This document shows, one piece after another, positions 1 to 64,000 of a stretch of 64,000 nucleotides of DNA (its first letter is position 1; each line of letters opens with the position of its first letter). The stretch spans positions 600,001 through 664,000 of the forward strand of contig NZ_CP119082.1 in assembly GCF_029027965.1 (NCBI RefSeq). Direction: 5' to 3'. The position numbers and the translations under genes are program-made. This DNA is from Paracoccus sp. S3-43 (GTDB lineage: Bacteria > Pseudomonadota > Alphaproteobacteria > Rhodobacterales > Rhodobacteraceae). Below the pieces are notes generated by a model that had not been told where the DNA came from, ran no database searches, and was given only the letters and a program-made list of their open reading frames with translations.

Positions 1-290
1 ATCGCCAGATCGACGGCGCGGGCGATCACCGCGATCACCCCCGCCGCATTGGCGGGATCGGGGCGGCCGGGCGTGGCGGGGGCGGCGAAGTCGTGGCGCA
101 GGACCGGCAGGCGGCCTGCGGGCACCGGATCGCCGGGCGCGGCGATTTCGGTGAAGGCCGTGCCGGGCGGCAGGTGGCGCGGATCGCCCAGCCAGGCGAA
201 ATCCACCCCGGACGCCAGCGCCTGCGGGGCCAGTTCGGGACCGACGCCCGCCGGTTCGCCGCAGGTCAGGATGATGCGGCCCGCAGCCAT
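1..290 (-). CDS. pdxA: 4-hydroxythreonine-4-phosphate dehydrogenase PdxA (partial, N-terminal ~96 residues)
   Basis: NAD-dependent oxidation of 4-phosphohydroxy-threonine in the deoxyxylulose-5-phosphate-dependent route to pyridoxal phosphate; cytosolic homodimer. Only the N-terminus is present; the rest lies beyond the left edge. The family N-terminal motif CGEPAGVGPEL is visible at about residues 10-20. The chosen ATG lies 9 bases past the surA stop codon; an in-frame GTG at 302 that overlaps the surA stop (GTGA) is an equally plausible start. It is the last gene of the lptF-lptG-lptD-surA-pdxA run, an order close to the classical lptD-surA-pdxA-rsmA arrangement, so rsmA probably follows outside the window. 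Confidence 0.88.
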   Translation of the reverse strand, partial: MAAGRIILTCGEPAGVGPELAPQALASGVDFAWLGDPRHLPPGTAFTEIAAPGDPVPAGRLPVLRHDFAAPATPGRPDPANAAGVIAVIARAVDLA

Positions 291-298
291 GGCGCCGG

Positions 299-1570
299 TC
301 ACGGGCGGCGGATGATGGCGTCGGCGCGCAGTTCGGCCAGATAGGCCTCGGCGGCGGCATTGGCCTTGCGGTTGAAGATCTGGTCGCGCACGGCCTCGCG
401 GTTCGGCAGGGCGTCCGCATCCGGCACCGCGGCCTCGACCCCGTCTTCGGGCAGGGCGGTGGTGGGAACCTCGGCCATGTCGGCGACCAGGGCGGGCTGA
501 CGCGAACACAGTATCACCAGATCGGCGGCGTTGCCGTAATCGACCACGCCGGTTTCGTCGCGGTCGAGGGTCGCCAGGCGCTGCGCGACCAGGGTCGGGA
601 TCGCGCCTTGCGGCACGGTCTGGCGCTGCACCTGCCCCGCCTGCGCGCCGGCCTGGATGTAAAGGTCGTCGCAGGACCGCGTCCGCGCGCCCAGCGTCGC
701 CGCGTCCGTGGCCGTGGGCAGGCGCAGGGTCGCATAGTCGATCACCTGGTCGGTCGCGCCGGGGCGCAGCGTGCCCTGGCTGTCGCGCATGTGAAACAGC
801 ACCACCGCGCCCTCGACCGTCAGCGGCTGGGTCGTCTGGCCCGGTTGCAGCGCGGTGATGACCGGGCGCAGGCTGGGGGGCAGGTTGTCGATGTCGACCC
901 AGGCCAGCCGCCCGCCCGATCGGGCCGAGTCGGCGGCGGAATATTGCCGCGCCGCATCCTCGAACTGGTCCGAGGACAGGTTCGCCCCGGCGATCTGGCG
1001 GCCCAGGTTCAGGGCCTGCTGTTCCTGGCCCGGCGGGGCGGGGATGATCAGTTCGGAAATCAGCACCCGCGACAGGATCGGCGTTTCGACCTGGCGGCGC
1101 AATTCCTGGTCCACCTCGGCGTCCGAGACCTTGATGCGCGGCACCACGCGTTCGCGGACCACCGACCGCCAGACCAGGCCCGCACTGACGAAATCGCGAT
1201 AGGCCTGCGGCTCGACCCCGGCGTTTTCCAGGGCGGCGGTGAATTCGGCGGCCGACAGGCCGGCGCGGCTGGCGAATTCCTCCAGCCCGTTTTGCAGCCC
1301 TTCCTCGGTCGGGACGATGCCCAGTTGGCGGGCGGCATGATTGCGCAGCCGGTCGTCGATCAGCGCCTGCTGCGCGTCCTGTTCCGTGGTGCCCGGCGCG
1401 CCCAGGATCTGCATGAACTTCTGGCGCTGCTGCACCTCATAGCGGGTGACGGCGGCGTTGTTGATATAGACCACCGGCTCGAACAGGCCCTGCGCCAGGA
1501 CCGGCGCGGGCGCCGCGAGGGTCGCCGCCAAGGCGAGGCCGGAAAGGAAATGCCGCATCTGCTGCCCCAT
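299..1570 (-). CDS. surA: SurA-type periplasmic peptidyl-prolyl isomerase/chaperone
   Basis: Periplasmic chaperone with a parvulin-type prolyl isomerase region, helping outer-membrane beta-barrel proteins (including LptD) to fold. 423 residues, close to the family's usual ~430. A signal peptide with cleavage near LAAPAPVLAQG (about residues 18-28) is clear. The N-terminal chaperone region contains a SurA_N-like stretch with AVTRYEVQQRQ, and the central part holds one recognisable parvulin-like segment (around residues 170-260). Sequence is divergent from the E. coli protein, as is usual in alphaproteobacteria. The gene follows lptD by 22 bases and overlaps or abuts pdxA. Role from family and neighbours; isomerase activity is inferred. 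Confidence 0.85.
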   Translation of the reverse strand: MGQQMRHFLSGLALAATLAAPAPVLAQGLFEPVVYINNAAVTRYEVQQRQKFMQILGAPGTTEQDAQQALIDDRLRNHAARQLGIVPTEEGLQNGLEEFASRAGLSAAEFTAALENAGVEPQAYRDFVSAGLVWRSVVRERVVPRIKVSDAEVDQELRRQVETPILSRVLISELIIPAPPGQEQQALNLGRQIAGANLSSDQFEDAARQYSAADSARSGGRLAWVDIDNLPPSLRPVITALQPGQTTQPLTVEGAVVLFHMRDSQGTLRPGATDQVIDYATLRLPTATDAATLGARTRSCDDLYIQAGAQAGQVQRQTVPQGAIPTLVAQRLATLDRDETGVVDYGNAADLVILCSRQPALVADMAEVPTTALPEDGVEAAVPDADALPNREAVRDQIFNRKANAAAEAYLAELRADAIIRRP

Positions 1571-1592
1571 AGGTTCGTTTCTTGGCGCGAGA

Positions 1593-3959
1593 TTAGCGCA
1601 AGCAGGACCGGCGCGCCACCGTGCCCGGCAAGTCTTCCTGCATTCCGAACCCGCCCAGCCGGACCGACAGGCCCAGGCTGGTTTCCGGGCGCACGCTGTC
1701 TGAACTGGTGAACCGGCGCGAGACGCCCATCTCGACCGTCAGGCATTCGTTGCGATAGGTCAGATCCAGCGACGCCCGCTGCGCCTGGTCGGCGTCGAAA
1801 TCATAGCGGGTTTCGGCATTGCCCCACCAGCCGTCGCGGATCTGCCAGCCGATATTGGCGACCAGTTCGCTGATCTCGGGCCGTTCCGGCTGTTGCGCGT
1901 CGCCGTCCAGCCACAGATGGCCCGCCGACAGTTGCAGGTCGGGCCGCAGCCAGCCCAGCCGCAATTCGTTGCGCGACAGATCCAGGCCGTCGTCGAACAG
2001 CGCCCGGTTCGCCAGGGCAAGACCGGTGCCGCTGTCGTATTGCGCCGCGACCAGCCAGTCCGACCGGGTGGCCGACAGCGCCGATCCGGGCGGAAATGCG
2101 CGTTCGGGATCGGCGCGCAACACGCGGCCGCCGGTCAGGGCCAGCGACCAGCCGGTCGGGTCGATCCGCGTCCAGGTGACGCCCAGGTTGGCGCGCAGTC
2201 CCCCCTCGCGCGCGTCCCAGCCGGGAAAGCGGTTGTCGGAAAACAGGTTGCCTTCGTCGAATTCGATCAGGCGGCTGTCCTCGTTCGGGATGTCGTCGTC
2301 GGTGCCGGACGGGGAATACAGGATCTGCGCGACGGGTTCGACCAGATGGGTCGCGCCGTCGCTGCCGCCGATCAGGGGCCAGCGCAGTTCCACGCCCAGC
2401 ATCGGGTCGGCGCGGGCCACCAGGTCGTCATAATCGCTGTCCTGGGCGATGCGATAGATGTCTGCGTCGATCCCGGCCAGGGCCGCGCCCACCACGCCGC
2501 CGGGCAGGATCTCGCTGCGGCGCCAGTCCAGCCCGACCGAGGCGCGGGCCATGTCGCGCCCCTCCCGGTCCTCGTCCGAGGGGCGGCGATGCGCATGGAC
2601 CGACCATTCCAGCAGCGCCTGCCCGCCGATATAGCCGGGGGTGAAGCGGCGCTGCCAGATCACATCGGCCACCTGCGCGGGCGAGGTGCTGTTGTTTTCG
2701 TCGTCGCGCAGGGAATGGTAGTTGCCGACCCGGCCGAAGAACAGCTTGTCGCGGGTCACGCGGTCCAGGGTGAAGCCGCTCCACAGCCGGTCGGCCTCGG
2801 TGATGTCGTAATCCAGCAGATAGCCCCGGTCGGACGCGGTCTGCACCTGCACGCCCAGGCGATAGCCGCGCGGCAGGCCGATCAGCGCGTTGCCGAACAG
2901 ATAGCCGCGCGTTTCGTCCGGCCGGATGTCGTCGCGGCTGATCGCGCCGTTCCATTCGGTCACGGCATTCGACCAGGCCTGGCGATAGCGCAGTTCCAGC
3001 GTCCGCGTCCGGCTGGCCGAGAGATAGGGCGTGACCGTCACATCGGCATGATCGCCCAGGGTGATGAAATAGGGCAGCTTGATCCCGAACCCCAGCCCCG
3101 AGGTGGTGCGGAATTCCGGCCGCAGGACGCCGCTGCGCCGTTCCACCGTCGGATCCGGCGCGGTCACGGCAAAGGGCGCGGCGGCCAGCGGCACGCCGAA
3201 GGCGCGGAATTGCGGATGGTCGAAGGTCAGCAGCCGGGTTTCGGCGTCATGGGTGATGGACCGGGCGCGAATCTCCCACAGTGGGGTCGGATCGCCGGCG
3301 CAGACCTGGCAGCTTGAGGCGACGACCTGGCGCAGGGTGGTGGTCCGGCCGTTGCCGGTCCGCGTCAGTTCCGTCGCGGCCAGCTGCAATTCGCGGGCCA
3401 GCACCAGCCGGGCGCCGCGGATGATGCCGTCCTGCAATTCGCGGTCAAGCTGGCCGCTGTCGGCGATCAGCACGGCCTCGGCGTCGGGATCCGCCGCGCC
3501 GGGGCGGGACAGGTGGATCGGGCCTTCGATGGTCAGGCTGCCGGACGGTCCGTCCACGACGATGCGCGACGCCACCAGCCGGGCGCCCTGATACCAGACG
3601 ACGACGCCCCCCGCCGCGATCAGCGTCCGGTCGCCTTGCAGGACCATGCTGTCGGCCAGCACCGTCGCCGCATCGTCGGCGGGGCCGTCCGCCGCCGGGC
3701 GGCCGGGCAGGGTCACGTCGGCATCGGGGGACTCGGCCTGCAGGGACGCGGCGTCGGGGGTGCGGTCGCCCAGGATGCTGTTGCCCAGCGGGGCGGCGGT
3801 GGGGGCCAGCGCGGCCTCGTCATTCCAGCGGAAGGTGCCTGGCCCGCTCAGGCTGCCCGCGCCCAGGCCCGGATCCTGGGTCAGGATCGTCTGGCCAAGC
3901 GCCATGCCCGGCAGCAGCATCAACAGGGCGGCGAAGCTATGGCGCATGGCGGGGGTCAT
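1593..3959 (-). CDS. lptD: LPS-assembly outer-membrane protein LptD
   Basis: Outer-membrane beta-barrel that, with LptE, inserts lipopolysaccharide into the outer leaflet. 788 residues: signal peptide (cleavage after GMALGQ), then an N-terminal periplasmic OstA/LptA-like beta-jellyroll (about residues 90-230, with repeated VVASRIVVDGPSGSLTIEG-type strands), then the large C-terminal barrel rich in aromatic/charged strands. Cysteines are few but present (SSCQVCAGD, about residue 220; NECLTVEMG near the C-terminus; a terminal CLR), compatible with the inter-domain disulfides known for the family. The start ATG at 3959 overlaps the lptG stop as ATGA, which decides it over the longer upstream frame. 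Confidence 0.93.
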   Translation of the reverse strand: MTPAMRHSFAALLMLLPGMALGQTILTQDPGLGAGSLSGPGTFRWNDEAALAPTAAPLGNSILGDRTPDAASLQAESPDADVTLPGRPAADGPADDAATVLADSMVLQGDRTLIAAGGVVVWYQGARLVASRIVVDGPSGSLTIEGPIHLSRPGAADPDAEAVLIADSGQLDRELQDGIIRGARLVLARELQLAATELTRTGNGRTTTLRQVVASSCQVCAGDPTPLWEIRARSITHDAETRLLTFDHPQFRAFGVPLAAAPFAVTAPDPTVERRSGVLRPEFRTTSGLGFGIKLPYFITLGDHADVTVTPYLSASRTRTLELRYRQAWSNAVTEWNGAISRDDIRPDETRGYLFGNALIGLPRGYRLGVQVQTASDRGYLLDYDITEADRLWSGFTLDRVTRDKLFFGRVGNYHSLRDDENNSTSPAQVADVIWQRRFTPGYIGGQALLEWSVHAHRRPSDEDREGRDMARASVGLDWRRSEILPGGVVGAALAGIDADIYRIAQDSDYDDLVARADPMLGVELRWPLIGGSDGATHLVEPVAQILYSPSGTDDDIPNEDSRLIEFDEGNLFSDNRFPGWDAREGGLRANLGVTWTRIDPTGWSLALTGGRVLRADPERAFPPGSALSATRSDWLVAAQYDSGTGLALANRALFDDGLDLSRNELRLGWLRPDLQLSAGHLWLDGDAQQPERPEISELVANIGWQIRDGWWGNAETRYDFDADQAQRASLDLTYRNECLTVEMGVSRRFTSSDSVRPETSLGLSVRLGGFGMQEDLPGTVARRSCLR

Positions 3960-5065
3960 CCATCCTCTCGGGCCAGGATCAGCGCCATGGCCAGAAGCCC
4001 GCCGACCAGCGGCGGCGTCCATCCGGCAAGCCATGGCGGCACCTGCCCGTTATCGCCCAGAACCTGCGCCAGATTGCGCAGGAAGAACAGCCCGATCCCC
4101 GCCCCGAAGGCCAGCAGCACCGCGCCGCCGGTGTTGCGGCCCCGGACATGCTGCATGGTGAAGGCGGCGGCGATCAGCACCATGGCGCCCATCAGGAAGG
4201 GCCGGGCCAGTTCCATCTGCAACCAGACCTTGTGGCGCGCCGCCGAAAAGCCCGCCCGTTCCAGGCCCGCGATGAAACCCGGCAACTGCCAGACCGGCAC
4301 CGCCTCGGGGCGGCCGAAGCCTTCGCGGATGCGCTGCGCGGTCAGGTCCGAGGCCAGATCCAGCCGAAGGGCCGAGGTGGCGGCGGCCTGGGGGTTGGGA
4401 TCGGACAGGGGATAGTCGCGGATGTCGGACAATTCCCAATGGCCGGGCACCAGCCGGGCCTCGCGCGCCTCGATCCGGCGGACCGGACCCTGGGCTTCGT
4501 CGAAGACCATGAAGGTCGCCTCGTAAAGCGTCGTCGCGTCGGGGCTGGCGCGGCGGGCGCGGATCACGATCTGGCCGGATTCCTGGGAATCCTCGATCAC
4601 GGCCTGGCGCAGCCAGACGGCGCTGCCGCCGACCGAGACGGTCTGGCGGCTGTCGCTTTCGATGCGGGCCACCGCCTCGTCATAGCGTGCGCCCGTCACC
4701 GCGACCAGCGGGTTCAGGAAGGCCACCGTCAGCGCGCCGACCAGCACGGCGGCGACGGCGGGCGCGGTCACGACCTTCAGCGCCGACCGCCCGGACGCGC
4801 GGATCGCCACCATTTCCGACGTCCGCGCCAGGTTCAAAAACAGCGCGATCCCCGCCAGCACCGTCAGCAGCGGCAGGATCGAATAGAAGCTGGAGGCGAC
4901 GTTCAGCCCCGCCAGCCCCAGGGCGCCCGCCAGGCCGATGTCGCGGTCCGAGAAGCGGCGGATCATCTCGATCATGTCGATCAGCAGCAGGATCAGCAGG
5001 AACACCCCGGCGATGGTGACGAAGGACCGCAGGAAGCGGCGCGCGACATAGCGGGCCAGGATCAT
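3956..5065 (-). CDS. lptG: LPS export ABC transporter permease LptG
   Basis: Inner-membrane permease of the LptB2FG transporter that extracts LPS from the inner membrane and passes it to the periplasmic bridge. 369 residues: three N-terminal membrane helices (about 10-35, 60-90 and 95-120), a large periplasmic beta-jellyroll (about 125-270) and three C-terminal helices. The start is the ATG of MILARYVARRFLRSF, which overlaps the lptF stop (ATGA); longer upstream frames simply run antiparallel to lptF. The LptB ATPase is not in the window, as in most bacteria, where it lies elsewhere. Confidence 0.92.
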   Translation of the reverse strand: MILARYVARRFLRSFVTIAGVFLLILLLIDMIEMIRRFSDRDIGLAGALGLAGLNVASSFYSILPLLTVLAGIALFLNLARTSEMVAIRASGRSALKVVTAPAVAAVLVGALTVAFLNPLVAVTGARYDEAVARIESDSRQTVSVGGSAVWLRQAVIEDSQESGQIVIRARRASPDATTLYEATFMVFDEAQGPVRRIEAREARLVPGHWELSDIRDYPLSDPNPQAAATSALRLDLASDLTAQRIREGFGRPEAVPVWQLPGFIAGLERAGFSAARHKVWLQMELARPFLMGAMVLIAAAFTMQHVRGRNTGGAVLLAFGAGIGLFFLRNLAQVLGDNGQVPPWLAGWTPPLVGGLLAMALILAREDG

Positions 5066-6189
5066 GCCGCCGCCCCCCGTTCCCTCGGGGGGCGCGGCCT
5101 GCCGGCCAGCCACAAAAGCCCGCAGCACATCACCGCGCCCACCGCCGCCGGCAGATACAGCAGCGGCCACAGCGTCGGGTCGCGCCCCGCCTGGTTGGCC
5201 GCGGCATTGGTCAGGAACTGCACAACGATCAGCCCCAGGACCGCCCACAGGATCTGCCGCCAGACGCCGAAGCGCGAATAGCCGCCGACCAGCAGCGTGG
5301 CGAAGCCGATCATCGCGGCGATGGGCGACAGCAGCGGCTGGGCGATCCGCTCGTGCGCCTCGCGCCGGGCGTCGGGGGCGGCGGCGCCGGTCGCGGCCAG
5401 CAGCCCGGCATCGGGATTGAGCAGCCGCAGGGTGCCATAGTCGCGCAGGTCGCGGCCCTTCTGGCCGCCGCCGGTCAGCAGGGCGCCGATGTCATAGCTG
5501 AATTCCTGGAACCGCGTGACCGCCAGCGACTGCCGGTCGCCCGACTGGCGCAGGTTCTGCGACATGCCGCGCAGCAGGATCAGCACCGGCCCGGTTTCGG
5601 CGCGCACGACCAGGGCTTCCTCGGAGGTATAGATCATCTGGTTGGCGGGATCGCGTGCATCCTCGATGAACAGATCCAGCAGGCGGCCGTCAGCGGCGAT
5701 GGCGCGGATGAACAGGGTGATGCCGTCCGCCGGATACTGGAAGCTGCCGGGGCGCAGGAACTGTTCGGTCACGTCCTGGGCCAGTTCGGCCTGCCGGTCG
5801 GCCAGCCGGGCGCGGGCCATCGGCACAAGCCCGTGGACCAGCACCGCCACCATCAGCCCCACGAAGACGCCGAAGACCAGCACCGGCCGCGCCAACCGCC
5901 AGGGCGACAGCCCCGCCGCCTGCATCGCCACCAGTTCCGACTCCCCGGACATGCGGTTGGTGCCATAGGCCGTCGCCGCGAAGGCCGCGACCGGCAGCAC
6001 GACCGAGATCACCAGGGGCAGCGTCAGCGCCGTGAATTCCAGCACCACAAGCGCGGTCCGCCCGTCGCCCAGCAAGTCGTCGAACAGGCTGACCGCCCGG
6101 TTGATCCAATAGACCGACACCAGCACCAGGGCGAAGAACCCGAACAGGGTCAGCAGTTGGCCAAGGATATAGCGGTCGATCCGGGGCAT
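5062..6189 (-). CDS. lptF: LPS export ABC transporter permease LptF
   Basis: Partner of LptG in the LptB2FG lipopolysaccharide extractor. 375 residues with the YjgP/YjgQ layout: N-terminus MPRIDRYILGQLLTLFGFF, three helices, a periplasmic jellyroll (roughly 140-265) and three C-terminal helices. The cytoplasmic coupling segment ESELVAMQAAGLSPWRL (about residues 83-99) is the family's ATPase-contact loop. First gene of the lpt-surA-pdxA run; the promoter should lie in the ~110-base region shared with divergent pepA, though no clear -35/-10 pair could be picked there. Confidence 0.92.
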   Translation of the reverse strand: MPRIDRYILGQLLTLFGFFALVLVSVYWINRAVSLFDDLLGDGRTALVVLEFTALTLPLVISVVLPVAAFAATAYGTNRMSGESELVAMQAAGLSPWRLARPVLVFGVFVGLMVAVLVHGLVPMARARLADRQAELAQDVTEQFLRPGSFQYPADGITLFIRAIAADGRLLDLFIEDARDPANQMIYTSEEALVVRAETGPVLILLRGMSQNLRQSGDRQSLAVTRFQEFSYDIGALLTGGGQKGRDLRDYGTLRLLNPDAGLLAATGAAAPDARREAHERIAQPLLSPIAAMIGFATLLVGGYSRFGVWRQILWAVLGLIVVQFLTNAAANQAGRDPTLWPLLYLPAAVGAVMCCGLLWLAGRPRPPRERGAAA

Positions 6190-6298
6190 GTGGCGGGAAT
6201 TGTCCTTCGCTGGTCACGTCTTGCTTAGCGGCAAGGGCGGCTCTGGAAAAGGGTGCGCGGGGCGTCTAGGCTTTCTTGCGCAGAATGATGAGGACGCC

Positions 6299-7879
<1,581 letters not shown>

Positions 7880-7884
7880 CCCCG

Positions 7885-8379
7885 GTGGGCAACGCGCTGT
7901 TCTATCACCTGACCCGGTCCCCGGCGGAAAGCCTGCTGCCGGTGCTGATCGGCAAGTCGCTGGCGGCGGGCTGGCATGTGGAACTGCGCGGCACGGATCC
8001 GGCGCGGATGGAGCGGCTGGATCTGCATCTGTGGCAGGGCGACGGCTTCCTGCCGCACGGGCTGGCGGGCGGGCCGCATGACGCGCGCCAGCCGGTGCTG
8101 CTCACGGTGACCGGACAGGGGGCGGCCGGACAGGGGGCGGCCGGGCAGGGGGCGGCCGGGCAGGGGGCGGCGAACCGCCCCGCCTGCCTGATGGCGCTTG
8201 ACGGGGCCGAGGTCGCGCCCGCCGAATGCGAGGGTCTGGAACGCGCCTGCATCATCTTCGACGGCGGCGACGCGGCGGCCACGGCGCGGGCGCGCGACCA
8301 GTGGCGCGCGCTGACCGGCGCGGGCGTCGCCGCCGAATACTGGTCCGAGGAATCGGGCCGCTGGGAACGCAAGCGATAG
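7885..8379 (+). CDS. holC: DNA polymerase III chi subunit HolC
   Basis: Chi links the clamp-loader to single-stranded DNA-binding protein. 164 residues, longer than the usual ~145-150. N-terminus NALFYHLTRSPAESLLPVLI and the internal FLPHG ... PVLLT stretch are typical; C-terminal part is CIIFDGGD ... ARDQWRALTGAG. It starts at a GTG 5 bases after the pepA stop. The extra length comes from four tandem copies of the pentapeptide GQGAA (about residues 77-96) encoded by a 15-bp DNA repeat inserted between LLTVT and NRPACLM, a surface loop in known chi structures. Frame is kept, so the protein is probably functional. Confidence 0.88.
   Translation: MGNALFYHLTRSPAESLLPVLIGKSLAAGWHVELRGTDPARMERLDLHLWQGDGFLPHGLAGGPHDARQPVLLTVTGQGAAGQGAAGQGAAGQGAANRPACLMALDGAEVAPAECEGLERACIIFDGGDAAATARARDQWRALTGAGVAAEYWSEESGRWERKR
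8113..8172 (+). repeat. 15-bp in-frame tandem repeat, four copies, inside holC
   Basis: Units at 8113-8127, 8128-8142, 8143-8157 and 8158-8172. Units 1 and 2 are identical; unit 3 differs by one base (A to G at its third position) and unit 4 by that change plus its last base. Each encodes Gly-Gln-Gly-Ala-Ala. The near identity suggests recent slippage expansion. Being a multiple of 3, copy-number changes would keep the frame. Confidence 0.95.
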
Positions 8380-8393
8380 GCTGCTGCGGCAAG

Positions 8394-9200
8394 ATGCGGC
8401 TTGCGCGGTGGCGGGTGCTTCTGGCATCGCTGTCGCCCTGCGCCGGCGCCTGCGACCCTGCCTTGCACGGGACCATCGGCGCCGTGCTGTCGGTCGTGCT
8501 GCTGTTCGTGTCGATCACCGGCCTGACCTGGTCGCAGCAGGCGGGCGCCCGATTCGAGACGCTGCAAACCCGGCTTGGCTGGAAGACGCCCTCGGCCAGC
8601 GCGGCCCTGTCCGGACCGCCGGTCGCGGCATCCGAACATGGCGATCACGGCGCCCCCCTGCATCACGACCCCGCCGCCCGAGAGGATCGCCTGGACCAGC
8701 TGGACGCCGTGGCCGCCGCCGCGCAGGCCGGCGGCATCGACGCGCCCCGGTTCGAGATCCGCCTGCCCAAGCCCCAACAGGCCTGGGTGGTGCGCGAATA
8801 CGACCGAAGCTGGCCCACCCAGGTCGATACCGTGGCGATCCACCCCGACACCATGCAGATCACCAGCCGCGCCGATTTCGCCAGTTTCACCCTGGTTCCC
8901 AAGCTGATCCGCTGGGGCATCGACGCGCATATGGGCGTGCTGTTCGGGCTGCCCAACCAGATCCTGATGGCCCTGGTCGCGGCGGGGCTGATGGTGATGA
9001 TCGTCTGTGGCTATCGGATGTGGTGGTCCCGCCGCCCCTTCGCGGCCGAGCCGTTGTCGGCAAGCTGGCGCCGCCTGTCGCCCGGCCAGCGGATCCTGTG
9101 GGTCGCGGCGGCCATCGGCCTGGGCTGGGCGCTGCCGGTGCTGGGGGTCAGCCTGGCGGGATTCGTCGCCGTGGATCTGCTGCGGTCGCGGATGCGGTGA
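8394..9200 (+). pseudogene. N-terminally truncated PepSY-associated membrane protein
   Basis: PepSY-TM proteins usually have ~400-470 residues with four membrane helices and PepSY domains; they are inner-membrane proteins often found with iron uptake genes. Here only the second half is left: a helix (GAVLSVVLLFVSITGLTW), a periplasmic PepSY-like part (about DRLDQLDAVAAAAQAGG onward, with VAIHPDTMQITSR), then LIRWGIDAHMGVLFGLPNQ and two C-terminal helices. The first helix pair and first PepSY region are missing; similarity begins around 8455, only ~75 bases past the holC stop. A product of up to 268 residues could start at the ATG at 8394, but the N-terminus has no family resemblance. Read as a deletion remnant; residual expression is not excluded. 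Confidence 0.7.
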
Positions 9201-9278
9201 CGCGCGGTGGCGGGCCGATGCCGTCGGCAGGGGCCACAGAGGGGCGATGCGGCGGGGCGATGCGGCGGGTGTAAGGCG

Positions 9279-9986
9279 CTATGCCGCCGCGTGACCCGCC
9301 AGCCGGGCGTGCAGGTCGGCGCGGCGCAGGCTGGCCTTGGCGCCCTGCATGACGGCGCGGCCGCGTTCCAGAACCAGGAAATCGTCGCCCAGATCCCAGG
9401 CGAAGTCGAAATACTGTTCGACCAGCACGATGGCCATGTCGCCCCGGTCGCGCAGCGCGGCGATGACGCGGCCGATCTGGGCGATGATGTTGGGCTGGAT
9501 GCCCTCGGTCGGTTCGTCCAGGAGCAGGATGCGCGGCCGGGTGATCAGCGCGCGGGCGATTGCAAGCTGCTGCTGTTGTCCGCCGGACAGGTCGCCGCCG
9601 CGCCGCTGCGCCATCTGGGCCAGAACGGGGAAGCTGTCGAAGATCTCGTCGGGGATGCGGCGTTCGGCGCGGGGCAGGCAGGCGAATCCGGTTTCCATGT
9701 TCTCGCGAACGGTGAGCATCGGAAAGATCGCCCGGCCCTGCGGGACATAGCCCACCCCCAGCCGCGCCATCTGCTGCGCCGTCACCCGGCCCAGTTCGCG
9801 CCCGTCCAGCCGGATCGTCCCGCCCGAGCGGGGATGGCGCCCGGCCAGCAGCGCCATCAGCGAGGTCTTGCCCACGCCGTTGTTGCCCATCACGCAGGTC
9901 ACGCTGCCGGCGCGGGCGGTAATGTCGATGCCGTGCAGGATCTGGCTGCCGCCGTAATGCAGGGTCAGGTTCGTGGCTTCCAGCAT
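9279..9986 (-). CDS. urtE: Urea ABC transporter ATP-binding protein UrtE
   Basis: One of two ATPases of the UrtABCDE high-affinity urea importer. 235 residues, LivF-like. Walker A GNNGVGKTS (about residues 34-42), signature LSGGQQQQLAIARAL (about 132-146), Walker B ILLLDEPTEGIQP (about 152-164); the EGIQP extension is characteristic of UrtE. Last gene of the urtABCDE run, 3 bases after urtD; no hairpin terminator is evident in the following ~75 bases. Confidence 0.95.
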   Translation of the reverse strand: MLEATNLTLHYGGSQILHGIDITARAGSVTCVMGNNGVGKTSLMALLAGRHPRSGGTIRLDGRELGRVTAQQMARLGVGYVPQGRAIFPMLTVRENMETGFACLPRAERRIPDEIFDSFPVLAQMAQRRGGDLSGGQQQQLAIARALITRPRILLLDEPTEGIQPNIIAQIGRVIAALRDRGDMAIVLVEQYFDFAWDLGDDFLVLERGRAVMQGAKASLRRADLHARLAGHAAA

Positions 9987-9989
9987 TTC

Positions 9990-10730
9990 TCAGCGCCCCA
10001 GATAGACTTCGATCACGTCGGGATTGCGGGTCACATGGTCCAGCGACCCCTCGGCCAGGACGGCGCCCTGGTGCAGCACCGTCACCTTGCAGTTCAGGCG
10101 GCGCACGAAATCCATGTCATGTTCCACCACCACCACCGCGCGACTCTCGGCCAGCCGGACCAGCAGCGCCGTGGTCTGCTCGCGTTCCGCCAGCGTCATC
10201 CCGGCGGCGGGTTCGTCGACCAGCAGCAGGCGGGGTTCCTGGGCCAGCAGCATCCCGATCTCCAGCCATTGCTTCTGGCCGTGCGACAGTTCGCCCGCCT
10301 TGCGCGCGATCTGCGGGGCAAGGCCCACGTCCGAGGCCAGTTCGGCCACGCGGGCCTGCGACTCTGCCGAGGGCCGCCAGCCCAGCACCGCAAAGGGGCT
10401 GCGCTTGGCCTTCAGCGCCATGGTCAGGTTGTCCGCGACGGTCTGATCCTCGAAGACGGTGGGGCGCTGGAACTTGCGGCCGATGCCCTCGCGGGCGATC
10501 TGTGCCTCGTTCATGCGCAGCAGGGATTTCGGCGGCGTCCCGAAGGTCACGTCGCCCGCGTCGGGGCGGGTCTTGCCGGTCACGATGTCCATGAAGGTGG
10601 TCTTGCCCGCGCCGTTCGGGCCGATCACCGCGCGCAGTTCCGTCGCGCCGATGTTGAAGGACAGGTTGTCGATGGCCCGGAAGCCGTCGAAGCTGACGGA
10701 AATCCCGTCCACCTCCAAGAGCGCGCTCAT
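9990..10730 (-). CDS. urtD: Urea ABC transporter ATP-binding protein UrtD
   Basis: LivG-like ATPase of the urea importer. 246 residues from ATG 10730, which overlaps the urtC stop (ATGA) and is therefore preferred to the much longer open frame upstream. Walker A GPNGAGKTTFMDIVTGKT (about residues 35-52); the KT-R-P-DAGDV continuation is typical of UrtD. Signature LSHGQKQWLEIGMLL (the SHGQKQWLEI variant distinguishes UrtD from LivG), Walker B LLLVDEPAAGMT. Works as a heterodimer with UrtE on the UrtB/UrtC permeases. Confidence 0.95.
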   Translation of the reverse strand: MSALLEVDGISVSFDGFRAIDNLSFNIGATELRAVIGPNGAGKTTFMDIVTGKTRPDAGDVTFGTPPKSLLRMNEAQIAREGIGRKFQRPTVFEDQTVADNLTMALKAKRSPFAVLGWRPSAESQARVAELASDVGLAPQIARKAGELSHGQKQWLEIGMLLAQEPRLLLVDEPAAGMTLAEREQTTALLVRLAESRAVVVVEHDMDFVRRLNCKVTVLHQGAVLAEGSLDHVTRNPDVIEVYLGR

Positions 10731-11935
10731 GCCTGGGCCTCCTTGGCCTGCGGTTCGGGGGCGGGGACGCGGCGTAGCGGGGACAGGCGGTCGAAGAGGC
10801 CCGCGATGCCCTGGGGCGCGAACAGCGTGACCAGCACGAAGCCCAGGCCAAGCGCCACCTGCCACCAGTCCACCCAGTTGACCGTGTATCCCGGCAGGCG
10901 GATCGCGGGCGCCCGCCCGCCGGTGAACCAGCTTGACAGCAGCGACACGACCACCGCGCCGATGATCGCGCCATACAGCCTGCCGCGCCCGCCGATGGCG
11001 ACCCAGACCGCCAGATAGATCGAGGCGATGGGCATCAGTTCCGCCGGGTTGATGATCCCGGCCTGCGGATAATACAGCGCCCCGGCAACAGCGGTCAGCA
11101 TCGCGGCCAGGGTGAAGACGGCCAGCTTGAAGCGCTCGACCGGATAGCCCAGGAAGCGGACGCGGGTCTCGTCGTCGCGGATGGCGCGGATCACGCTGCC
11201 GAACTTGCCGCTGACCACCCAGGCGGCCAGGACATAGGCCAGCCCGAGCGCGGCGGCCGAGGCCCACAGGAACCAGACCGACAGCGTGGCCTGATCGACC
11301 CCGTCCAGGCCGGGGATGTTCTGCAAGCCCGACAGACCGTTATTGCCGCGAAAGCCGCTGTCGTTCTGGAACAGCCACAGCGCCAGGGCCAGGGTCATCG
11401 CCTGGGTCAGGATCGACAGGTAGACGCCGTTGACGCGGCTGCGGAAGGCCAGCCAGCCGAAGACCAGGGCCAGCAGGCCCGGCACCGCGACGACCAGCAG
11501 CAGTTGCAGCGGCAGCGAATGGGCGAAGGACCAGACCAGCGGCAGGTCCGACGATCCGACCACGCCGAAGATCTGGTTGGCGACGCCCTCCTGCAATTCG
11601 GCAGGCGTGGGCGGGATCGGGTTCCGGGCCATGCTGGCGGCGACGATGGCTTCGGTGCGCGCATACATCAGCCATTGCCCGATCAGATAGCCGCCAAGCG
11701 CGAAGAAGGCCATCTGCCCCAGCGACAGGATGCCCAGGTATCCCCAGACCAGATCCATCGCCACCGCCGCCAGCGCCAGGCACAGCGTCTTGCCCAGCAC
11801 CTTGACCATCGAGGTGGGCACCGCCCCGCTGCCATGGGCAGGACCAAGCAGCGTGACGGCGACCGTGAACACCGCCAGCACCGCCAGCACGATCAGGATC
11901 GAGGGATTCTTCAGGATGAAGGGTTTGCGGGTCAT
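10727..11935 (-). CDS. urtC: Urea ABC transporter permease UrtC
   Basis: LivM-like inner-membrane permease of the urea importer. 402 residues with about ten hydrophobic helices; the family stretch LGYLGILSLGQMAFFALGGY-like region (about residues 65-84) and LLSSWFTGGRA ... GYTVNWVDWWQVALG near the C-terminus support UrtC. The EAA-like coupling loop is in the ...AIRDDETRVRFLGYPVERFK segment (about 245-265). Follows urtB by one base and overlaps urtD by four. Confidence 0.95.
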   Translation of the reverse strand: MTRKPFILKNPSILIVLAVLAVFTVAVTLLGPAHGSGAVPTSMVKVLGKTLCLALAAVAMDLVWGYLGILSLGQMAFFALGGYLIGQWLMYARTEAIVAASMARNPIPPTPAELQEGVANQIFGVVGSSDLPLVWSFAHSLPLQLLLVVAVPGLLALVFGWLAFRSRVNGVYLSILTQAMTLALALWLFQNDSGFRGNNGLSGLQNIPGLDGVDQATLSVWFLWASAAALGLAYVLAAWVVSGKFGSVIRAIRDDETRVRFLGYPVERFKLAVFTLAAMLTAVAGALYYPQAGIINPAELMPIASIYLAVWVAIGGRGRLYGAIIGAVVVSLLSSWFTGGRAPAIRLPGYTVNWVDWWQVALGLGFVLVTLFAPQGIAGLFDRLSPLRRVPAPEPQAKEAQA

Positions 11936-11936
11936 G

Positions 11937-13853
11937 TCACGCCTCGGCTGCGCGACCGCGCTGCGGGATGATGCCGCGCGGACGGAACTGGATGAAGATC
12001 ACGATGAACAGGATCATGAAGGTCTGCGCCGCCAGCGTGTTCGAGGGGTTGAAGGACTCGATCACCTTGGACACCACGCCGATCAGCCCCGCGCCCGCCA
12101 GCGTGCCCCAGATAGTGCCGACCCCGCCCACGACCACGGTCATGAAGCTCTGCACGATGTATTGCTGGCCCAGTTCGGAGGTGACCTGCGCGAAGAGGCC
12201 GATGGCGACGCCCGCGATCCCCGCGATGCCCGACCCGAGGCCGAAGGTCATCATGGCGATGCGGTCGGGGTTGATTCCCATCGATGCCGCCATGCCGGGG
12301 TTCTGGGTCACGGCGCGAACCTCCAGCCCCAGCCGGGTGCGCTTCATGATGAACAGGAACAGGCCCAGGAACAGCAGGGCCAGCACGAAGATCGCCACCC
12401 GGATCGAGGAGATCGAGATCACGTCGTTCACGGTGATCGCGCCTTCCAGCCAGGCGGGCGCGGTCAGCGGCCGGGCCTGGGTGCCGAAGATGTTCTTGGC
12501 CAGCTGTTGCAGCGCGATGGAGACGCCGAAGGTCGCCAGCAGCGTCTCCAGCGGGCGGTTCGCCAGATGCCGGATGACCAGGCGATACAGCAGCACCCCC
12601 GCCCCGAAGGTCACGGCGAAGGCCAGCGGCAGCGCGACGACCAGCGACAGGGTGCGGTCGGCGATCAGCGTCTGGGTGACATAGCCGGTATAGGCGCCCA
12701 TCATGATGAATTCGCCATGCGCCATGTTGATGACGCGCATCACGCCGAAGGTGATCGCCAGCCCGATCGCCGCCAGGAAATAGATCGAGGCCAGCGACAG
12801 CGCGTCCAGCCCCAGGTCGATCCCGGTCATCGCCGCCAGCCGCACCTGCGCGCGCCGTTCGGCGGCGCGGGCGGCATCCGTCACGGCGGGATCGGGTTCG
12901 GCATAGACCTCGAAGAAGCGGTTCGCGGCCAGGGCGGCTTCGGCCTCGGCATCGGTGGCGGCGGGGGGAGCGGCGCCTGCGGCCTCCAGCGCCTCATAGG
13001 CGCGGTCGCGGGCCGCGGGGTCGTCCAGATCGGCGACGGGGACGCCGCCGACCGCGCCGGCCACGATATTGGCGGCCAGGGCGTTGCGCTGATCGGCGGG
13101 GGTCAGGCGGGGTTGCAGCGTGCCGTTCGCGGTCAGCAGGGCGATGGCGGCCTCTCGCGGGAAATCGCCGCCGATGGTCATTTCGCGGGCGATATTGGCC
13201 TGCGGTTCGGTGGCCGAGGCGATGCGCGTCGTCGCCAGCAGCGGGTTCAGCGCGGCGCGGAAATCCAGCCCCACATCGCCCGCCAGGCTGTCGATGGCCG
13301 CGACTCGGGCCGCCGGGTCGGGGTCGAAGCGAATCGCCAGCAGGGTGGTCACGCGGTCGCGCTGCGCAGCAAGCGCCGGATCCTGTTCGGGCGGTGATGC
13401 ACGAAGCGCCTCCAGATGATCGGCGGTGCCGTCGCGGGCGATGCTGGCCAGGGCGGCGGCACGGCGGGCCGGATCGGGGCTGGAAATCTCGCCCGCGACC
13501 AGGGCCGATTCGATGACGCCGCGCACGCCGGAATTGGGGCGCAGCATCTTCGGATCGGCGCCCGGCACCGCCGCGCCGGTCGCGGCGTCGCGGGCGCTGT
13601 CGCCATCCACGATCAGCAGCCGCCCGTCATCGGTCACGCCAAGCGCGCGGTTGGCCCAGGCAGACAGCAGCGCCAGCCCCTCGGGTCCGGTGGCGGCGAT
13701 CTCGGCCACCAGCGGCCCGACCGTGCGGCGCGAGGGTTTTTCGATCTGGTCCAGGTTCTGCGCGATCACCGCCTCCAACGCGGGATTGGCGGCGGCCGGA
13801 AGGGCCAGGCACAGCGTCAGGACAAGGGCGATCAGCGGGCGGATCATGGGCAC
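11937..13853 (-). CDS. urtB: Urea ABC transporter permease UrtB with long periplasmic N-terminal extension
   Basis: LivH-like permease forming the urea channel with UrtC. 638 residues, more than twice a plain LivH permease (~290). Residues 1-22 are a signal peptide (LALPAAANP); about residues 23-330 form a soluble, alanine-rich helical region with repeat-like segments (GPLVAEIAATGPEGLALL, PDPARRAAALASIARDG, DPDPAARVAAIDSLAGD) that resemble HEAT-type helical repeats. The permease begins near LDALSLASIYFLAAIGLAIT (about 345) and holds the family GEFIMMGAYTGYV segment. Extended UrtB proteins are known, but the function of the extension is not. Start at 13853 or the next ATG six bases on. Confidence 0.92.
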   Translation of the reverse strand: MPMIRPLIALVLTLCLALPAAANPALEAVIAQNLDQIEKPSRRTVGPLVAEIAATGPEGLALLSAWANRALGVTDDGRLLIVDGDSARDAATGAAVPGADPKMLRPNSGVRGVIESALVAGEISSPDPARRAAALASIARDGTADHLEALRASPPEQDPALAAQRDRVTTLLAIRFDPDPAARVAAIDSLAGDVGLDFRAALNPLLATTRIASATEPQANIAREMTIGGDFPREAAIALLTANGTLQPRLTPADQRNALAANIVAGAVGGVPVADLDDPAARDRAYEALEAAGAAPPAATDAEAEAALAANRFFEVYAEPDPAVTDAARAAERRAQVRLAAMTGIDLGLDALSLASIYFLAAIGLAITFGVMRVINMAHGEFIMMGAYTGYVTQTLIADRTLSLVVALPLAFAVTFGAGVLLYRLVIRHLANRPLETLLATFGVSIALQQLAKNIFGTQARPLTAPAWLEGAITVNDVISISSIRVAIFVLALLFLGLFLFIMKRTRLGLEVRAVTQNPGMAASMGINPDRIAMMTFGLGSGIAGIAGVAIGLFAQVTSELGQQYIVQSFMTVVVGGVGTIWGTLAGAGLIGVVSKVIESFNPSNTLAAQTFMILFIVIFIQFRPRGIIPQRGRAAEA

Positions 13854-13895
13854 GTTCCCGGCAAAAGGGGGGCGGCGAAACCGCCCCCGAAAGGA

Positions 13896-15179
13896 TCAAT
13901 AGTTCGACTGGACCTGCACGCAGCTGCTGGTTTCGGTGTTGAACATGCCGCAATCCTTGCCCGGCCAGTCGGCGTCCAGCTTGGCCGATTCGGGCAGGAA
14001 GTCGGTCCAGGCGTCGCCGGGCACCGGCTCGGTCTGGCTGACGATGTCGAACTGGCCGTCCTCGCGGATCTCGCCGATCAGGACAGGCTTGGTCAGGTGG
14101 TGGTTCGGCAGGATGGTGGCGGTGCCGCCGGTCAGGTTCGGCACCTCGACGCCGACGATGGCGTCCAGCACCGGATCGACATCGGTGGTGCCGGCCTTTT
14201 CGACCGCCGAGACCCAGGCGTTGAAGCCGATCATCGTGGCTTCCATCGGGTCGTTGGTCACGCGCTTGTCGTCGCCGATGAACGTCTTCCATTCCTCGAT
14301 GAAGGCGGTATTGGCGTCGGACTCGGCGCTTTGGAAATAGTTCCAGGCGGCCAGATGCCCCACCAGGTTGGTCGTATCCAGGCCCGCCAGTTCCTCTTCG
14401 CCCACGGAAAACGCCATCACCGGGATGTCGTCGGCGCTGACACCCGCCGCCGCCAGTTCCTTGTAGAAGCCCACATTGGCGTCGCCGTTGATGGTCGACA
14501 CCACGCCGACCTTCTTGCCGTCCGCGCCAAGCGCCACCACATCGGCGACGATCTTGGACCAGTCGGAATGGCCGAAAGGGGTGTAATTGACGAAGATGTC
14601 GCCTGCCGCGACGCCCTTGCCCTTCAGATAGGCGTCCAGGATGTTGTTCGTGGTGCGCGGATAGACGTAATCGGTGCCCAGCAGCGCCCATTTCTCGACG
14701 CCCAGTTCCTCGGCCATGTAATCCACCGCCGGGATCGCCTGCTGGTTCGGCGCGGCGCCGGTATAGATGACGTTTTTCGAGGATTCCTCGCCTTCATACT
14801 GGACCGGATAGAACAGCAGCCCGTTCAGTTCCTCGATCACCGGCAGCACGGATTTGCGGCTGACGCTGGTCCAGCAGCCGAAGATCGCGTCCACGTCGCT
14901 GACGGTCAGCAATTCGCGCGCCTTTTCGGCGAACAGCGGCCAGTCGGATGCCGGGTCCACCACCACGGCCTCGATGGGTCGGCCCAGCAGCCCGCCCTTG
15001 GCGTTCTGCTGTTCGACCATCATCAGGACCGTGTCCTTCAGCGTGGTTTCCGAAATCGCCATGGTGCCCGACAGCGAATGCAGCACCCCGATCTTGATCG
15101 GTTCGCCTTCCTGCGCCATCGCGCCCGTTGCCAATGCCATGGCGGTGGTCAGCGCCAGCATCGCAGAGAGTTTTCTCAT
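13896..15179 (-). CDS. urtA: Urea ABC transporter substrate-binding protein UrtA
   Basis: Periplasmic binding protein delivering urea to UrtBC. 427 residues with signal peptide (MRKLSAMLALTTAMALATGAMAQ). Family landmarks: IKIGVLHSLSGTMAISE, GCWTSVSRKSVLPVIEE, NGLLFYPVQYEGEESSKNV, GAAPNQQAIPAVDY and GTDYVYPRTTN. The ATG at 15179 is preferred to the one three bases upstream because the GGAAGG ribosome binding site is then 5 bases away. It lies 186 bases downstream of ureG, so it may have its own promoter or be read through from the urease genes. Confidence 0.96.
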   Translation of the reverse strand: MRKLSAMLALTTAMALATGAMAQEGEPIKIGVLHSLSGTMAISETTLKDTVLMMVEQQNAKGGLLGRPIEAVVVDPASDWPLFAEKARELLTVSDVDAIFGCWTSVSRKSVLPVIEELNGLLFYPVQYEGEESSKNVIYTGAAPNQQAIPAVDYMAEELGVEKWALLGTDYVYPRTTNNILDAYLKGKGVAAGDIFVNYTPFGHSDWSKIVADVVALGADGKKVGVVSTINGDANVGFYKELAAAGVSADDIPVMAFSVGEEELAGLDTTNLVGHLAAWNYFQSAESDANTAFIEEWKTFIGDDKRVTNDPMEATMIGFNAWVSAVEKAGTTDVDPVLDAIVGVEVPNLTGGTATILPNHHLTKPVLIGEIREDGQFDIVSQTEPVPGDAWTDFLPESAKLDADWPGKDCGMFNTETSSCVQVQSNY

Positions 15180-15365
15180 CATCACCTTCCCCGGCCGTTC
15201 GGCCCATGTCCCTGTTGTTCGGTGAAGGCGGAGGGCCTTCGCAGGTGCAGCAAGCCGGGTTTTCGGCGGGCTGAACAGGTTTTGGGCAGGTTGGGGGCAG
15301 GGGAATGCGGAAAGTGGCTGCGGCGCGGGCAGGATGCCGGGCACCTGCCTTCAACGCGGGCAGAG

Positions 15366-15989
15366 TCAGGCCGGGCGGGGCCGCAAGCCGCCCTGGTCGA
15401 TCAGGAAATCGACGATCTGATCGACGCCCCCGCCATGGCGCAGTTGCGCCATGACCACCGGCCGGGCACCGCGCGCGGCCCGCGCATCGCCTTCCAGCAG
15501 CGCCGCGTCCACGCCGACATGCGGCGCAAGGTCGGTCTTGTTCACCACCAGCAGATCCGAGCGCGCCAGCCCCGGCCCGCGCTTGCGGGGGATGTCCTGG
15601 CCCGCCGCCGTGTCGATGACATAGATCGTCAGATCGGCCAGTTCGGGCGAGAAGGTCGCGGCCAGGTTGTCGCCGCCCGATTCGATCAGCACCAGATCCA
15701 GGTCCGGAAAGGCCGCGTTCAGGTCGGCGATGGCGGCCAGGTTGATGCTGGCGTCCTCGCGGATCGCGGTATGGGGGCAGCCGCCGGTCTCGACCCCCCG
15801 GATCCGTTCGGCGGGCAGCACCTGGGCGCGCATCAGCGCCTCGGCATCCTCGCGGGTATAGATGTCGTTGGTGACGACCGCCATCGACAGGCGCGGGGCC
15901 AGGGCGCGGGCCAGCTGTTCGGTCAGCGTGGTCTTGCCCGCGCCGACCGGGCCGCCGATGCCGACGCGCAAGGGTCCGTTGCTGGTCAT
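15366..15989 (-). CDS. ureG: Urease accessory GTPase UreG
   Basis: SIMIBI-class GTPase that delivers nickel to apo-urease with UreD and UreF. 207 residues, normal length. P-loop [13 protein letters not shown] (about residues 10-22), nickel-binding CPH motif in [15 protein letters not shown] (about 66-80), ESGG switch and NKTD specificity motif (about 150). Its ATG overlaps the ureF stop by four bases, so the two are probably translationally coupled. Confidence 0.97.
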
Positions 15990-16639
15990 GATCGGAAAAT
16001 CCTCGTGGTCATGGTTTCGTGGCGCATGGCGGCGATATCCGCGCCCCAGGCGGCGCTGGCAAGGTCGTCCTGGGTGGCGGCGGCGGCGCGGGCGGCGGCG
16101 GCCAGGATCGCCGGTTGCAGGGTGGCCAGCATCCGCTGTCCCTCGACCGGGCCAAGCGGCAGGAAGCGGACCGCGGCGCTGATCAGGGCGGCGGCCTGGG
16201 CTTGCAGGAAGGCCGCGATGATGTCCGGGCGTGGCAGGGCCATGTCGGCGCAGGCCCGGCCGAGGGCCACCGGCAGCGCGGCGGCGGGCTGCGCGCTGTC
16301 CGTCAGCGCGGCGATATTGGCGGCGAAGGCCGTGCCCTGTTCCACGGTTTCCGCCAGACGCTGCGAGGTCAGGCAGGCGGCGCGGGCCAGATCGTCAAGC
16401 GCCGCGTGATCGGCGGCGCGCAGGGACAGGGACAGCAGCACGGCATCGGTCCAGCCCGCGCCGTGATCCAGCCAGTCGGCCAGCCATCGCGGCAGGGTGG
16501 CGCGGGTGACGAGGCCCGCCTCCATCGCGGATTCCAGACCCTGCGACCAGGCGAAGCCGCCGACCGGAAAGGCCGGCGACAGGTATTGCGTCAGCCGCAG
16601 CCGCGCGATCTCAGGCGGCGTGATTGTCGGGCAGGTCAT
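15986..16639 (-). CDS. ureF: Urease accessory protein UreF
   Basis: Chaperone that bridges UreD and UreG during insertion of nickel into urease. 217 residues from ATG 16639. The family motif [17 protein letters not shown] is at about residues 20-36, as expected near the N-terminus. This start lies 29 bases inside the 3' end of ureE; longer frames upstream would translate the ureE histidine-tail DNA in another phase (a run of Met/Thr) and are not credible. Confidence 0.93.
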
Positions 16640-17144
16640 TCTTGGCGACAAGCGGGGGCGCGGGGCTGGCGTGCCCATGGTCATGGTCATGGTCGTGCCC
16701 GTGGTCATGCCCGTGATCGTGGCCGAAGGTCCGGCCATGGCCATAGGCGCCGCCTTCGGGCCGGAAGGGCAGATCCTTGTGGCAGATCTCGGCGCCCAGC
16801 TTGCGCAGCATCGCCTCCAGCACGTGGTCCTGGCGGATGACCAGGCGGTCGGCCTCGATCCGGCAGGGGGTGTGGCGGTTGCCGATATGCCAGGCGAGGC
16901 GGGCCAGGTGGCCGCGAATGACCATCACCGGCTCGGGCTTGGCGCGCACGACGATCTGGCGGCCGTCCGACAGCTCGAACGCGTCGCCGTCTTCCAGGCT
17001 GGTGGTTTCCGGCAGGTCCACCAGGAAGTCGCCGGCGCTGCTGGCCAGCTTCCTGCGCCGCAGCAGGCGGCCTTCGTAATCCAGCGAGACCTCTCCGTCG
17101 AAAGGCGCGGGGGCGTTGCGGATGATGCTGGTGGCGATGATCAT
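16611..17144 (-). CDS. ureE: Urease accessory nickel metallochaperone UreE with histidine-rich tail
   Basis: Dimeric nickel carrier passing Ni to UreG. 177 residues: N-terminal peptide-binding domain (about 1-75), C-terminal metal domain with HIGNRHTPCRIE (about 95-106) and DHVLEAMLRKLGA, then a tail from about residue 137 with roughly 11 His in alternating HD/HG pairs. Such tails bind several extra Ni ions and act as a nickel reserve in UreE proteins. It follows ureC by 16 bases and overlaps ureF by 29. Confidence 0.96.
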   Translation of the reverse strand: MIIATSIIRNAPAPFDGEVSLDYEGRLLRRRKLASSAGDFLVDLPETTSLEDGDAFELSDGRQIVVRAKPEPVMVIRGHLARLAWHIGNRHTPCRIEADRLVIRQDHVLEAMLRKLGAEICHKDLPFRPEGGAYGHGRTFGHDHGHDHGHDHDHDHGHASPAPPLVAKNDLPDNHAA

Positions 17145-17160
17145 GATTTGGTCCTCCCTC

Positions 17161-18846
17161 TTAGAAAAGGAAATAGCGTTGGGCCATCGGCAGTTCCGTC
17201 GCAGGCTCGCAGGTCAGCAGTTCTCCATCGGCGCGGACCTCGTAGGTCTCGGGATCGACCTCGATCGCGGGCATGGCGGCGTTCAGAACCATGTCGGATT
17301 TGCCGATATTCCGGGTGTTTTCGACGGCGACCAGGGTCTTGTTCAGGCCGTCCCCCGCGCCGTCTTCCAGCCCCGCCTTCGAGACGAACAGCGCCGAGGC
17401 GCGGCCGGTATGGCCCCACATCGGGCGCGAGAAGATCGGCTGGACGGGGATCGAGCCGTTCGGATCGCCCATCTGCGCCACGCTGATCTGGCCGCCGACC
17501 AGCACCATTTCCGGCTTGACGCCGAAGAAGGCGGGCGACCACAGGACCAGGTCGGCGCGCTTGCCGGGGGTGACGCTGCCGATATGGGCGCTGACGCCAT
17601 GGGCGATGGCCGGGTTGATGGTGTATTTCGCGATGTATCGCCGGGCGCGCAGGTTGTCGTTTTCTCCTTGTTCATCGGGCAACCGGCCCCGCTGGCGGCG
17701 CATCTTGTGGGCCGTCTGCCAGGTGCGGATGATGACCTCTCCGATCCGGCCCATCGCCTGGCTGTCCGAGGAAATCACCGAAAACGCGCCCAGGTCGTGC
17801 AGGATATCCTCGGCCGCGATGGTTTCCCGCCGGATGCGCGATTCGGCGAAGGCCACATCCTCGGGGACGCGCCGGTCGAGATGGTGGCACACCATCAGCA
17901 TGTCGAGATGTTCCTCGATGGTGTTGCCGGTATAGGGGCGGGTCGGGTTGGTCGATGAGGGCAGCACGTTCGCCATGCCGACCATGCGGATGATGTCGGG
18001 GGCATGGCCGCCGCCCGCGCCCTCGGTGTGATAGGCGTGGATGGTGCGGCCGGCGATGGCGGCCATCGTGTCCTCGACGAAACCGGATTCGTTCAGCGTG
18101 TCGGTATGGATCATCACCTGCACGTCCATCGCGTCGGCCACGGTCAGGCAGCAGTCGATGGCGGCGGGGGTGGTGCCCCAGTCCTCGTGCAGCTTCAGCG
18201 CGCAGGCACCGGCGCGGACCTGTTCCAGCAGCGCCTCGGGGCGCGAGGCATTGCCCTTGCCCGCGATGCCGATGTTGACGGGCAGGTCCGCGCAGGCCTC
18301 CATCATCCGGGCGATGTGCCAGGGGCCGGGGGTGCAGGTGGTGGCCAGCGTCCCATGCGCGGGGCCGGTGCCGCCGCCCAGCAGCGTGGTGACGCCGGAA
18401 TGGATCGCATGGTCCACCTGCTGCGGGCAGATGTAATGGATATGGCAGTCGAAGCCGCCGGGGGTGAGGATGCGCCCCTCGCCGGCGATGATCTCGGTCC
18501 CCGGTCCGATGACAAGGGTGACGCCGGGTTGCGTATCGGGATTGCCCGCCTTGCCGATGCCGGCGATGCGGCCGTCGCGAAGGCCCACATCGGCCTTGGT
18601 GATCCCCTGATGGTCGAAGACCACGACGCCGGTGATTACGGTATCCATGGCCCCGTCCGCGCGCGTCGCCTGCGACTGGCCCATGCCGTCGCGGACGACC
18701 TTGCCGCCGCCGAACTTCACCTCTTCGCCGGGGATGGTCAGGTCGCGCTCGACCTCGATCAGCAATTCGGTATCGGCCAGGCGGATGCGGTCGCCGGTGG
18801 TCGGGCCGTAAAGGGCGGCATAGTCGGCGCGGGAGAGTTGGGTCAT
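17161..18846 (-). CDS. ureC: Urease alpha subunit UreC (catalytic)
   Basis: Catalytic subunit: hydrolyses urea to ammonia and carbamate at a dinuclear nickel site. 561 residues (family ~567-570). Nickel ligands HIH at about 135-137, the carbamylated lysine in ALKLHEDWG (Lys about 218), further ligand His in [11 protein letters not shown], and flap residues in [13 protein letters not shown] (about 320). The N-terminus [16 protein letters not shown] is canonical. Unusually for an urease operon, 130 bases separate ureB from ureC. Confidence 0.98.
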
Positions 18847-18976
18847 GTCAGCGTCTTTGGCTGGGGGCTGGGGGCTGAGCGCACAGGGCAGCGGCCGCCC
18901 GGTGGGGCGGTCGGGCGCTGCCCGGCGGTGCCTGCGGCAGCTTGATTCGGGGCGGGTGCATCGTGGAAGCGTTCAA
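18847..18976 (-). other. 130-base G-rich gap between ureB and ureC
   Basis: No reading frame here resembles a protein. On the plus strand it has a short direct repeat (CTGGGGG twice, then CTGAG) near 18862-18880 and runs of GGGCGGCGGCC type. It may be residue of a lost small gene or a spacer; no terminator or promoter can be supported. Confidence 0.5.
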
Positions 18977-19297
18977 TCACAGCGCCCCCATCACATCCTT
19001 GCGGAAGCCCTGCACCACCCGGTCGCCGGCATAGGGGATCAGGCGCACCTCCCTCGACTGGCCCGGCTCGAACCGGACGGCGGTGCCGGCGGGGATCGAC
19101 AGGCGCATTCCGCGCGCCGCCGCGCGGTCGAAGCGCAGGGCGGGATTGGCCTCGGTGAAATGATAATGGCTGCCGACCTGGATCGGGCGGTCGCCGGTAT
19201 TGGCGACCATCAGCGTGATCGGCTGGCGGCCCGCGTTCAGGGTGATCTCGCCGTCCGCGGGAAGGATTTCGCCCGGAATGAGAACAAAGGGGATCAT
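18977..19297 (-). CDS. ureB: Urease beta subunit UreB
   Basis: Small structural subunit of the (UreABC)3 enzyme. 106 residues, usual length. Family start [18 protein letters not shown] and the signature [24 protein letters not shown] are clear, as is [13 protein letters not shown] at the C-terminus. Lies directly after ureJ, its ATG sitting just ahead of the ureJ stop in genome order (ureJ ends at 19298). Confidence 0.98.
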
Positions 19298-19851
19298 TCA
19301 GCCCCCCATCGCCAGCACAAGGCCCGCCGCGGCGGTGCCGCCGCCCAGACCCCGCAGCAGCGCGCCGTGTGAGGCGGCCTTGCCCAGGGCGATCCCCGCC
19401 AGATGCAGCGCCATCGTCGCCACGGCGAAGCCGACCGCATAGAGGGCCAGCCCCTGCGCCGGGCCTTCGGCCCCATGCGCCCAGCCATGGGCGAAGCCGA
19501 AGACCGCCACGCCCGGCAGCAGCACCGCCAGCGGCAGGCGGGCAGCCATCGCGACAAGCGCGCCCAGGATGATGACGGATGCCAGGATCATCGGCTCGAC
19601 CCCCGGAAAGGCCATCCCGGCATAACCGGCCAGCCCGCCCGCGATCATGCCGCCGACGAAGGCCAGGGGCAGCGCCCAGAGCGCGCGGCCGCCGATCTGC
19701 GCCGCCAGCAGGCCAAGCGCGACCATCGCCAGCAGGTGATCGGCGCCGCCCAGGGGATGGAGCAGGCCGGACAGGAACTGGCCCTGATCGTGATGGCCGG
19801 GATGGGCCAGGGCGGCCTGCGGCAGAAGAAGGGCGGCAAGGGCAAGTCGTT

Positions 19852-19855
<4 letters not shown>
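19298..19855 (-). CDS. ureJ: HupE/UreJ-family nickel permease
   Basis: Membrane protein of the HupE/UreJ family, implicated in nickel uptake for urease or hydrogenase; here urease by context. 185 residues with a signal peptide ([10 protein letters not shown]) followed by the family motif [10 protein letters not shown] ... [19 protein letters not shown] (histidines that may bind Ni) and about six helices. The ATG overlaps the ureA stop by four bases. Insertion of ureJ between ureA and ureB is a layout seen in Rhodobacteraceae urease operons. Confidence 0.9.
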
Positions 19856-20169
<314 letters not shown>

Positions 20170-20171
20170 CG

Positions 20172-21077
20172 TCAGACCTGCCAGATACGGGGAAGGGGAT
20201 CGGGGCGCAGGACGGCCAGCAGCCGGTGGATCTGACGCCGCAGCGGCCAGTCGTCCCGCGCCAGCAGCCGGATCACCAGCCGCCCCGGCGGGGCGCTGGC
20301 GGCGCCGATGACACCGGGTTCGTCCAGCGCGGCGCGGGCAGCGGCCAGCAGGTCGGGCGCCTGCGGCGCGATCATCGCCAGCGTCGCCATCGCGCGCGCG
20401 CCTCTCAGCAGCGCCGGGCCGTCCAGTCGCGCCACCGTCGAATCGTCAAGCGCCATGGCGTCGTGATGGACGATCCGGCCCGCCCGCCGCACCACCCGGC
20501 GGTCGCGCAGATGCAGGCGGCGGGGATGTTCGCCCATCGCCAGCCGCCCCAGCACGACCATCTCCAGCAGCAGGCAGCCCGCGCCGGGGGCCAGATCCAC
20601 GACCGTTTCGCGGTCCAGCCGGGCGCCCTCGAACAGGATGGTCTCCTGCGGCAGCCAGTCCAGCCAGGCGTTTTCGCCGACCGCCAGGCCGACCCGCGCC
20701 CGCGCCGGATCGCCTTCGGCGCGATAGGCCCGTTCGGCCGTCTGCGTCGTCGCCAGGGCGCGCGCGTCCGGACGCAAAGTCATCGCGAAGGACAGCCGGT
20801 CCCCGGATGCCAGCCCGCCCGAGGTGTTCAGGAACACGATCTGCGGCAGCCCCTGCGTCATGCGGGGCAGAATCGCCTTGGCCGATCCCGATTGCGCCAG
20901 GTCGATCAGCCCGCGCGGCCCCATGACCACATGCGCGGCGCCTGCGCTGCGCTGAAGGACGGGCATGGGGGCGGTTGCGTCGAACATGACCCGAAGGGGC
21001 GTCCCGCCGCCGGAAAGGTCAATCGCAGCCAGCGGGGCAGACCCCGGCAGTCCCGTTTCAGGGATCGGTCTGCCCAA
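20172..21077 (-). CDS. ureD: Urease accessory protein UreD
   Basis: Scaffold protein of the UreDFG maturation complex bound to apo-urease. 301 residues if started at 21077; conserved sequence starts at about residue 38 ([15 protein letters not shown]). [28 protein letters not shown] and [16 protein letters not shown] are typical. An internal ATG at 20987 ([10 protein letters not shown]) is an alternative start. First gene of the urea cluster; only 39 bases separate it from olsB, so its promoter may lie inside or upstream of olsB. Confidence 0.93.
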
Positions 21078-21116
21078 GGCGCAGGCGGATCGCCAAAAAG
21101 TCGGGCAGTCTGGGGA

Positions 21117-21872
21117 TCAAAGTGCCGCCGTTCGCAGCAACCGGCGACGGGCGGGCGGGATCGCCCCGATCTCGACCCCGGTAAAGACGTGCATGGTGCG
21201 CAGGGCGGAATCGACGACCGCGTGGTCGCTGACCCAGCCGCCAAGCGCCAGATAGCTGCGCAGCAGCGGCGGCATGGCGGCCATGGCGCGCCGGGGATCG
21301 GGCTGGCCGGGCAGCAGCGCGCGGGCCAGGCGGAACACATGGGGCGCCTTGATGCGCGGCCACCAGCGGCGCGGCGCCAGATGGCGCGCCTGAAGCATGG
21401 CGAAGGCGTCGGCATGATCCGCAGGCTCGGTCCCGACGAAGCTGGAACAGCCGAACAGCATCTGCACGCCCCCGTCGTCGACGATGCGCGTCAGCGCCGC
21501 CCAGGCCAGGCGGACGATGTTGGGATCGCGGACCGAGGGGTGGATGCAGAACCGCCCGACCTCGATCATGGGCGCGTCAAAGGATTCCAGCGCGGCCAGA
21601 TCGTAGAACTGCGCGGAATAGCTGCGCCCGATCTCGTGCCCGCCCGCCAGGGGCAGGAAGCGGAGGCAGCAGACAAGCCGGCCGGTCGCCGCGTCGGTGA
21701 TCAGGATGTGGCTGCACTCGGCGTCCAGGGCGTCGGATTCCAGCTGCGTGCCGTCGCCGCCCTCGGCGCTGCGGGCGATGAAGCACAGCCACCGCAGCCG
21801 CTGCGCGGCGCGCAGGTCGTCCGGCGAATCGGCCAGGCGCACCAGATAGCGGCCCTTGCGGAATGGCGTCAT
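21117..21872 (-). CDS. olsB: L-ornithine N-alpha-acyltransferase OlsB
   Basis: GNAT-fold acyltransferase making lyso-ornithine lipid from ornithine and 3-hydroxyacyl-ACP, first step of the phosphorus-free membrane lipid pathway. 251 residues. Landmarks: LRWLCFI (family R-x-R-x-x-F variant), ALDAECSHILITD, VCCLRFLPL, SYSAQFYDLAAL, EVGRFCIHPSVRDPN and a C-terminal PPLLRSYLALGGWVSDHAVVD. No OlsA acyltransferase gene is adjacent. Related to hemolysin-like N-acyltransferases, but the pattern fits OlsB. Confidence 0.85.
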   Translation of the reverse strand: MTPFRKGRYLVRLADSPDDLRAAQRLRWLCFIARSAEGGDGTQLESDALDAECSHILITDAATGRLVCCLRFLPLAGGHEIGRSYSAQFYDLAALESFDAPMIEVGRFCIHPSVRDPNIVRLAWAALTRIVDDGGVQMLFGCSSFVGTEPADHADAFAMLQARHLAPRRWWPRIKAPHVFRLARALLPGQPDPRRAMAAMPPLLRSYLALGGWVSDHAVVDSALRTMHVFTGVEIGAIPPARRRLLRTAAL

Positions 21873-21936
21873 GATGCAGCCCCGGATCAGCGACGACCGC
21901 CTTATAGCGCAACTTCGTAAACGCCCTGTGAAAGGT

Positions 21937-22998
21937 TCAGTCGTCCTGCCGGTCGCCCAGCACGTCCTCGATATAGATGCGCTTGATCAGGATGATCGCC
22001 ACCAGCAGCAGGGGCGTCGCCAGCACGATGCCCGCGAAGCCGAACAGGCTGCCGAAGGCCAGGATCGCCAGCACCGTCAGCGCGGGCGGCAGGTCGGCGG
22101 CGAAGCGCTGGATCAGGGGCATCAGCAGGTTGCCCTCGACCTGTTGGACGACGACGAACAGCAGCGCCACATAGATCGCCATGTCGAAGCCCTGGGTCAG
22201 CGCGAACAGCACCGCCGGGATCCCCGACAGGAACGGGCCGACCACCGGGATGATGTTGGTCAGCCCCGCGATCAGCCCCAGCACCAGGGCCAGCGGCACC
22301 CCCAGCAGCCACAGCCCCAGCCCCGTCGCCAGCGCCACCGCCGCCATGTCCAGCGCCTGCCCGCCCATCCAGCGGCCCAACGCGCGGCCCAGCTCGTCCG
22401 CGATGGCCCGCGCCCGCCCCCGATAGGACAGCGGCACCAGCCGCAGCGCGCCGCCGCGATACAGCGGCGCGTCCAGCGCCAGGAAGATCGCCACCGTCAG
22501 CATCAGCACCCCGTTGGCGGCGCTGCCCATGACCGTGTTCAGCGTGCCGGTGACATAGCTGAAAAGGGTGGGCAGGTTGTCCGTCGGCGCCCTCCCGCCC
22601 GATTGCGAGGCGTTCTCCATCCGCCGTTCCAGGAACTGCCCGACCGAACTGTCCGACAGCCAGCCGCTGATCTGGTCCCAGGCGGCGGGCAGGCTGCCGA
22701 TCAGCTGGCGGAACTGCTGAGAGATCGACGGCCCCGCCCAGGCCACCACCCCCGCCACCGCCAGCACCGCCGCCAGGGCCGTCAGCAGCACCCCCGGCTT
22801 GAAGCCGATGCCGGTCAGCCGGTTCAGCGCCGCCGCGCCGCCGCGCAGGGCGATGGCGATCAGGATCGCGGCGAAGCCCAGCAGCAGCACGGTCGACCAC
22901 TGCCAGGCCGCCGCCAGCAACAGCACCGTGGCAAAGACCGCCGCGATGGGACCGGGCCGCAGCCGGGGGGACAGGGGGGACGGGGGGGTGTCGGTCAT
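21937..22998 (-). CDS. AI-2E family (PerM/TqsA-type) membrane protein
   Basis: 353-residue membrane protein with about eight helices: three N-terminal (about 20-85), a soluble stretch around residues 90-150 (SISQQFRQLIGSLPAAWDQISGWLSD...), then the family C-terminal block LIAGLTNIIPVVGPFLSGIPAVLFAL and FVVVQQVEGNLLMPLIQRF, which defines the AI-2E/PerM family. Named after TqsA (autoinducer-2 export) but members also act in ion or unknown efflux, so the substrate is unknown. Start chosen at MTDTPPSPLSP; the upstream frame is antisense to the ndk leader. Confidence 0.87.
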   Translation of the reverse strand: MTDTPPSPLSPRLRPGPIAAVFATVLLLAAAWQWSTVLLLGFAAILIAIALRGGAAALNRLTGIGFKPGVLLTALAAVLAVAGVVAWAGPSISQQFRQLIGSLPAAWDQISGWLSDSSVGQFLERRMENASQSGGRAPTDNLPTLFSYVTGTLNTVMGSAANGVLMLTVAIFLALDAPLYRGGALRLVPLSYRGRARAIADELGRALGRWMGGQALDMAAVALATGLGLWLLGVPLALVLGLIAGLTNIIPVVGPFLSGIPAVLFALTQGFDMAIYVALLFVVVQQVEGNLLMPLIQRFAADLPPALTVLAILAFGSLFGFAGIVLATPLLLVAIILIKRIYIEDVLGDRQDD

Positions 22999-23125
22999 GC
23001 GCGCGCCTTTCGGTGGTTCGCGCCCATCATGCCCCCGGCTTGCCGCGAGATGCCATCCCTGATAACCGGGCGCGGATTTCATCTTCGGGCGGGGCTGGCC
23101 CGCCTGCCACAGCAAAGGGACGCCC

Positions 23126-23548
23126 ATGGCCATCGAACGCACGCTTTCCATCATCAAGCCCGACGCCACCCGCCGCAACCTGACCGGCAAGATCAACGCC
23201 AAGTTCGAGGAGGCGGGCCTGCGCATCGTCGCGCAAAAGCGCATCAAGCTGTCGGCCGAGCAGGCGGGCAAGTTCTACGAAGTCCACAAGGACCGCCCCT
23301 TCTATGGCGAACTGGTCGAGTTCATGGCCTCGGAACCGGTGGTCGTGCAGGTGCTCGAAGGCGAGGGCGCGATTGCCAAGAACCGCGAAGTGATGGGCGC
23401 GACCAACCCCGCCCAGGCCGACGAAGGCACCATCCGCAAGGACTTCGCGCTGTCGGTGGGCGAGAACTCGGTCCACGGGTCCGACGCGCCCGAAACGGCC
23501 AAGGAGGAGATCGCGTTCTTCTTCTCGGGGCTTGAACTGGTCGGGTGA
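23126..23548 (+). CDS. ndk: Nucleoside diphosphate kinase
   Basis: Transfers the gamma phosphate of ATP to nucleoside diphosphates through a phospho-histidine. 140 residues, full length. Start [18 protein letters not shown], kinase loop [13 protein letters not shown], and the active-site His in [12 protein letters not shown] (about residue 118) are all present. Monocistronic: divergent from the AI-2E-family gene and closed by a strong terminator. Confidence 0.98.
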
Positions 23549-23578
23549 TCGGTTCAGTGCCGCGATGACAAAGGGGAA

Positions 23579-23600
23579 GGGGCCGGGTGGCCCCTTTTTT
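23579..23600 (+). terminator. Rho-independent terminator of ndk
   Basis: Six-base stem GGGGCC / GGCCCC with loop GGGT followed directly by six T residues, 30 bases after the ndk stop codon. Confidence 0.9.
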
Positions 23601-23721
23601 CTTTCAGGAACGTGAGTCGAGCGTTGCATGGCGCAATGGAAGTCATCTTCCCGCCCCGCCATTGCGCCCCCACCCCCATCCGCGCTATCCCCTCCTGAAC
23701 CCACACCACAAGGAGGCCCCC

Positions 23722-24648
23722 ATGCGCGCATTCGTCTTTCCCGGTCAGGGGGCGCAGGCCGTCGGCATGGGGCGCGAGCTGGCCGAGGTCTATCCGGCGG
23801 CGCGCGACGTGTTCAGCCAGGTGGACGAGGCGCTGGGGGAAAAGCTCTCGGACCTGATCTGGAACGGCGATATCGACACGCTGACGCTGACGCAGAACGC
23901 GCAGCCGGCGCTGATGGCGGCCTCGATGGCGGCGTTCCGGGCGATGGAGTCCGAGGGGTTCACCATCCAGGATGCGAATTTCGTGGCCGGGCATTCGCTT
24001 GGGGAATACTCGGCGCTGTGCGCGGCGGGATCGCTGACGCTGGAGGATACGGCGCGGCTGCTGCGGATGCGCGGGCAGGCCATGCAAGAGGCGGTGCCGG
24101 TCGGCCAGGGGGCGATGGCGGCGATCCTTGGGCTGGATTTCGCCACCGTCGATCACATCGCGCGCGAGGTGGCGGGGGACGAGGTGGTGCAGGCCGCCAA
24201 CGACAACGATCCGGCGCAGGTGGTCATCTCGGGCCACAAGGATGCGGTCGAACGCGCGGCCGAGGCGATGAAGGCGGCCGGGGCCAAGCGGGCGCTGATG
24301 CTGCCGGTCTCGGCCCCGTTCCATTCGGTGCTGATGCAGCCCGCGGCGGCGGTGATGGCCGATGCGCTGGCGGGGGTGGACATCCATCCCCCCGCCGTGC
24401 CGCTGATCGCCAATGTCCGGGCCGAGGCGGTGACCGAACCCGGCGCGATCCGGCGGCTGCTGGTCGAGCAGGTGACGGGCACCGTTCGCTGGCGTGAATC
24501 CATCGCCAACATGGCGGGCGCGGGCGTGACCGAGTTCTGGGAGATCGGCGCGGGCAAGGCGCTGTCGGGGATGATCAAGCGGATCGCCAGGGACGCGGCG
24601 GTGCGCAATATCGGCGCCCCGGCGGATATCGTGGCGCTGAAGGGCTGA
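23722..24648 (+). CDS. fabD: Malonyl-CoA:ACP transacylase FabD
   Basis: Loads malonyl groups onto acyl carrier protein for fatty acid synthesis. 308 residues, normal. N-terminus FVFPGQGAQAVGMG, nucleophile in GHSLGEYSA (Ser about residue 93), catalytic His in SAPFHSVLM (about 201) and Q of the GQG oxyanion loop. A perfect AAGGAGG ribosome binding site at 23710-23716 fixes the ATG. Followed by fabG and acpP, a fab cluster order widespread in proteobacteria. Confidence 0.97.
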   Translation: MRAFVFPGQGAQAVGMGRELAEVYPAARDVFSQVDEALGEKLSDLIWNGDIDTLTLTQNAQPALMAASMAAFRAMESEGFTIQDANFVAGHSLGEYSALCAAGSLTLEDTARLLRMRGQAMQEAVPVGQGAMAAILGLDFATVDHIAREVAGDEVVQAANDNDPAQVVISGHKDAVERAAEAMKAAGAKRALMLPVSAPFHSVLMQPAAAVMADALAGVDIHPPAVPLIANVRAEAVTEPGAIRRLLVEQVTGTVRWRESIANMAGAGVTEFWEIGAGKALSGMIKRIARDAAVRNIGAPADIVALKG

Positions 24649-24705
24649 GGGCGGACCGGGGCGCTGCCCCCAGCCTGCCGGCGGGGCGGCAGGCGTTCGT
24701 CGCTG

Positions 24706-24728
24706 AAAAAGGTCCACCGGACCTTTTT
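24706..24728. terminator. Perfect hairpin between fabD and fabG (bidirectional terminator-like)
   Basis: AAAAAGGTCC (24706-24715), 3-base loop ACC, GGACCTTTTT (24719-24728): a perfect 10-bp stem with A-run and T-run arms, so it could terminate on either strand. It is the left half of the dispersed element that continues to 24772. Confidence 0.75.
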
Positions 24729-24772
24729 CCGGGCGCTTCTCACCCCCGAGGATACTTGGATGAAAAAGAAGG
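24729..24772 (+). repeat. Dispersed intergenic element, copy A (tail part)
   Basis: After the hairpin at 24706-24728 comes CCCCCGAGGATACTTG (24743-24758) and the A/G-rich tail GATGAAAAAGAAGG ending at 24772. The tail's AAGGA is at proper distance to be the ribosome binding site of fabG. Other copies are at 28522, 44489, 50302, 54471 and 63797. Confidence 0.75.
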
Positions 24773-24779
24773 ATCAGCC

Positions 24780-25517
24780 ATGTTCGATCTGACCGGGAAG
24801 ACGGCATTGGTGACGGGCGCATCGGGCGGCATCGGCGGGGCCATCGCGCAGGCGCTGCACGCGGCGGGCGCGACGGTCGCGCTGTCGGGCACGCGCGAGG
24901 GGCCGTTGCGGGAACTGGCGGCGACGCTGGGCGAGCGGGCGCATGTGGTGCCCGCGAACCTGTCGGACCCCGACGCGCCCGCCGGGCTCATCAAGGCGGC
25001 GGGCGAAGCGATGGGGTCGGTCGACATCCTGATCAACAATGCCGGGATCGCCCGCGACAACCTGTTCATGCGCATGTCCGACGAGGAATGGCAGCAGGTC
25101 ATCGACGTGAACCTGACCAGCGTGTTCCGGCTGTCGCGCGCAGCGCTGCGCGGCATGATGAAGGCCCGCTGGGGGCGGATCGTCACCATCACCTCGGTCG
25201 TGGGGACCACCGGCAATCCGGGGCAGGGCAACTATGCCGCCGCCAAGGCCGGTCTGGTCGGCATGTCGAAGTCGCTGGCCCATGAGGTCGCCTCGCGCGG
25301 CATCACCGTGAACTGCGTGGCGCCGGGCTTTATCGCCACTCCCATGACCGACAGCCTGACCGACGACCAGAAGGGCAGGATCCTGTCCCAGATCCCCGTC
25401 GGGCGGATGGGCGCGCCCCAGGAAATCGCGGCGGCGGTCCTGTATCTGGCCAGCCCCGAGGCGGGATATGTCACCGGCGCCACGCTGCATGTGAACGGCG
25501 GCATGGCGATGGTCTGA
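24780..25517 (+). CDS. fabG: 3-oxoacyl-ACP reductase FabG
   Basis: NADPH-dependent SDR enzyme of the fatty acid elongation cycle. 245 residues. Cofactor motif TGASGGIGGAIA (about residues 12-23), NNAG (about 84-87), catalytic Ser in ITSVVGTTG (about 138), YAAAKAG with Tyr about 151 and Lys 155, and C-terminal GATLHVNGGMAMV. Its ribosome binding site is formed by the tail of the intergenic element just upstream. Confidence 0.97.
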   Translation: MFDLTGKTALVTGASGGIGGAIAQALHAAGATVALSGTREGPLRELAATLGERAHVVPANLSDPDAPAGLIKAAGEAMGSVDILINNAGIARDNLFMRMSDEEWQQVIDVNLTSVFRLSRAALRGMMKARWGRIVTITSVVGTTGNPGQGNYAAAKAGLVGMSKSLAHEVASRGITVNCVAPGFIATPMTDSLTDDQKGRILSQIPVGRMGAPQEIAAAVLYLASPEAGYVTGATLHVNGGMAMV

Positions 25518-25520
25518 CGA

Positions 25521-25554
25521 AACCCTTTCAACCGAAAGCGGTTGCAAGAGGGTT
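25521..25554. promoter_or_regulatory. Two-part inverted repeat between fabG and acpP
   Basis: Outer arms AACCCT (25521-25526) and AGGGTT (25549-25554), inner arms AACCG (25530-25534) and CGGTT (25539-25543) around an AAAG loop. It begins 4 bases after the fabG stop. No T-run follows, so it is a poor intrinsic terminator; it overlaps the -35 of the proposed acpP promoter and could be an operator or an attenuating structure. Confidence 0.45.
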
Positions 25555-25568
25555 CACGGGTGCTATAT
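25542..25568 (+). promoter_or_regulatory. acpP: Candidate sigma-70-type promoter of acpP
   Basis: TTGCAA (25542-25547), then CTATAT (25563-25568) after 15 bases (or TATATC after 16). It leaves a ~95-base leader before acpP, which is strongly expressed in all bacteria and would be expected to have its own promoter. Confidence 0.5.
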
Positions 25569-25663
25569 CCCCGCCTTTAGCAGCAGGGGAACCGCCCTGG
25601 GCTGAACCGGGCCGTCGTGTCCGTGCAAAACTGGGCGGATGCCCGCGAGAATGAGGATATGAC

Positions 25664-25897
25664 ATGAGCGATATCGCTGATCGCGTGAAGAAGATCGTGG
25701 TCGAGCATCTGGGCGTCGAGGAAGACAAGGTGGTCGAATCCGCCTCGTTCATCGACGACCTGGGCGCCGACAGCCTTGACACCGTGGAACTGGTCATGGC
25801 GTTCGAGGAAGAATTCGGGATCGAGATCCCGGACGACGCCGCCGAAACCATCCAGACGGTCGGCGACGCCGTGACCTTCATCAAGGGCGCGGTCTGA
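25664..25897 (+). CDS. acpP: Acyl carrier protein
   Basis: Carries growing acyl chains on a 4'-phosphopantetheine arm. 77 residues. The attachment Ser is in [14 protein letters not shown] (Ser about 37), the acidic helix [15 protein letters not shown] follows, and the protein is very acidic as expected. Preceded by GAGGA at good spacing. Part of the fabD-fabG-acpP group; fabF, its usual follower, is absent and replaced here by dps after a terminator. Confidence 0.98.
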
Positions 25898-25927
25898 TCC
25901 GCATTCCTGCCGCGAACGGCATTCCTG

Positions 25928-25961
25928 ACGGCGTCCCTGCGCAGGCGGGGGCGCCGTTTCT
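25928..25961 (+). terminator. Rho-independent terminator after acpP
   Basis: ACGGCG (25928-25933) pairs with CGCCGT (25952-25957), with an inner TCCC/GGGG extension, followed by TTTCTTC. It separates acpP from dps. Confidence 0.7.
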
Positions 25962-26037
25962 TCATGGCCGCCATGCGCCCGGAACCGGGCCTGACGCGAG
26001 GCCGTTGACCGGGGGAACCACCGGAAAGGAGCCGATC

Positions 26038-26511
26038 ATGGCCGTTGCACTGAAAGGGCTGACCGACAATGCCCGCAAGACCTCGATTTCCGAACTGAAC
26101 GCGCGTCTGGCCGATTCAATTGCCCTGGCGCTGGCCGTCAAGCAGGCGCATTGGAACGTGAAGGGCCGCAACTTCATCGCCGTCCACGAACTGTTCGACA
26201 CCGTCCACGACAACCTGCGCGCCCATATCGACATCCTCGCCGAACGCGTGCAGCAGCTGGACGGCGTGGCCGTCGGGACGGCGGAAAAGGTCGCGCAGGG
26301 CAGCGCCCTCAGGGAATATCCGACCGACCTGACCAAGGCCGAGGATCACATCAAGGCGCTGTGCGAACGCTATCGCGACCATGGCGAAAAGCTGCGCGCC
26401 GCCATCGACGCTACGGACGAGGCGGGCGATGCCGACACCGCCGACATCTTCACCGCCGCCTCGCGCAGCGCGGACAAGGATCTGTGGTTCATGGAAAGCC
26501 ATCTGGAGTGA
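26038..26511 (+). CDS. dps: Dps-family DNA-binding ferritin
   Basis: Twelve-subunit mini-ferritin that oxidises Fe(II) with H2O2 and protects DNA in stress or starvation. 157 residues. Ferroxidase ligands are visible in KQAHWNVKGRNF (His about 36) and HDNLRAHIDILAERVQQLDG (His about 63, Asp about 67, Glu about 71). The N-terminus MAVALKGLTDNARK carries Lys/Arg that could contact DNA. ATG fixed by AAGGAG seven bases upstream. Stands alone after the acpP terminator. Confidence 0.95.
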   Translation: MAVALKGLTDNARKTSISELNARLADSIALALAVKQAHWNVKGRNFIAVHELFDTVHDNLRAHIDILAERVQQLDGVAVGTAEKVAQGSALREYPTDLTKAEDHIKALCERYRDHGEKLRAAIDATDEAGDADTADIFTAASRSADKDLWFMESHLE

Positions 26512-26634
26512 TGGCGCCCTATCGCAGCGCGGCTTGCCGGCACGGATGAAAGGCGGTTTACACACAGGAACAGGATCCGGCGCGCGATTCATCGCCTGTC
26601 CGTTTACCGCAGCATCCGTTAAGTTTCCGTGTCC

Positions 26635-26844
26635 ATGGCCCGCATCGCCTTCATCCTTCCGCCGCCCAAGGGTCCGCAGGGCGTAGTGGATCAAGCGCGG
26701 CGGCTGACGGCCTCGGGCGATGATGTGGCGATCCCTTACGACCGCTGGGCGCCGCCAATGCCGACGCCCTTGCGGGGTTTCTGGATGTTTCCCCCCAAGG
26801 TCGCGCATGATCTGGCGCAGACGCCGCATCTCTTCACCCATTGA
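26635..26844 (+). pseudogene. N-terminal remnant of a family-14-like (branching) glycosyltransferase
   Basis: A 69-residue frame whose first ~47 residues (MARIAFIL..., then VVDQARRLTASGDDVAI-YD) match the N-terminal pattern I recall for the beta-1,6-N-acetylglucosaminyltransferase-like proteins common in Rhodobacteraceae, where one expects HK after the first strand and IHFD/IHYD after GD. Both His positions are Pro here (PPPK, IPYD). The rest degenerates and stops after residue 69, whereas the family has several hundred residues. Read as a decayed gene end; a genuine small protein is the alternative. Similarity is from memory, not from a search. Confidence 0.5.
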
Positions 26845-26858
26845 CGACAGGAACCCCC

Positions 26859-27242
26859 ATGACCCTTGCCTATGACGACACCAACATCTTCGCGCGGATC
26901 CTGCGGGGGGAAATCCCTTGCGACAAGATCGCCGAAAGCGATCATGCCCTGGCCTTCCGCGACATCCGGCCCCAGGCCCCGGTGCATGTTCTGGTGATCC
27001 CCAAGGGCCGCTATGTCAGCCTCGACGATTTCGCGGCCAATGCGTCCGACGCGGAAATCGTGGATTTCACCCGGCTTTGCGCCAAGGTCTGCGCGTCCGA
27101 GGGGGTGGGGCTGGCAGATGGCAACGGGGGTTTCCGCGCCATCGCCAACACCGGCCCCCATGGCGTGCAAGAGGTTCCCCATTACCACCTGCACATCCTG
27201 GGCGGGCGAGTGCTGGGGCCGATGCTGTCCCGTCGCGACTAG
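26859..27242 (+). CDS. HIT-family (histidine triad) nucleotide-binding protein
   Basis: HINT-type phosphoramidase/nucleotide hydrolase. 127 residues from MTLAYDDTNIFARILRGEIP. Family features: FRDIRPQAPVHVLVIPKG (about residues 32-49) and the catalytic triad motif in VPHYHLHILGG (about 104-114). Start fixed by a GACAGGA ribosome binding site. Its stop codon overlaps that of the convergent ABC ATPase gene (shared CTAG at 27239-27242). Confidence 0.94.
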   Translation: MTLAYDDTNIFARILRGEIPCDKIAESDHALAFRDIRPQAPVHVLVIPKGRYVSLDDFAANASDAEIVDFTRLCAKVCASEGVGLADGNGGFRAIANTGPHGVQEVPHYHLHILGGRVLGPMLSRRD

Positions 27243-28162
27243 GGTCGGGTCATCTCCACGAACACGTCCTCGAGGTCGGGCTGTTCGGTCGCGACATCCA
27301 GGATGGGGATGCCCGCGCCGCGCAGCGCGTCCAGCACCTGATCCGCGCGGACCCGCGACGGGGGATAGCCGATGGCAAGCCGCCCGTCGCCCCGCCATTC
27401 GGGATGCGCGCCGTCGGGCAGCGGCGGCAGGGGGACGCGCCCGCCCGTATCCAGCACCAGCGTCTTGCCGTCCGCGCGCGACAGCAGGCTGCGCGTGTCC
27501 TGCCGCACTACCAGGGCGCCATGGTTGATGATGGCGATCTCGTCGCACATCTGCTCGGCCTCTTCCAGGTAATGGGTGGTCAGGATGATGGTCATGCCCT
27601 GCCGGTTCAGCGCGCGGACATTGGCCCACAGCATCTCGCGCAGGGTGATGTCGACGCCCGCCGTGGGTTCGTCCAGCACCAGGATCTGCGGGCGGTGAAC
27701 CAGGGCCTTGGCCAGCAGCAGCCGCCGCCGCATCCCGCCCGACAGGTTGCGGGCATAGGCATTGGCCTGATCGGTCAGCCCCACCAGCTCCAGCAGCTCA
27801 TCCGTCCAGCGTTCGCGCTTCGGCACGCCATAGAGGCCCGCCTGCACCTCAAGGCTGGCGCGCGGGGTAAAGAACGGATCCATGTTCAGTTCCTGCGGCA
27901 TCACCCCGATGGCCGCGCGCGACTGGCGCGGGTTCACGTCCTGATCGAATCCCCAGATCGTCACCTTGCCCGCCGTCTTGTTGACCAGCCCGGCCAGGAT
28001 GTTGATCAGCGTCGACTTGCCCGCGCCGTTCGGCCCCAGCAGTCCGAAGATGCTGCCCGCCGGGATCGCCAGGTCGATGCCCTTCAGCGCGTCCTTGGCG
28101 GGGGCGGTTCCCTGGGCGGCATAGGTCTTGCGCAGCCCGGCGATCTCGATGGCGTTCGGCAT
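27239..28162 (-). CDS. ABC-2-type exporter ATP-binding protein (no adjacent permease)
   Basis: ATPase of the CcmA/YadG/daunorubicin-exporter group, 307 residues. Walker [18 protein letters not shown] (about 39-55), Q-loop in [11 protein letters not shown], signature [15 protein letters not shown] (about 140-154), Walker [13 protein letters not shown], switch His in [13 protein letters not shown]-terminal ~75-residue domain ([16 protein letters not shown]... [13 protein letters not shown]) is typical of drug or polysaccharide ABC-2 ATPases. The expected ABC-2 permease is not next to it on either side, so its partner must lie elsewhere or the substrate cannot be guessed. Confidence 0.85.
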
Positions 28163-28253
28163 GGTGGCATCCCTGGCAGGCTTGCGAAGGCAGGCGGCGC
28201 TGCGGTATCAGGCGTTAGACCAGATGACGCCCGCCGCCACAAGAAGGCCAGCC

Positions 28254-28499
28254 ATGACGCAATACGTGATCCCGGAAAACTCGCTGTCCACCGAACAGAG
28301 CGCGGCGGAACTGAAGCTGCCGCCGCCCGAGACGCAGATCGTCACCCGATGGAAGGTCGCCTGCGAGGGCAACGATGCTGCGGGCATGGGCCATCCGCGC
28401 GTCTGGCTGGCGATCTCGCCGGAAACCGGCTTCGTCGATTGCGGCTATTGCGACAAGCGCTTCGTGATCGACCGCGACCGCGCCCACGGCGACCATTAG
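28254..28499 (+). CDS. Zinc-finger domain protein (zf-CHCC, NDUFS6-like)
   Basis: 81-residue protein with the CHCC zinc-finger pattern of the mitochondrial complex I subunit NDUFS6: Cys in VACEGND, His in [10 protein letters not shown], then CGYCDKRFV near the C-terminus. Bacterial members are found across alphaproteobacteria and are often annotated only as zinc-finger domain proteins; an accessory role in complex I is plausible but not shown here. AAGAAGG ribosome binding site 8 bases before the ATG. Divergent from the ABC ATPase gene. Confidence 0.88.
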
Positions 28500-28521
28500 G
28501 CGCCGTTTCTCTGTTCACCTG

Positions 28522-28565
28522 TGTGAAAATATCCTCGGGGGGTCCGGGGGGCGAAGCGCCCCCGG
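28522..28565 (-). repeat. Dispersed intergenic element, copy C
   Basis: On the minus strand: hairpin (arms GGGGGCG-type, 28544-28565, loop of 3), then GGACCCCCCGAGGATATTTTCACACAG in shortened tail form. Lies in the 138-base gap between the zinc-finger gene and polA, pointing against both. Confidence 0.75.
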
Positions 28566-28637
28566 TCCTGCCCCACCCCCTTTGCGCCCCCCGCCGCTTT
28601 CTGCCAAAACGGTCCAAGACTCGAAAGGACCGCCTTC

Positions 28638-31448
28638 ATGGACAGCTTCGGCAAGGGCCACCACCTGCACCTGATCGACGGATCGGCCTTCATCTTCCGG
28701 GCCTATCACGCCCTGCCGCCCTTGACGCGCAAATCCGACGGCCTGCCGGTGGGCGCGGTCGCGGGGTTCTGCAACATGCTGTGGAAATACGTCACCGACG
28801 AGCGCGGCGGCGACGCGCCGACCCATGCGGCGGTGATCTTCGACCATTCGGCCAAGACCTTCCGCAACCAGATCTACAACGCCTACAAGGCCAACCGCCC
28901 CGAACCGCCCGAGGATCTGCGCCCGCAATTCCCGCTGACCCGCGACGCCACCCGCGCCTTCAACATCGCCTGCATCGAGACCGAGGGCTATGAGGCCGAC
29001 GACATCATCGCCGCGCTGTCCTGCAAGGCGCGCGACGCGGGCGGGCGCGTCACCATCGTCAGCAGCGACAAGGATCTGATGCAGCTTGTCGGCGACGGCG
29101 TGCAGATGCTGGACCCGATCAAGGGCAAGCCCATCGACCGCGACGAGGTGTTCGCCAAGTTCGGCGTCTGGCCCGACCGCGTGGTCGATGTGCAGGCGCT
29201 GGCGGGCGATGCGATCGACAACGTGCCCGGCGCGCCGGGCATCGGCATCAAGACAGCCGCGCAGCTCATCACCGAATATGGCGACCTGGAAACCCTGCTG
29301 GCGCGGGCCGAGGAGATCAAACAGCCCAAGCGCCGCCAGACCCTGATCGACCATGCCGACCAGATCCGCATTTCCAGGCGCCTGGTCGAACTGGATTGCA
29401 ACACCCCCCTGGACTTCACGCTGGAAAGCCTGGAGGTGCGCGCGCCCGACGCCCCGGCCTTGCTGACCTTCCTGTCGGAAATGGAGTTCCGCACCCTCAC
29501 CGCCCGCGTCGCCGAACGGCTGGGGGCCGAGGCGCCCGCCGTGGTCTCGGCCCCGTCGCGCGATGCGCCAGCCGCGCCGGACATGGCCCCCATCGACCGC
29601 GCCGCCTATGAAACCGTGACGGACCGCGCTGCTCTGGACCGCTGGGTCCAGGTGATCCGCGACACCGGCCATGTCGCCATCGACACGGAAACCACCGGCC
29701 TGGACGAGATGCAGGCCGGTCTGGCGGGCATCTGCCTGGCCGTGGCGCCGGGCGTGGCCTGCTATATCCCCGTCGGTCATGTCGCGGGGGGCGATGCAGG
29801 GGGGGGCGACGACCTGTTCGGCCAGTCCGCCCTTGTGCCGGGCCAGTTGCCGCTGGCCGAGGTGCTGGCCGCGCTGAAGCCCGTCCTGGAAGACGACGCG
29901 ATCCTGAAGATCGGCCAGAACCTGAAATACGACTGGAAGATCCTCGCCCGCCACGGCATCCGCATGGCGCCGCTGGCCGATACGATGCTGATGTCCTATG
30001 CCCTGAACGCGGGCACGCATAACCACGGCATGGATGAGTTGGCCGAGCGTTATCTGGCCCATAAATGCATCCCCATCAAGGACTTGATCGGCACCGGCAA
30101 GGCGCAGATCAATTTCGCGCAGGTGCCCCTCGACAAGGCCGCGCCCTATGCCGCCGAGGATGCGGATGTCACGCTGCGTCTTTACCGGCATTTCGCGCCG
30201 CTTCTGCCGGTGGAACGCGTCACCGCCGTCTATGAGACGACCGAACGCCCCATCGTCCCGGTCCTGGCCGAGATGGAGATGGCGGGCATCCGCATCGACA
30301 GCGACGTGTTGCGCCGCATGTCGGGCAGCTTCGCGCAGACCATGGCGGGGCTGGAGGACGAGATCTTCGCCCTCGCCGGCCAGCGGTTCAATGTCGGTTC
30401 CCCCAAGCAATTGGGCGAGATCCTGTTCGACAAGATGGGCCTTGCGGGCGGCAAGACCGGCAAGACCGGCGCCTTTTCCACAAGCGCCGACGTGCTGGAG
30501 GATCTGGCGGCGGAAGGCCATGACCTGCCGTCGCGGATCCTCGACTGGCGGCAGATCGCCAAGCTGAAATCGACCTATACCGACGCCCTGCCGACCTTCG
30601 TGAACCCCGACACGGGCCGCGTCCATACCAGCTACTCCATCGCTGGCGCGCAGACCGGGCGGCTGGCATCCACCGATCCGAACCTGCAAAACATCCCCGT
30701 GCGGACCGAGGAAGGCCGCCGCATCCGCGAAGCCTTCATCGCCGCCGAGGGGCACCGCCTCGTCAGCCTCGACTACAGCCAGATCGAGCTGCGGATCCTT
30801 GCCCATGTGGCCGACATTCCGGCGCTGAAACAGGCCTTCCGCGACGGCATCGACATCCACGCCATGACCGCCAGCCAGATGTTCGGCGTCCCGGTCGAGG
30901 GCATGGATCCCATGATCCGCCGCCGTGCCAAGGCGATCAACTTCGGGGTGATCTACGGCATTTCCAGCTTTGGCCTGTCGCGCAACCTGCGCATCCCGCG
31001 GGCCGAAGCGCAGGACTTCATCGACACCTATTTCCAGCGCTTCCCGGAAATCCGCGCCTATATGGACCGCACCATCGCGGATGCGAAATCCGATGGCAGC
31101 GTTCGCACGCTGTTCGGGCGGCGCATCAACACGCCCGGCATCAACGCCAGCGGCCCGGCGGCGGGGGGCGCGCGGCGCGCGGCGATCAACGCGCCGATCC
31201 AGGGGGCGGCCGCCGACATCATCCGCCGCGCCATGGTCCGGATGCCCGCCGCCATCGCCCATCTGCCCGCGCGGATGCTGTTGCAGGTCCATGACGAACT
31301 GGTCTTCGAGGTGCGCGAGGATGCCGTGGACGACCTGATCGCCGCCGCCCGCGCGGTGATGGAGGGCGCCGCCGATCCGGCGGTCAAGCTGTCGGTGCCG
31401 CTGGTCGTCGATGCCGGCCAAGGGCTGAACTGGGCCGAGGCGCATTGA
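28638..31448 (+). CDS. polA: DNA polymerase I
   Basis: Repair and Okazaki-fragment processing polymerase, 936 residues. Domains in order: 5'-3' nuclease (1-~290; LHLIDGSAFIFRAYHALPPL, YEADDIIAAL, VSSDKDLMQLV, AGDAIDNVPGAPGIGIKTA), 3'-5' exonuclease (~315-520; VAIDTETTGLDEM keeps the DxE metal ligands, and NLKYDWKIL), and polymerase (~540-936; motif A LDYSQIELRILAH, motif B RRRAKAINFGVIYGIS, motif C LLQVHDELVFE). The exonuclease catalytic acids are present, so proofreading should be active. Overlaps the following efflux gene by one base. Confidence 0.98.
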   Translation: MDSFGKGHHLHLIDGSAFIFRAYHALPPLTRKSDGLPVGAVAGFCNMLWKYVTDERGGDAPTHAAVIFDHSAKTFRNQIYNAYKANRPEPPEDLRPQFPLTRDATRAFNIACIETEGYEADDIIAALSCKARDAGGRVTIVSSDKDLMQLVGDGVQMLDPIKGKPIDRDEVFAKFGVWPDRVVDVQALAGDAIDNVPGAPGIGIKTAAQLITEYGDLETLLARAEEIKQPKRRQTLIDHADQIRISRRLVELDCNTPLDFTLESLEVRAPDAPALLTFLSEMEFRTLTARVAERLGAEAPAVVSAPSRDAPAAPDMAPIDRAAYETVTDRAALDRWVQVIRDTGHVAIDTETTGLDEMQAGLAGICLAVAPGVACYIPVGHVAGGDAGGGDDLFGQSALVPGQLPLAEVLAALKPVLEDDAILKIGQNLKYDWKILARHGIRMAPLADTMLMSYALNAGTHNHGMDELAERYLAHKCIPIKDLIGTGKAQINFAQVPLDKAAPYAAEDADVTLRLYRHFAPLLPVERVTAVYETTERPIVPVLAEMEMAGIRIDSDVLRRMSGSFAQTMAGLEDEIFALAGQRFNVGSPKQLGEILFDKMGLAGGKTGKTGAFSTSADVLEDLAAEGHDLPSRILDWRQIAKLKSTYTDALPTFVNPDTGRVHTSYSIAGAQTGRLASTDPNLQNIPVRTEEGRRIREAFIAAEGHRLVSLDYSQIELRILAHVADIPALKQAFRDGIDIHAMTASQMFGVPVEGMDPMIRRRAKAINFGVIYGISSFGLSRNLRIPRAEAQDFIDTYFQRFPEIRAYMDRTIADAKSDGSVRTLFGRRINTPGINASGPAAGGARRAAINAPIQGAAADIIRRAMVRMPAAIAHLPARMLLQVHDELVFEVREDAVDDLIAAARAVMEGAADPAVKLSVPLVVDAGQGLNWAEAH

Positions 31449-32338
31449 TGGGCCATTCCGCCGACCAAGGCCAACAGGGCGATGCGGCGATCGGCTGGGC
31501 GATTGTCGTCAACATCGCCTTGACCGCGGCGCAGATCGCGGGCGGCTATGCGGCGGATTCCACCGCGCTGATCGCGGACGGCATCCACAACCTGTCCGAT
31601 GCCCTGGCGCTGGTGCTGGCCTTCGGGGCGCGGCGGCTGGCGAGGCGCCCGGCTACGCCCGACTGGTCCTATGGCTGGGGCCGGGCCGAAATCGTCGCGG
31701 CCTTCGTCAACTATCTGGCGCTGATCGCCATATCCCTGTGGCTGGCCATTGCGGCGCTCGGCCGCCTGGCCGCCCCGCCGCAGGTGGCGGGCGGGCTGGT
31801 CATGGGTCTGGCTGCCTTCGCGCTGATCGTCGATCTGGCAACGGCGGCGCTTGTCTGGCGGGCGTCGAAGGACAGCGCAAACATTCGCGCGGCCTTTTTG
31901 CACAATCTGGCCGATGCGGGCGTCTCGGTCGCGGTCATCCTTGGCGGCGCGCTGATCTGGGCCTTCGGCTGGAACCTGGCCGACCCGGTCCTGACCTTGG
32001 CGATTGCCGCCGTGATCCTGTGGCATATCGGGACCGAGATCGGCCCGGTCTTTCGGATGTTGATGCTGGCCGCGCCGCCGGGCAGCGATCCCGGCGCGGT
32101 CCTGTCGGCCCTGCGCGCGCTGCCGGGCGTCAACGACGCCCATCACCTGCACCTGTGGCAGATCGACGAAAGGCGCAACGCGGCATCGGTCCATCTGGTC
32201 GTCGGCGCGGGGGATCACTTCGCCGTCACCCGTGCCGCCAAGGAGATGCTGGCCCATGACCACGGCATAGCCCACGCCACCATCGAGACCGAGCCGCCCG
32301 AAGCCTGCGCCGACCCCATCGGGCATCACCACCCCTAG
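31448..32338 (+). CDS. Cation diffusion facilitator (CzcD/ZitB-like) efflux protein
   Basis: Proton-coupled divalent metal (typically Zn/Co/Cd) exporter, 296 residues. Six helices; metal-site motif DGIHNLSDALAL (about 39-50, the HxxxD of CDF helix 2) and HNLADAGVSV (about 149-158, helix 5). C-terminal cytoplasmic ferredoxin-like domain ends in a His-rich GHHHP. The ATG overlaps the polA stop as TGATG, implying coupling with polA. Confidence 0.92.
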   Translation: MGHSADQGQQGDAAIGWAIVVNIALTAAQIAGGYAADSTALIADGIHNLSDALALVLAFGARRLARRPATPDWSYGWGRAEIVAAFVNYLALIAISLWLAIAALGRLAAPPQVAGGLVMGLAAFALIVDLATAALVWRASKDSANIRAAFLHNLADAGVSVAVILGGALIWAFGWNLADPVLTLAIAAVILWHIGTEIGPVFRMLMLAAPPGSDPGAVLSALRALPGVNDAHHLHLWQIDERRNAASVHLVVGAGDHFAVTRAAKEMLAHDHGIAHATIETEPPEACADPIGHHHP

Positions 32339-32366
32339 GCGCGCGCCCGCAAGCCGCGCCCGGTCG

Positions 32367-33722
32367 TCACACCGCCGACGAATGGCTGGTCGGCGCCGCC
32401 ATATAGGCGTCCAGCATATTGGCGACCATGCGCGCCAGCGGGCGCCCCTCGGGCGTGATCCGCAGGCCCCAGGGGCCGATTTCCACCATGCCGCCGAATT
32501 GCGCGATCACCGGGTCGAAGACCTGCTGCAATTGCGCGGGCGTCAGGCCGTAACGCACCGTCATCTCGGCCGCGTCGACCCGGAAATCGCACATCACCTG
32601 TTCGATCATGCGGCCGCGCCAATGATCCTCGGGGGTGAAGGCATGGCCCTTGGTATAGGGCAGCCGCCCCTCGCGGACATGGCCGGTATAGGCGCCGGTC
32701 GCGGGCGCGTTCTGGGCGTAACCCTGCGGAAAGCGGGAAATCGACGATGCGCCCAGGCCCAGCAGAACCTCGGCCCGGTCGTCGGTATAGCCCTGGAAGT
32801 TGCGGCGCAACCGGCCCGCCTTCTGCGCCAAGGCCAGCCCGTCGCCGGGCCGGGCGAAATGGTCGATGCCGATTTCGGCATAGCCGTCGGCCACGAACAG
32901 GTCGCGCGCGGTGTTGAACAGCGACAGCCGATCCTCGTTGCCGGGCAGGGCGTCCTCGGGGATCATCACCTGGCGCTTGGACATCCAGGGCACATGGGCA
33001 TAGCCGTACAGCGCCACCCGGTCGGGCGACAGGGCCAAGAGCTTCTGCACGGTTTCGGAAATGCGGGGCCGGTCCTGATGCGGCAGGCCATAGAGGATGT
33101 CGGCATTCAGGCTGGCGATGTCGTGGCCGCGGATCAGGTCGACCGCCTGGCCGGTCAGTTCGAACGACTGCCGGCGGCCGATCGCGTCCTGGATCTTGGG
33201 GTCGAAATCCTGCACCCCGATGGAGGCGCGGTTCATCCCCGCCGCCGCCAGCGCCGCCATCCGGGGCGCGTCGATTTCCGACGGGTCGATCTCGACCGAG
33301 AATTCGGCCCCCTCGGCCATCGGCACCACGGCGAAGATCGCGTCGGCCACGCGGCGCATCTGGTCGGGCGGCAGCAGGGTGGGCGTGCCGCCGCCCCAAT
33401 GCAGCCGCGACAGCCGCACGCCGCGCGGCAGGTGGCGGCGCAGAAGGTCCAGTTCGGCCAGAACCGTGTCCACATAGGCGATGACCGGGTCCAGCGTCTT
33501 GGTGCCCTGCGTACGGCAGGCGCAGAACCAGCAGAGCCTGCGGCAAAACGGCACATGAAGATACAGCGAAATCGCCGCGCCCTCGGGGATGGAATCCAGC
33601 CAGCCCGCGACCATATTGGCGTTTACGCCGTTTTTGAATTGCGTTGCGGGGGGATAGCTCGTGTAGCGCGGAACGCGCGAATCAAACAAACCCAGCCGCT
33701 TCAGTTGCGAAACATTGCTCAT
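32367..33722 (-). CDS. hemN: Oxygen-independent coproporphyrinogen III oxidase HemN
   Basis: Radical-SAM enzyme that decarboxylates coproporphyrinogen III to protoporphyrinogen IX without oxygen, so haem (and possibly bacteriochlorophyll) synthesis continues anaerobically. 451 residues. [4Fe-4S]/SAM motif HVPFCRRLCWFCACRTQG (C-x3-C-x2-C-x-C, about 57-74), GGGTPT (about 109), GVQDFDPKIQDAI, and the C-terminal IEQVMCDFRVD typical of HemN rather than HemW. There is no ribosome binding site before the ATG; a candidate FnrL box lies 43 bases upstream, within divergent fnrL. Confidence 0.96.
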   Translation of the reverse strand: MSNVSQLKRLGLFDSRVPRYTSYPPATQFKNGVNANMVAGWLDSIPEGAAISLYLHVPFCRRLCWFCACRTQGTKTLDPVIAYVDTVLAELDLLRRHLPRGVRLSRLHWGGGTPTLLPPDQMRRVADAIFAVVPMAEGAEFSVEIDPSEIDAPRMAALAAAGMNRASIGVQDFDPKIQDAIGRRQSFELTGQAVDLIRGHDIASLNADILYGLPHQDRPRISETVQKLLALSPDRVALYGYAHVPWMSKRQVMIPEDALPGNEDRLSLFNTARDLFVADGYAEIGIDHFARPGDGLALAQKAGRLRRNFQGYTDDRAEVLLGLGASSISRFPQGYAQNAPATGAYTGHVREGRLPYTKGHAFTPEDHWRGRMIEQVMCDFRVDAAEMTVRYGLTPAQLQQVFDPVIAQFGGMVEIGPWGLRITPEGRPLARMVANMLDAYMAAPTSHSSAV

Positions 33723-33731
33723 ATGGCTAGG

Positions 33732-33737
33732 ATTAGA
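33732..33737 (-). promoter_or_regulatory. hemN: Candidate -10 of an FnrL-dependent hemN promoter
   Basis: TCTAAT on the minus strand (five of six match TATAAT). With the FnrL box centre 30 bases upstream it would start transcription at about 33723-33725, one to three bases before the hemN ATG, which would make the message leaderless. The spacing is about 2 bases short of the textbook class II layout. Confidence 0.4.
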
Positions 33738-34516
33738 TGATAACGCGCGAGATTGCCTTGACCCAGATCAACCAAAAATCCGCCAGTCACGACGGCGGCG
33801 AACGCTGTGGCGACTGCCCGATCCGCTATCGCGCCGTCTGCGCGCATTGCGAAACGGACGAGCTTGCGCTGCTGGAAGACCTGAAATTCTATCGCAGCTT
33901 CGAACCCGGCCAGCCGATCGTCTGGGAAGGCGAGCGGATGGAATTCGTGGGTTCCGTCGTGACCGGAGTCGCGGCCCTGACCCAGACGCTGGAGGACGGG
34001 CGCACGCAGATGGTGGGCCTGCTGCTGCCCAGCGATTTCCTGGGCCGCCCGAAACGGGAGATCGCCGCCTATAACGCCGTCGCGGCGACCAAGGTCGTGC
34101 TGTGCTGCTTCCGCCGCAAGCCGTTCGAGGAGTTGATGCGGACCACGCCCCATGTCGCGCACCGACTGCTGGAGATGACGCTGGACGAACTGGACGCGGC
34201 GCGCGAATGGATGCTGCTGCTGGGCCGCAAGACGGCGCGGGAAAAGATCGCGTCCTTCATCGCCATCATCGCCCGGCGCGAGGCCGCCTTGCAGAAGCGC
34301 GATCCCGGCGGACGGATGCGGATCGAACTGCCTCTGACCCGAGAGGCGATGGCCGATTACCTGGGCCTGACGCTGGAAACCGTCAGCCGCCAGATCAGCG
34401 CGCTGAAGCGCGATGGGGTGATCGAGCTGGTGGGCAAGCGCGCCATCGTCCTGCCCGACTTCGCCCGCCTGGTCGAGGAATCGGGCGACGATTCCGACGG
34501 CGGTTATCTGAGCTAG
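33737..34516 (+). CDS. fnrL: FnrL-type oxygen-sensing transcription regulator
   Basis: CRP/FNR-family global regulator using a [4Fe-4S] cluster to sense oxygen. 259 residues. Cluster cysteines in CGDCPIRYRAVCAHC (about residues 24-38; three of these plus Cys in CCFRR-like region of the beta-roll around 116-117). Dimer helix MTLDELDAAREWMLLLGRKTAREKIA segment, and DNA-recognition helix ETVSRQISALKRDGVI (about 214-229) with the E-xx-SR typical of FNR. ATG supported by AGGA five bases before it. Divergent from hemN by 14 bases. Ends with a stop shared by the convergent ABC gene. Confidence 0.95.
   Translation: MITREIALTQINQKSASHDGGERCGDCPIRYRAVCAHCETDELALLEDLKFYRSFEPGQPIVWEGERMEFVGSVVTGVAALTQTLEDGRTQMVGLLLPSDFLGRPKREIAAYNAVAATKVVLCCFRRKPFEELMRTTPHVAHRLLEMTLDELDAAREWMLLLGRKTAREKIASFIAIIARREAALQKRDPGGRMRIELPLTREAMADYLGLTLETVSRQISALKRDGVIELVGKRAIVLPDFARLVEESGDDSDGGYLS
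33758..33771. promoter_or_regulatory. FnrL/FNR-type box
   Basis: TTGACCCAGATCAA: TTGAC-N4-ATCAA, one base from the FNR consensus TTGAT-N4-ATCAA. It is centred 42.5 bases upstream of the hemN ATG and lies inside the first codons (8-12) of fnrL, consistent with a class II activation site for hemN and possible autoregulation of fnrL. Confidence 0.65.
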
Positions 34517-36066
34517 GTCCAGTTCGCGGGGATGCGCGGGATCGCCGCGACCAGGGCCTGCGTCTGGGCGTGGCGGGGGGCGTCGATGATGCGACCCGTC
34601 GGGCCTTCCTCGACGATGCGGCCCGACTGCATGACCAAGATGCGGTCGGTGATGCCGCGCAGCACGGACAGGTCGTGGCTGATGAACAGATAGGACAGCC
34701 CATGCGCCTGTTGCAGATGGGCCAGCAGGTCCAGGATCTGCGCGCGGACCCGCACGTCCAGGGCGCTGACCGCCTCGTCCAGGACGATCAGGGCGGGGCG
34801 GATGATCAGGGCGCGGGCGATGGCCAGGCGCTGCCGCTGGCCGCCGGAAAATTCGTGGATGAACTTGCAGGCGTCCGTGGGATCCAGCCCCACCTCGGCC
34901 AGGGCGGCGGCGACGCGGTCGCGCCAGTCGGGCGGGCGGCGGGTCAGGTGGAACGGCTCGGCCAGCAGGCGGTCCACCCGCCAGCGGGGATCGAAGCTGC
35001 CGAAGGGATCCTGGAACACCGCCTGCATCCGCGCCCGCAGCGCGCGGCCCATCCGCTGCCCGGCGGCGATGTCTTGGCCGTCCAGCGTGATGCGCCCGGC
35101 CTGCAACGGCTCCAACCCCAGGATCGCGCGGGCCAGCGTCGATTTCCCGCAGCCCGATTCGCCCACCAGCCCGACGCTTTCGCCGCGCCCGATGGTCAGG
35201 CCGACGCGATCCAGGGCGCGCAGGCTGCCATCCCCCAGGCGATAGTCGCGCACCGCCCCCGTCACTCGCACCAGCGGGGCGGCGGCGGGGCGGGGACCGC
35301 GCGCGGGCGCATGGCGGGACGCCGCGAAAAGCTGCCGGGTATAGGGGTGGCTGCGGCGGCGGAACACCGTCTCGGTCGGGCCGCTTTCGACGATCCGGCC
35401 CGCCTGCATCACCGCCACCCGGTCGGCCATGTCCGCCACCACGGCCAGATCGTGGGTGATCAGCAGCAGGGCCATGCCCTCGTCCCGGACCAGATCCTTC
35501 AGCAGCGACAGGATCCGCGCCTGCGTGGTCACGTCCAGCGCGGTCGTCGGCTCGTCCGCGATAAGCAGGCCGGGGCGCAGCGCGATGGCCAGGGCGATGG
35601 CGACCCGCTGGCGCTGCCCGCCCGACAGCTCGTGCGGATAGAGCGTCAGCGGAAAGCGCGCGGCGGGCAGGCCGACCCGGTCCAGCCTGTCGCGCGCCTG
35701 CCGCAGCGCCGTCCGGCGGTCGAGCGACTGGTGGATGCGCAGCACCTCGGCCACCTGGTCGCCGATGGTCATCAGCGGGTTCAGCGCGGTCATCGGCTCC
35801 TGGAAGATCATGCCGATGCGGCGGCCCCGGATCCGGCACAGGTCGCGTTCCGGCAGGGCCAGCAGGTTCTGGCCGTCCAGAACCACCCGGCCCGAGGCCC
35901 GCGCCCGGCCGGGCAGCAGACCCATGACGGCAAGGGCGGTCATCGACTTGCCGCTGCCGGATTCGCCGACCAGCCCCGTCACCGTTCCCGGCGCAAGATC
36001 AAACGAGACACCGGCCACGACCGGACGCCCGCCGATGGCGACCGACAGGTCTTCGACCGCGATCAC
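34513..36066 (-). CDS. Peptide-type ABC transporter ATPase, two fused ATP-binding domains
   Basis: Fused OppD/OppF-like (YejF-like) ATPase, 517 residues. First half: Walker [16 protein letters not shown] (about 37-51), [17 protein letters not shown], Walker [13 protein letters not shown]. Second half: Walker [16 protein letters not shown] (about 320-334), [27 protein letters not shown]. Both have the C-terminal oligopeptide-ABC segment ([22 protein letters not shown]). GTG start at 36066 overlaps the dppC-like stop (GTGA). Energises the two permeases upstream for import of peptides or nickel/opine-like solutes; substrate unknown. Confidence 0.92.
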
Positions 36067-36875
36067 CGCAGCACCCGCAGGCGCGGGTCCAAGGCGTCGC
36101 GCAAGCCGTCGCCCAGCAGGTTCAGCCCCAGTACCGTCAGCACGATGCACAGGCCGGGGATGACCGCCACATGCGGGGCCAGGGCGATCATGGTCTGCGC
36201 CTCGGCCAGCATCCGGCCCCAGCTTGGCGTCGGCGGCTGCGCGCCGAGACCGACATAGGACAGCCCGGCCTCGGCCAGGATGCCAAGGCTGAACTGGATG
36301 GTGGCCTGCACGATCAGCAGGCTGGCGATGTTGGGCAGGACATGGTGCAGGCTGATCAGCGCCGCGCCCTTGCCCGCCACCCGCGCCGCGCGGATATAAT
36401 CCAGCACCCAGATCGGCAGGGCGGCCCCGCGCGTGACGCGGGCAAAGACCGGGATGTTGAAGATGCCGATGGCGACGATGGCGTTCAGCGCCGACGGCCC
36501 GGCGACCGCCGTGATCAGGATCGCGATCACCAGCGACGGAAAGGCGAAGATCAGGTCGTTGCCGCGCATCACGATCTCATCGACCCAGCCGCCGCGCCGC
36601 GCCGCCGCCAGAAGGCCCAGCGGCACGCCCAGGCCCATGCCGATCGCCACCGCGACCAGGGCCACCGCCATCGAGGTCCGCGCCCCCAGCATGACCATCG
36701 ACAGGATGTCGCGCCCGAAATGATCGGTGCCCAGCCAATGCGCGCCCGATGGCGGCTGCAACTTGTCGGCGATGGCCATCTGCGTCACGTCATGGGGCGT
36801 CCAGACGGCCGACAGGGCGGCCAGGGCCAGCGCCAGCCCGGCCAGCGCGGCGCCCAGGATCAGCCCCGCCCTCAT
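36063..36875 (-). CDS. Peptide-type ABC transporter permease (DppC/OppC family)
   Basis: 270-residue permease with about six helices. N-terminal TPHDVTQMAIADKLQPPSGAHWLGTDHFGRDILSMV region (about 28-63) is the DppC hallmark: it contains HWLGTDHFGRDILS. The EAA coupling loop is around DYIRAARVAGKGAALISLHHVLPN (about 165-188). ATG overlaps the dppB-like stop by four bases. Forms the channel with the DppB-like partner. Confidence 0.92.
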   Translation of the reverse strand: MRAGLILGAALAGLALALAALSAVWTPHDVTQMAIADKLQPPSGAHWLGTDHFGRDILSMVMLGARTSMAVALVAVAIGMGLGVPLGLLAAARRGGWVDEIVMRGNDLIFAFPSLVIAILITAVAGPSALNAIVAIGIFNIPVFARVTRGAALPIWVLDYIRAARVAGKGAALISLHHVLPNIASLLIVQATIQFSLGILAEAGLSYVGLGAQPPTPSWGRMLAEAQTMIALAPHVAVIPGLCIVLTVLGLNLLGDGLRDALDPRLRVLR

Positions 36876-37813
36876 CCGCGGCGCAGCCTGGGGTCCACGG
36901 CGGCATAGGCCAGGTCGACCAGGAAGGTCACGGCGATCACGGCCCCGACCAGCACCAGCACCGCCGATTGCACCACGATCAGGTCGCGCTGCGTGATCGC
37001 CTGGAAGATCATCCGGCCCAAACCCGGCAGAGAGAAGACGTTCTCGATGATGATCGCGCCCGCCAGCAGGAAGCTGAACTGCATCCCCAGGATCGTCAGC
37101 ACCGGGATCAGCGCGTTGCGCAGACCGTGGCGGCGCAGGGCCTGGCCCGCCGTCAGCCCCTTGCCGCGGGCGGTGCGGATATAGTCCTGGCCCATCGTTT
37201 CGATCAGGGCGGATCGCAGCACGCGGGCCAGGATCGCGGCCTGCGGCAGGGCCAGCGCCACGGCGGGCAGGATCAGCGATGTCAGCGCCGCGCCGGGGTC
37301 CGACCAGCCGGGAAAGCCGCCCGCAGGCAGCCAGCGCAGCCTGACCGCGAAGACCAGGACCAGAAGCATCGCCAGCCAGAAATTCGGCAGCGCGATTCCC
37401 ACATGCGCGGCCCCCATCGCCAGCCCGCCGCCCGCGCGCCCCCGGCGCGCCGCCGCGTAAAGCCCGACCGGCAGCGCGATCGCCACCGCCAGCCACAGCG
37501 CCAGCAGCGCCAGCGGCAGAGACACCTGCAAGCGGTCCAGGATCATCCCGTCGATGGGCGTCTTATAGGTGAAGCTGGTGCCGAAATCGCCGTGCAGCAT
37601 CGCGCCCAGCCATGCCGCGTAACGCAGCGGCAGGGGCTGGTCCAATCCCATCTGCCGGCGCAGCGCGGCCAGCGTTTCGGGCTGCGCCCCGGTACCCAGC
37701 ATGAAGCTGGCCGGATCGCCCGGCACCAGTTCCACGACCGAAAAGATCAGGGCCGAGGCCACAAGCAGGCTCAGCCCCATCACGGTCGTTTGGCGCAAGA
37801 CGTATCGCAGCAT
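36872..37813 (-). CDS. Peptide-type ABC transporter permease (DppB/OppB family)
   Basis: 313-residue permease, first gene of a three-gene importer run. N-terminal helix MLRYVLRQTTVMGLSLLVAS, then VPGDPASFMLG and RRQMGLDQPLPLRY typical of DppB; EAA loop in QDYIRTARGKGLTAGQALRRHGLRNALIPV (about 207-237, quoted in parts); C-terminus DLAYAAVDPRLRRG. No solute-binding protein gene lies before or after, which is unusual for this family. Confidence 0.93.
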   Translation of the reverse strand: MLRYVLRQTTVMGLSLLVASALIFSVVELVPGDPASFMLGTGAQPETLAALRRQMGLDQPLPLRYAAWLGAMLHGDFGTSFTYKTPIDGMILDRLQVSLPLALLALWLAVAIALPVGLYAAARRGRAGGGLAMGAAHVGIALPNFWLAMLLVLVFAVRLRWLPAGGFPGWSDPGAALTSLILPAVALALPQAAILARVLRSALIETMGQDYIRTARGKGLTAGQALRRHGLRNALIPVLTILGMQFSFLLAGAIIIENVFSLPGLGRMIFQAITQRDLIVVQSAVLVLVGAVIAVTFLVDLAYAAVDPRLRRG

Positions 37814-37855
37814 GGCAGCATTGCTAGCGCGGCCCGCCGGAACGGTAAAGGCGCG

Positions 37856-38616
37856 TCAGCCCTGGCCGCGCGGATACCAGTTGGCGATCACGACCAGGCT
37901 GCCCGCCTCGGATGCCTCGACCAGGCGGGCGAATTCCTGCACGTCGCTGCCCCGGTGGTGATAGGGAAAGACGGTCACCGGCCGGAAATCCGCCACCGCA
38001 TCCGCCGCCTGCTGGACGGTCATCGTATAGGGCAGGTTCATCGGCAGGAAGGCGACCTCGATGTCTTTCAGGGCGCGCATCTCGGGCGTGTCCTCGGTGT
38101 CGCCCGCGATATAGAACCGCTTGCCGCCGATGGTCAGGACATAGCCGTTGTCGCGCCCCTGCGGGTGATACTGCTGGCGGTCGGGCGTCGTGTTATAGGC
38201 GGGCACGGCCTCGACCCCGATGCCGATCACCTGCGCCTGATCGCCATTCGCCATGGCGGTGGCGCGGGACCGCATCTCGGCGGGCAGCATCGCATGGACG
38301 GCCGGATTGGCGATGATCGCCACGGCGGGCAGGCCCCGCAGCGTCGGCAGGTCGAAATGGTCGCCATGTTCGTGGGTGATCAGGATCAGCGAGGGCTGCG
38401 GCATCCCGCGATACAGATCGGCGCCCCCGACCGGATCGACATAGATCGCCCCGCCCGGCGTCTCGACCACCATTGAGGCGTGATCGACCGGGTAAAAGAC
38501 GACCTGCCCGCCCTCGACCGGAAACGAGAACGAGGTCGGCGGGCGATGCGGGGCAGGACGGCGGCGAAGGCGGCTGCAAGGCCCAGCATCAGGCTGGCGC
38601 GGCGGCTGAAGATCAT
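37856..38616 (-). pseudogene. UlaG-like MBL-fold metallo-hydrolase, frameshifted after the signal peptide
   Basis: MBL-fold hydrolase of the UlaG-like group. The mature domain (about 225 residues) is intact: HASMVVETPGGAIYVDPVGG, metal motif THEHGDHFDLP, then GDTEDTPEM and PYHHRGSD. Upstream, the expected secretion signal starting at ATG 38616 (MIFSRRASLMLGLAAAFAAV, with a twin-Arg pattern) is in a different frame. The shift falls between about 38531 and 38560 and equals loss of one base. In the domain's own frame no ATG exists until deep in the divergent gene. Either a real pseudogene or a sequencing error; a GTG-started cytosolic form is less likely. Confidence 0.7.
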
Positions 38617-38717
38617 CGCGGAGTCTCCGTGACAGGATCGTGGGGATGACAGGGAACACCCCTTGCGCCGGACGGGTTCCCCGGCATGGATGGCGACGGA
38701 CAGCCGAGGAGGTGGCG

Positions 38718-39782
38718 ATGACACATCTGTGGGTGCGGGCCGAAAGCCGCCCGAACGAGGGTCGGGTGGGCATCACCCCCGCGGGCGTGGCCGACCTGAT
38801 CGCGCGCGGCTTCACCGTCACCGTCGAGGACAGCCGCCGCCGCGTCCTGCCGACCGAGACCTATGCCCGCGCGGGCGCCGCCATCGCGCCCGAGGGAAGC
38901 TGGCCCACCGGGCCCGACGACGCCATCGTCTTCGGCCTGAAGGAACTGCCTGATGACGGGACGCCGCTGCGCCACCGCCACGTCATGTTCGGCCATGCCT
39001 TCAAGGGCCAGCCCGCCGGGCAGGTTCTGCTGCGCCGTCTCAAGGCCGGTGGCGGGGCGCTGTATGACCTGGAATACCTGACGGACGAAGATGGTCGCCG
39101 CCTGGCCGCCTTCGGCTATTGGGCGGGCTATGCCGGGGCGGCGGTCAGCCTGAGGGCCTGGGCGGCCCAGCAGCGCGGCGGCATCTGCGGGCCGGTCCAT
39201 GCCTATGCCGACAAGGATCTGCTGCTGGACGAATTGCGCGCCCAACTGGACGCCACGGGCCGCGCCCGCCCGCGCGCCCTGGTGATCGGCGCCAAGGGCC
39301 GCGTGGGCACGGGTGCTGCCGACCTGCTGGCGGCGATGGGCGCGCCCGTCACCCGCTGGGACATGGCCGAGACCGCGCATGGCGGTCCCTTCCCCGAGGT
39401 GCTGGCCCATGACATCTTCGTCAACGCGATCCTGGCCCAGCCGGGCGCGCCGGTCTTCGTGCCCGCCTCGGCCGTGGCGCCGGGCCGCGCGCTGACCGTG
39501 ATCGGCGACGTGGCCTGCGATCCGACCAGCGATTTTTCCCCGATCAAGGTCTATGACCGCACGACCAACTGGGACCGGCCGGTGCGGCGCGTGGCAGACA
39601 GGCCGTCGCTGGACGTGATGGCCATCGACAACCTGCCCGCGATGCTGCCGCGCGAAAGCTCGCTGGATTATGCCGGGCAGTTGCTGCCGGTTCTGGCGCG
39701 GCTTGACCGGATCGACGATGGTCCCTGGGCCCGGGCCGGGGCGCTGTTCCAGGCGCATCGGGACCGGCTGACACAGACGTGA
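38718..39782 (+). CDS. Lys1-like saccharopine dehydrogenase (AlaDh/PNT-type)
   Basis: 354 residues. N-terminal catalytic domain of alanine-dehydrogenase type (LWVRAESRPNEGRVGITP, then FGLKELPDDGTPLRHRHVMF and FGHAFKGQ) and C-terminal Rossmann part with VIGAKGRVGTGAADLL (about 192-207). These match saccharopine dehydrogenase (NAD, L-lysine-forming), Lys1. In bacteria such proteins are taken to work in lysine or 2-aminoadipate metabolism; the reaction here is inferred. GAGGAGG ribosome binding site at 38706-38713 fixes the start. No lysine-pathway genes are adjacent. Confidence 0.85.
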   Translation: MTHLWVRAESRPNEGRVGITPAGVADLIARGFTVTVEDSRRRVLPTETYARAGAAIAPEGSWPTGPDDAIVFGLKELPDDGTPLRHRHVMFGHAFKGQPAGQVLLRRLKAGGGALYDLEYLTDEDGRRLAAFGYWAGYAGAAVSLRAWAAQQRGGICGPVHAYADKDLLLDELRAQLDATGRARPRALVIGAKGRVGTGAADLLAAMGAPVTRWDMAETAHGGPFPEVLAHDIFVNAILAQPGAPVFVPASAVAPGRALTVIGDVACDPTSDFSPIKVYDRTTNWDRPVRRVADRPSLDVMAIDNLPAMLPRESSLDYAGQLLPVLARLDRIDDGPWARAGALFQAHRDRLTQT

Positions 39783-39854
39783 AGGCGCAAGGCGGAACGG
39801 CGCCGGTCCGGGCGTGTTCGGTCAGCACCGATCCATCCCTGCAAAGAGGCACCG

Positions 39855-41051
39855 ATGAGTCCGTTCCGTCCCGCCATCCGCTTGACCGCCGCCGCCGCGC
39901 TGATCGCCGGGACCGCATCCGCCCAGGATTTCAACGCCGCGGCCCCCAACGCCCCCGACCAGCAGCCCGCGTTCCAGGGCCAGACCCGCGCCCCGGTGCT
40001 GGCGGACGATGTCGCCCTGAACCAGACCGTGATCGCCGAGGGGCTGGATCACCCCTGGGGCCTGGCCGAACTGCCGGATGGAAGCTGGCTTCTGACGGAA
40101 CGCGCGGGCAACCTGCGGCTGGTCGGCGCGGACGGCGCGCTGTCGGACCCCATCGGCGGCCTGCCCCAGGTCGACACCCGCGACCAGGGCGGCCTGCTGG
40201 ACGTCGCCGTGGCCGATGATTTCCCCCAGACCCGCCGCGTCTGGATCAGCTTCGCCCAGCCGCGCGAAGGCGGCAAGACCGCCACCGCCGTCGCCACCGG
40301 CACCCTGTCGGCCGACGGCGGCACGCTGGAGGACACCAAGGTCATCTGGCAGCAGCAGCCCGCCTGGGATTCGACGCTGCATTACGGCTCGGTGCTGGTT
40401 TTCGACGGCAAGGGAGGGCTGTTCGTCACGACCGGCGAACGCTCGGTCATCGACGCCCGGCCCCTGGCGCAGAACGCCACCACCACGCTGGGCAAGATCG
40501 TCCGCATCGACCCCGAAACCGGCGCGCCGATGGGCGATCCCGGCGTCGAGGGCGCGCTGCCCGAGATCTGGTCCTGGGGCCACCGCAACGTCCAGGGCGC
40601 GGAGATCGGCCCCGACGGCGCATTGTGGACCGTTGAACACGGGGCCAAGGGCGGCGACGAGTTGAACCGTCCCCAGGCGGGCCGCAACTATGGCTGGCCC
40701 ATCGCGGCCTATGGCATCGAATACAGCGGCGGCCCCATCGGCAAGGGCGATACCCAGGTCGAGGGCACCGAACAGCCGATCTATTACTGGGATCCGGTGA
40801 TCGCGCCGGGCCAGATGACCTTCTATGACGGCGACCTGTTCCCCGACTGGCGGGGCGACCTGCTGATCGGCGGGTTGCGGGCGGGCGCGCTTGTCCGGCT
40901 GGAACTGGACGGCAACCGCGTGACCGGCGAGGCCCGCCACCTGCAAGGCATCGGCCGCGTCCGCGAGGTCGAGGTCGCCCGCGACGGCGCGATCATGCTG
41001 CTGACGGACGAGGACAACGGCAAGCTGATCCGCGTCACGCCCGCGCCGTAA
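39855..41051 (+). CDS. Periplasmic PQQ-dependent aldose sugar dehydrogenase
   Basis: Soluble glucose/sorbosone dehydrogenase-like beta-propeller (YliI/Asd family) oxidising sugars with pyrroloquinoline quinone. 398 residues with a signal peptide ending TASAQD. Family landmarks: GLDHPWGLAELPDGSWLLTE (about 57-76), HYGSVLVFDGKGGLFVTTGE (about 176-195, catalytic His region), GHRNVQGAEIGPDGALWTVEHG and GGDELNRPQAGRNYGWP. No PQQ biosynthesis genes in the window. The stop codon lies in a 13-bp tandem duplication. Confidence 0.92.
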   Translation: MSPFRPAIRLTAAAALIAGTASAQDFNAAAPNAPDQQPAFQGQTRAPVLADDVALNQTVIAEGLDHPWGLAELPDGSWLLTERAGNLRLVGADGALSDPIGGLPQVDTRDQGGLLDVAVADDFPQTRRVWISFAQPREGGKTATAVATGTLSADGGTLEDTKVIWQQQPAWDSTLHYGSVLVFDGKGGLFVTTGERSVIDARPLAQNATTTLGKIVRIDPETGAPMGDPGVEGALPEIWSWGHRNVQGAEIGPDGALWTVEHGAKGGDELNRPQAGRNYGWPIAAYGIEYSGGPIGKGDTQVEGTEQPIYYWDPVIAPGQMTFYDGDLFPDWRGDLLIGGLRAGALVRLELDGNRVTGEARHLQGIGRVREVEVARDGAIMLLTDEDNGKLIRVTPAP

Positions 41052-41066
41052 CCCCGCGCCGTAACC
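41041..41066 (+). repeat. 13-bp tandem duplication over the sugar dehydrogenase stop codon
   Basis: CCGCGCCGTAACC occurs at 41041-41053 and again at 41054-41066. Each copy contains TAA; the first is the stop in use. Confidence 0.9.
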
Positions 41067-41078
41067 CTTCGCGGTACC

Positions 41079-41450
41079 TCAGACGGGCCGGTTGAGGTCG
41101 TCCTCGGCATCCTCGGGCGAGATGCCCAGGGCTTCCAGCCCCGCCTCCAGCAGGTCCGCCAGGCGCGGCTCGCCCATCAGGTAATCCTCGGTCGGGGTGG
41201 TGCGCTCGATCCGGGCGGTCTCGATGGCGTCTTCCAGTTCTTCGGGCTCGAAACTCTCGCGCCCGATCCACATGACGGCGACGAGGGACGCCTGCTCGTC
41301 CTCGTTCAGGGTGGCGATGAAGTCGCGCAACTCGCTCTGCACCCCGTGCTGCGCCCGGCTGCCCGAATGCGCCCAAGGGTTGACGCCGCTGTCATATTCG
41401 CGGGCGCGAATAACGATATGGGCGATCTTGTCGGGGCTGATTTGCAGCAT
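41079..41450 (-). CDS. DUF3775 family protein
   Basis: 123 residues, acidic, no signal or membrane segment. N-terminus ISPDKIAHIVIRAREYDSG and the central FIATLNEDEQASLVAVMWIGRESF (residues 44-67, quoted in parts) match the DUF3775 pattern common in alphaproteobacteria. Function unknown. It lies between the sugar dehydrogenase (convergent) and mutL (upstream, same strand, 63 bases away), so it may be read through from mutL. Confidence 0.82.
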   Translation of the reverse strand: MLQISPDKIAHIVIRAREYDSGVNPWAHSGSRAQHGVQSELRDFIATLNEDEQASLVAVMWIGRESFEPEELEDAIETARIERTTPTEDYLMGEPRLADLLEAGLEALGISPEDAEDDLNRPV

Positions 41451-41513
41451 GGCATGGCTCCTTGACTGGCGCTGACTGTCGCGCCCTTTGACGCGCGGGT
41501 CAATCGGCCGTCG

Positions 41514-43325
41514 TCATCCGCTGCGGCCGAACAGCCGCTCGATATCCGACAGCCGCAGCTTGACCCAGGTCGGGCGGCCGTGGTTGCACTGGCCGGATTT
41601 CGGCGTGCGCTCCATGTCGCGCAGCAGGGCGTTCATTTCCTCGGCCGTCATGCGGCGGCCCGACCGGACCGAGCCATGACAGGCCATGCTGGACAGGACC
41701 GCGTCGATCCGCCCGCGCAGCCGGTCCGACGCCCCCTGGTCGGCCAGATCGTCCAGGATGTCGCGGATCAGCGCGGCGCTATCCAGCCTTGCCAGCATGG
41801 CCGGCGTCTCGCGCACGGCGACGGCGCCGCCGCCGAAGGGTTCGATCACCAGGCCCAGGTTCGCCAGATCGTCGGCGATGGCCAGGATGCGGGCGGCGTC
41901 GGCGGGGGGCAGGTCGACGATCTCGGGGATCAGCAGCGCCTGCCGGACGATGCCGCCGGCCGCCTGCGCCTTCAGCCGTTCATAGACCAGCCGCTCATGC
42001 GCCGCGTGCTGATCGACGATGACCAGCCCGTCCCCGGTCTGGGCGATGATATAGTTTTCATGGATCTGCGCCCGCGCCGCGCCAAGGGGGGCGTCGATGG
42101 GCGCGGCCAGCGGTTCCTCGGCGCGGGCTGAGGGCGCCTCGGCAAAGCCCGGCGAAAGGTCGGTCATGGGGGCCTGCAAATCCAGGCTGGCGCGGATCGC
42201 CGGGGCCGAGGGGCGGTAATCCATCTGATAGGCGCGCCGCGACGCGGGTTCGGCGGTAAAGGCCGCCAGCGTCGCATCGCCCAGCGTCGAGGACGCGCGA
42301 TGCCCCGCCCCCGCCAGCCCGTGCCGCAGCGCGCTGACCACCAGCCCGCGCGCGGCCTGCGGGTCGCGGAACCGCACCTCGGCCTTGGCGGGGTGGACGT
42401 TCACATCGACACGCTGCGGATCGCAGGACAGATACAGCACCGCCGCCGGATGCCGCCCGGATGCCAGCACGTCCATATATCCCGCCCGCAAGGCCCCGGT
42501 CAGCAGCTTGTCGCGCACCGGACGGCCGTTGACATAGACATGCTGCGCCACCGCCGCACCGCGCGAATAGGTGGGCAGGGCGGCAAAGCCGGTCAGGCCG
42601 ATCTCGTCGCGCCGGGCGTCCAGGGCGATCGCGTTGTCGATGAAATCGCGGCCCATGACGCGGGACAGCCGGGCATGGAAGGCGTCGAACAGATCGCCCT
42701 GTTCGGCATCGGTGCGAAAGATTTCCTTCCCGTCGGCGGTCAGGGTGAAGCCGACATGCGGCTCGGCCATGGCCAGGCGGCGGACGCATTCGGCCACCGC
42801 CATGGTCTCGGCCCGGTCGCCGCGCAGGAATTTCAGCCGCGCGGGGGTGGCGAAGAACAGGTCGCGCAGTTCGACAACGGTGCCGGGATTGGCGGCGGCC
42901 GGGCGCGGCGGCGTCACCTTGCCGCCGCTGACCGCGATCATCGCCCCGTCCGCCCCCCGCACCCGCGAGGTGATCGTCAGCCGCCCCACCGCGCCCAGCG
43001 ACGGCAGCGCCTCGCCCCGGAAGCCGAAGCTGCGGATGGCCAGCAGGTCGCTGCCGTCGATCTTGCTGGTGGCGTGGCGCGACAGGGCCAGCGGCAGATC
43101 CTCGGGCAGCATCCCGCAGCCGTCGTCGCAGACCCGGATCAGCCGCTTGCCGCCGTCCTCGATGGCGATGTCGATGCGCGTGGCCCCGGCATCCAGAGCG
43201 TTCTCCACCAGTTCCTTGACCGCCGAGGCCGGACGCTCCACCACCTCGCCCGCCGCGATGCGGTTGGCGGTGGCCTCGTCCAACTGCCGGATGACGGGCC
43301 GGATATGGGGGGCGTGACTGTTCAT
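41514..43325 (-). CDS. mutL: DNA mismatch repair protein MutL
   Basis: GHKL ATPase coordinating mismatch repair. 603 residues. N-terminal ATPase: [25 protein letters not shown] (residues 22-46, quoted whole only here in parts), [23 protein letters not shown]. Transducer domain to about 330, variable linker, C-terminal dimerisation domain with [15 protein letters not shown] (about 452-466) and the endonuclease-type signature [12 protein letters not shown] plus CNHGRPT. The DQHAAHERL motif indicates a MutL with a nicking site, as expected outside MutH-bearing species. Its 5' flank is a decayed IS only 65 bases away. Confidence 0.97.
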
Positions 43326-43370
43326 GCCCCCAAATCTAGCAGGGGAAGGAGAGGGTGGAAAGCGATTCCC

Positions 43371-43390
43371 GCTTTTCACTTTGGCCCAAA
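43371..43390 (-). repeat. Half copy (tail) of the dispersed element beside the IS remnant
   Basis: Minus strand reads TTTGGGCCAAAGTGAAAAGC, matching the TTTGGCCCAAAGTGAAGG tail of the copy at 63797. The part expected before it (CCCGAGGATA) is replaced by transposase sequence from 43391 on, marking the left break point. Confidence 0.65.
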
Positions 43391-44466
43391 CCTGCGCGGC
43401 ATCGTGCATGACCGGCGGCTGATGCGAGAGGCGCAGGTCAATCTCGCGATCCGCGGGTTCATCGGTTACGGGCTTCACGAGGCGCTGCCGGACCATTCCT
43501 CCTTGACGCGCATCCGGCAGCGTTGGGGCGAGGCGGTGTTCCGCACCGTCTTCACCCGCGTCATGCAGCAGTGTCAGGCGACTGGACTGGTGACGGCCGA
43601 GACGGTGCATGTCGACGCCAGCCTGATCCGGGCCGATGCCAGCATGGACGCACTGGTCGCGCGCCATCTCGATGCGCTCGAGGATACCAACGACGCCGAG
43701 CGAGAGGCGCGCGCAAGCGGCAAGTTCAAGAAGCTCTGCCCAGCTCGGCAATGGTTGACCTTGCGGGCGTCATGGTCGATGTCGAGATCGTCACCGGCGA
43801 GGAGCACGACACGGGCCGGTTCGAGGAGCGCTTGAACGCCATCGAAAATGTCCTCGGTGGTTTCCCCGGGCCGGATCACGGCGGACAGGATCCCTGGCGT
43901 GGGCCGGGTTTACGCCGCCCTTGAAGACCGCCAGATCGACGCCGTCATCCCGCCTCTTCGTGCCCCCGCCGCAAGGGGGCGCAGGGCTTTCCGACCGAGC
44001 GGTTCACGTTCGATCCCCAGCATGATGGGGTCCGGTGTCCGACGAGGAGGCGGCTGACCGCGAGAAACGTCACCAAAGCCGGGCAATGGTGTCGTGCAGA
44101 TCGTCGCGACTGCGCAGGCTGTCCTCTCAAGGCACAGTGCTTGCCGAAGGGCGCCCCTTCCCGCCGGGTGCATAGGGTGACAACCATGCGGCCATCCTGC
44201 GCGCCCGGCGCAAACGCTTGGCATCGGGCGAGGATGACCATGCGATCTACACCCGGCATCGCTGGCGCGTCGAAGGCGCGCACGGCACCGCCAAGACGCT
44301 CAACGGATTGGACAGAGCCATTCGACGCGGCCTCGACAACATGAAAATCCAGGCCCTGCTCACCGCCGTCGCCATGAACCTCAAGAAGCTAGCCGCTGCG
44401 GTCCTTCCCGTCGTCGGCCTGCCCTTCCAGGCCAGCGCCATGCGAGAGCCACAGGCAACCCTCTGA
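43391..44466 (+). pseudogene. IS1182-family transposase, truncated with several frameshifts
   Basis: DDE transposase of the DUF772/DDE_Tnp_1_6 type. Readable pieces: 43391-~43745 ([46 protein letters not shown]), ~43751-43860 in another frame ([14 protein letters not shown]), ~43860-44000 in a third (GVGRVYAALEDRQIDAVIPP), and 44218-44466 (YTRHRWRVEGAHGTAKTLNGL, MKIQALLTAVAMNLKKLAAA). DNA between KFKKLC and VDLAGV (about 43740-43755) is also missing compared with relatives. At least three frame changes make it inactive. Confidence 0.88.
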
Positions 44467-44488
44467 TCGAGGTTCTTCAAACAGCCCC
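43391..44488 (+). mobile_element. Decayed IS1182-family insertion sequence
   Basis: About 1.1 kb of a transposase-bearing IS that has lost its left end and first ~60 codons. The right terminal repeat is recognisable at 44473-44488 (reverse complement GGGGCTGTTTGAAGAA), a typical end for this group. No matching left repeat is found near 43391, so the left end was removed by a deletion. Flanking 4-bp-type target duplications cannot be identified for the same reason. Confidence 0.8.
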
Positions 44489-44549
44489 CACCGAACCTTT
44501 TCCCCGGCCCGTCTCACCCCCCGAGGATATTTGAACCAAGGCAAAGGGG
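44489..44549 (+). repeat. Dispersed intergenic element, copy B (left arm cut by the IS)
   Basis: CACCGAACCTTTTCC then CCCCCCGAGGATATTTG (44517-44533) and AACCAAGGCAAAGG tail. The first 26 bases align with the right hairpin arm of copy A (ACCGGACCTTTTTCC), but the left arm is absent: the IS right end adjoins directly at 44488. Confidence 0.7.
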
Positions 44550-44568
44550 GAGAAAGGGTGATTCCCGG

Positions 44569-44597
44569 TTGACGGGCGCGGCCGGTTCCATTAGGGA
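44569..44597 (+). promoter_or_regulatory. rpmB: Candidate rpmB promoter
   Basis: TTGACG (44569-44574), 17 bases, then TAGGGA (44592-44597). The -35 is good and the -10 weak. It gives a ~100-base leader before rpmB. Confidence 0.4.
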
Positions 44598-44698
44598 CGC
44601 GCAAACGGAATTCCGGGCGCTGCCTCGCGGCGCCCTTTCACTTTGGGACGGCACCCCCGCCGGGACCGCCCGCATAGCAAAGACGAAGGATCAACACC

Positions 44699-44989
44699 AT
44701 GTCGCGCGTCTGCGAACTGACCGGCAAAGGCCCGATGACCGGCAACAATGTCAGCCACGCCAACAACAAGACCCGTCGCCGGTTCCTGCCGAACCTGAAC
44801 GAGGTCACGCTGCTGTCCGACAGGCTGGGCCGCGGCTATTCGCTGCGCATCTCGGCCGCGGCGCTGCGGTCGGTCGATCACCGTGGCGGGCTGGACGCCT
44901 TCCTGGCGAAGGCCAAGGACACGGAACTGTCGGACCGCGCCCTGAAGATCAAGCGCGAGATCGCCAAGGCCGACGCGCCCCAGGCCTGA
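44699..44989 (+). CDS. rpmB: 50S ribosomal protein L28
   Basis: Ribosomal protein of the large subunit. 96 residues, the longer alphaproteobacterial form. Typical [33 protein letters not shown] start (quoted in parts: [28 protein letters not shown]) and [20 protein letters not shown]. Single-gene unit with its own promoter candidate and a strong terminator. Confidence 0.98.
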
Positions 44990-45012
44990 TCCGGACCTGA
45001 CTGCGGCAATAT

Positions 45013-45043
45013 GCCCCGTCGTTCCCACGGCGGGGCTTTCGCG
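45013..45043 (+). terminator. Rho-independent terminator of rpmB
   Basis: GCCCCGTCG (45013-45021) pairs with CGGCGGGGC (45028-45036) around a TTCCCA loop, followed by TTTCGCG. Lies 24 bases past the rpmB stop. Confidence 0.8.
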
Positions 45044-45087
45044 TTTCTGTTGCCTTCGCCCGGCGCTTCGGTGATGGTCGCGCCACC

Positions 45088-45438
45088 ATGCGACGCCCGC
45101 TTTCCCTTGCGCTGATCCTGTGCCTCGCCCTGACCGGGATCGGTCTGGGCGCCGCGCGCGGCACCGTGATGCTGGACGGGCAGGTCGTGCTGTGCACCGG
45201 CACGGGCATCGTGGTCGTCGACCATCCCGGCGCGCCCCAGCCCCCGCATCTGTGCCCCGACATGGCCCTGTCGCTGCTGGCGGCGCCGGCCGTCATGCCG
45301 CCCGCCTTCGGTCCCGACGCGACGGTGGCGCGGCTTGATCCGCAGGCCGTCCCGGCGGTTCCCAAGGGGCGCGAATCGCCCCGGCCTGCGGCGCGCGATC
45401 CTCCGATCCGACAGGGTTCCGCACTGAAACCTGTTTGA
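45088..45438 (+). CDS. Small secreted/membrane protein next to the copper chaperone gene (DUF2946-like, uncertain)
   Basis: 116 residues. N-terminal signal or membrane helix (LSLALILCLALTGIGLGAARG), then GQVVLCTGTGIVVVDHPGAPQPPHLCPDMALSLL (about 31-64, quoted in parts: QVVLCTGTGIVVV, PPHLCPD) with two Cys and one His that could bind copper, and a Pro/Arg-rich end. Similar small Cys-containing proteins sit before PCuAC genes in related bacteria, but I cannot name the family firmly. Fifteen bases separate it from the next gene, so they are probably co-transcribed. Confidence 0.6.
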   Translation: MRRPLSLALILCLALTGIGLGAARGTVMLDGQVVLCTGTGIVVVDHPGAPQPPHLCPDMALSLLAAPAVMPPAFGPDATVARLDPQAVPAVPKGRESPRPAARDPPIRQGSALKPV

Positions 45439-45453
45439 ACCGAGGACAAGACG

Positions 45454-45912
45454 ATGATCCGCAAGACCCTGGCCGTTCTGGCCGTCATGACCCCTGCCGC
45501 CGCCCTTGCCCATGACGGGCTGGCGATCCGCGACGCCTATATGCGCAGCGCGAACCCGCAGACCGCCGCCGCCTTCATGGTGGTGGAAAACCACCGCGAC
45601 ATGGACTGCCAGTTGACCGGCGTGTCCTCGGACGCGGCAGAGATGGTCGAACTGCACACCCATTCCGAACAGGACGGGGTGATGAAGATGCACAGGATCG
45701 ACGGCGGGATCGCGATCCCGGCGGGCGGCGAACATGCGCTGGCGCGGGGCGGCGATCATGTGATGCTGATGGGGCTGAAAAAGCCGCTGGCCGACGGCGA
45801 CAGCGTCCCGCTGACGCTGGATTTCGGCCCCTGCGGCACGCAGCAGGTGGAGGTCACGCTGGACAATGACCGCGCGCCCGAAGCCGCGCAGCACGGCCAC
45901 AAGAGCCACTGA
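45454..45912 (+). CDS. Periplasmic copper chaperone PCu(A)C
   Basis: DUF461/PCuAC-family protein that carries Cu(I) to the Cu-A or Cu-B site of cytochrome oxidase. 152 residues with a signal peptide ending AAALAHDG. The copper motif H(M)-x10-M-x21-H-x-M is visible: His/His in ELHTHSEQDGVMKMH (about 64-78) and HALARGGDHVMLMGL (about 90-104). The His-rich tail AAQHGHKSH may bind more copper. Preceded by GAGGACAAG. Convergent with copA. Confidence 0.93.
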   Translation: MIRKTLAVLAVMTPAAALAHDGLAIRDAYMRSANPQTAAAFMVVENHRDMDCQLTGVSSDAAEMVELHTHSEQDGVMKMHRIDGGIAIPAGGEHALARGGDHVMLMGLKKPLADGDSVPLTLDFGPCGTQQVEVTLDNDRAPEAAQHGHKSH

Positions 45913-45928
45913 CTGCCGTGAAATGAAT

Positions 45929-45960
45929 GCCGCAGCCATCAGCGGCCTGATGGCTGCGGC
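45929..45960. terminator. Perfect 14-bp inverted repeat between pcuAC and copA
   Basis: GCCGCAGCCATCAG (45929-45942), loop CGGC, CTGATGGCTGCGGC (45947-45960). It sits between two convergent genes (stops at 45912 and 45970), so it probably terminates both; there is no good T-run on either side. Confidence 0.7.
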
Positions 45961-45969
45961 CTGTCCCCC

Positions 45970-48228
<2,259 letters not shown>

Positions 48229-48631
48229 GGTGGTTTCCTGAAATCGTGCCAAGGATGCGGGACGGGTTCAGGAAACGGGGCGGCGCCTGCGGCCGCATGG
48301 GCGGCCGTCGCGGGAACAGCGCGGCGATCAGCGCGCGCGGGTCCGGCCGCAGCAGGCGGCGGCGGGGACGGGCAATGGCGTGGCGCGCATCCTGATGGCA
48401 GCGGCAGGCGCGGTCGCCCCGGCCCCGGCACAGATGCGCGGGCCGCCGCAGCGGGCGTCGGGCATGGCAGCAGGGGCGAGATGCGGGGTCCATGCCCAGC
48501 AGATGTGCGCTGGACCTGCCCCGGTCAAGGGCAAATCGGCCGCGATACGCCCGCGTTACGCCGTCGTGAGTTGCAACAGGGCCCCCTCCCTTGCTATGGG
48601 CGGGATCAGAGCAGAAGAACGCAGGATCGCC
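48229..48631. other. 403-base region between copA and the L,D-transpeptidase gene
   Basis: Divergent control region for copA (minus) and the transpeptidase (plus). No frame on either strand looks like a conserved protein; a Cys/Pro-rich minus-strand frame around 48340-48530 has no recognisable start or family. The right part holds a good promoter for the transpeptidase (48571-48599). No convincing metal-responsive (CueR-type) operator could be defined for copA. Confidence 0.5.
48571..48599 (+). promoter_or_regulatory. Candidate promoter of the L,D-transpeptidase gene
   Basis: TTGCAA (48571-48576), 17-base spacer, CTATGG (48594-48599). Resembles the proposed acpP promoter (TTGCAA ... CTATAT). 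Transcription would begin about 25-30 bases before the ATG at 48632. Confidence 0.55.
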
Positions 48632-49222
48632 ATGAACCGCCGTGAAATGATGTTGCTGGCCGTGCCGCTGATGGCGGCCGCCTATCTCGCCCCCCCGCTG
48701 GTCTTCGCGCAGGGGGCCGCCAATCAGCAGGCCGCCAGTCAGCAGGCCCCGCGCGACCCCTATGCGCCCATCGAAGTCGCCATCCGCAACGATTTCGAGG
48801 TCGGCAGCATCGTCGTCGTCAGCAAGGATTTCTTCCTCTACCACGTCATCGCGCCGGGCCGGGCGGTGCGTTACGGCGTGGCCGTGGGCGCCGCCGAACT
48901 GGTCTGGAAGGGCCGCGCCACGGTCGGGCGCAAGGTCGAATGGCCGTCCTGGACCCCCACCCCGGAGATGATCAAGCGCAAGCCCCAGCAATACGGCAAA
49001 TGGGCCAACGGGATGCCGGGCGGCCCGACCAACCCGCTGGGCGCGCGGGCGCTGTATCTGTACAACGACAAGGGCCAGGACACCGCGATCCGCATCCACG
49101 GCACGACCGAGCCGAACTCGATCGGCCGGGCCGTGTCGAACGGCTGCCTGCGGATGCGCAACGAGGCGGTGATGGCGCTGTACGACCAGGTGCCGATCGG
49201 GACGCCGGTCTACGTCTATTGA
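48632..49222 (+). CDS. L,D-transpeptidase (YkuD domain), exported
   Basis: Cell-wall enzyme making 3-3 cross-links or attaching proteins to peptidoglycan. 196 residues. N-terminal RR-containing signal (MNRREMMLLAVPLMAAAYLA, possibly Tat), a short Gln/Ala linker (NQQAASQQA), then the YkuD domain with the catalytic motif IHGTTEPNSIGRAVSNGCLRM (about 155-175; Cys of SNGC, His of IHG). WPSWTPTPEMIKR and GMPGGPTNPLGARALYLY are usual for this family in Rhodobacteraceae. Followed one base later by mnmH. Confidence 0.93.
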   Translation: MNRREMMLLAVPLMAAAYLAPPLVFAQGAANQQAASQQAPRDPYAPIEVAIRNDFEVGSIVVVSKDFFLYHVIAPGRAVRYGVAVGAAELVWKGRATVGRKVEWPSWTPTPEMIKRKPQQYGKWANGMPGGPTNPLGARALYLYNDKGQDTAIRIHGTTEPNSIGRAVSNGCLRMRNEAVMALYDQVPIGTPVYVY

Positions 49223-49223
49223 T

Positions 49224-50273
49224 GTGGCGCTGAGGCTGACGCGCATCGCGGACCCCGCGCTTGCGGGGTTCGACGACATCATCGACGTGCGCTCGCCCGC
49301 GGAATATGCCGAGGATCACCTGCCCGGCGCGATCAACCTGCCGGTTCTGGACGATGCCGAACGCGCGCAGGTGGGCACCATCTACAAGCGGGTTTCCCCG
49401 TTCGACGCGCGCAAGCTGGGCGGCGCTCTGGTCGCCGCCAATGCCGCGCGCCATATCGCCGGGCCGCTGTCGGATCGCGACGGCGGCTGGCGGGGGCTGA
49501 TCTATTGCTGGCGCGGCGGGCAGCGGTCGGGCAGCTTCACGACGATCCTGTCGCAGATCGGCTGGCGGGTGGACCGGATCGAGGGCGGCTACAAGTCCTG
49601 GCGCGCCCTTGTCGTGGATCGGGTGCAGAACCGGCCGGTGCCCGCGCCGGTCATCGTGCTGGACGGCAATACCGGCAGCGCCAAGACCGCGATCCTGGCG
49701 CGGCTGGCCGCGCGCGGCTGGCAGGTGATCGACCTGGAGGGGCTGGCCAACCATCGCGGCAGCCTGTTCGGCGGGCGCGCCGATCCCCAGCCCGGCCAGA
49801 AGCTGTTCGAGGGCCGTCTGGCGGTCGCGCTGGAGGGGCTGGACCCCGCACGCCCCGTGGCGGTCGAGGCCGAGAGCAGCCGGATCGGCAACATTGTGCT
49901 GCCCAAGTCGATGTGGCAGGCGCTGTGCGCCGCGCCCCGGCTGCGGCTGGAGGTGCCGGTCGGCGCGCGCGCCGCCTATACCGCTGCCCGCTATGGCGAC
50001 ATGGTGGACGATCCCGCGCGGGTGCAGGCGATCGTGACCGCGCTGTCGCCGCTGCATCCGGCGCAGCGGATCGAGGGCTGGCGCGCGGCGGTCGCGGCAG
50101 GCGACTGGCGCGGCCTGGCCGAGGGGCTGCTGCGCGACCATTACGACCCGCGCTATCTGAAGCATCGGCTGCGCTATGCGGCGGGCGAAAGGGCGGTCGT
50201 CGTGCTGGACGATTTGCGCGACCTGGATGCGGCGGCGGCGAGGGTCGAGGCGGCTTTGGCGCGCCTGACGTGA
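49224..50273 (+). CDS. mnmH: tRNA 2-selenouridine synthase MnmH/SelU
   Basis: Replaces sulfur with selenium (through a geranyl intermediate) at the wobble 2-thiouridine of tRNAs for Lys, Glu, Gln. 349 residues: rhodanese domain (1-~125) with active-site Cys in YCWRGGQRSGSF (about 93-104), then a P-loop domain with LDGNTGSAKTAILARL (about 145-160). Starts at GTG 49224, two bases after the transpeptidase stop. Selenophosphate (selD) is needed for its selenium reaction but is not in the window. Confidence 0.93.
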   Translation: MALRLTRIADPALAGFDDIIDVRSPAEYAEDHLPGAINLPVLDDAERAQVGTIYKRVSPFDARKLGGALVAANAARHIAGPLSDRDGGWRGLIYCWRGGQRSGSFTTILSQIGWRVDRIEGGYKSWRALVVDRVQNRPVPAPVIVLDGNTGSAKTAILARLAARGWQVIDLEGLANHRGSLFGGRADPQPGQKLFEGRLAVALEGLDPARPVAVEAESSRIGNIVLPKSMWQALCAAPRLRLEVPVGARAAYTAARYGDMVDDPARVQAIVTALSPLHPAQRIEGWRAAVAAGDWRGLAEGLLRDHYDPRYLKHRLRYAAGERAVVVLDDLRDLDAAAARVEAALARLT

Positions 50274-50301
50274 ACCGCCTGCGCGGGCTGCGCGGGCAGG
50301 A

Positions 50302-50336
50302 GCCTCCGGCGGGGATATTTGCGTGAAGAAGAAGCG
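50302..50336 (+). repeat. Dispersed intergenic element, copy D
   Basis: GCCTCCGGCGGGGATATTTG then CGTGAAGAAGAAG. A variant core (GGCGGGGATATTTG for CGAGGATATTTG) with the typical A/G tail. It fills the gap between convergent mnmH and punA. Confidence 0.7.
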
Positions 50337-51137
50337 TCAGGTGTCCCGCAGAAAGCGGCGCAGGATGCGTTCCAGTTTCGCGGCGCCCAGCGGGGCCATG
50401 GCCTTGGTGTGGTCGTGGCTGATGGATTCGTCCGACAGGCCCGCGCCCATGTTGGTGATGACCGAGACGGCGGCGCAGCGCAGCCCCAGGAACCGGGCCA
50501 GGATGATTTCCGGCACGGTGGACATGCCCACGGCGTCCGCGCCCAGGATCCGGGCGGCGCGGATCTCGGCCGGGGTTTCGAAGCTGGGGCCCGAGAACCA
50601 GCAATAGACGCCCTGCGGCAACTCGATCCCCTCGGCCTGCGCGGCGGCGGTCAGGGCCGCGCGCAGGTCCGCGTCATGGGCGTCGGTCATCGGGACGAAG
50701 CGGGCGTCGGTTTCCTCGCCGATCAGGGGGTTGGTGCCAGCGAAGGCGATGTGGTCGTTCAGAAGCATCAGCCCGCCGGGCGGGATGTCGGGGCGCAGCG
50801 AACCGGCCGCGTTGGTCAGGATCAGCTTGCGGGTGCCAAGCGCGACAAGCGTTTCCAAAGGCAGCCGCATCGCATCGGCGCGGCCCGATTCGTAGTAATG
50901 CGACCGTCCGCCGAAGACCGCCACCCGGCGGCCCTCCAACTGGCCGATCACCAGTTGCGGGACATGGCCGGACACCCCCGCATGGGGGAAGCCCGGCAGG
51001 TTGTCATAGGGGATCGCCACGCCATCGACGGTGCCCGACAGAGGCCCCAGGCCGGATCCCAGGATCAGCCCGTATTCCGGCGCCCGATCGCCCGCGCGGT
51101 CGCGGATCAGGCGGGCAAGCTCACCGCTCTTTGACAT
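50337..51137 (-). CDS. punA: Purine nucleoside phosphorylase (PNP-II, trimeric type)
   Basis: Phosphorolysis of purine nucleosides (inosine/guanosine type) to base and ribose-1-phosphate. 266 residues. Landmarks: GLILGSGLGPLSG (about 24-36), GFPHAGVSGHVPQL, FGGRSHYYESGRADAM (about 76-91), LTNAAGSLRPD, SGPSFETPAEIRAARILGADAVGMSTVPE (quoted in parts: GPSFETPAEIRA, GADAVGMSTVPE). Starts at ATG 51137, overlapping the permease gene by 17 bases. As last gene of the nucleoside importer run, it processes the imported substrate. Confidence 0.93.
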   Translation of the reverse strand: MSKSGELARLIRDRAGDRAPEYGLILGSGLGPLSGTVDGVAIPYDNLPGFPHAGVSGHVPQLVIGQLEGRRVAVFGGRSHYYESGRADAMRLPLETLVALGTRKLILTNAAGSLRPDIPPGGLMLLNDHIAFAGTNPLIGEETDARFVPMTDAHDADLRAALTAAAQAEGIELPQGVYCWFSGPSFETPAEIRAARILGADAVGMSTVPEIILARFLGLRCAAVSVITNMGAGLSDESISHDHTKAMAPLGAAKLERILRRFLRDT

Positions 51138-52173
51138 AGGGCTCTCCTCCGGCGCGGGGCGGGATGGCGCGGCCGACGAAACCGGCAAGGATGATCACGG
51201 TCAGGATATAGGGCAGGGCGTTCATGAACATCGAGGGGATGGTGACGATGCCCAGATCCAGGTTCGGATAGCGGTTGGCGATGGCCTCCAGGAGGCCGAA
51301 CAGGAACGTCGCGCCAAGCGCGCCCCAGGGCCGCCACTTGGCGAAGATCAGCGCGGCCAAGGCGATGAAGCCGCGCCCGGCGGTCATTTCCTTGACGAAG
51401 CCCGCCGACAGCCCGGTCGCAAGATAGGCCCCCGCCAGCCCGCAGAGCACCCCGGCAATCGCCACGGCGGCAAAGCGCAGCCGCGTGACCGACACGCCCG
51501 CCGTATCGACCGAGGCCGGGTTTTCCCCCACCGCCCGCAGCCGCAGCCCGAAGCGGGTGCGATACAGCACCCACCAGGTCAACGGCACCATCAGGAACGC
51601 CACATAGACCAGGATCGTGTGGCCCGAGATCACCTCGGCATAGAGCGGGCCGATCACCGGCACACCGCGCAGGGTCTCGGCCAGCGGCAGGGCGATGTCG
51701 CCGAAGCGGGGCGTGGCGGTCAGCGCCGCCGCAGTGTCCGGCCCCGTCATCCCCGACAGCCAGGCGCGGAAGGGCGTCACCTGCGCCTCCAGTTCCGCGC
51801 CTGGCGTCAGGCTCGGCGTGCGCCCGCCCAGGCCGAAGATCTTCTGGCCCAGCAGCACCGTCAGCCCCGAGGCCAGGAAGTTGATCGCCACGCCGGAAAT
51901 CAACTGGTTGCCCCGGAAGGTGATCGAGGCCGTGCCATGGACCGCCGCGAGCGCCAGCGATCCGGCCAGCCCGGCGATCAGCCCCAGCCAGACATTGCCG
52001 GTCAGCGCGGCGACGGCGGCGGCGGTAAAGGCCGCCATCAGCATCTTGCCCTCCAGCCCGATGTCGAAGACCCCGGCGCGTTCGGAATAAAGCCCGGCCA
52101 GGCAGGCCAGCAGCAAGGGCGTCATCAGCCGCACCGCGCTGTCCAGGATTTGCAGGACGGTGTTCAGATCCAT
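51121..52173 (-). CDS. Nucleoside ABC transporter permease (NupQ/BmpC-like)
   Basis: Permease of the BMP-type nucleoside importer, 350 residues, about nine helices. GLYSERAGVFDIGLEGKMLMAA (about 26-47, quoted in parts: SERAGVFDIGLEGKML), GAVINFLASGLT-like GVAINFLASGLTVLL, GRGFIALAALIFAKWRPWGAL and a C-terminal MNALPYILTVIILAGF are family marks. ATG overlaps the lysE stop by one base (TGATG). Confidence 0.9.
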   Translation of the reverse strand: MDLNTVLQILDSAVRLMTPLLLACLAGLYSERAGVFDIGLEGKMLMAAFTAAAVAALTGNVWLGLIAGLAGSLALAAVHGTASITFRGNQLISGVAINFLASGLTVLLGQKIFGLGGRTPSLTPGAELEAQVTPFRAWLSGMTGPDTAAALTATPRFGDIALPLAETLRGVPVIGPLYAEVISGHTILVYVAFLMVPLTWWVLYRTRFGLRLRAVGENPASVDTAGVSVTRLRFAAVAIAGVLCGLAGAYLATGLSAGFVKEMTAGRGFIALAALIFAKWRPWGALGATFLFGLLEAIANRYPNLDLGIVTIPSMFMNALPYILTVIILAGFVGRAIPPRAGGEPYVKER

Positions 52174-52811
52174 CACGCGCGCTCCATCGCGATGCGAAAT
52201 GCCATGAAGGCCAGGACCGTGCCCAGCAGCCCCTCGATCCAGCGGCGGGCGCCGTTATAGGCTTGGCGGACCAGGCGGCTGGACAGCATGACCGCATAGG
52301 CACCATGGATCGTCTCCAAGATGGTCGCGCCGCCCAGACCGAACAGAAGATGCACCCAGAAGGGCGCCACCTGGGCGGGCCCGACGCTGACGGCGGCCAG
52401 CCAGAAGACCATGGCGCTGACATTCGTCAATGGCAGGATCAGCCCGGTCAGGAACAGCCGGGCCGTGGGGCGTCTGCGCACCGTGGCCACGGCGATGCGC
52501 GGCGGGTGCAGCGCCTTGCGCCACGCCTTCAGCGCCAGCCAGGCCAGATAGCCCGCGCCCAGATAACGCAGCGCGGTGCCCGACCACGCCACCCGCTCCA
52601 GCAGCAGGCCCAGCCCCAGGGCAGTGCCCAATGCAAGGATTCCCGATCCGAGGGCGATGCCGGCCGTCACCGCCAGCGCCGCGCGGCGGCCCTGGTCCGC
52701 GCCGGTGCCGAGCAGCAGGGCAACGGCCGGTCCCGGCGACAGCGCGCCGACGGTCTGGACGGCATAGGCGGCCAGGAACGCCGGAAGATAGGGGGCAAGC
52801 GCGTCGATCAT
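52173..52811 (-). CDS. LysE/RhtB-family amino-acid (or analogue) exporter
   Basis: 212 residues, six helices. N-terminal VQTVGALSPGPAVALLL carries the LysE motif SPGPA (about 25-29), then GSGILALGTALGLGLLL, and a RLFLTGLILPLTNVSAMVFWLAA stretch (the family L-x-N-P region with NVSA). It sits between the two permease genes of the nucleoside importer, with one-base overlaps on both sides, so it is co-translated with them. LysE proteins export amino acids, purine bases or nucleosides; by place, base or nucleoside efflux is a reasonable guess. Confidence 0.88.
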   Translation of the reverse strand: MIDALAPYLPAFLAAYAVQTVGALSPGPAVALLLGTGADQGRRAALAVTAGIALGSGILALGTALGLGLLLERVAWSGTALRYLGAGYLAWLALKAWRKALHPPRIAVATVRRRPTARLFLTGLILPLTNVSAMVFWLAAVSVGPAQVAPFWVHLLFGLGGATILETIHGAYAVMLSSRLVRQAYNGARRWIEGLLGTVLAFMAFRIAMERA

Positions 52812-53905
52812 CACGCGCCCCTTTTCCGCATCGCCATGAACATCCGCTCCAACGGCCTGCGGACCATGTTGTCCAACGCGCCGGTGAACAGGATGACAAG
52901 CGCCTGGATGACGATGATCAGTTCGCGCGGAATGCTGGTCCACAGCGCCAGTTCGCCCCCGCCCTGATAGAGGAACCCGAACAAGAGCGCCGCCAGGAAC
53001 ACGCCCAGCGGATGGTTGCGCCCCATCAGCGCCACGGCGATGCCGATGAAGCCCGCGCCCTCGACCGCGTTCAGGACCAGGCGCTCGGCCTCGCCCATGA
53101 CATTGTTGATGGCCATCAGCCCGGCGAGGGCGCCGGAAATCAGCATGGCGATCACGGTGATGCGCACCGGGCTGATGCCCGCGTAAAGGGCTGCGGGTTC
53201 GGATTTGCCGAAGGCGCGGATCTCGAATCCCAGGCGGCTGCGCCAGATCAGCAGCCAGACCAGGATGCAGGCCGCGACCGCCACGAAGAAGCTGATATTG
53301 GCGGGGGTGTTCTTGCCCCATTCGATGCCCAGCGACAGCGCCATGTCGGTCAGCTTGGGCAGATGCGTTTCATTCGGGAAGCGGGCGGATGCCGGGTCCA
53401 TGCTGCCCACCGGGCGCAGCAGGTTCACCAGCACATAATTCAGCAGGGCGGCGGCGATGAAGTTGAACATGATCGTGGTGATCACAATATGGCTGCCGCG
53501 CTTCGCCTGAAGCCACGCGGGGATCAGCGCCCAGGCCGCGCCGAACAGCGCCGCGCCGATCATCGCGGCGGGCAGGGCCAGCGCCCAATGCGGCAGGGGC
53601 AGCGACAGCAGCACCAGGGCCACGCCCAGCCCGCCCATCGCCGCCTGGCCCTCGCCGCCGATGTTGAACAGGCTGGCGTGATAGGCGACCATCACCGCCA
53701 GCCCGGTGAAGATGAAGTTCGTCGCATAATACAGCGTGAAGCCCCAGCCATAGCTGGACCCCAACGCGCCGTCGATCATCGTGGTCAGCGCCACCCACGG
53801 GCTTTCGCCGATGGCCAGGATCACAAGCGCCGAAATCGCCATCGCCAGCACCAGCGAGATCAGCGGTGTCAGCAGAATATCGGCCCATTTCGGCATCTTC
53901 TCCAT
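52811..53905 (-). CDS. Nucleoside ABC transporter permease (NupP/BmpB-like)
   Basis: 364 residues, about nine helices. Family marks: TNFIFTGLAVMVAYHASLFNIGGEGQAAMGG (about 65-95, quoted in parts: HASLFNIGGEGQAAMGG), GSHIVITTIMFNFIA, and IRAFGKSEPAALYAGISPVRI, VEGAGFIGIAVALMGRNHPLG (about 278-298). Forms the channel with the second permease. Stop and the lysE start overlap as TGATG. Confidence 0.9.
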   Translation of the reverse strand: MEKMPKWADILLTPLISLVLAMAISALVILAIGESPWVALTTMIDGALGSSYGWGFTLYYATNFIFTGLAVMVAYHASLFNIGGEGQAAMGGLGVALVLLSLPLPHWALALPAAMIGAALFGAAWALIPAWLQAKRGSHIVITTIMFNFIAAALLNYVLVNLLRPVGSMDPASARFPNETHLPKLTDMALSLGIEWGKNTPANISFFVAVAACILVWLLIWRSRLGFEIRAFGKSEPAALYAGISPVRITVIAMLISGALAGLMAINNVMGEAERLVLNAVEGAGFIGIAVALMGRNHPLGVFLAALLFGFLYQGGGELALWTSIPRELIIVIQALVILFTGALDNMVRRPLERMFMAMRKRGA

Positions 53906-53907
53906 GC

Positions 53908-54468
53908 TCAGCCTTTCATGCCGTGGCACAGGGCCAGGAAGGCGCGCGGATCGGCGATCTGGTCCCAGGTGATCGCGTCGCCGTTGCCCGCCATCCGCGC
54001 CAGGCTGCGGGCGCGGGGGACGGCGCCGCCCGCGCCGGGAAAGCCGCGCACGATCAGCAGGTTTTCCTCGGCCCGCGTCAGGCCCTGCCGCGCCTCGCCG
54101 GTGCAGCGGCTGTTGTCGGAGAGGGTGGCGAAGGCGATGGCGACACGGCCGGCGGTCTGGGGCGCCGTTGCCGCGCCCGCCGGGGCCTGAACCGGGGCCT
54201 GGTCGGCGCAGGCGGTGCCGCGCGCGTCGCTGGTGCAACTGCCCGGAAAATCGTCCTCGTAATCGGAATCCCGGACCGGATCGGCCACCGCCCATGTCCC
54301 GTCGGGATTGCGGGCGCGGGTCTGGGCGCGGGCCTCGGCCGCCATCACCAGGCGGTCGGGCGCGTCCCCGTCGGGCCAGATGTCCATCTTGGGCATCCGG
54401 GGCGCGGGCATGGCGGCGCAGGCGGTCAGAAGCAGAACGGAAAGAAGGCAGGTCGCTTTCGGGGTCAT
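53908..54468 (-). CDS. Small secreted lipoprotein (function unknown) in the nucleoside importer run
   Basis: 186 residues. Lipoprotein signal LLSVLLLTACAAMPAP (lipobox LTAC, Cys about 17). Four further Cys (SCTSD, TACAD, RCTGE, LCHGM), which could make two disulfides. Contains RARNPDGTWAVADPVRDSDYEDDFPG (quoted in part: NPDGTWAVADPVRD). No family recognised. It lies between the ATPase and permease genes, with 0-2 base spacing on both sides, so it is in the same transcript; a role with the importer is possible but unproven. Confidence 0.8.
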   Translation of the reverse strand: MTPKATCLLSVLLLTACAAMPAPRMPKMDIWPDGDAPDRLVMAAEARAQTRARNPDGTWAVADPVRDSDYEDDFPGSCTSDARGTACADQAPVQAPAGAATAPQTAGRVAIAFATLSDNSRCTGEARQGLTRAEENLLIVRGFPGAGGAVPRARSLARMAGNGDAITWDQIADPRAFLALCHGMKG

Positions 54469-56115
54469 TCAGGATACTCGGGGGGTCTGGGGGTCTTCTG
54501 AAAGGTGCCGGGCGGGGGCGATCCCGTCCTGCGGCGGGGCGGCGGCCGGATCGATTCCCGCCATCAGCAGGCCCAGCTCGCCCGTGGTGGCCTGGCCGGG
54601 CAGGCGTTCGCCCATGATGCGCCCGTCGAACATCACGGCGATGCGGTCCGACAGGGACAGGATCTCGTCCAGTTCGACCGAGACCAGCAGGATCGCCTTG
54701 CCCGCGTCGCGCAGGTCCACGATGCGCTTGTGGATGAATTCGATCGCGCCGATGTCCACGCCGCGCGTGGGCTGGCCGATCAGCAGCAGGTCGGGATTAT
54801 GCTCGATCTCTCGGGCGACGACGATCTTTTGCTGGTTGCCGCCGGAAAAGTTCCGCGCGGCCAGGTCGCAGGTCGGCGGGCGCACGTCGAAGCGCGCGAT
54901 CTTGCCCTGAGCATCGCGGCGAATCGCGTCGCGGTCCATCAGCAGGCTGCGCCCGTATTCCGGCGCGTCGTGATAGCCGAAGGCGATGTTTTCCCAGGCG
55001 GCGAAATCCATGATCAGCCCCTCGGCCTGCCGGTCCTCGGGGATGTGTCCGATGCCCCGGTGGCGGCGCTCGGCGGCGTTGCAGGCGCCGCCCGACAGGG
55101 GCAGGGGGGCGCCGTTTATGCGGATCTCGCCCGACAGGCGGCTGCCCTTTTCCGGGTAGCCGCCCAGGATTTCCAGAAGCTGCGTCTGGCCGTTGCCGCT
55201 GACGCCCGCGATCCCCAGGATCTCGCCCGCGCGGATCTCCATGTCGATGCCGCGCAGACGCTCCACCCCGGCCGCATCGACCAGGCGCAGGTTGCGGATT
55301 TCCAGCACCGGGGCGCCAGGCGTCGCCGGGGCCTTCTGGACGTTCAGCAGCACCTTGCGCCCGACCATCAGTTCGGCCAGTTCCTCGGGGCTGGTGTCCG
55401 CCGTCTTGACCGAGGCCACCATCTCGCCCCGCCGCATGACCGACACGCTGTCGGTGATCGCCATGATCTCGCGCAGCTTGTGGGTGATCAGGATGATCGT
55501 CTTGCCCTCGGCCCGCAGGCTTTCCAGGATGCGGAACAGGTGGTCGGCCTCGGCCGGGGTCAGCACGCCGGTCGGTTCGTCCAGGATCAGGATGTCGGCC
55601 TGGCGATACAGCGCCTTGAGGATCTCGACGCGCTGCTGGTGGCCGACAGACAGGTTCTCGACCCTCTCGTCGGGATCGACGTTCAACTCGTATTCCTGCG
55701 CCAGCCGTTTCAGCACGCCGCGCGCCTTGGCCAGCGAGGGGCGCAGCAGCCGCCCGTCCTCGGCCCCCAGGATGATGTTTTCCAGCACGGTGAAATTCGG
55801 GACCAGCTTGAAATGCTGGAAGACCATGCCGATGCCCGCGCGGATCGCGGTCTGGCTATCGGCGATGGTCAGGGCGCGGCCACCCACCAGGATTTCGCCG
55901 CTGTCGGGCTTGTAGAATCCATACAGGATCGACATCAGCGTCGATTTGCCCGCGCCGTTCTCGCCGATGATGCCGTGGATCGTGCCGCGTTCGACGCGCA
56001 GGTCGATGTCGCGGTTGGCCTGAACCGGCCCGAAAGCCTTGGAGATGCCGCGCAGTTCGATCGCCGCAGGGGCGGCCGTTTCCAGCCGCCCCCGTGGTTC
56101 CACCGTCGCCGCCAT
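54469..56115 (-). CDS. Nucleoside ABC transporter ATP-binding protein (double ATPase, NupO/BmpA-system type)
   Basis: 548 residues with two ATPase cassettes, as in sugar/nucleoside importers. First: Walker [15 protein letters not shown] (about 52-65), signature LSVGHQQRVEILKAL, Walker B DILILDEPTGVLT. Second: degenerate P-loop GVSGNGQTQLLEIL (about 288-301), signature FSGGNQQKIVVAREI, LLLIGQPTRGVD (Q for E in Walker B end). Such an inactive second site is normal here. C-terminal eight residues derive from the intergenic element. One base after the binding protein gene. Confidence 0.92.
   Translation of the reverse strand: MAATVEPRGRLETAAPAAIELRGISKAFGPVQANRDIDLRVERGTIHGIIGENGAGKSTLMSILYGFYKPDSGEILVGGRALTIADSQTAIRAGIGMVFQHFKLVPNFTVLENIILGAEDGRLLRPSLAKARGVLKRLAQEYELNVDPDERVENLSVGHQQRVEILKALYRQADILILDEPTGVLTPAEADHLFRILESLRAEGKTIILITHKLREIMAITDSVSVMRRGEMVASVKTADTSPEELAELMVGRKVLLNVQKAPATPGAPVLEIRNLRLVDAAGVERLRGIDMEIRAGEILGIAGVSGNGQTQLLEILGGYPEKGSRLSGEIRINGAPLPLSGGACNAAERRHRGIGHIPEDRQAEGLIMDFAAWENIAFGYHDAPEYGRSLLMDRDAIRRDAQGKIARFDVRPPTCDLAARNFSGGNQQKIVVAREIEHNPDLLLIGQPTRGVDIGAIEFIHKRIVDLRDAGKAILLVSVELDEILSLSDRIAVMFDGRIMGERLPGQATTGELGLLMAGIDPAAAPPQDGIAPARHLSEDPQTPRVS
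54471..54497 (-). repeat. Dispersed intergenic element, copy F (read as coding DNA)
   Basis: Minus strand GACCCCCAGACCCCCCGAGTATCCTGA. This core (CCCCCCGAGTATCC for CCCCCCGAGGATAT) encodes the last eight residues of the ATPase (DPQTPRVS) and its stop codon. Confidence 0.6.
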
Positions 56116-57099
56116 TTACCGGACCGGGCAGGCGTTGTCGGTCATGTAGTCGTGGACCGCGATCTGGCCGCCGGTGATCGCGGCGCGGGCCTCGTCCACG
56201 GCGGCCTGGATCTCGGGCGTGATCAGGGCCTTGTTGTTGTCGTCGATGGCCACGTCCACGCCCTCGGCCTTCAGGTCCATGACCTTGACGCCGGGCTGGA
56301 CGCCGTTCTTGAAGGCGTCGTAGACCGCGTTGTCCACCCGCTTGACCATCGAGGTCAGCACCTTGCCCGGATGCAGGTGGTTCTGGTTGCTGTCCACGCC
56401 CACCGACAGGATGCCGCCATCCGCCGCCGCTTGCAGCACGCCGATGCCGGTGCCGCCCGCCGCCGCATAGATCACGTCGGCGCCCTGGCTGATCTGGGCC
56501 TTGGCAAGCTCTCCGCCCTTGACCGGGTCGTTCCAGGCGGCGGGGGTGGTGCCGGTATAGTTGATCAGCACCGTCCCGTCGGGCCTGGCGGCCTTGAAGC
56601 CCTGGGCGAAGCCGCATTCGAATTTATGGATCAGCGGGATGTCCATGCCGCCGACAAAGCCCACGGTGCCCGATTTCGACGCCTGCGCCGCCATGATCCC
56701 GGCCAGATAGCTGCCCTGTTCCTCGGTGAAGACGACCGACTGGACGTTCGGCTGTTCCACCACCGTGTCGATGATCGCGAACTGGGTGTCGGGGTAATCG
56801 GGGGCCACCTGGTTCAGCACGTCGCCGAAGGCAAAGCCGGTCATCACGATGGGATTGGCCCCGGTCTCGGCCAGGCGGCGCAGGGCCTGTTCGCGCTGCG
56901 CCTCGGACTGCATCTCCAGTTCCTTGTAGCTGCCGCCGGTTTCCTCGACCCAGCGTTGCGCGCCGGCGAAGGCGGCCTCGTTGAAGGATTTGTCGAACTT
57001 GCCGCCAAGATCGAAGATCAGCGCCGGATCGGCCAAGGCCGCGCCGCCCGCCAATGCCGTCAGCGCGACCCCTGCAAGCAGCGATGTCGTCAGGGACAT
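56116..57099 (-). CDS. BMP-family periplasmic nucleoside-binding protein
   Basis: Binding component (Bmp/PnrA family) of the purine nucleoside importer. 327 residues with a signal peptide ending GGAALAD. Landmarks: LIFDLGGKFDKSFNEAAFAGA (about 28-48, quoted in parts: DLGGKFDKSFNEAAF), TGFAFGDVLNQVAPDYPDTQFAIID (part: APDYPDTQFAIID), EEQGSYLAGIMAA, GFVGGMDIPLIHKFECGFAQG and YAAAGGTGIGVLQAA. Head of the run that ends in punA. An ATG at 57099 has no strong ribosome binding site. Confidence 0.93.
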   Translation of the reverse strand: MSLTTSLLAGVALTALAGGAALADPALIFDLGGKFDKSFNEAAFAGAQRWVEETGGSYKELEMQSEAQREQALRRLAETGANPIVMTGFAFGDVLNQVAPDYPDTQFAIIDTVVEQPNVQSVVFTEEQGSYLAGIMAAQASKSGTVGFVGGMDIPLIHKFECGFAQGFKAARPDGTVLINYTGTTPAAWNDPVKGGELAKAQISQGADVIYAAAGGTGIGVLQAAADGGILSVGVDSNQNHLHPGKVLTSMVKRVDNAVYDAFKNGVQPGVKVMDLKAEGVDVAIDDNNKALITPEIQAAVDEARAAITGGQIAVHDYMTDNACPVR

Positions 57100-57180
57100 A
57101 AGGAAACCTCATCCTGTTGTTCGCAGGCGATTCAAGCCGCCCGCGTGATGGCCCGATTAGGGCGCATCCCCCGCAGCCGG

Positions 57181-57600
57181 TCAACCGCCTTCTTGGCCGG
57201 GCGCCAGCGGCAGGGACATCACGACGGCGTCCAGATCCGGGCCGTAGTAACGCCGCCTGCGCCCCGATTCCCGCCACCCCGCCGCATGATAGAGCGCCTG
57301 CGCGGCGGCGTTGTCGGCCGCCACCTCCAGGAAGGCGCGGGCCGCGCCGCGCGCCCGTGACGTGGCGGCAAATCCGGCGACCAGATCGCGGGCGATGCCC
57401 CGGCGGCGCGCGTCGGGGGCGACGGCCAGGGTCAGCAGTTCGGCCTCGTCCGCGACGGTCTGGCCCAGCAGGAAGCCCTGGGGGCGGACCAGCAGGAAGG
57501 CGCGGGGGCTGTCCAGAAGGGCGGCGAACTCGGCGGCGGCCCAAGGGCGCGGGCGGGTGAAGCAGCGCGCGTGGATCGCGGCCAGGTCGTCGGGCGTCAC
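57181..57600 (-). CDS. rimI: RimI-like GNAT N-acetyltransferase
   Basis: Acetylates ribosomal protein S18 (or other N-termini). 139 residues from GTG 57600, which overlaps the tsaB stop (GTGA). Acetyl-CoA motif RRRGIARDLVAGF (about 78-90) and FLEVAADNAAAQALYHAAGWRESGRRRRYY (about 100-129, quoted in part: EVAADNAAAQALYHAAGW), typical of RimI. tsaB-rimI is a common pair. Confidence 0.88.
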   Translation of the reverse strand: MTPDDLAAIHARCFTRPRPWAAAEFAALLDSPRAFLLVRPQGFLLGQTVADEAELLTLAVAPDARRRGIARDLVAGFAATSRARGAARAFLEVAADNAAAQALYHAAGWRESGRRRRYYGPDLDAVVMSLPLAPGQEGG

Positions 57601-58187
57601 GGGAGGATCAGCGGGGCTGCGTCGCGGGCGGGTGCGGCGTCGGCGGGGCGCAGATACAGCGGGGCGGGGCGGGGGCCGGGATGGGCGCGGCGGGCCAGGG
57701 CGAGGCGGGCGATGGCCACGGCGGGCGGGACCGCAGGCGCAGCCTGCGCGGGGCCGGGCGGCAGCGAACCGGCCGCAGCTTGCTGCGGACGGTCCCCCCC
57801 GCCGGTGCCGAAATCCTGCCAGACCACCTGTTCCGCGCGCAAGGGCAGCACCACGCGGCAGGGACGGGGCAGATCCACGGCCGCCGCCTCGGTCGCGGTG
57901 ACGCCCACCGCCGGGATGCCCAGCGACAGCGCCAGCCCGCGCGCCGCCGCGACGGCGATGCGGATGCCGGTGAAATTGCCCGGCCCGATGCCCACGCCGA
58001 TCACGTTTAGGTCGCGCCAGGCCAGCCCCGCCTGGGCCAGCAGGCCTTCCAGCAGCGGGAACAGCCGTTCGGCCTGGCCCTTGGCCATCGCCTCGGACAT
58101 CTGGGCCAGAACGGCGTCGCCCCGCAGCAAAGCGGCCGCGCAATGCGCGGCCGATGTGTCGAAGCCAAGGGCGATCGGATCAGGCAA
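57597..58187 (-). CDS. tsaB: tRNA threonylcarbamoyladenosine biosynthesis protein TsaB
   Basis: Partner of TsaD in forming t6A37 in tRNAs decoding ANN codons. 196 residues. N-terminus ALGFDTSAAHCAAALL (about 6-21), then ERLFPLLEGLLAQAGL and GIGPGNFTGIRIAVAAARGLAL (about 67-88, quoted in parts: GPGNFTGIRIAVAAARGLAL), the family signature. The C-terminal third is alanine/proline-rich and low in conservation. Overlaps nfuA by eight bases. Confidence 0.93.
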   Translation of the reverse strand: MPDPIALGFDTSAAHCAAALLRGDAVLAQMSEAMAKGQAERLFPLLEGLLAQAGLAWRDLNVIGVGIGPGNFTGIRIAVAAARGLALSLGIPAVGVTATEAAAVDLPRPCRVVLPLRAEQVVWQDFGTGGGDRPQQAAAGSLPPGPAQAAPAVPPAVAIARLALARRAHPGPRPAPLYLRPADAAPARDAAPLILP

Positions 58188-58737
58188 CCGGCCGGACCTC
58201 GACCACCTCGGGGATGTAATGGCGCAGCAGGTTCTCGATCCCCATCTTCAGCGTCAGGGTCGAGGACGGGCAGCCCGCGCAGGCCCCCTGCATGTGCAGA
58301 TAGACCACGCCCCGGTCGAAGCCGTGGAAGGTGATGTCGCCGCCGTCCTGGGCCACCGCCGGGCGGACGCGCGTGTCCAGCAGTTCCTTGATCTGGGTGA
58401 CGATTTCGGCGTCAGGCCCGTCATGGCTGGCATGGCCCGACTGTTCCGCCTTGCCCTCGACGGCGGGGGCGCCGGACTGGAAATGTTCCATGATGGCGCC
58501 CAGGATCGAGGGCTTGAGGTGGTCCCAGGGCTGGTCGTCTTCCTTGGTCACGGTCACGAAATCGCGGCCCAGGAACACGCCGGTCACGCCGCCCACGGCA
58601 AAGATGCGCCGCGCCAGGGGCGAGCCGGCGGCATTGTCGGGCGCAGGGAAATCGGCGGTGCCGTCCTCCATCACGATTTCGCCGGGAAGAAACTTCAACG
58701 TGGCGGGGTTCGGTGTGGTTTCCGTCTGGATGAACAT
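58180..58737 (-). CDS. nfuA: NfuA-like iron-sulfur scaffold/carrier protein
   Basis: Carries [4Fe-4S] clusters to client enzymes. 185 residues: Nfu N-terminal domain (MFIQTETTPNPATLKFLPG to about 95) and NifU C-terminal domain (about 105-185) with the C-x-x-C motif in GACAGCPSSTLTLK (about 156-169). Start MFIQTET is the conserved family start. Monothiol-glutaredoxin-independent type found across alphaproteobacteria. Confidence 0.93.
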   Translation of the reverse strand: MFIQTETTPNPATLKFLPGEIVMEDGTADFPAPDNAAGSPLARRIFAVGGVTGVFLGRDFVTVTKEDDQPWDHLKPSILGAIMEHFQSGAPAVEGKAEQSGHASHDGPDAEIVTQIKELLDTRVRPAVAQDGGDITFHGFDRGVVYLHMQGACAGCPSSTLTLKMGIENLLRHYIPEVVEVRPVA

Positions 58738-58800
58738 TGGCCAAGGCTCCTTTGGACCGGATATGGCTATGGCGGGCCTGCGGGTCAAGCAGGGCGGGGG

Positions 58801-59256
58801 TCAGGTGATCGCCTCCAGCCGCTCCTTCGAGATGTCGGCGGGCACCAGGGTGATCGGGCAGGGCAGGGTCGCGGCGTCGCGCATCAGCCGCGTCAGAACC
58901 GGATTCTGGGCCGAACGGTCCGACCCCAGCCCCATGGCGACGATGCCCACTTCCGGGTCTTCGTTCAGATAGGCCAGCAGCTGTTCGGCCGGATCGCCCT
59001 CGCGGATGACCAGTTCCGGCTCGACTTTCGGGCGCATTCTCATCCACTTGGCGTAAACTTCGAAATGCGCCTCGATCCGTTCATAGGCCTCGGCGCGCAT
59101 CACGTCGGCGACGCCGAAGCCGTGCTGGATCTCGTTGGGGGGGATGACCGCCAGCACCGTCACCGCGCCGCCGGAATTCGACGCCCGCATGGCCGCAAAG
59201 CGCATCGCGTTCAGGCATTCCCGGCTGTCGTCCAGCATGACAAGAAATTTCCGCAT
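58801..59256 (-). CDS. Universal stress protein (UspA family)
   Basis: 151 residues. N-terminal KFLVMLDDSRECLNAMRFAA and C-terminal nucleotide motif MGLGSDRSAQNPVLTRL (variant of G-x2-G-x9-G-S) then ITLVPADI. An ATG at 59259 precedes the one chosen; the second is 6 bases from GAAAG and is preferred. Follows a truA-like gene by ~130 bases on the same strand; function in stress by family. Confidence 0.87.
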   Translation of the reverse strand: MRKFLVMLDDSRECLNAMRFAAMRASNSGGAVTVLAVIPPNEIQHGFGVADVMRAEAYERIEAHFEVYAKWMRMRPKVEPELVIREGDPAEQLLAYLNEDPEVGIVAMGLGSDRSAQNPVLTRLMRDAATLPCPITLVPADISKERLEAIT

Positions 59257-59385
59257 CATCCGCTTTCGTGTGGTTCTTTTCCGTGCCGACAGTGACCCCT
59301 TTGCCATGGTGGCGCAAGTCATGTGGAACACTCTCGGGATCGTCCCCGGATACAAGGACGACCGGCCCGGAAAGCGGGGCCGGTC

Positions 59386-60165
59386 CTAGGACGCGAACGG
59401 ATCGCGCGGGTATCCGACGCCGCACAGATACAGACCATGCGGCGGACAGACCGGGCCGCATTCGGCGCGGTCGCGCGACGACAGCGCCTGGGCCACGCGA
59501 TCCGGGTGCCACGACCCCGCCCCGACGCGTTCCAGCGTGCCGACGATGGAGCGGACCTGGTTGTGCAGGAACGACCGGGCGCGCAGGTGAAAGCGGTATT
59601 CCCGGCCATGGGGGATCGGGCTTTCCTCGATCCGGATCTCGTCCAGCGTCTTGACCGGGCTGGCCGACTGGCACATCGCGGATCGGAAGGTCGTGAAATC
59701 GTGCCGCCCGACCAGATGCGCCGCCGCCTGCCGCATGGCGTCCGCGTCCAGCGGATGCAGCACCTGCCAGACCAGCCCGCGATCATGGGTGGCGGGTGCG
59801 CGGCGGGCTTGCAGGCGGAACAGATAGCGCCGCTCGGTGGCGGAAAAGCGGGCGTGGAAATCCTCGGGCACGCGGGCGGCGGCCAGCACGGCGACCGGCG
59901 CGGGCTTCAGGTGGAAGTTCAGCGCCTCGGCCAGCCGGAACGGATCCCAGTCGCGCGCCAGATCGGCATGGGCGACCTGCGCCGTGGCATGGACGCCCGC
60001 ATCGGTCCGCCCCGCCGCCGCGATCCGCGCGCCCGCCGCAAAGCCGGGGTCCAGTCCGGCCAGGGCCGCCTCGACCGCGCCCTGGACCGAGGGCTGGTCG
60101 GCCTGGGCCTGCCATCCGGCGAAGGGGCGGCCGTCATAGTCGATCTTCAACGCAAAGCGCGGCAT
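59386..60165 (-). CDS. truA: tRNA pseudouridine synthase A (TruA)
   Basis: Isomerises uridines 38-40 of many tRNAs. 259 residues. [21 protein letters not shown] (about 9-29, quoted in parts: [12 protein letters not shown]), catalytic Asp in [15 protein letters not shown] (about 48-62), and [15 protein letters not shown] (about 198-212). Follows the XpaC-like gene by 7 bases and precedes the universal stress gene. Confidence 0.95.
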
Positions 60166-60172
60166 CGGCGGG

Positions 60173-61147
60173 TCAGCGGGCCTTGTCCCGGCCGGGGGAA
60201 AGCAGGCCGTCCAGGAACCGCGCGGTTTCCGTGCGCGGCGCGTCCAGCTGCGCGGGCTCGCCCGTTGCCTCGGCGGCGCGCACCCCTTCTCGCGCCAGCC
60301 TGTCGCGCAGGACCGAGATCTCGATTTCCAAGTCGGTCCGGTCGCCTTCCAGAAGGCGGCGCGACTTGGCGCTGAAATCTTTTTCCAGATCGTCCAGGAA
60401 CGTCTCGTAGGAGGCCCGCACCGCCGGATCCTGGGTCTGGCGATAGAGGTCCGCGAACTTGACCGTCGCGTCGCGTGCGCCCATCAGGTAGACGCCCAGG
60501 TATCGCCGCGCCGCCGACAGATCGCCCGGATTGCTGCGCACGCGGTCGAACAGATCGCCGACCGTGGCGGCGAACCGGTCCACCCGCGCCTCCAGCAGGC
60601 GGTCGCCGGTGCCGCGGACCGCCTCGCGCATCTGGGCCAGATGGCCCTCGGCCTCGTCGATCATCTTCTGGGCGCGTTCCCCCTGGAAATCGTCCACGCC
60701 CGCCATGCCCTTGTCGCGCATCGGATCGGCGCCGAAGGCCAGCCAGTGCAGCACCATCCCGGTCGCGCCGACGATGCCCGCGCCGGCCAGGCTGCCCGGT
60801 TCGGCCATCCCCAGGCCCAGGCCGAGGCCGGTCAGGACGCTGCCGAACAGCTTGCGCGGGATCGCCGGGCGGCGGGCGACGCGGCGCACCTGATAGGCGG
60901 CCTCGGCGGCGAGGCCCTCGCTGGTCATCCACATGCCGCTGGCGATCACGCCGAAGGCCGCCAGGTTGGCCGCCATGCCCGCCGGATCCTGGAAGAAGGC
61001 CCCGAACAGGAACGGCAGCGCCGCGATGGTCACATATTTGGGCCGGGACGCCAGCGGGTGCCGGATCGGCGCCGCAGGCGGGGGGTTGCGGTTGCCGTCC
61101 TGCGGTCCCAAGCCGGGCGAATACCGTCCGCCAAAGCGTTGCGCCAT
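60173..61147 (-). CDS. XpaC-like (5-bromo-4-chloroindolyl phosphate hydrolysis) membrane protein
   Basis: 324 residues. Proline-rich N-terminus, two pairs of helices (about 45-80 and 95-140: [18 protein letters not shown] ... [15 protein letters not shown]), then a long soluble alpha-helical region (about 155-315) rich in Arg/Glu, which is XpaC-like; XpaC partners usually lie beside TelA-type genes, which are absent here. Function unknown. Follows the 26-residue peptide gene by four bases. Confidence 0.78.
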
Positions 61148-61151
61148 GTCC

Positions 61152-61232
61152 TTACCCCGCCCCGAACGCGGCATAGAGCGTCACCAGGACCAGCAGATAG
61201 AAGCCCAGCCGTTGAATGGCGTTCTGCGACAT
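61152..61232 (-). CDS. 26-residue single-helix membrane peptide
   Basis: Reads MSQNAIQRLGFYLLVLVTLY then AAFGAG and TAA. One hydrophobic helix (about residues 9-24) after a short polar head with one Arg. It lies 4 bases before the XpaC-like gene on the same strand, which suggests coupling. The ribosome binding site is weak (AGGGAAAG, about 9 bases upstream). Called from hydropathy, place and codon use; no family known to me. Confidence 0.6.
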   Translation of the reverse strand: MSQNAIQRLGFYLLVLVTLYAAFGAG

Positions 61233-61306
61233 GCCTGTGTCTTTCCCTGTGGGCCGTGGTGGCCCGGTCCTGCCCTATATCGGGATTGCGGGGCGGATTG
61301 CAAAGA

Positions 61307-62293
61307 TCAGCTGCGCGGAAACAGCCGGTCCACCGCCTCATCCAGCGGCGCGGGGTCGTCGATGGCAAGCCGCACAGGCAGGGTCATCACCCTGGGCCGG
61401 AAGGACCGGGGCAGGCGCGCCGCGTCCTTTTCGGTGGTGACAAGCTGCGCGCCCAGCAGCCGCGATTCCGTTTCCAGCCGGGTCAGCAGGGCGGGGGTGA
61501 AGGGCTGGTGATCCTCCAACGCCTCGGCCCGGACCAGGTCGGCGCCCAGCCCGGCCAGGGTGGCGAAGAATTTCTCGGGGTGGCCGATCCCCGCGAAGGC
61601 CAGGACGCGGTGGCCCTGCCAGTCCATGCCCATGGCCAGGGGGGCCAGGGCGCCGCGCAGATGTTGCGGCGGGCCCGGCGGGGCGGCGAAGCGGGCCTGG
61701 GCGTCCTCGGGGCCGATGGACAGCAGCAGGTCGGCGCGCGCCAGGCCCGCCGCCACGGGTTCGCGCAGGGGACCGGCAGGGATGCACAGCCCGTTGCCGA
61801 AGCCCTTGGCGGCGTCGACCACGACCACCGACAGGTCATGGGCCAGCGCCGGATCCTGAAAGCCGTCGTCCAGGATGATCGCCCCCGCGCCCTCGGCCAC
61901 CGCCGCCCGCGCGCCCGCCAGACGGTCCCTGGCGACCCAGACCGGGCCGAAGGCCGCCATCAGCAGCGGCTCGTCCCCGGTCAGGGCGGCGTCGTGGCGG
62001 GATTCGACCACCCGCAGCGGGCCGGCCGCGCTGCCGCCATAGCCGCGCGAGACGACATGCGCCGCGATGCCGCGCGCTTGCAGCGCCTGTTGCAGGTGGA
62101 TCACCGTTGGCGTCTTGCCGGTGCCCCCGGCATTGAGGTTGCCCACGCAGATCACGGGCACGCCGACCGCCGCCCGCGCCCCGCCCGCCAGGCGGCGCGC
62201 GGTGGCGCGGGCGTAAGCGGCGCCCAGCGGCGACAGCAGGCGCGCGGCCAGGCTGGGCGGGCGCCGATACCAGAAGGCCGGGGCGCGTCTCAT
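61307..62293 (-). CDS. lpxK: Tetraacyldisaccharide 4'-kinase LpxK
   Basis: Phosphorylates lipid A disaccharide at the 4' position; inner-membrane associated. 328 residues. N-terminus [10 protein letters not shown]... helix, P-loop variant [15 protein letters not shown] (about 50-64), SRGYGG (about 85), [15 protein letters not shown] (about 139-153), and HPEKFFATL (about 240). The ATG overlaps the waaA stop by four bases. Confidence 0.95.
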
Positions 62294-63447
62294 GGCGCGG
62301 TCTTTCCGATGGCGTCCAGGACCGGGGCGCAGATGCGCAGCGTCACGTCCGCGCCGCCGGTGCTGACGGTCCAGGCGTTGCTGGCCAGCGTCGCGATCAG
62401 GTCGGGCTGGGACAGTTCGGCGATGGCGGCCGCCAGGTCGTCGGCATCGGCGACCTGCCGCGCCGCCCCCGCATCGCGCAACTGCTGCCATTCGGCCGCG
62501 AAACGGTCGGTATGGGGACCGTGGACGATGGCCGATCCCAGGGCGGCGGGTTCGAACGGGTGGCGCGCGGCGGCGTCGTCGCCCCCCAGCGTGCCGCCGA
62601 GATAGGTGACGGGGGCCAGGCGATACCACAGGCCCATCTCGGTCGGGCCGTCGGTCAGCATGACATGCACGTCGTTGGTCGGATCCTCGTCCAGGGACCG
62701 GCGGGCGACGGCCAGGCCGCTGGCCTCGATCGCCTCGGCCAGGGGGGCGATGCGGTCGGGATCGCGGGGGGCCAGGAACAGCAGCGCCCGGTGGGACTGG
62801 GCCAGTGCGGCGTGATGGGCGGTCAGGACGGCCTGTTCCTCGTCCGGGGGGACCGATGCGGCAAGCCAGGCATGGCGGCCGCGCAGAAGCTGGGCGATGA
62901 CGCTGCGCTCGGATTCGGAACAGGGCAGCGGGTCGCGGATCTCGGCGACCGGGCCGGTCAGGGTCACGCGCCTGCGGTCCGCGCCCATGCGCAGGGCAAT
63001 CGCCCGGCTGGCCGGGTCGGTGACGAGGATCGCCCGGATCTGGCGCAGCAATTCGCGCCGCGCGCTGGCCTTCAGCGTCCAGCCCGTATCCTCGGGGGAA
63101 AAGCGTCCTTCGGCCAGCACGATCGGCAGGCTCCGGCGGCTGGCCGCCTGAATCAGCGCGGCGGGCAGGTCCGTGCCCATCAGCAGGACGGCGGCGGGAC
63201 CGGCCTGCATCAGCGATTCGGCCTGGGTCGGGGGCGGGTCGCCCGCGTCGAGGATGCGCAGGTCGGGCCTGCTGCGCATCAGGCGGCGCTGCACCTGGGC
63301 AAAGGCCGCGCGGGCCTCGGGGGCGACCTGGACCAGCAACAGCGGGCCGGTGCCCGAGGGGATTTCGGGCGCCTCCGCGTCGTCCCGCGGGGGGATCCGG
63401 GCGCGCTGCATCCACAGGGCAAGCCGCCCGATCCCGGTTCCCGCCAT
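62290..63447 (-). CDS. waaA: 3-deoxy-D-manno-octulosonic acid transferase (WaaA/KdtA), divergent
   Basis: Transfers Kdo to lipid A precursor. 385 residues (usual ~420). GT30 features are present but worn: [14 protein letters not shown] (about 36-49) in place of the usual GASxGE acceptor loop, [15 protein letters not shown] (the xxTSDxxAxRLxxLGA region), [15 protein letters not shown] in place of the usual THEGEE, and [27 protein letters not shown] (quoted in parts: [20 protein letters not shown]), the GGxNxLEP sugar-binding site. No N-terminal membrane anchor as in E. coli WaaA. Next to lpxK, which supports the call. Confidence 0.8.
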
Positions 63448-63479
63448 GATGGCGCCCCGCGCGCGCCCGGCGCGGGCGA

Positions 63480-63731
63480 TCAGCCCCTGACCTCCAGTTC
63501 CTCGGTCGGGCTGGCGGCGGTTTCCTCGTCCCGCAGGCGATGCAGGTGGGCGATGAAATAGCGGGTATGGGCGCTGTCCACGGTCCTCTGCGCCTCGGCC
63601 TTCCAGGCGTCATAGGCGGTCTGGTAGGTGGGGAAGATGCCGACGATGTGGATATTGCCCGTGTCGCGGAACTGGGTGCCCTGCGGGTCGGTCAATTCGC
63701 CGCCGAAGACAAGATGCAGACGCTGGCTCAT
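63480..63731 (-). CDS. DUF4170 family protein
   Basis: 83 residues: [13 protein letters not shown]..., [22 protein letters not shown] and [13 protein letters not shown] (about 60-72) follow the DUF4170 pattern, common next to lipid A genes in Rhodobacteraceae. Function unknown. It precedes waaA by 32 bases on the same strand, consistent with one transcript with waaA-lpxK. Confidence 0.85.
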
Positions 63732-63796
63732 GGCTGTTTCCTGTGGTTGTGCCGCGCGGATGCTAATGCAGCGGCGCGGCGAGATGAAGCGGCAAG

Positions 63797-63849
63797 CCGG
63801 GGGTTTCACACCCCCGGACCCCCGTGGGATATTTGGCCCAAAGTGAAGG
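63797..63849 (+). repeat. Dispersed intergenic element, copy E
   Basis: Perfect 7-bp hairpin CCGGGGG (63797-63803), loop TTTCACA, CCCCCGG (63811-63817), then ACCCCCGTGGGATATTTGG and tail CCCAAAGTGAAGG. Fills the gap between the EVE gene and DUF4170, in the orientation opposite to those genes. Confidence 0.75.
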
Positions 63850-63857
63850 GGCGGCCG

Positions 63858-64000
63858 TCACAGCCCCGCCAGTTTCATGATCGTCGCCCATTCGGCATCG
63901 GTTACGGGCTGCACGGACAGGCGCGAGTTGTTGACCAGCACCATGTCCTTCAGCGCCGGTTCCCGCTTGGCCTGGTCCAGCGAAACGGGTCGGGGCAGGG
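63858..64000 (-). CDS. EVE-domain protein (partial, C-terminal 46 residues)
   Basis: Only the end is in the window. The C-terminal pattern SLDQAKREPALKDMVLVNNSRLSV (quoted in parts: EPALKDMVLVNNSRLSV) then QPVTDAEWATIMKLAGL matches the end of the EVE fold (thymocyte nuclear protein-like), which binds modified bases in DNA or RNA. TGA at 63858-63860. Confidence 0.75.
   Translation of the reverse strand, partial: LPRPVSLDQAKREPALKDMVLVNNSRLSVQPVTDAEWATIMKLAGL

Follow-up and report, generated by a model that had tools for sequence, protein, structure and literature searches.

Rhizobial intergenic mosaic elements (RIME and related) are known from Alphaproteobacteria as palindromic modules, variously combined and located between genes, and the repeat described here resembles them, at the level of description, in its combinable palindromic modules. 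A further likeness is offered by REPs (palindromic units) and BIMEs, with their GTAG and CGTC super-families: as far as the available passages of PMC3733652 describe them, they share with our element an intergenic location at gene 3' ends, a copy number of about 100 and a hairpin in most copies, and both are found between convergent and tandem genes, rarely between divergent ones; inverted pairs, of which our element has some, may be a further likeness. According to the same passages, REPs between convergent genes mostly lie within 20 bp of both gene ends and unidirectional ones near the upstream gene, and CGTC repeats lack a dedicated transposase (PMC3733652). Unlike in REPs, what is conserved in our element is not a palindrome but a motif of some 20 bp that stands beside the hairpin, the hairpin itself being exchangeable or missing, and the GTAG and CGTC tags are scarce or missing: among the 85 copies that have a stem, GTAG lies within 6 bases of the hairpin twice, CGTC never, and TGTC and CCTC twice each. 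A RAYT/Y1 transposase, as expected for GTAG-type REPs, was likewise missing, PF01797 being matched in none of 15 genomes. Intrinsic (Rho-independent) terminators also present a GC hairpin after the stop codon; our element, by contrast, continues after its hairpin with a C-run where they have a T-run, adds a fixed motif and a tail further downstream, and is nearly free in orientation. Paracoccus, Rhodobacter and Roseobacter are not mentioned in the main text of PMC3733652, and the available passages of that paper and of PMC12306157, PMC2267715, PMC6238624 and PMC7866481 contain no such element, nor do those of the R. sphaeroides RNase E and PNPase literature contain such a motif. No description of the element was found in searches of open-licence PubMed Central papers, covered mostly at the level of titles; subscription papers may hold an earlier one.

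In Paracoccus sp. S3-43 the element is a short gene-end motif with about 100 genome copies, most of them carrying a hairpin, located close to the 3' ends of genes. Read from the gene-end side, it opens with at least one GC hairpin; after a short spacer come a C-run and a variable triplet, then the core GGATATTT, about 5 nt, and an A/G-rich tail. The bipartite motif proper consists of GGATATTT or GAGTATTT, then a few free bases, then the A/G tail, which occurs in few types (GTGAAGAAGAAG, CCAAGGCAAAG, CCAAAGTGAAG, CCAAGATGAAG and CACAGAAGA). An unmasked position-weight-matrix iteration drifted into coding sequence, and gene calling with a regular expression, followed by the sequence-only model R1, was used instead. 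Gene positions are those of a home-made gene caller that works without database annotation (471 genes in 464 kb). Because R1 was trained on 44 home copies, the scores it assigns to home copies are circular. Scanned over the 3.22-Mb genome, it retrieved at least 102 copies at E ≤ 0.01 and at least 112 at E ≤ 1; the figure of 102 is a minimum, since 150 of the 1111 candidates from the first look were scored. A count independent of R1 gave 35 exact occurrences of GAGGATATTT genome-wide against none for the reversed control; one (L008) among the 30 exact copies inspected is coding sequence. When a 464-kb sample was interrogated with a regular expression composed after copies had been seen, matches occurred in 15 of 253 intergenic stretches, in none of the reversed sequences and twice inside genes, and the element was present at 16 of 215 gene ends. 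Density along the chromosome is uneven, with 39 copies in 0-2.0 Mb and 63 in 2.0-3.2 Mb (p 7e-7), which makes the final 1.2 Mb about 2.6 times as dense as the rest; intergenic stretches are, in the sample, about equally frequent in both zones despite this difference.

Five copies, all with E ≤ 2.4e-7, were reported by R1 in the 64-kb stretch of DNA analysed here (the window): 24742-24774 (+), 28510-28546 (-), 44515-44550 (+), 50305-50336 (+) and 63815-63854 (+). An earlier sequence-only reading of the window had claimed a dispersed layout of hairpin, CCCCCGAGGATATTTG and A/G tail, and this first observation holds in the main and is partly confirmed. The succession of hairpin, C-run, GGATATTT and A/G tail recurs beside genes in both orientations, in the five window copies as in the 102 of the genome, and conservation of the copies extends beyond the 10 bases by which that reading had proposed to test the element. 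The core is commoner than its reversed control in the exact genome-wide counts, and near-core matches in the window exceed chance, CCCCGAGGATATTTG with up to three mismatches matching eight times against 1.1 expected; three of the eight (32620, 43845 and 63083) are without element anatomy. Several particulars required amendment. All five copies reported by R1 had been listed, together with 54471-54497, which has no R1 match, lies at a gene joint and is no copy; "half a copy" at 43371-43390 proved to be a remnant reduced to the tail; a hairpin, ascribed to every copy, is present in three of the window copies and not cleanly so in 44515-44550 and 50305-50336; and the stated absence from genes applies to all but two of the 102 copies, these two lying in genes predicted by the home-made caller.

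Within the window, the junction 24649-24779 contains the copy at 24706-24772 and separates two genes that we take, by our own reading, to be fabD-like (end 24648) and fabG-like (start 24780). It holds three hairpins as we read the sequence: two directly 3' of the fabD-like gene at 24658-24670 and 24673-24694 (+), and a third, GAAAAAGGTCC / GGACCTTTTTC, at 24705-24729 (+), a repeated module placed in the H5 family by hairpin sorting. The C-run and core CCCCCGAGGATACTT identified by R1 follow at 24743-24757 (+), and the A/G-rich tail at 24758-24773 (+) overlaps what is likely the ribosome-binding site of the fabG-like gene. An H5-type module, GAAAAAGGTCC..GGACCTTTTTC, stands beside the elements at genome positions 624742, 2217814, 2374133, 2660850 and 3111892, and beside others. 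The reverse-oriented copy has its hairpin, of the H2 family, at 28544-28565 (-), and its core and tail at 28510-28546 (-; R1), with the core GAGGATATTT at 28527-28536 and a distance of 27 nt between the tail side and the stop codon at 28499. At the convergent junction 50274-50336 the copy 50305-50336 (+; R1) comprises the core GGGGATATTT (50311-50320) and tail GTGAAGAAGAAG, with no clean hairpin. The last copy, reverse relative to both flanking genes, has an H1-family hairpin, CCGGGGGTTTCACACCCCCGG, at 63797-63817 (+), and its core TGGGATATTT (63825-63834) and tail CCCAAAGTGAAG within 63815-63854 (+; R1).

The remaining copy, 44515-44550 (+; R1), consists of a core (44523-44532) and tail with no clean hairpin, 3' of a decayed plus-strand transposase gene. 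Beside the same gene, at 43371-43390 (-), lies the remnant, a tail-like TTTGGGCCAAAGTGAAAAGC with neither core nor hairpin, not reported by R1. The decayed gene (43391-44475, +), apparently without a start, is preceded by a tail-only remnant and followed by a core-and-tail copy; an element may have been split here by an insertion or a deletion. A search of the window against Rfam produced no family match at the gathering score at any of the five copies. The sole match in the window, to 5_ureB_sRNA (54.6 bits; 18408-18697, +), lies opposite a long minus-strand reading frame at 17161-18846 and may reflect coding similarity, not an RNA.

By gene context, the 102 copies include 38 between convergent genes, 37 in tandem-forward position (hairpin towards the upstream gene), 22 in tandem-reverse position (tail towards the upstream gene), three between divergent genes and two in predicted genes. 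The resulting ratio of 38:59:3 (convergent:tandem:divergent) for the 100 intergenic copies departs from the 38:161:54 found for background junctions of at least 25 bp in the 464-kb sample (chi-square p 7e-12). One copy counted as divergent, at genome position 644515, actually lies, by our own reading, 3' of the decayed plus-strand transposase gene. A small unbiased sample shows no class pattern, the element occurring at 3 of 38 convergent, 10 of 161 tandem and 2 of 54 divergent junctions, so that the convergent excess rests on the genome-wide set. Orientation across copies is nearly free, and the reverse-tandem copies adjoin genes closely: in 20 of these 22, a gap of 14-30 nt separates the tail side from the stop codon before it. 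Tail-to-tail pairs also occur, three among the 102 home copies and further ones at the loci L040, L054, L179, L187 and L362.

The hairpin is a regular companion of the core side. Within 50 bases, a perfect stem of at least 6 bp was found on that side in 83 of 102 copies, as compared with 10 of 102 on the tail side and with 30 of 155 gene ends that lack the element and served as controls (core side versus such gene ends, Fisher p 1e-23); extending the span to 60 bases gave a stem in 85 copies, and 51 of these stems end 8-11 bases before GATATTT. Hairpins and tails were then assigned to families by hand-made patterns; among the 102 copies, 39 hairpins and 8 tails were classed as "other". With this sorting, hairpin family is linked to the bases just before GATATTT (mutual information 1.19 bits, against a maximum of 0.70 in 2000 shuffles), and the tail is independent both of hairpin family (p 0.58) and of core variant (p 0.57). 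The element is thus a mosaic: since the tail assorts without regard to hairpin or core variant, GATATTT marks a joint between two freely assorting modules. The hairpin leads into a C-run, not a T-run, and in the reverse direction the first 8 bases contain a mean of 1.5-2.5 T, a weak T-run at most. A crude test of the home sample placed a conventional hairpin-plus-T pattern at 18 of 215 gene ends, hardly more than at gene starts (11 of 255); such ends without the element include the 3' sides of two tRNA-Ser genes and of one of two rRNA operons, the other operon having a hairpin without a T-run.

Comparison with congeners revealed that many copies are conserved in place. We analysed 55 loci of other genomes (54 Paracoccus and one, L088, labelled Frigidibacter), all picked for core or core-tail matches, two of which (L044 and L120) are one place present twice. 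A neighbour gene is shared with a home element by 21 of 38 elements, and both neighbours by 17. Counted by junctions, both neighbours of a home element junction recur at 18 of 38 element-bearing non-divergent junctions versus 3 of 87 non-divergent junctions without an element; with L088 and L120 left out the figures are 18 of 37 versus 3 of 81 (p 1.6e-8), the 18 matching 13 distinct home junctions. The divergent junctions that match a home element junction on both sides number 0 of 35 without and 1 of 4 with an element. Shared junctions often differ in their hairpin and in the type of tail; three different tails, for example, are found in L041, L089 and home element 915907. Tail-to-tail pairs stand in the relatives at L040 and L054, where the home genome keeps the reverse member only. 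A clean reversal between home and relative was therefore seen once, at L086: its main copy and that of home element 3090608 face opposite ways, and beside the home copy we discern a degraded tail facing in the opposite direction. Two element junctions proved informative when the entire window was compared with five relatives. At the junction of the 28510-28546 copy, the motif is present in G496 and G534 and absent in G523 and G507.

The fabD-fabG junction could be followed more widely. Among the 30 best-scoring Paracoccus loci of 61 genomes, 29 were resolvable (G485 was not), and by our own reading 26 of these carry the motif, the exceptions being G514, G520 and G493; in seven of the 26 (G487, G494, G496, G507, G509, G523 and G535) the hairpin is missing. 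G534 has only the first of the three home hairpins and lacks the H5 module. In the rest of the family, the 29 best-scoring loci of 149 genomes, one of them (G311) of the home genus, yielded 17 resolved junctions; the motif was present at three of those from other genera (G298, G327 and G422), and the rest had unrelated hairpins or nothing. The contrast of 26 of 29 within the genus and 3 of 17 in other genera indicates an element largely held within the genus and gained or lost between genera. The tail at this junction is probably also the ribosome-binding site of the fabG-like gene, a role that alone could explain part of the retention. At the corresponding junctions of G425 and G354, both of other genera, we noted unrelated A/T-rich palindromes of the AAAAGTTTT...AAAACTTTT type, perhaps another gene-end repeat family.

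Variants of the motif extend through the family, in agreement with the kindred strings that the sequence-only reading had mentioned for other Rhodobacteraceae. The core with one tail type retrieved 19 stretches, labelled as 16 Paracoccus and one each of Frigidibacter, Cypionkella and Croceicoccus. Matches to CCCCGAGKATATTT were found in 91 of 198 family genomes, with a single match in total for the reversed control, and matches to TATTTN{4,6}AAGANGAA in 112 of 149, of which 50 have at least 10 (largest control total, 8). Among the places listed, those tail positions that are free agree within a genome and differ from one genome to another, as in G418 (CCAAGATGAA) and G397 (GCAAGA[TG]GAA); this specificity is to be read with the search pattern fixing most of the tail and the home genome itself having several tail types. 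Outside the family, CCCCGAGN{0,2}TATTT stays at background (at most 4, versus 28 at home), and GAGTATTTN{3,6}AAGANGAA gave one match each in 7 of 240 genomes of the class, about as many as the reversed control, in a test that is weak because its three family genomes gave no match either. Bare GAGGATATTT exceeds the reversed control in some outside genomes (16 versus 1 in G006, 9 versus 0 in G007); the combination of a C-run before it and a home-type A/G tail behind was present at none of 11 such places inspected. Viral contigs contain few copies (11 and 17 stretches). An upstream stem of at least 6 bp accompanies 6 of 32 copies in G418 and is missing from 26. In that genome (L357-L376 and L172-L200 in steps of four), many copies are embedded, by our own reading, in a larger repeat that ends in the inverted sequences CTTGACCG/CGGTCAAG and has conserved flanks on either side; the whole resembles a small inverted-repeat element.

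We tentatively interpret these features as those of a REP-like boundary element at gene ends, a reading we regard as possible but short of probable, in which the motif would be a putative protein site on double-stranded DNA, the hairpin a helper, and the copies would be renewed by recombination. Under this proposal a putative protein would bind the bipartite motif on double-stranded DNA and, once bound, mark where a transcription unit ends, or block it there, whichever side transcription comes from; the adjoining hairpin, once transcribed, would help to stop polymerase or would protect or release the mRNA end; and recombination between copies, with GATATTT as the joint, would renew elements, so that hairpin and tail change as the position stays. 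Binding, blocking and this route of exchange are steps that we infer. The free orientation of the copies hints at a protein site, one of the options of the sequence-only reading, and as the motif keeps its sequence and place yet apparently works in both directions, recognition on double-stranded DNA appears the best explanation; recognition as RNA is disfavoured because it would need one fixed strand, and the two tandem classes show none. Several observations count against a boundary of this kind: the fabD-fabG copies stand between genes that are probably co-transcribed, with a tail that is probably also the ribosome-binding site, and are present at only 3 of 17 resolved junctions of other genera; the tandem copies lean forward, 37 versus 22 (p 0.067); a clean turn at a shared junction was seen once, beside a degraded opposite-facing tail at home; the small sample does not show the convergent excess, and only 16 of its 215 gene ends have the element; and copy density is uneven. 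The main rival, which we rate as equally possible, is a REP-like repeat that spreads or once spread by some enzyme or by gene conversion, whose hairpin would protect mRNA 3' ends either way, whose motif would be a copying mark, and for which gene ends would simply be places that tolerate insertions. It explains placement as well as a boundary does, published REPs being placed in the same way in the available passages of PMC3733652, and it explains better the gain and loss at fabD-fabG between genera. The recurring hairpin families and mosaic structure, the tail-to-tail pairs, the extra hairpins of the home fabD-fabG junction relative to G534, and the G418 copies with common longer flanks ending, by our reading, in CTTGACCG and CGGTCAAG all favour it too. 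Spreading of this sort is opposed by the missing Y1 transposase (PF01797 in 0 of 15 genomes, with 5 of 14 control genomes positive) and by the conservation of copies in place, and it leaves unexplained the hairpinless motifs at fixed places (seven species at fabD-fabG; 26 of 32 copies in G418). The suggestion in the sequence-only reading that these are mobile small repeats accordingly stands as regards their REP-like placement and is weakened by the missing RAYT and by the many copies fixed in place between species.

That reading, whose interpretations are partly supported, had also considered terminators, for which location at gene 3' ends is suitable and the lack of a T-run after the hairpin and the nearly free orientation are not. 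In its elaborated form, a strand-specific terminator or mRNA-processing signal running from hairpin to tail, whose reverse copies would end antisense transcripts heading into the preceding gene, this explanation seems to us rather unlikely. The forward lean of the tandem copies would suit it, as would tail-to-tail pairs, which would provide one element for each facing direction, and the core UAUUU, AU-rich within a GC-rich RNA; RNase E sites of R. sphaeroides are AU-enriched in the available passages of PMC6238624. The wobble pairs of the hairpins, a test of pairing at the RNA level, bear on both sides: on the forward strand G-T outnumbers A-C by 13:1 at home (p 0.002), but control gene ends give 27:13, the excess is gone in other genomes (13:11; 15:7 in a mixed count including duplicates), and several of the home cases are not in the main hairpin. 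The C-run that takes the place of a T-run and the 22 reverse-tandem copies, equally tight to the stop codon, further oppose any such strand-bound signal. Genome-specific tails, so far as the search pattern leaves them free, would accord with a mark by which DNA is recognised as the cell's own, for example an uptake or packaging sequence that varies by genus. Known uptake sequences occur in genes too; only two of the 102 copies here do so, the copies number only about 100, and their position is conserved, all of which renders such a mark highly improbable. Least credible of all is a role as promoter or ribosome-binding region, to which one might be led by the fabD-fabG copy alone, whose tail overlaps the likely Shine-Dalgarno sequence of the fabG-like gene: the tail points at the end of an opposing gene in 60 of 100 intergenic copies, which contradicts this function for the family as a whole and leaves it possible at single loci.

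In GC-rich Alphaproteobacteria, the ends of transcription units seem little mapped. Against this background, the element constitutes a repeat whose conserved part lies outside the hairpin, and it may be a boundary mark between genes. As a gene-end motif that varies across the family and exchanges its parts, yet keeps its position among species of one genus, it is directly testable. Reb1 and TTF-I are eukaryotic sequence-specific roadblock terminators, and our element would be like them in proposed logic only, a DNA-bound protein, here putative, marking the end of the transcript. More specifically, and in a form that we consider doubtful, it might represent a dedicated gene-end signal of Rhodobacteraceae, read by a protein on double-stranded DNA: a site of about 20 bp with genus-specific variants, acting in either direction, co-evolving with its putative binding protein and collecting exchangeable hairpins. 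If this is true, the signal in Rhodobacteraceae would be a bacterial counterpart of roadblock termination.
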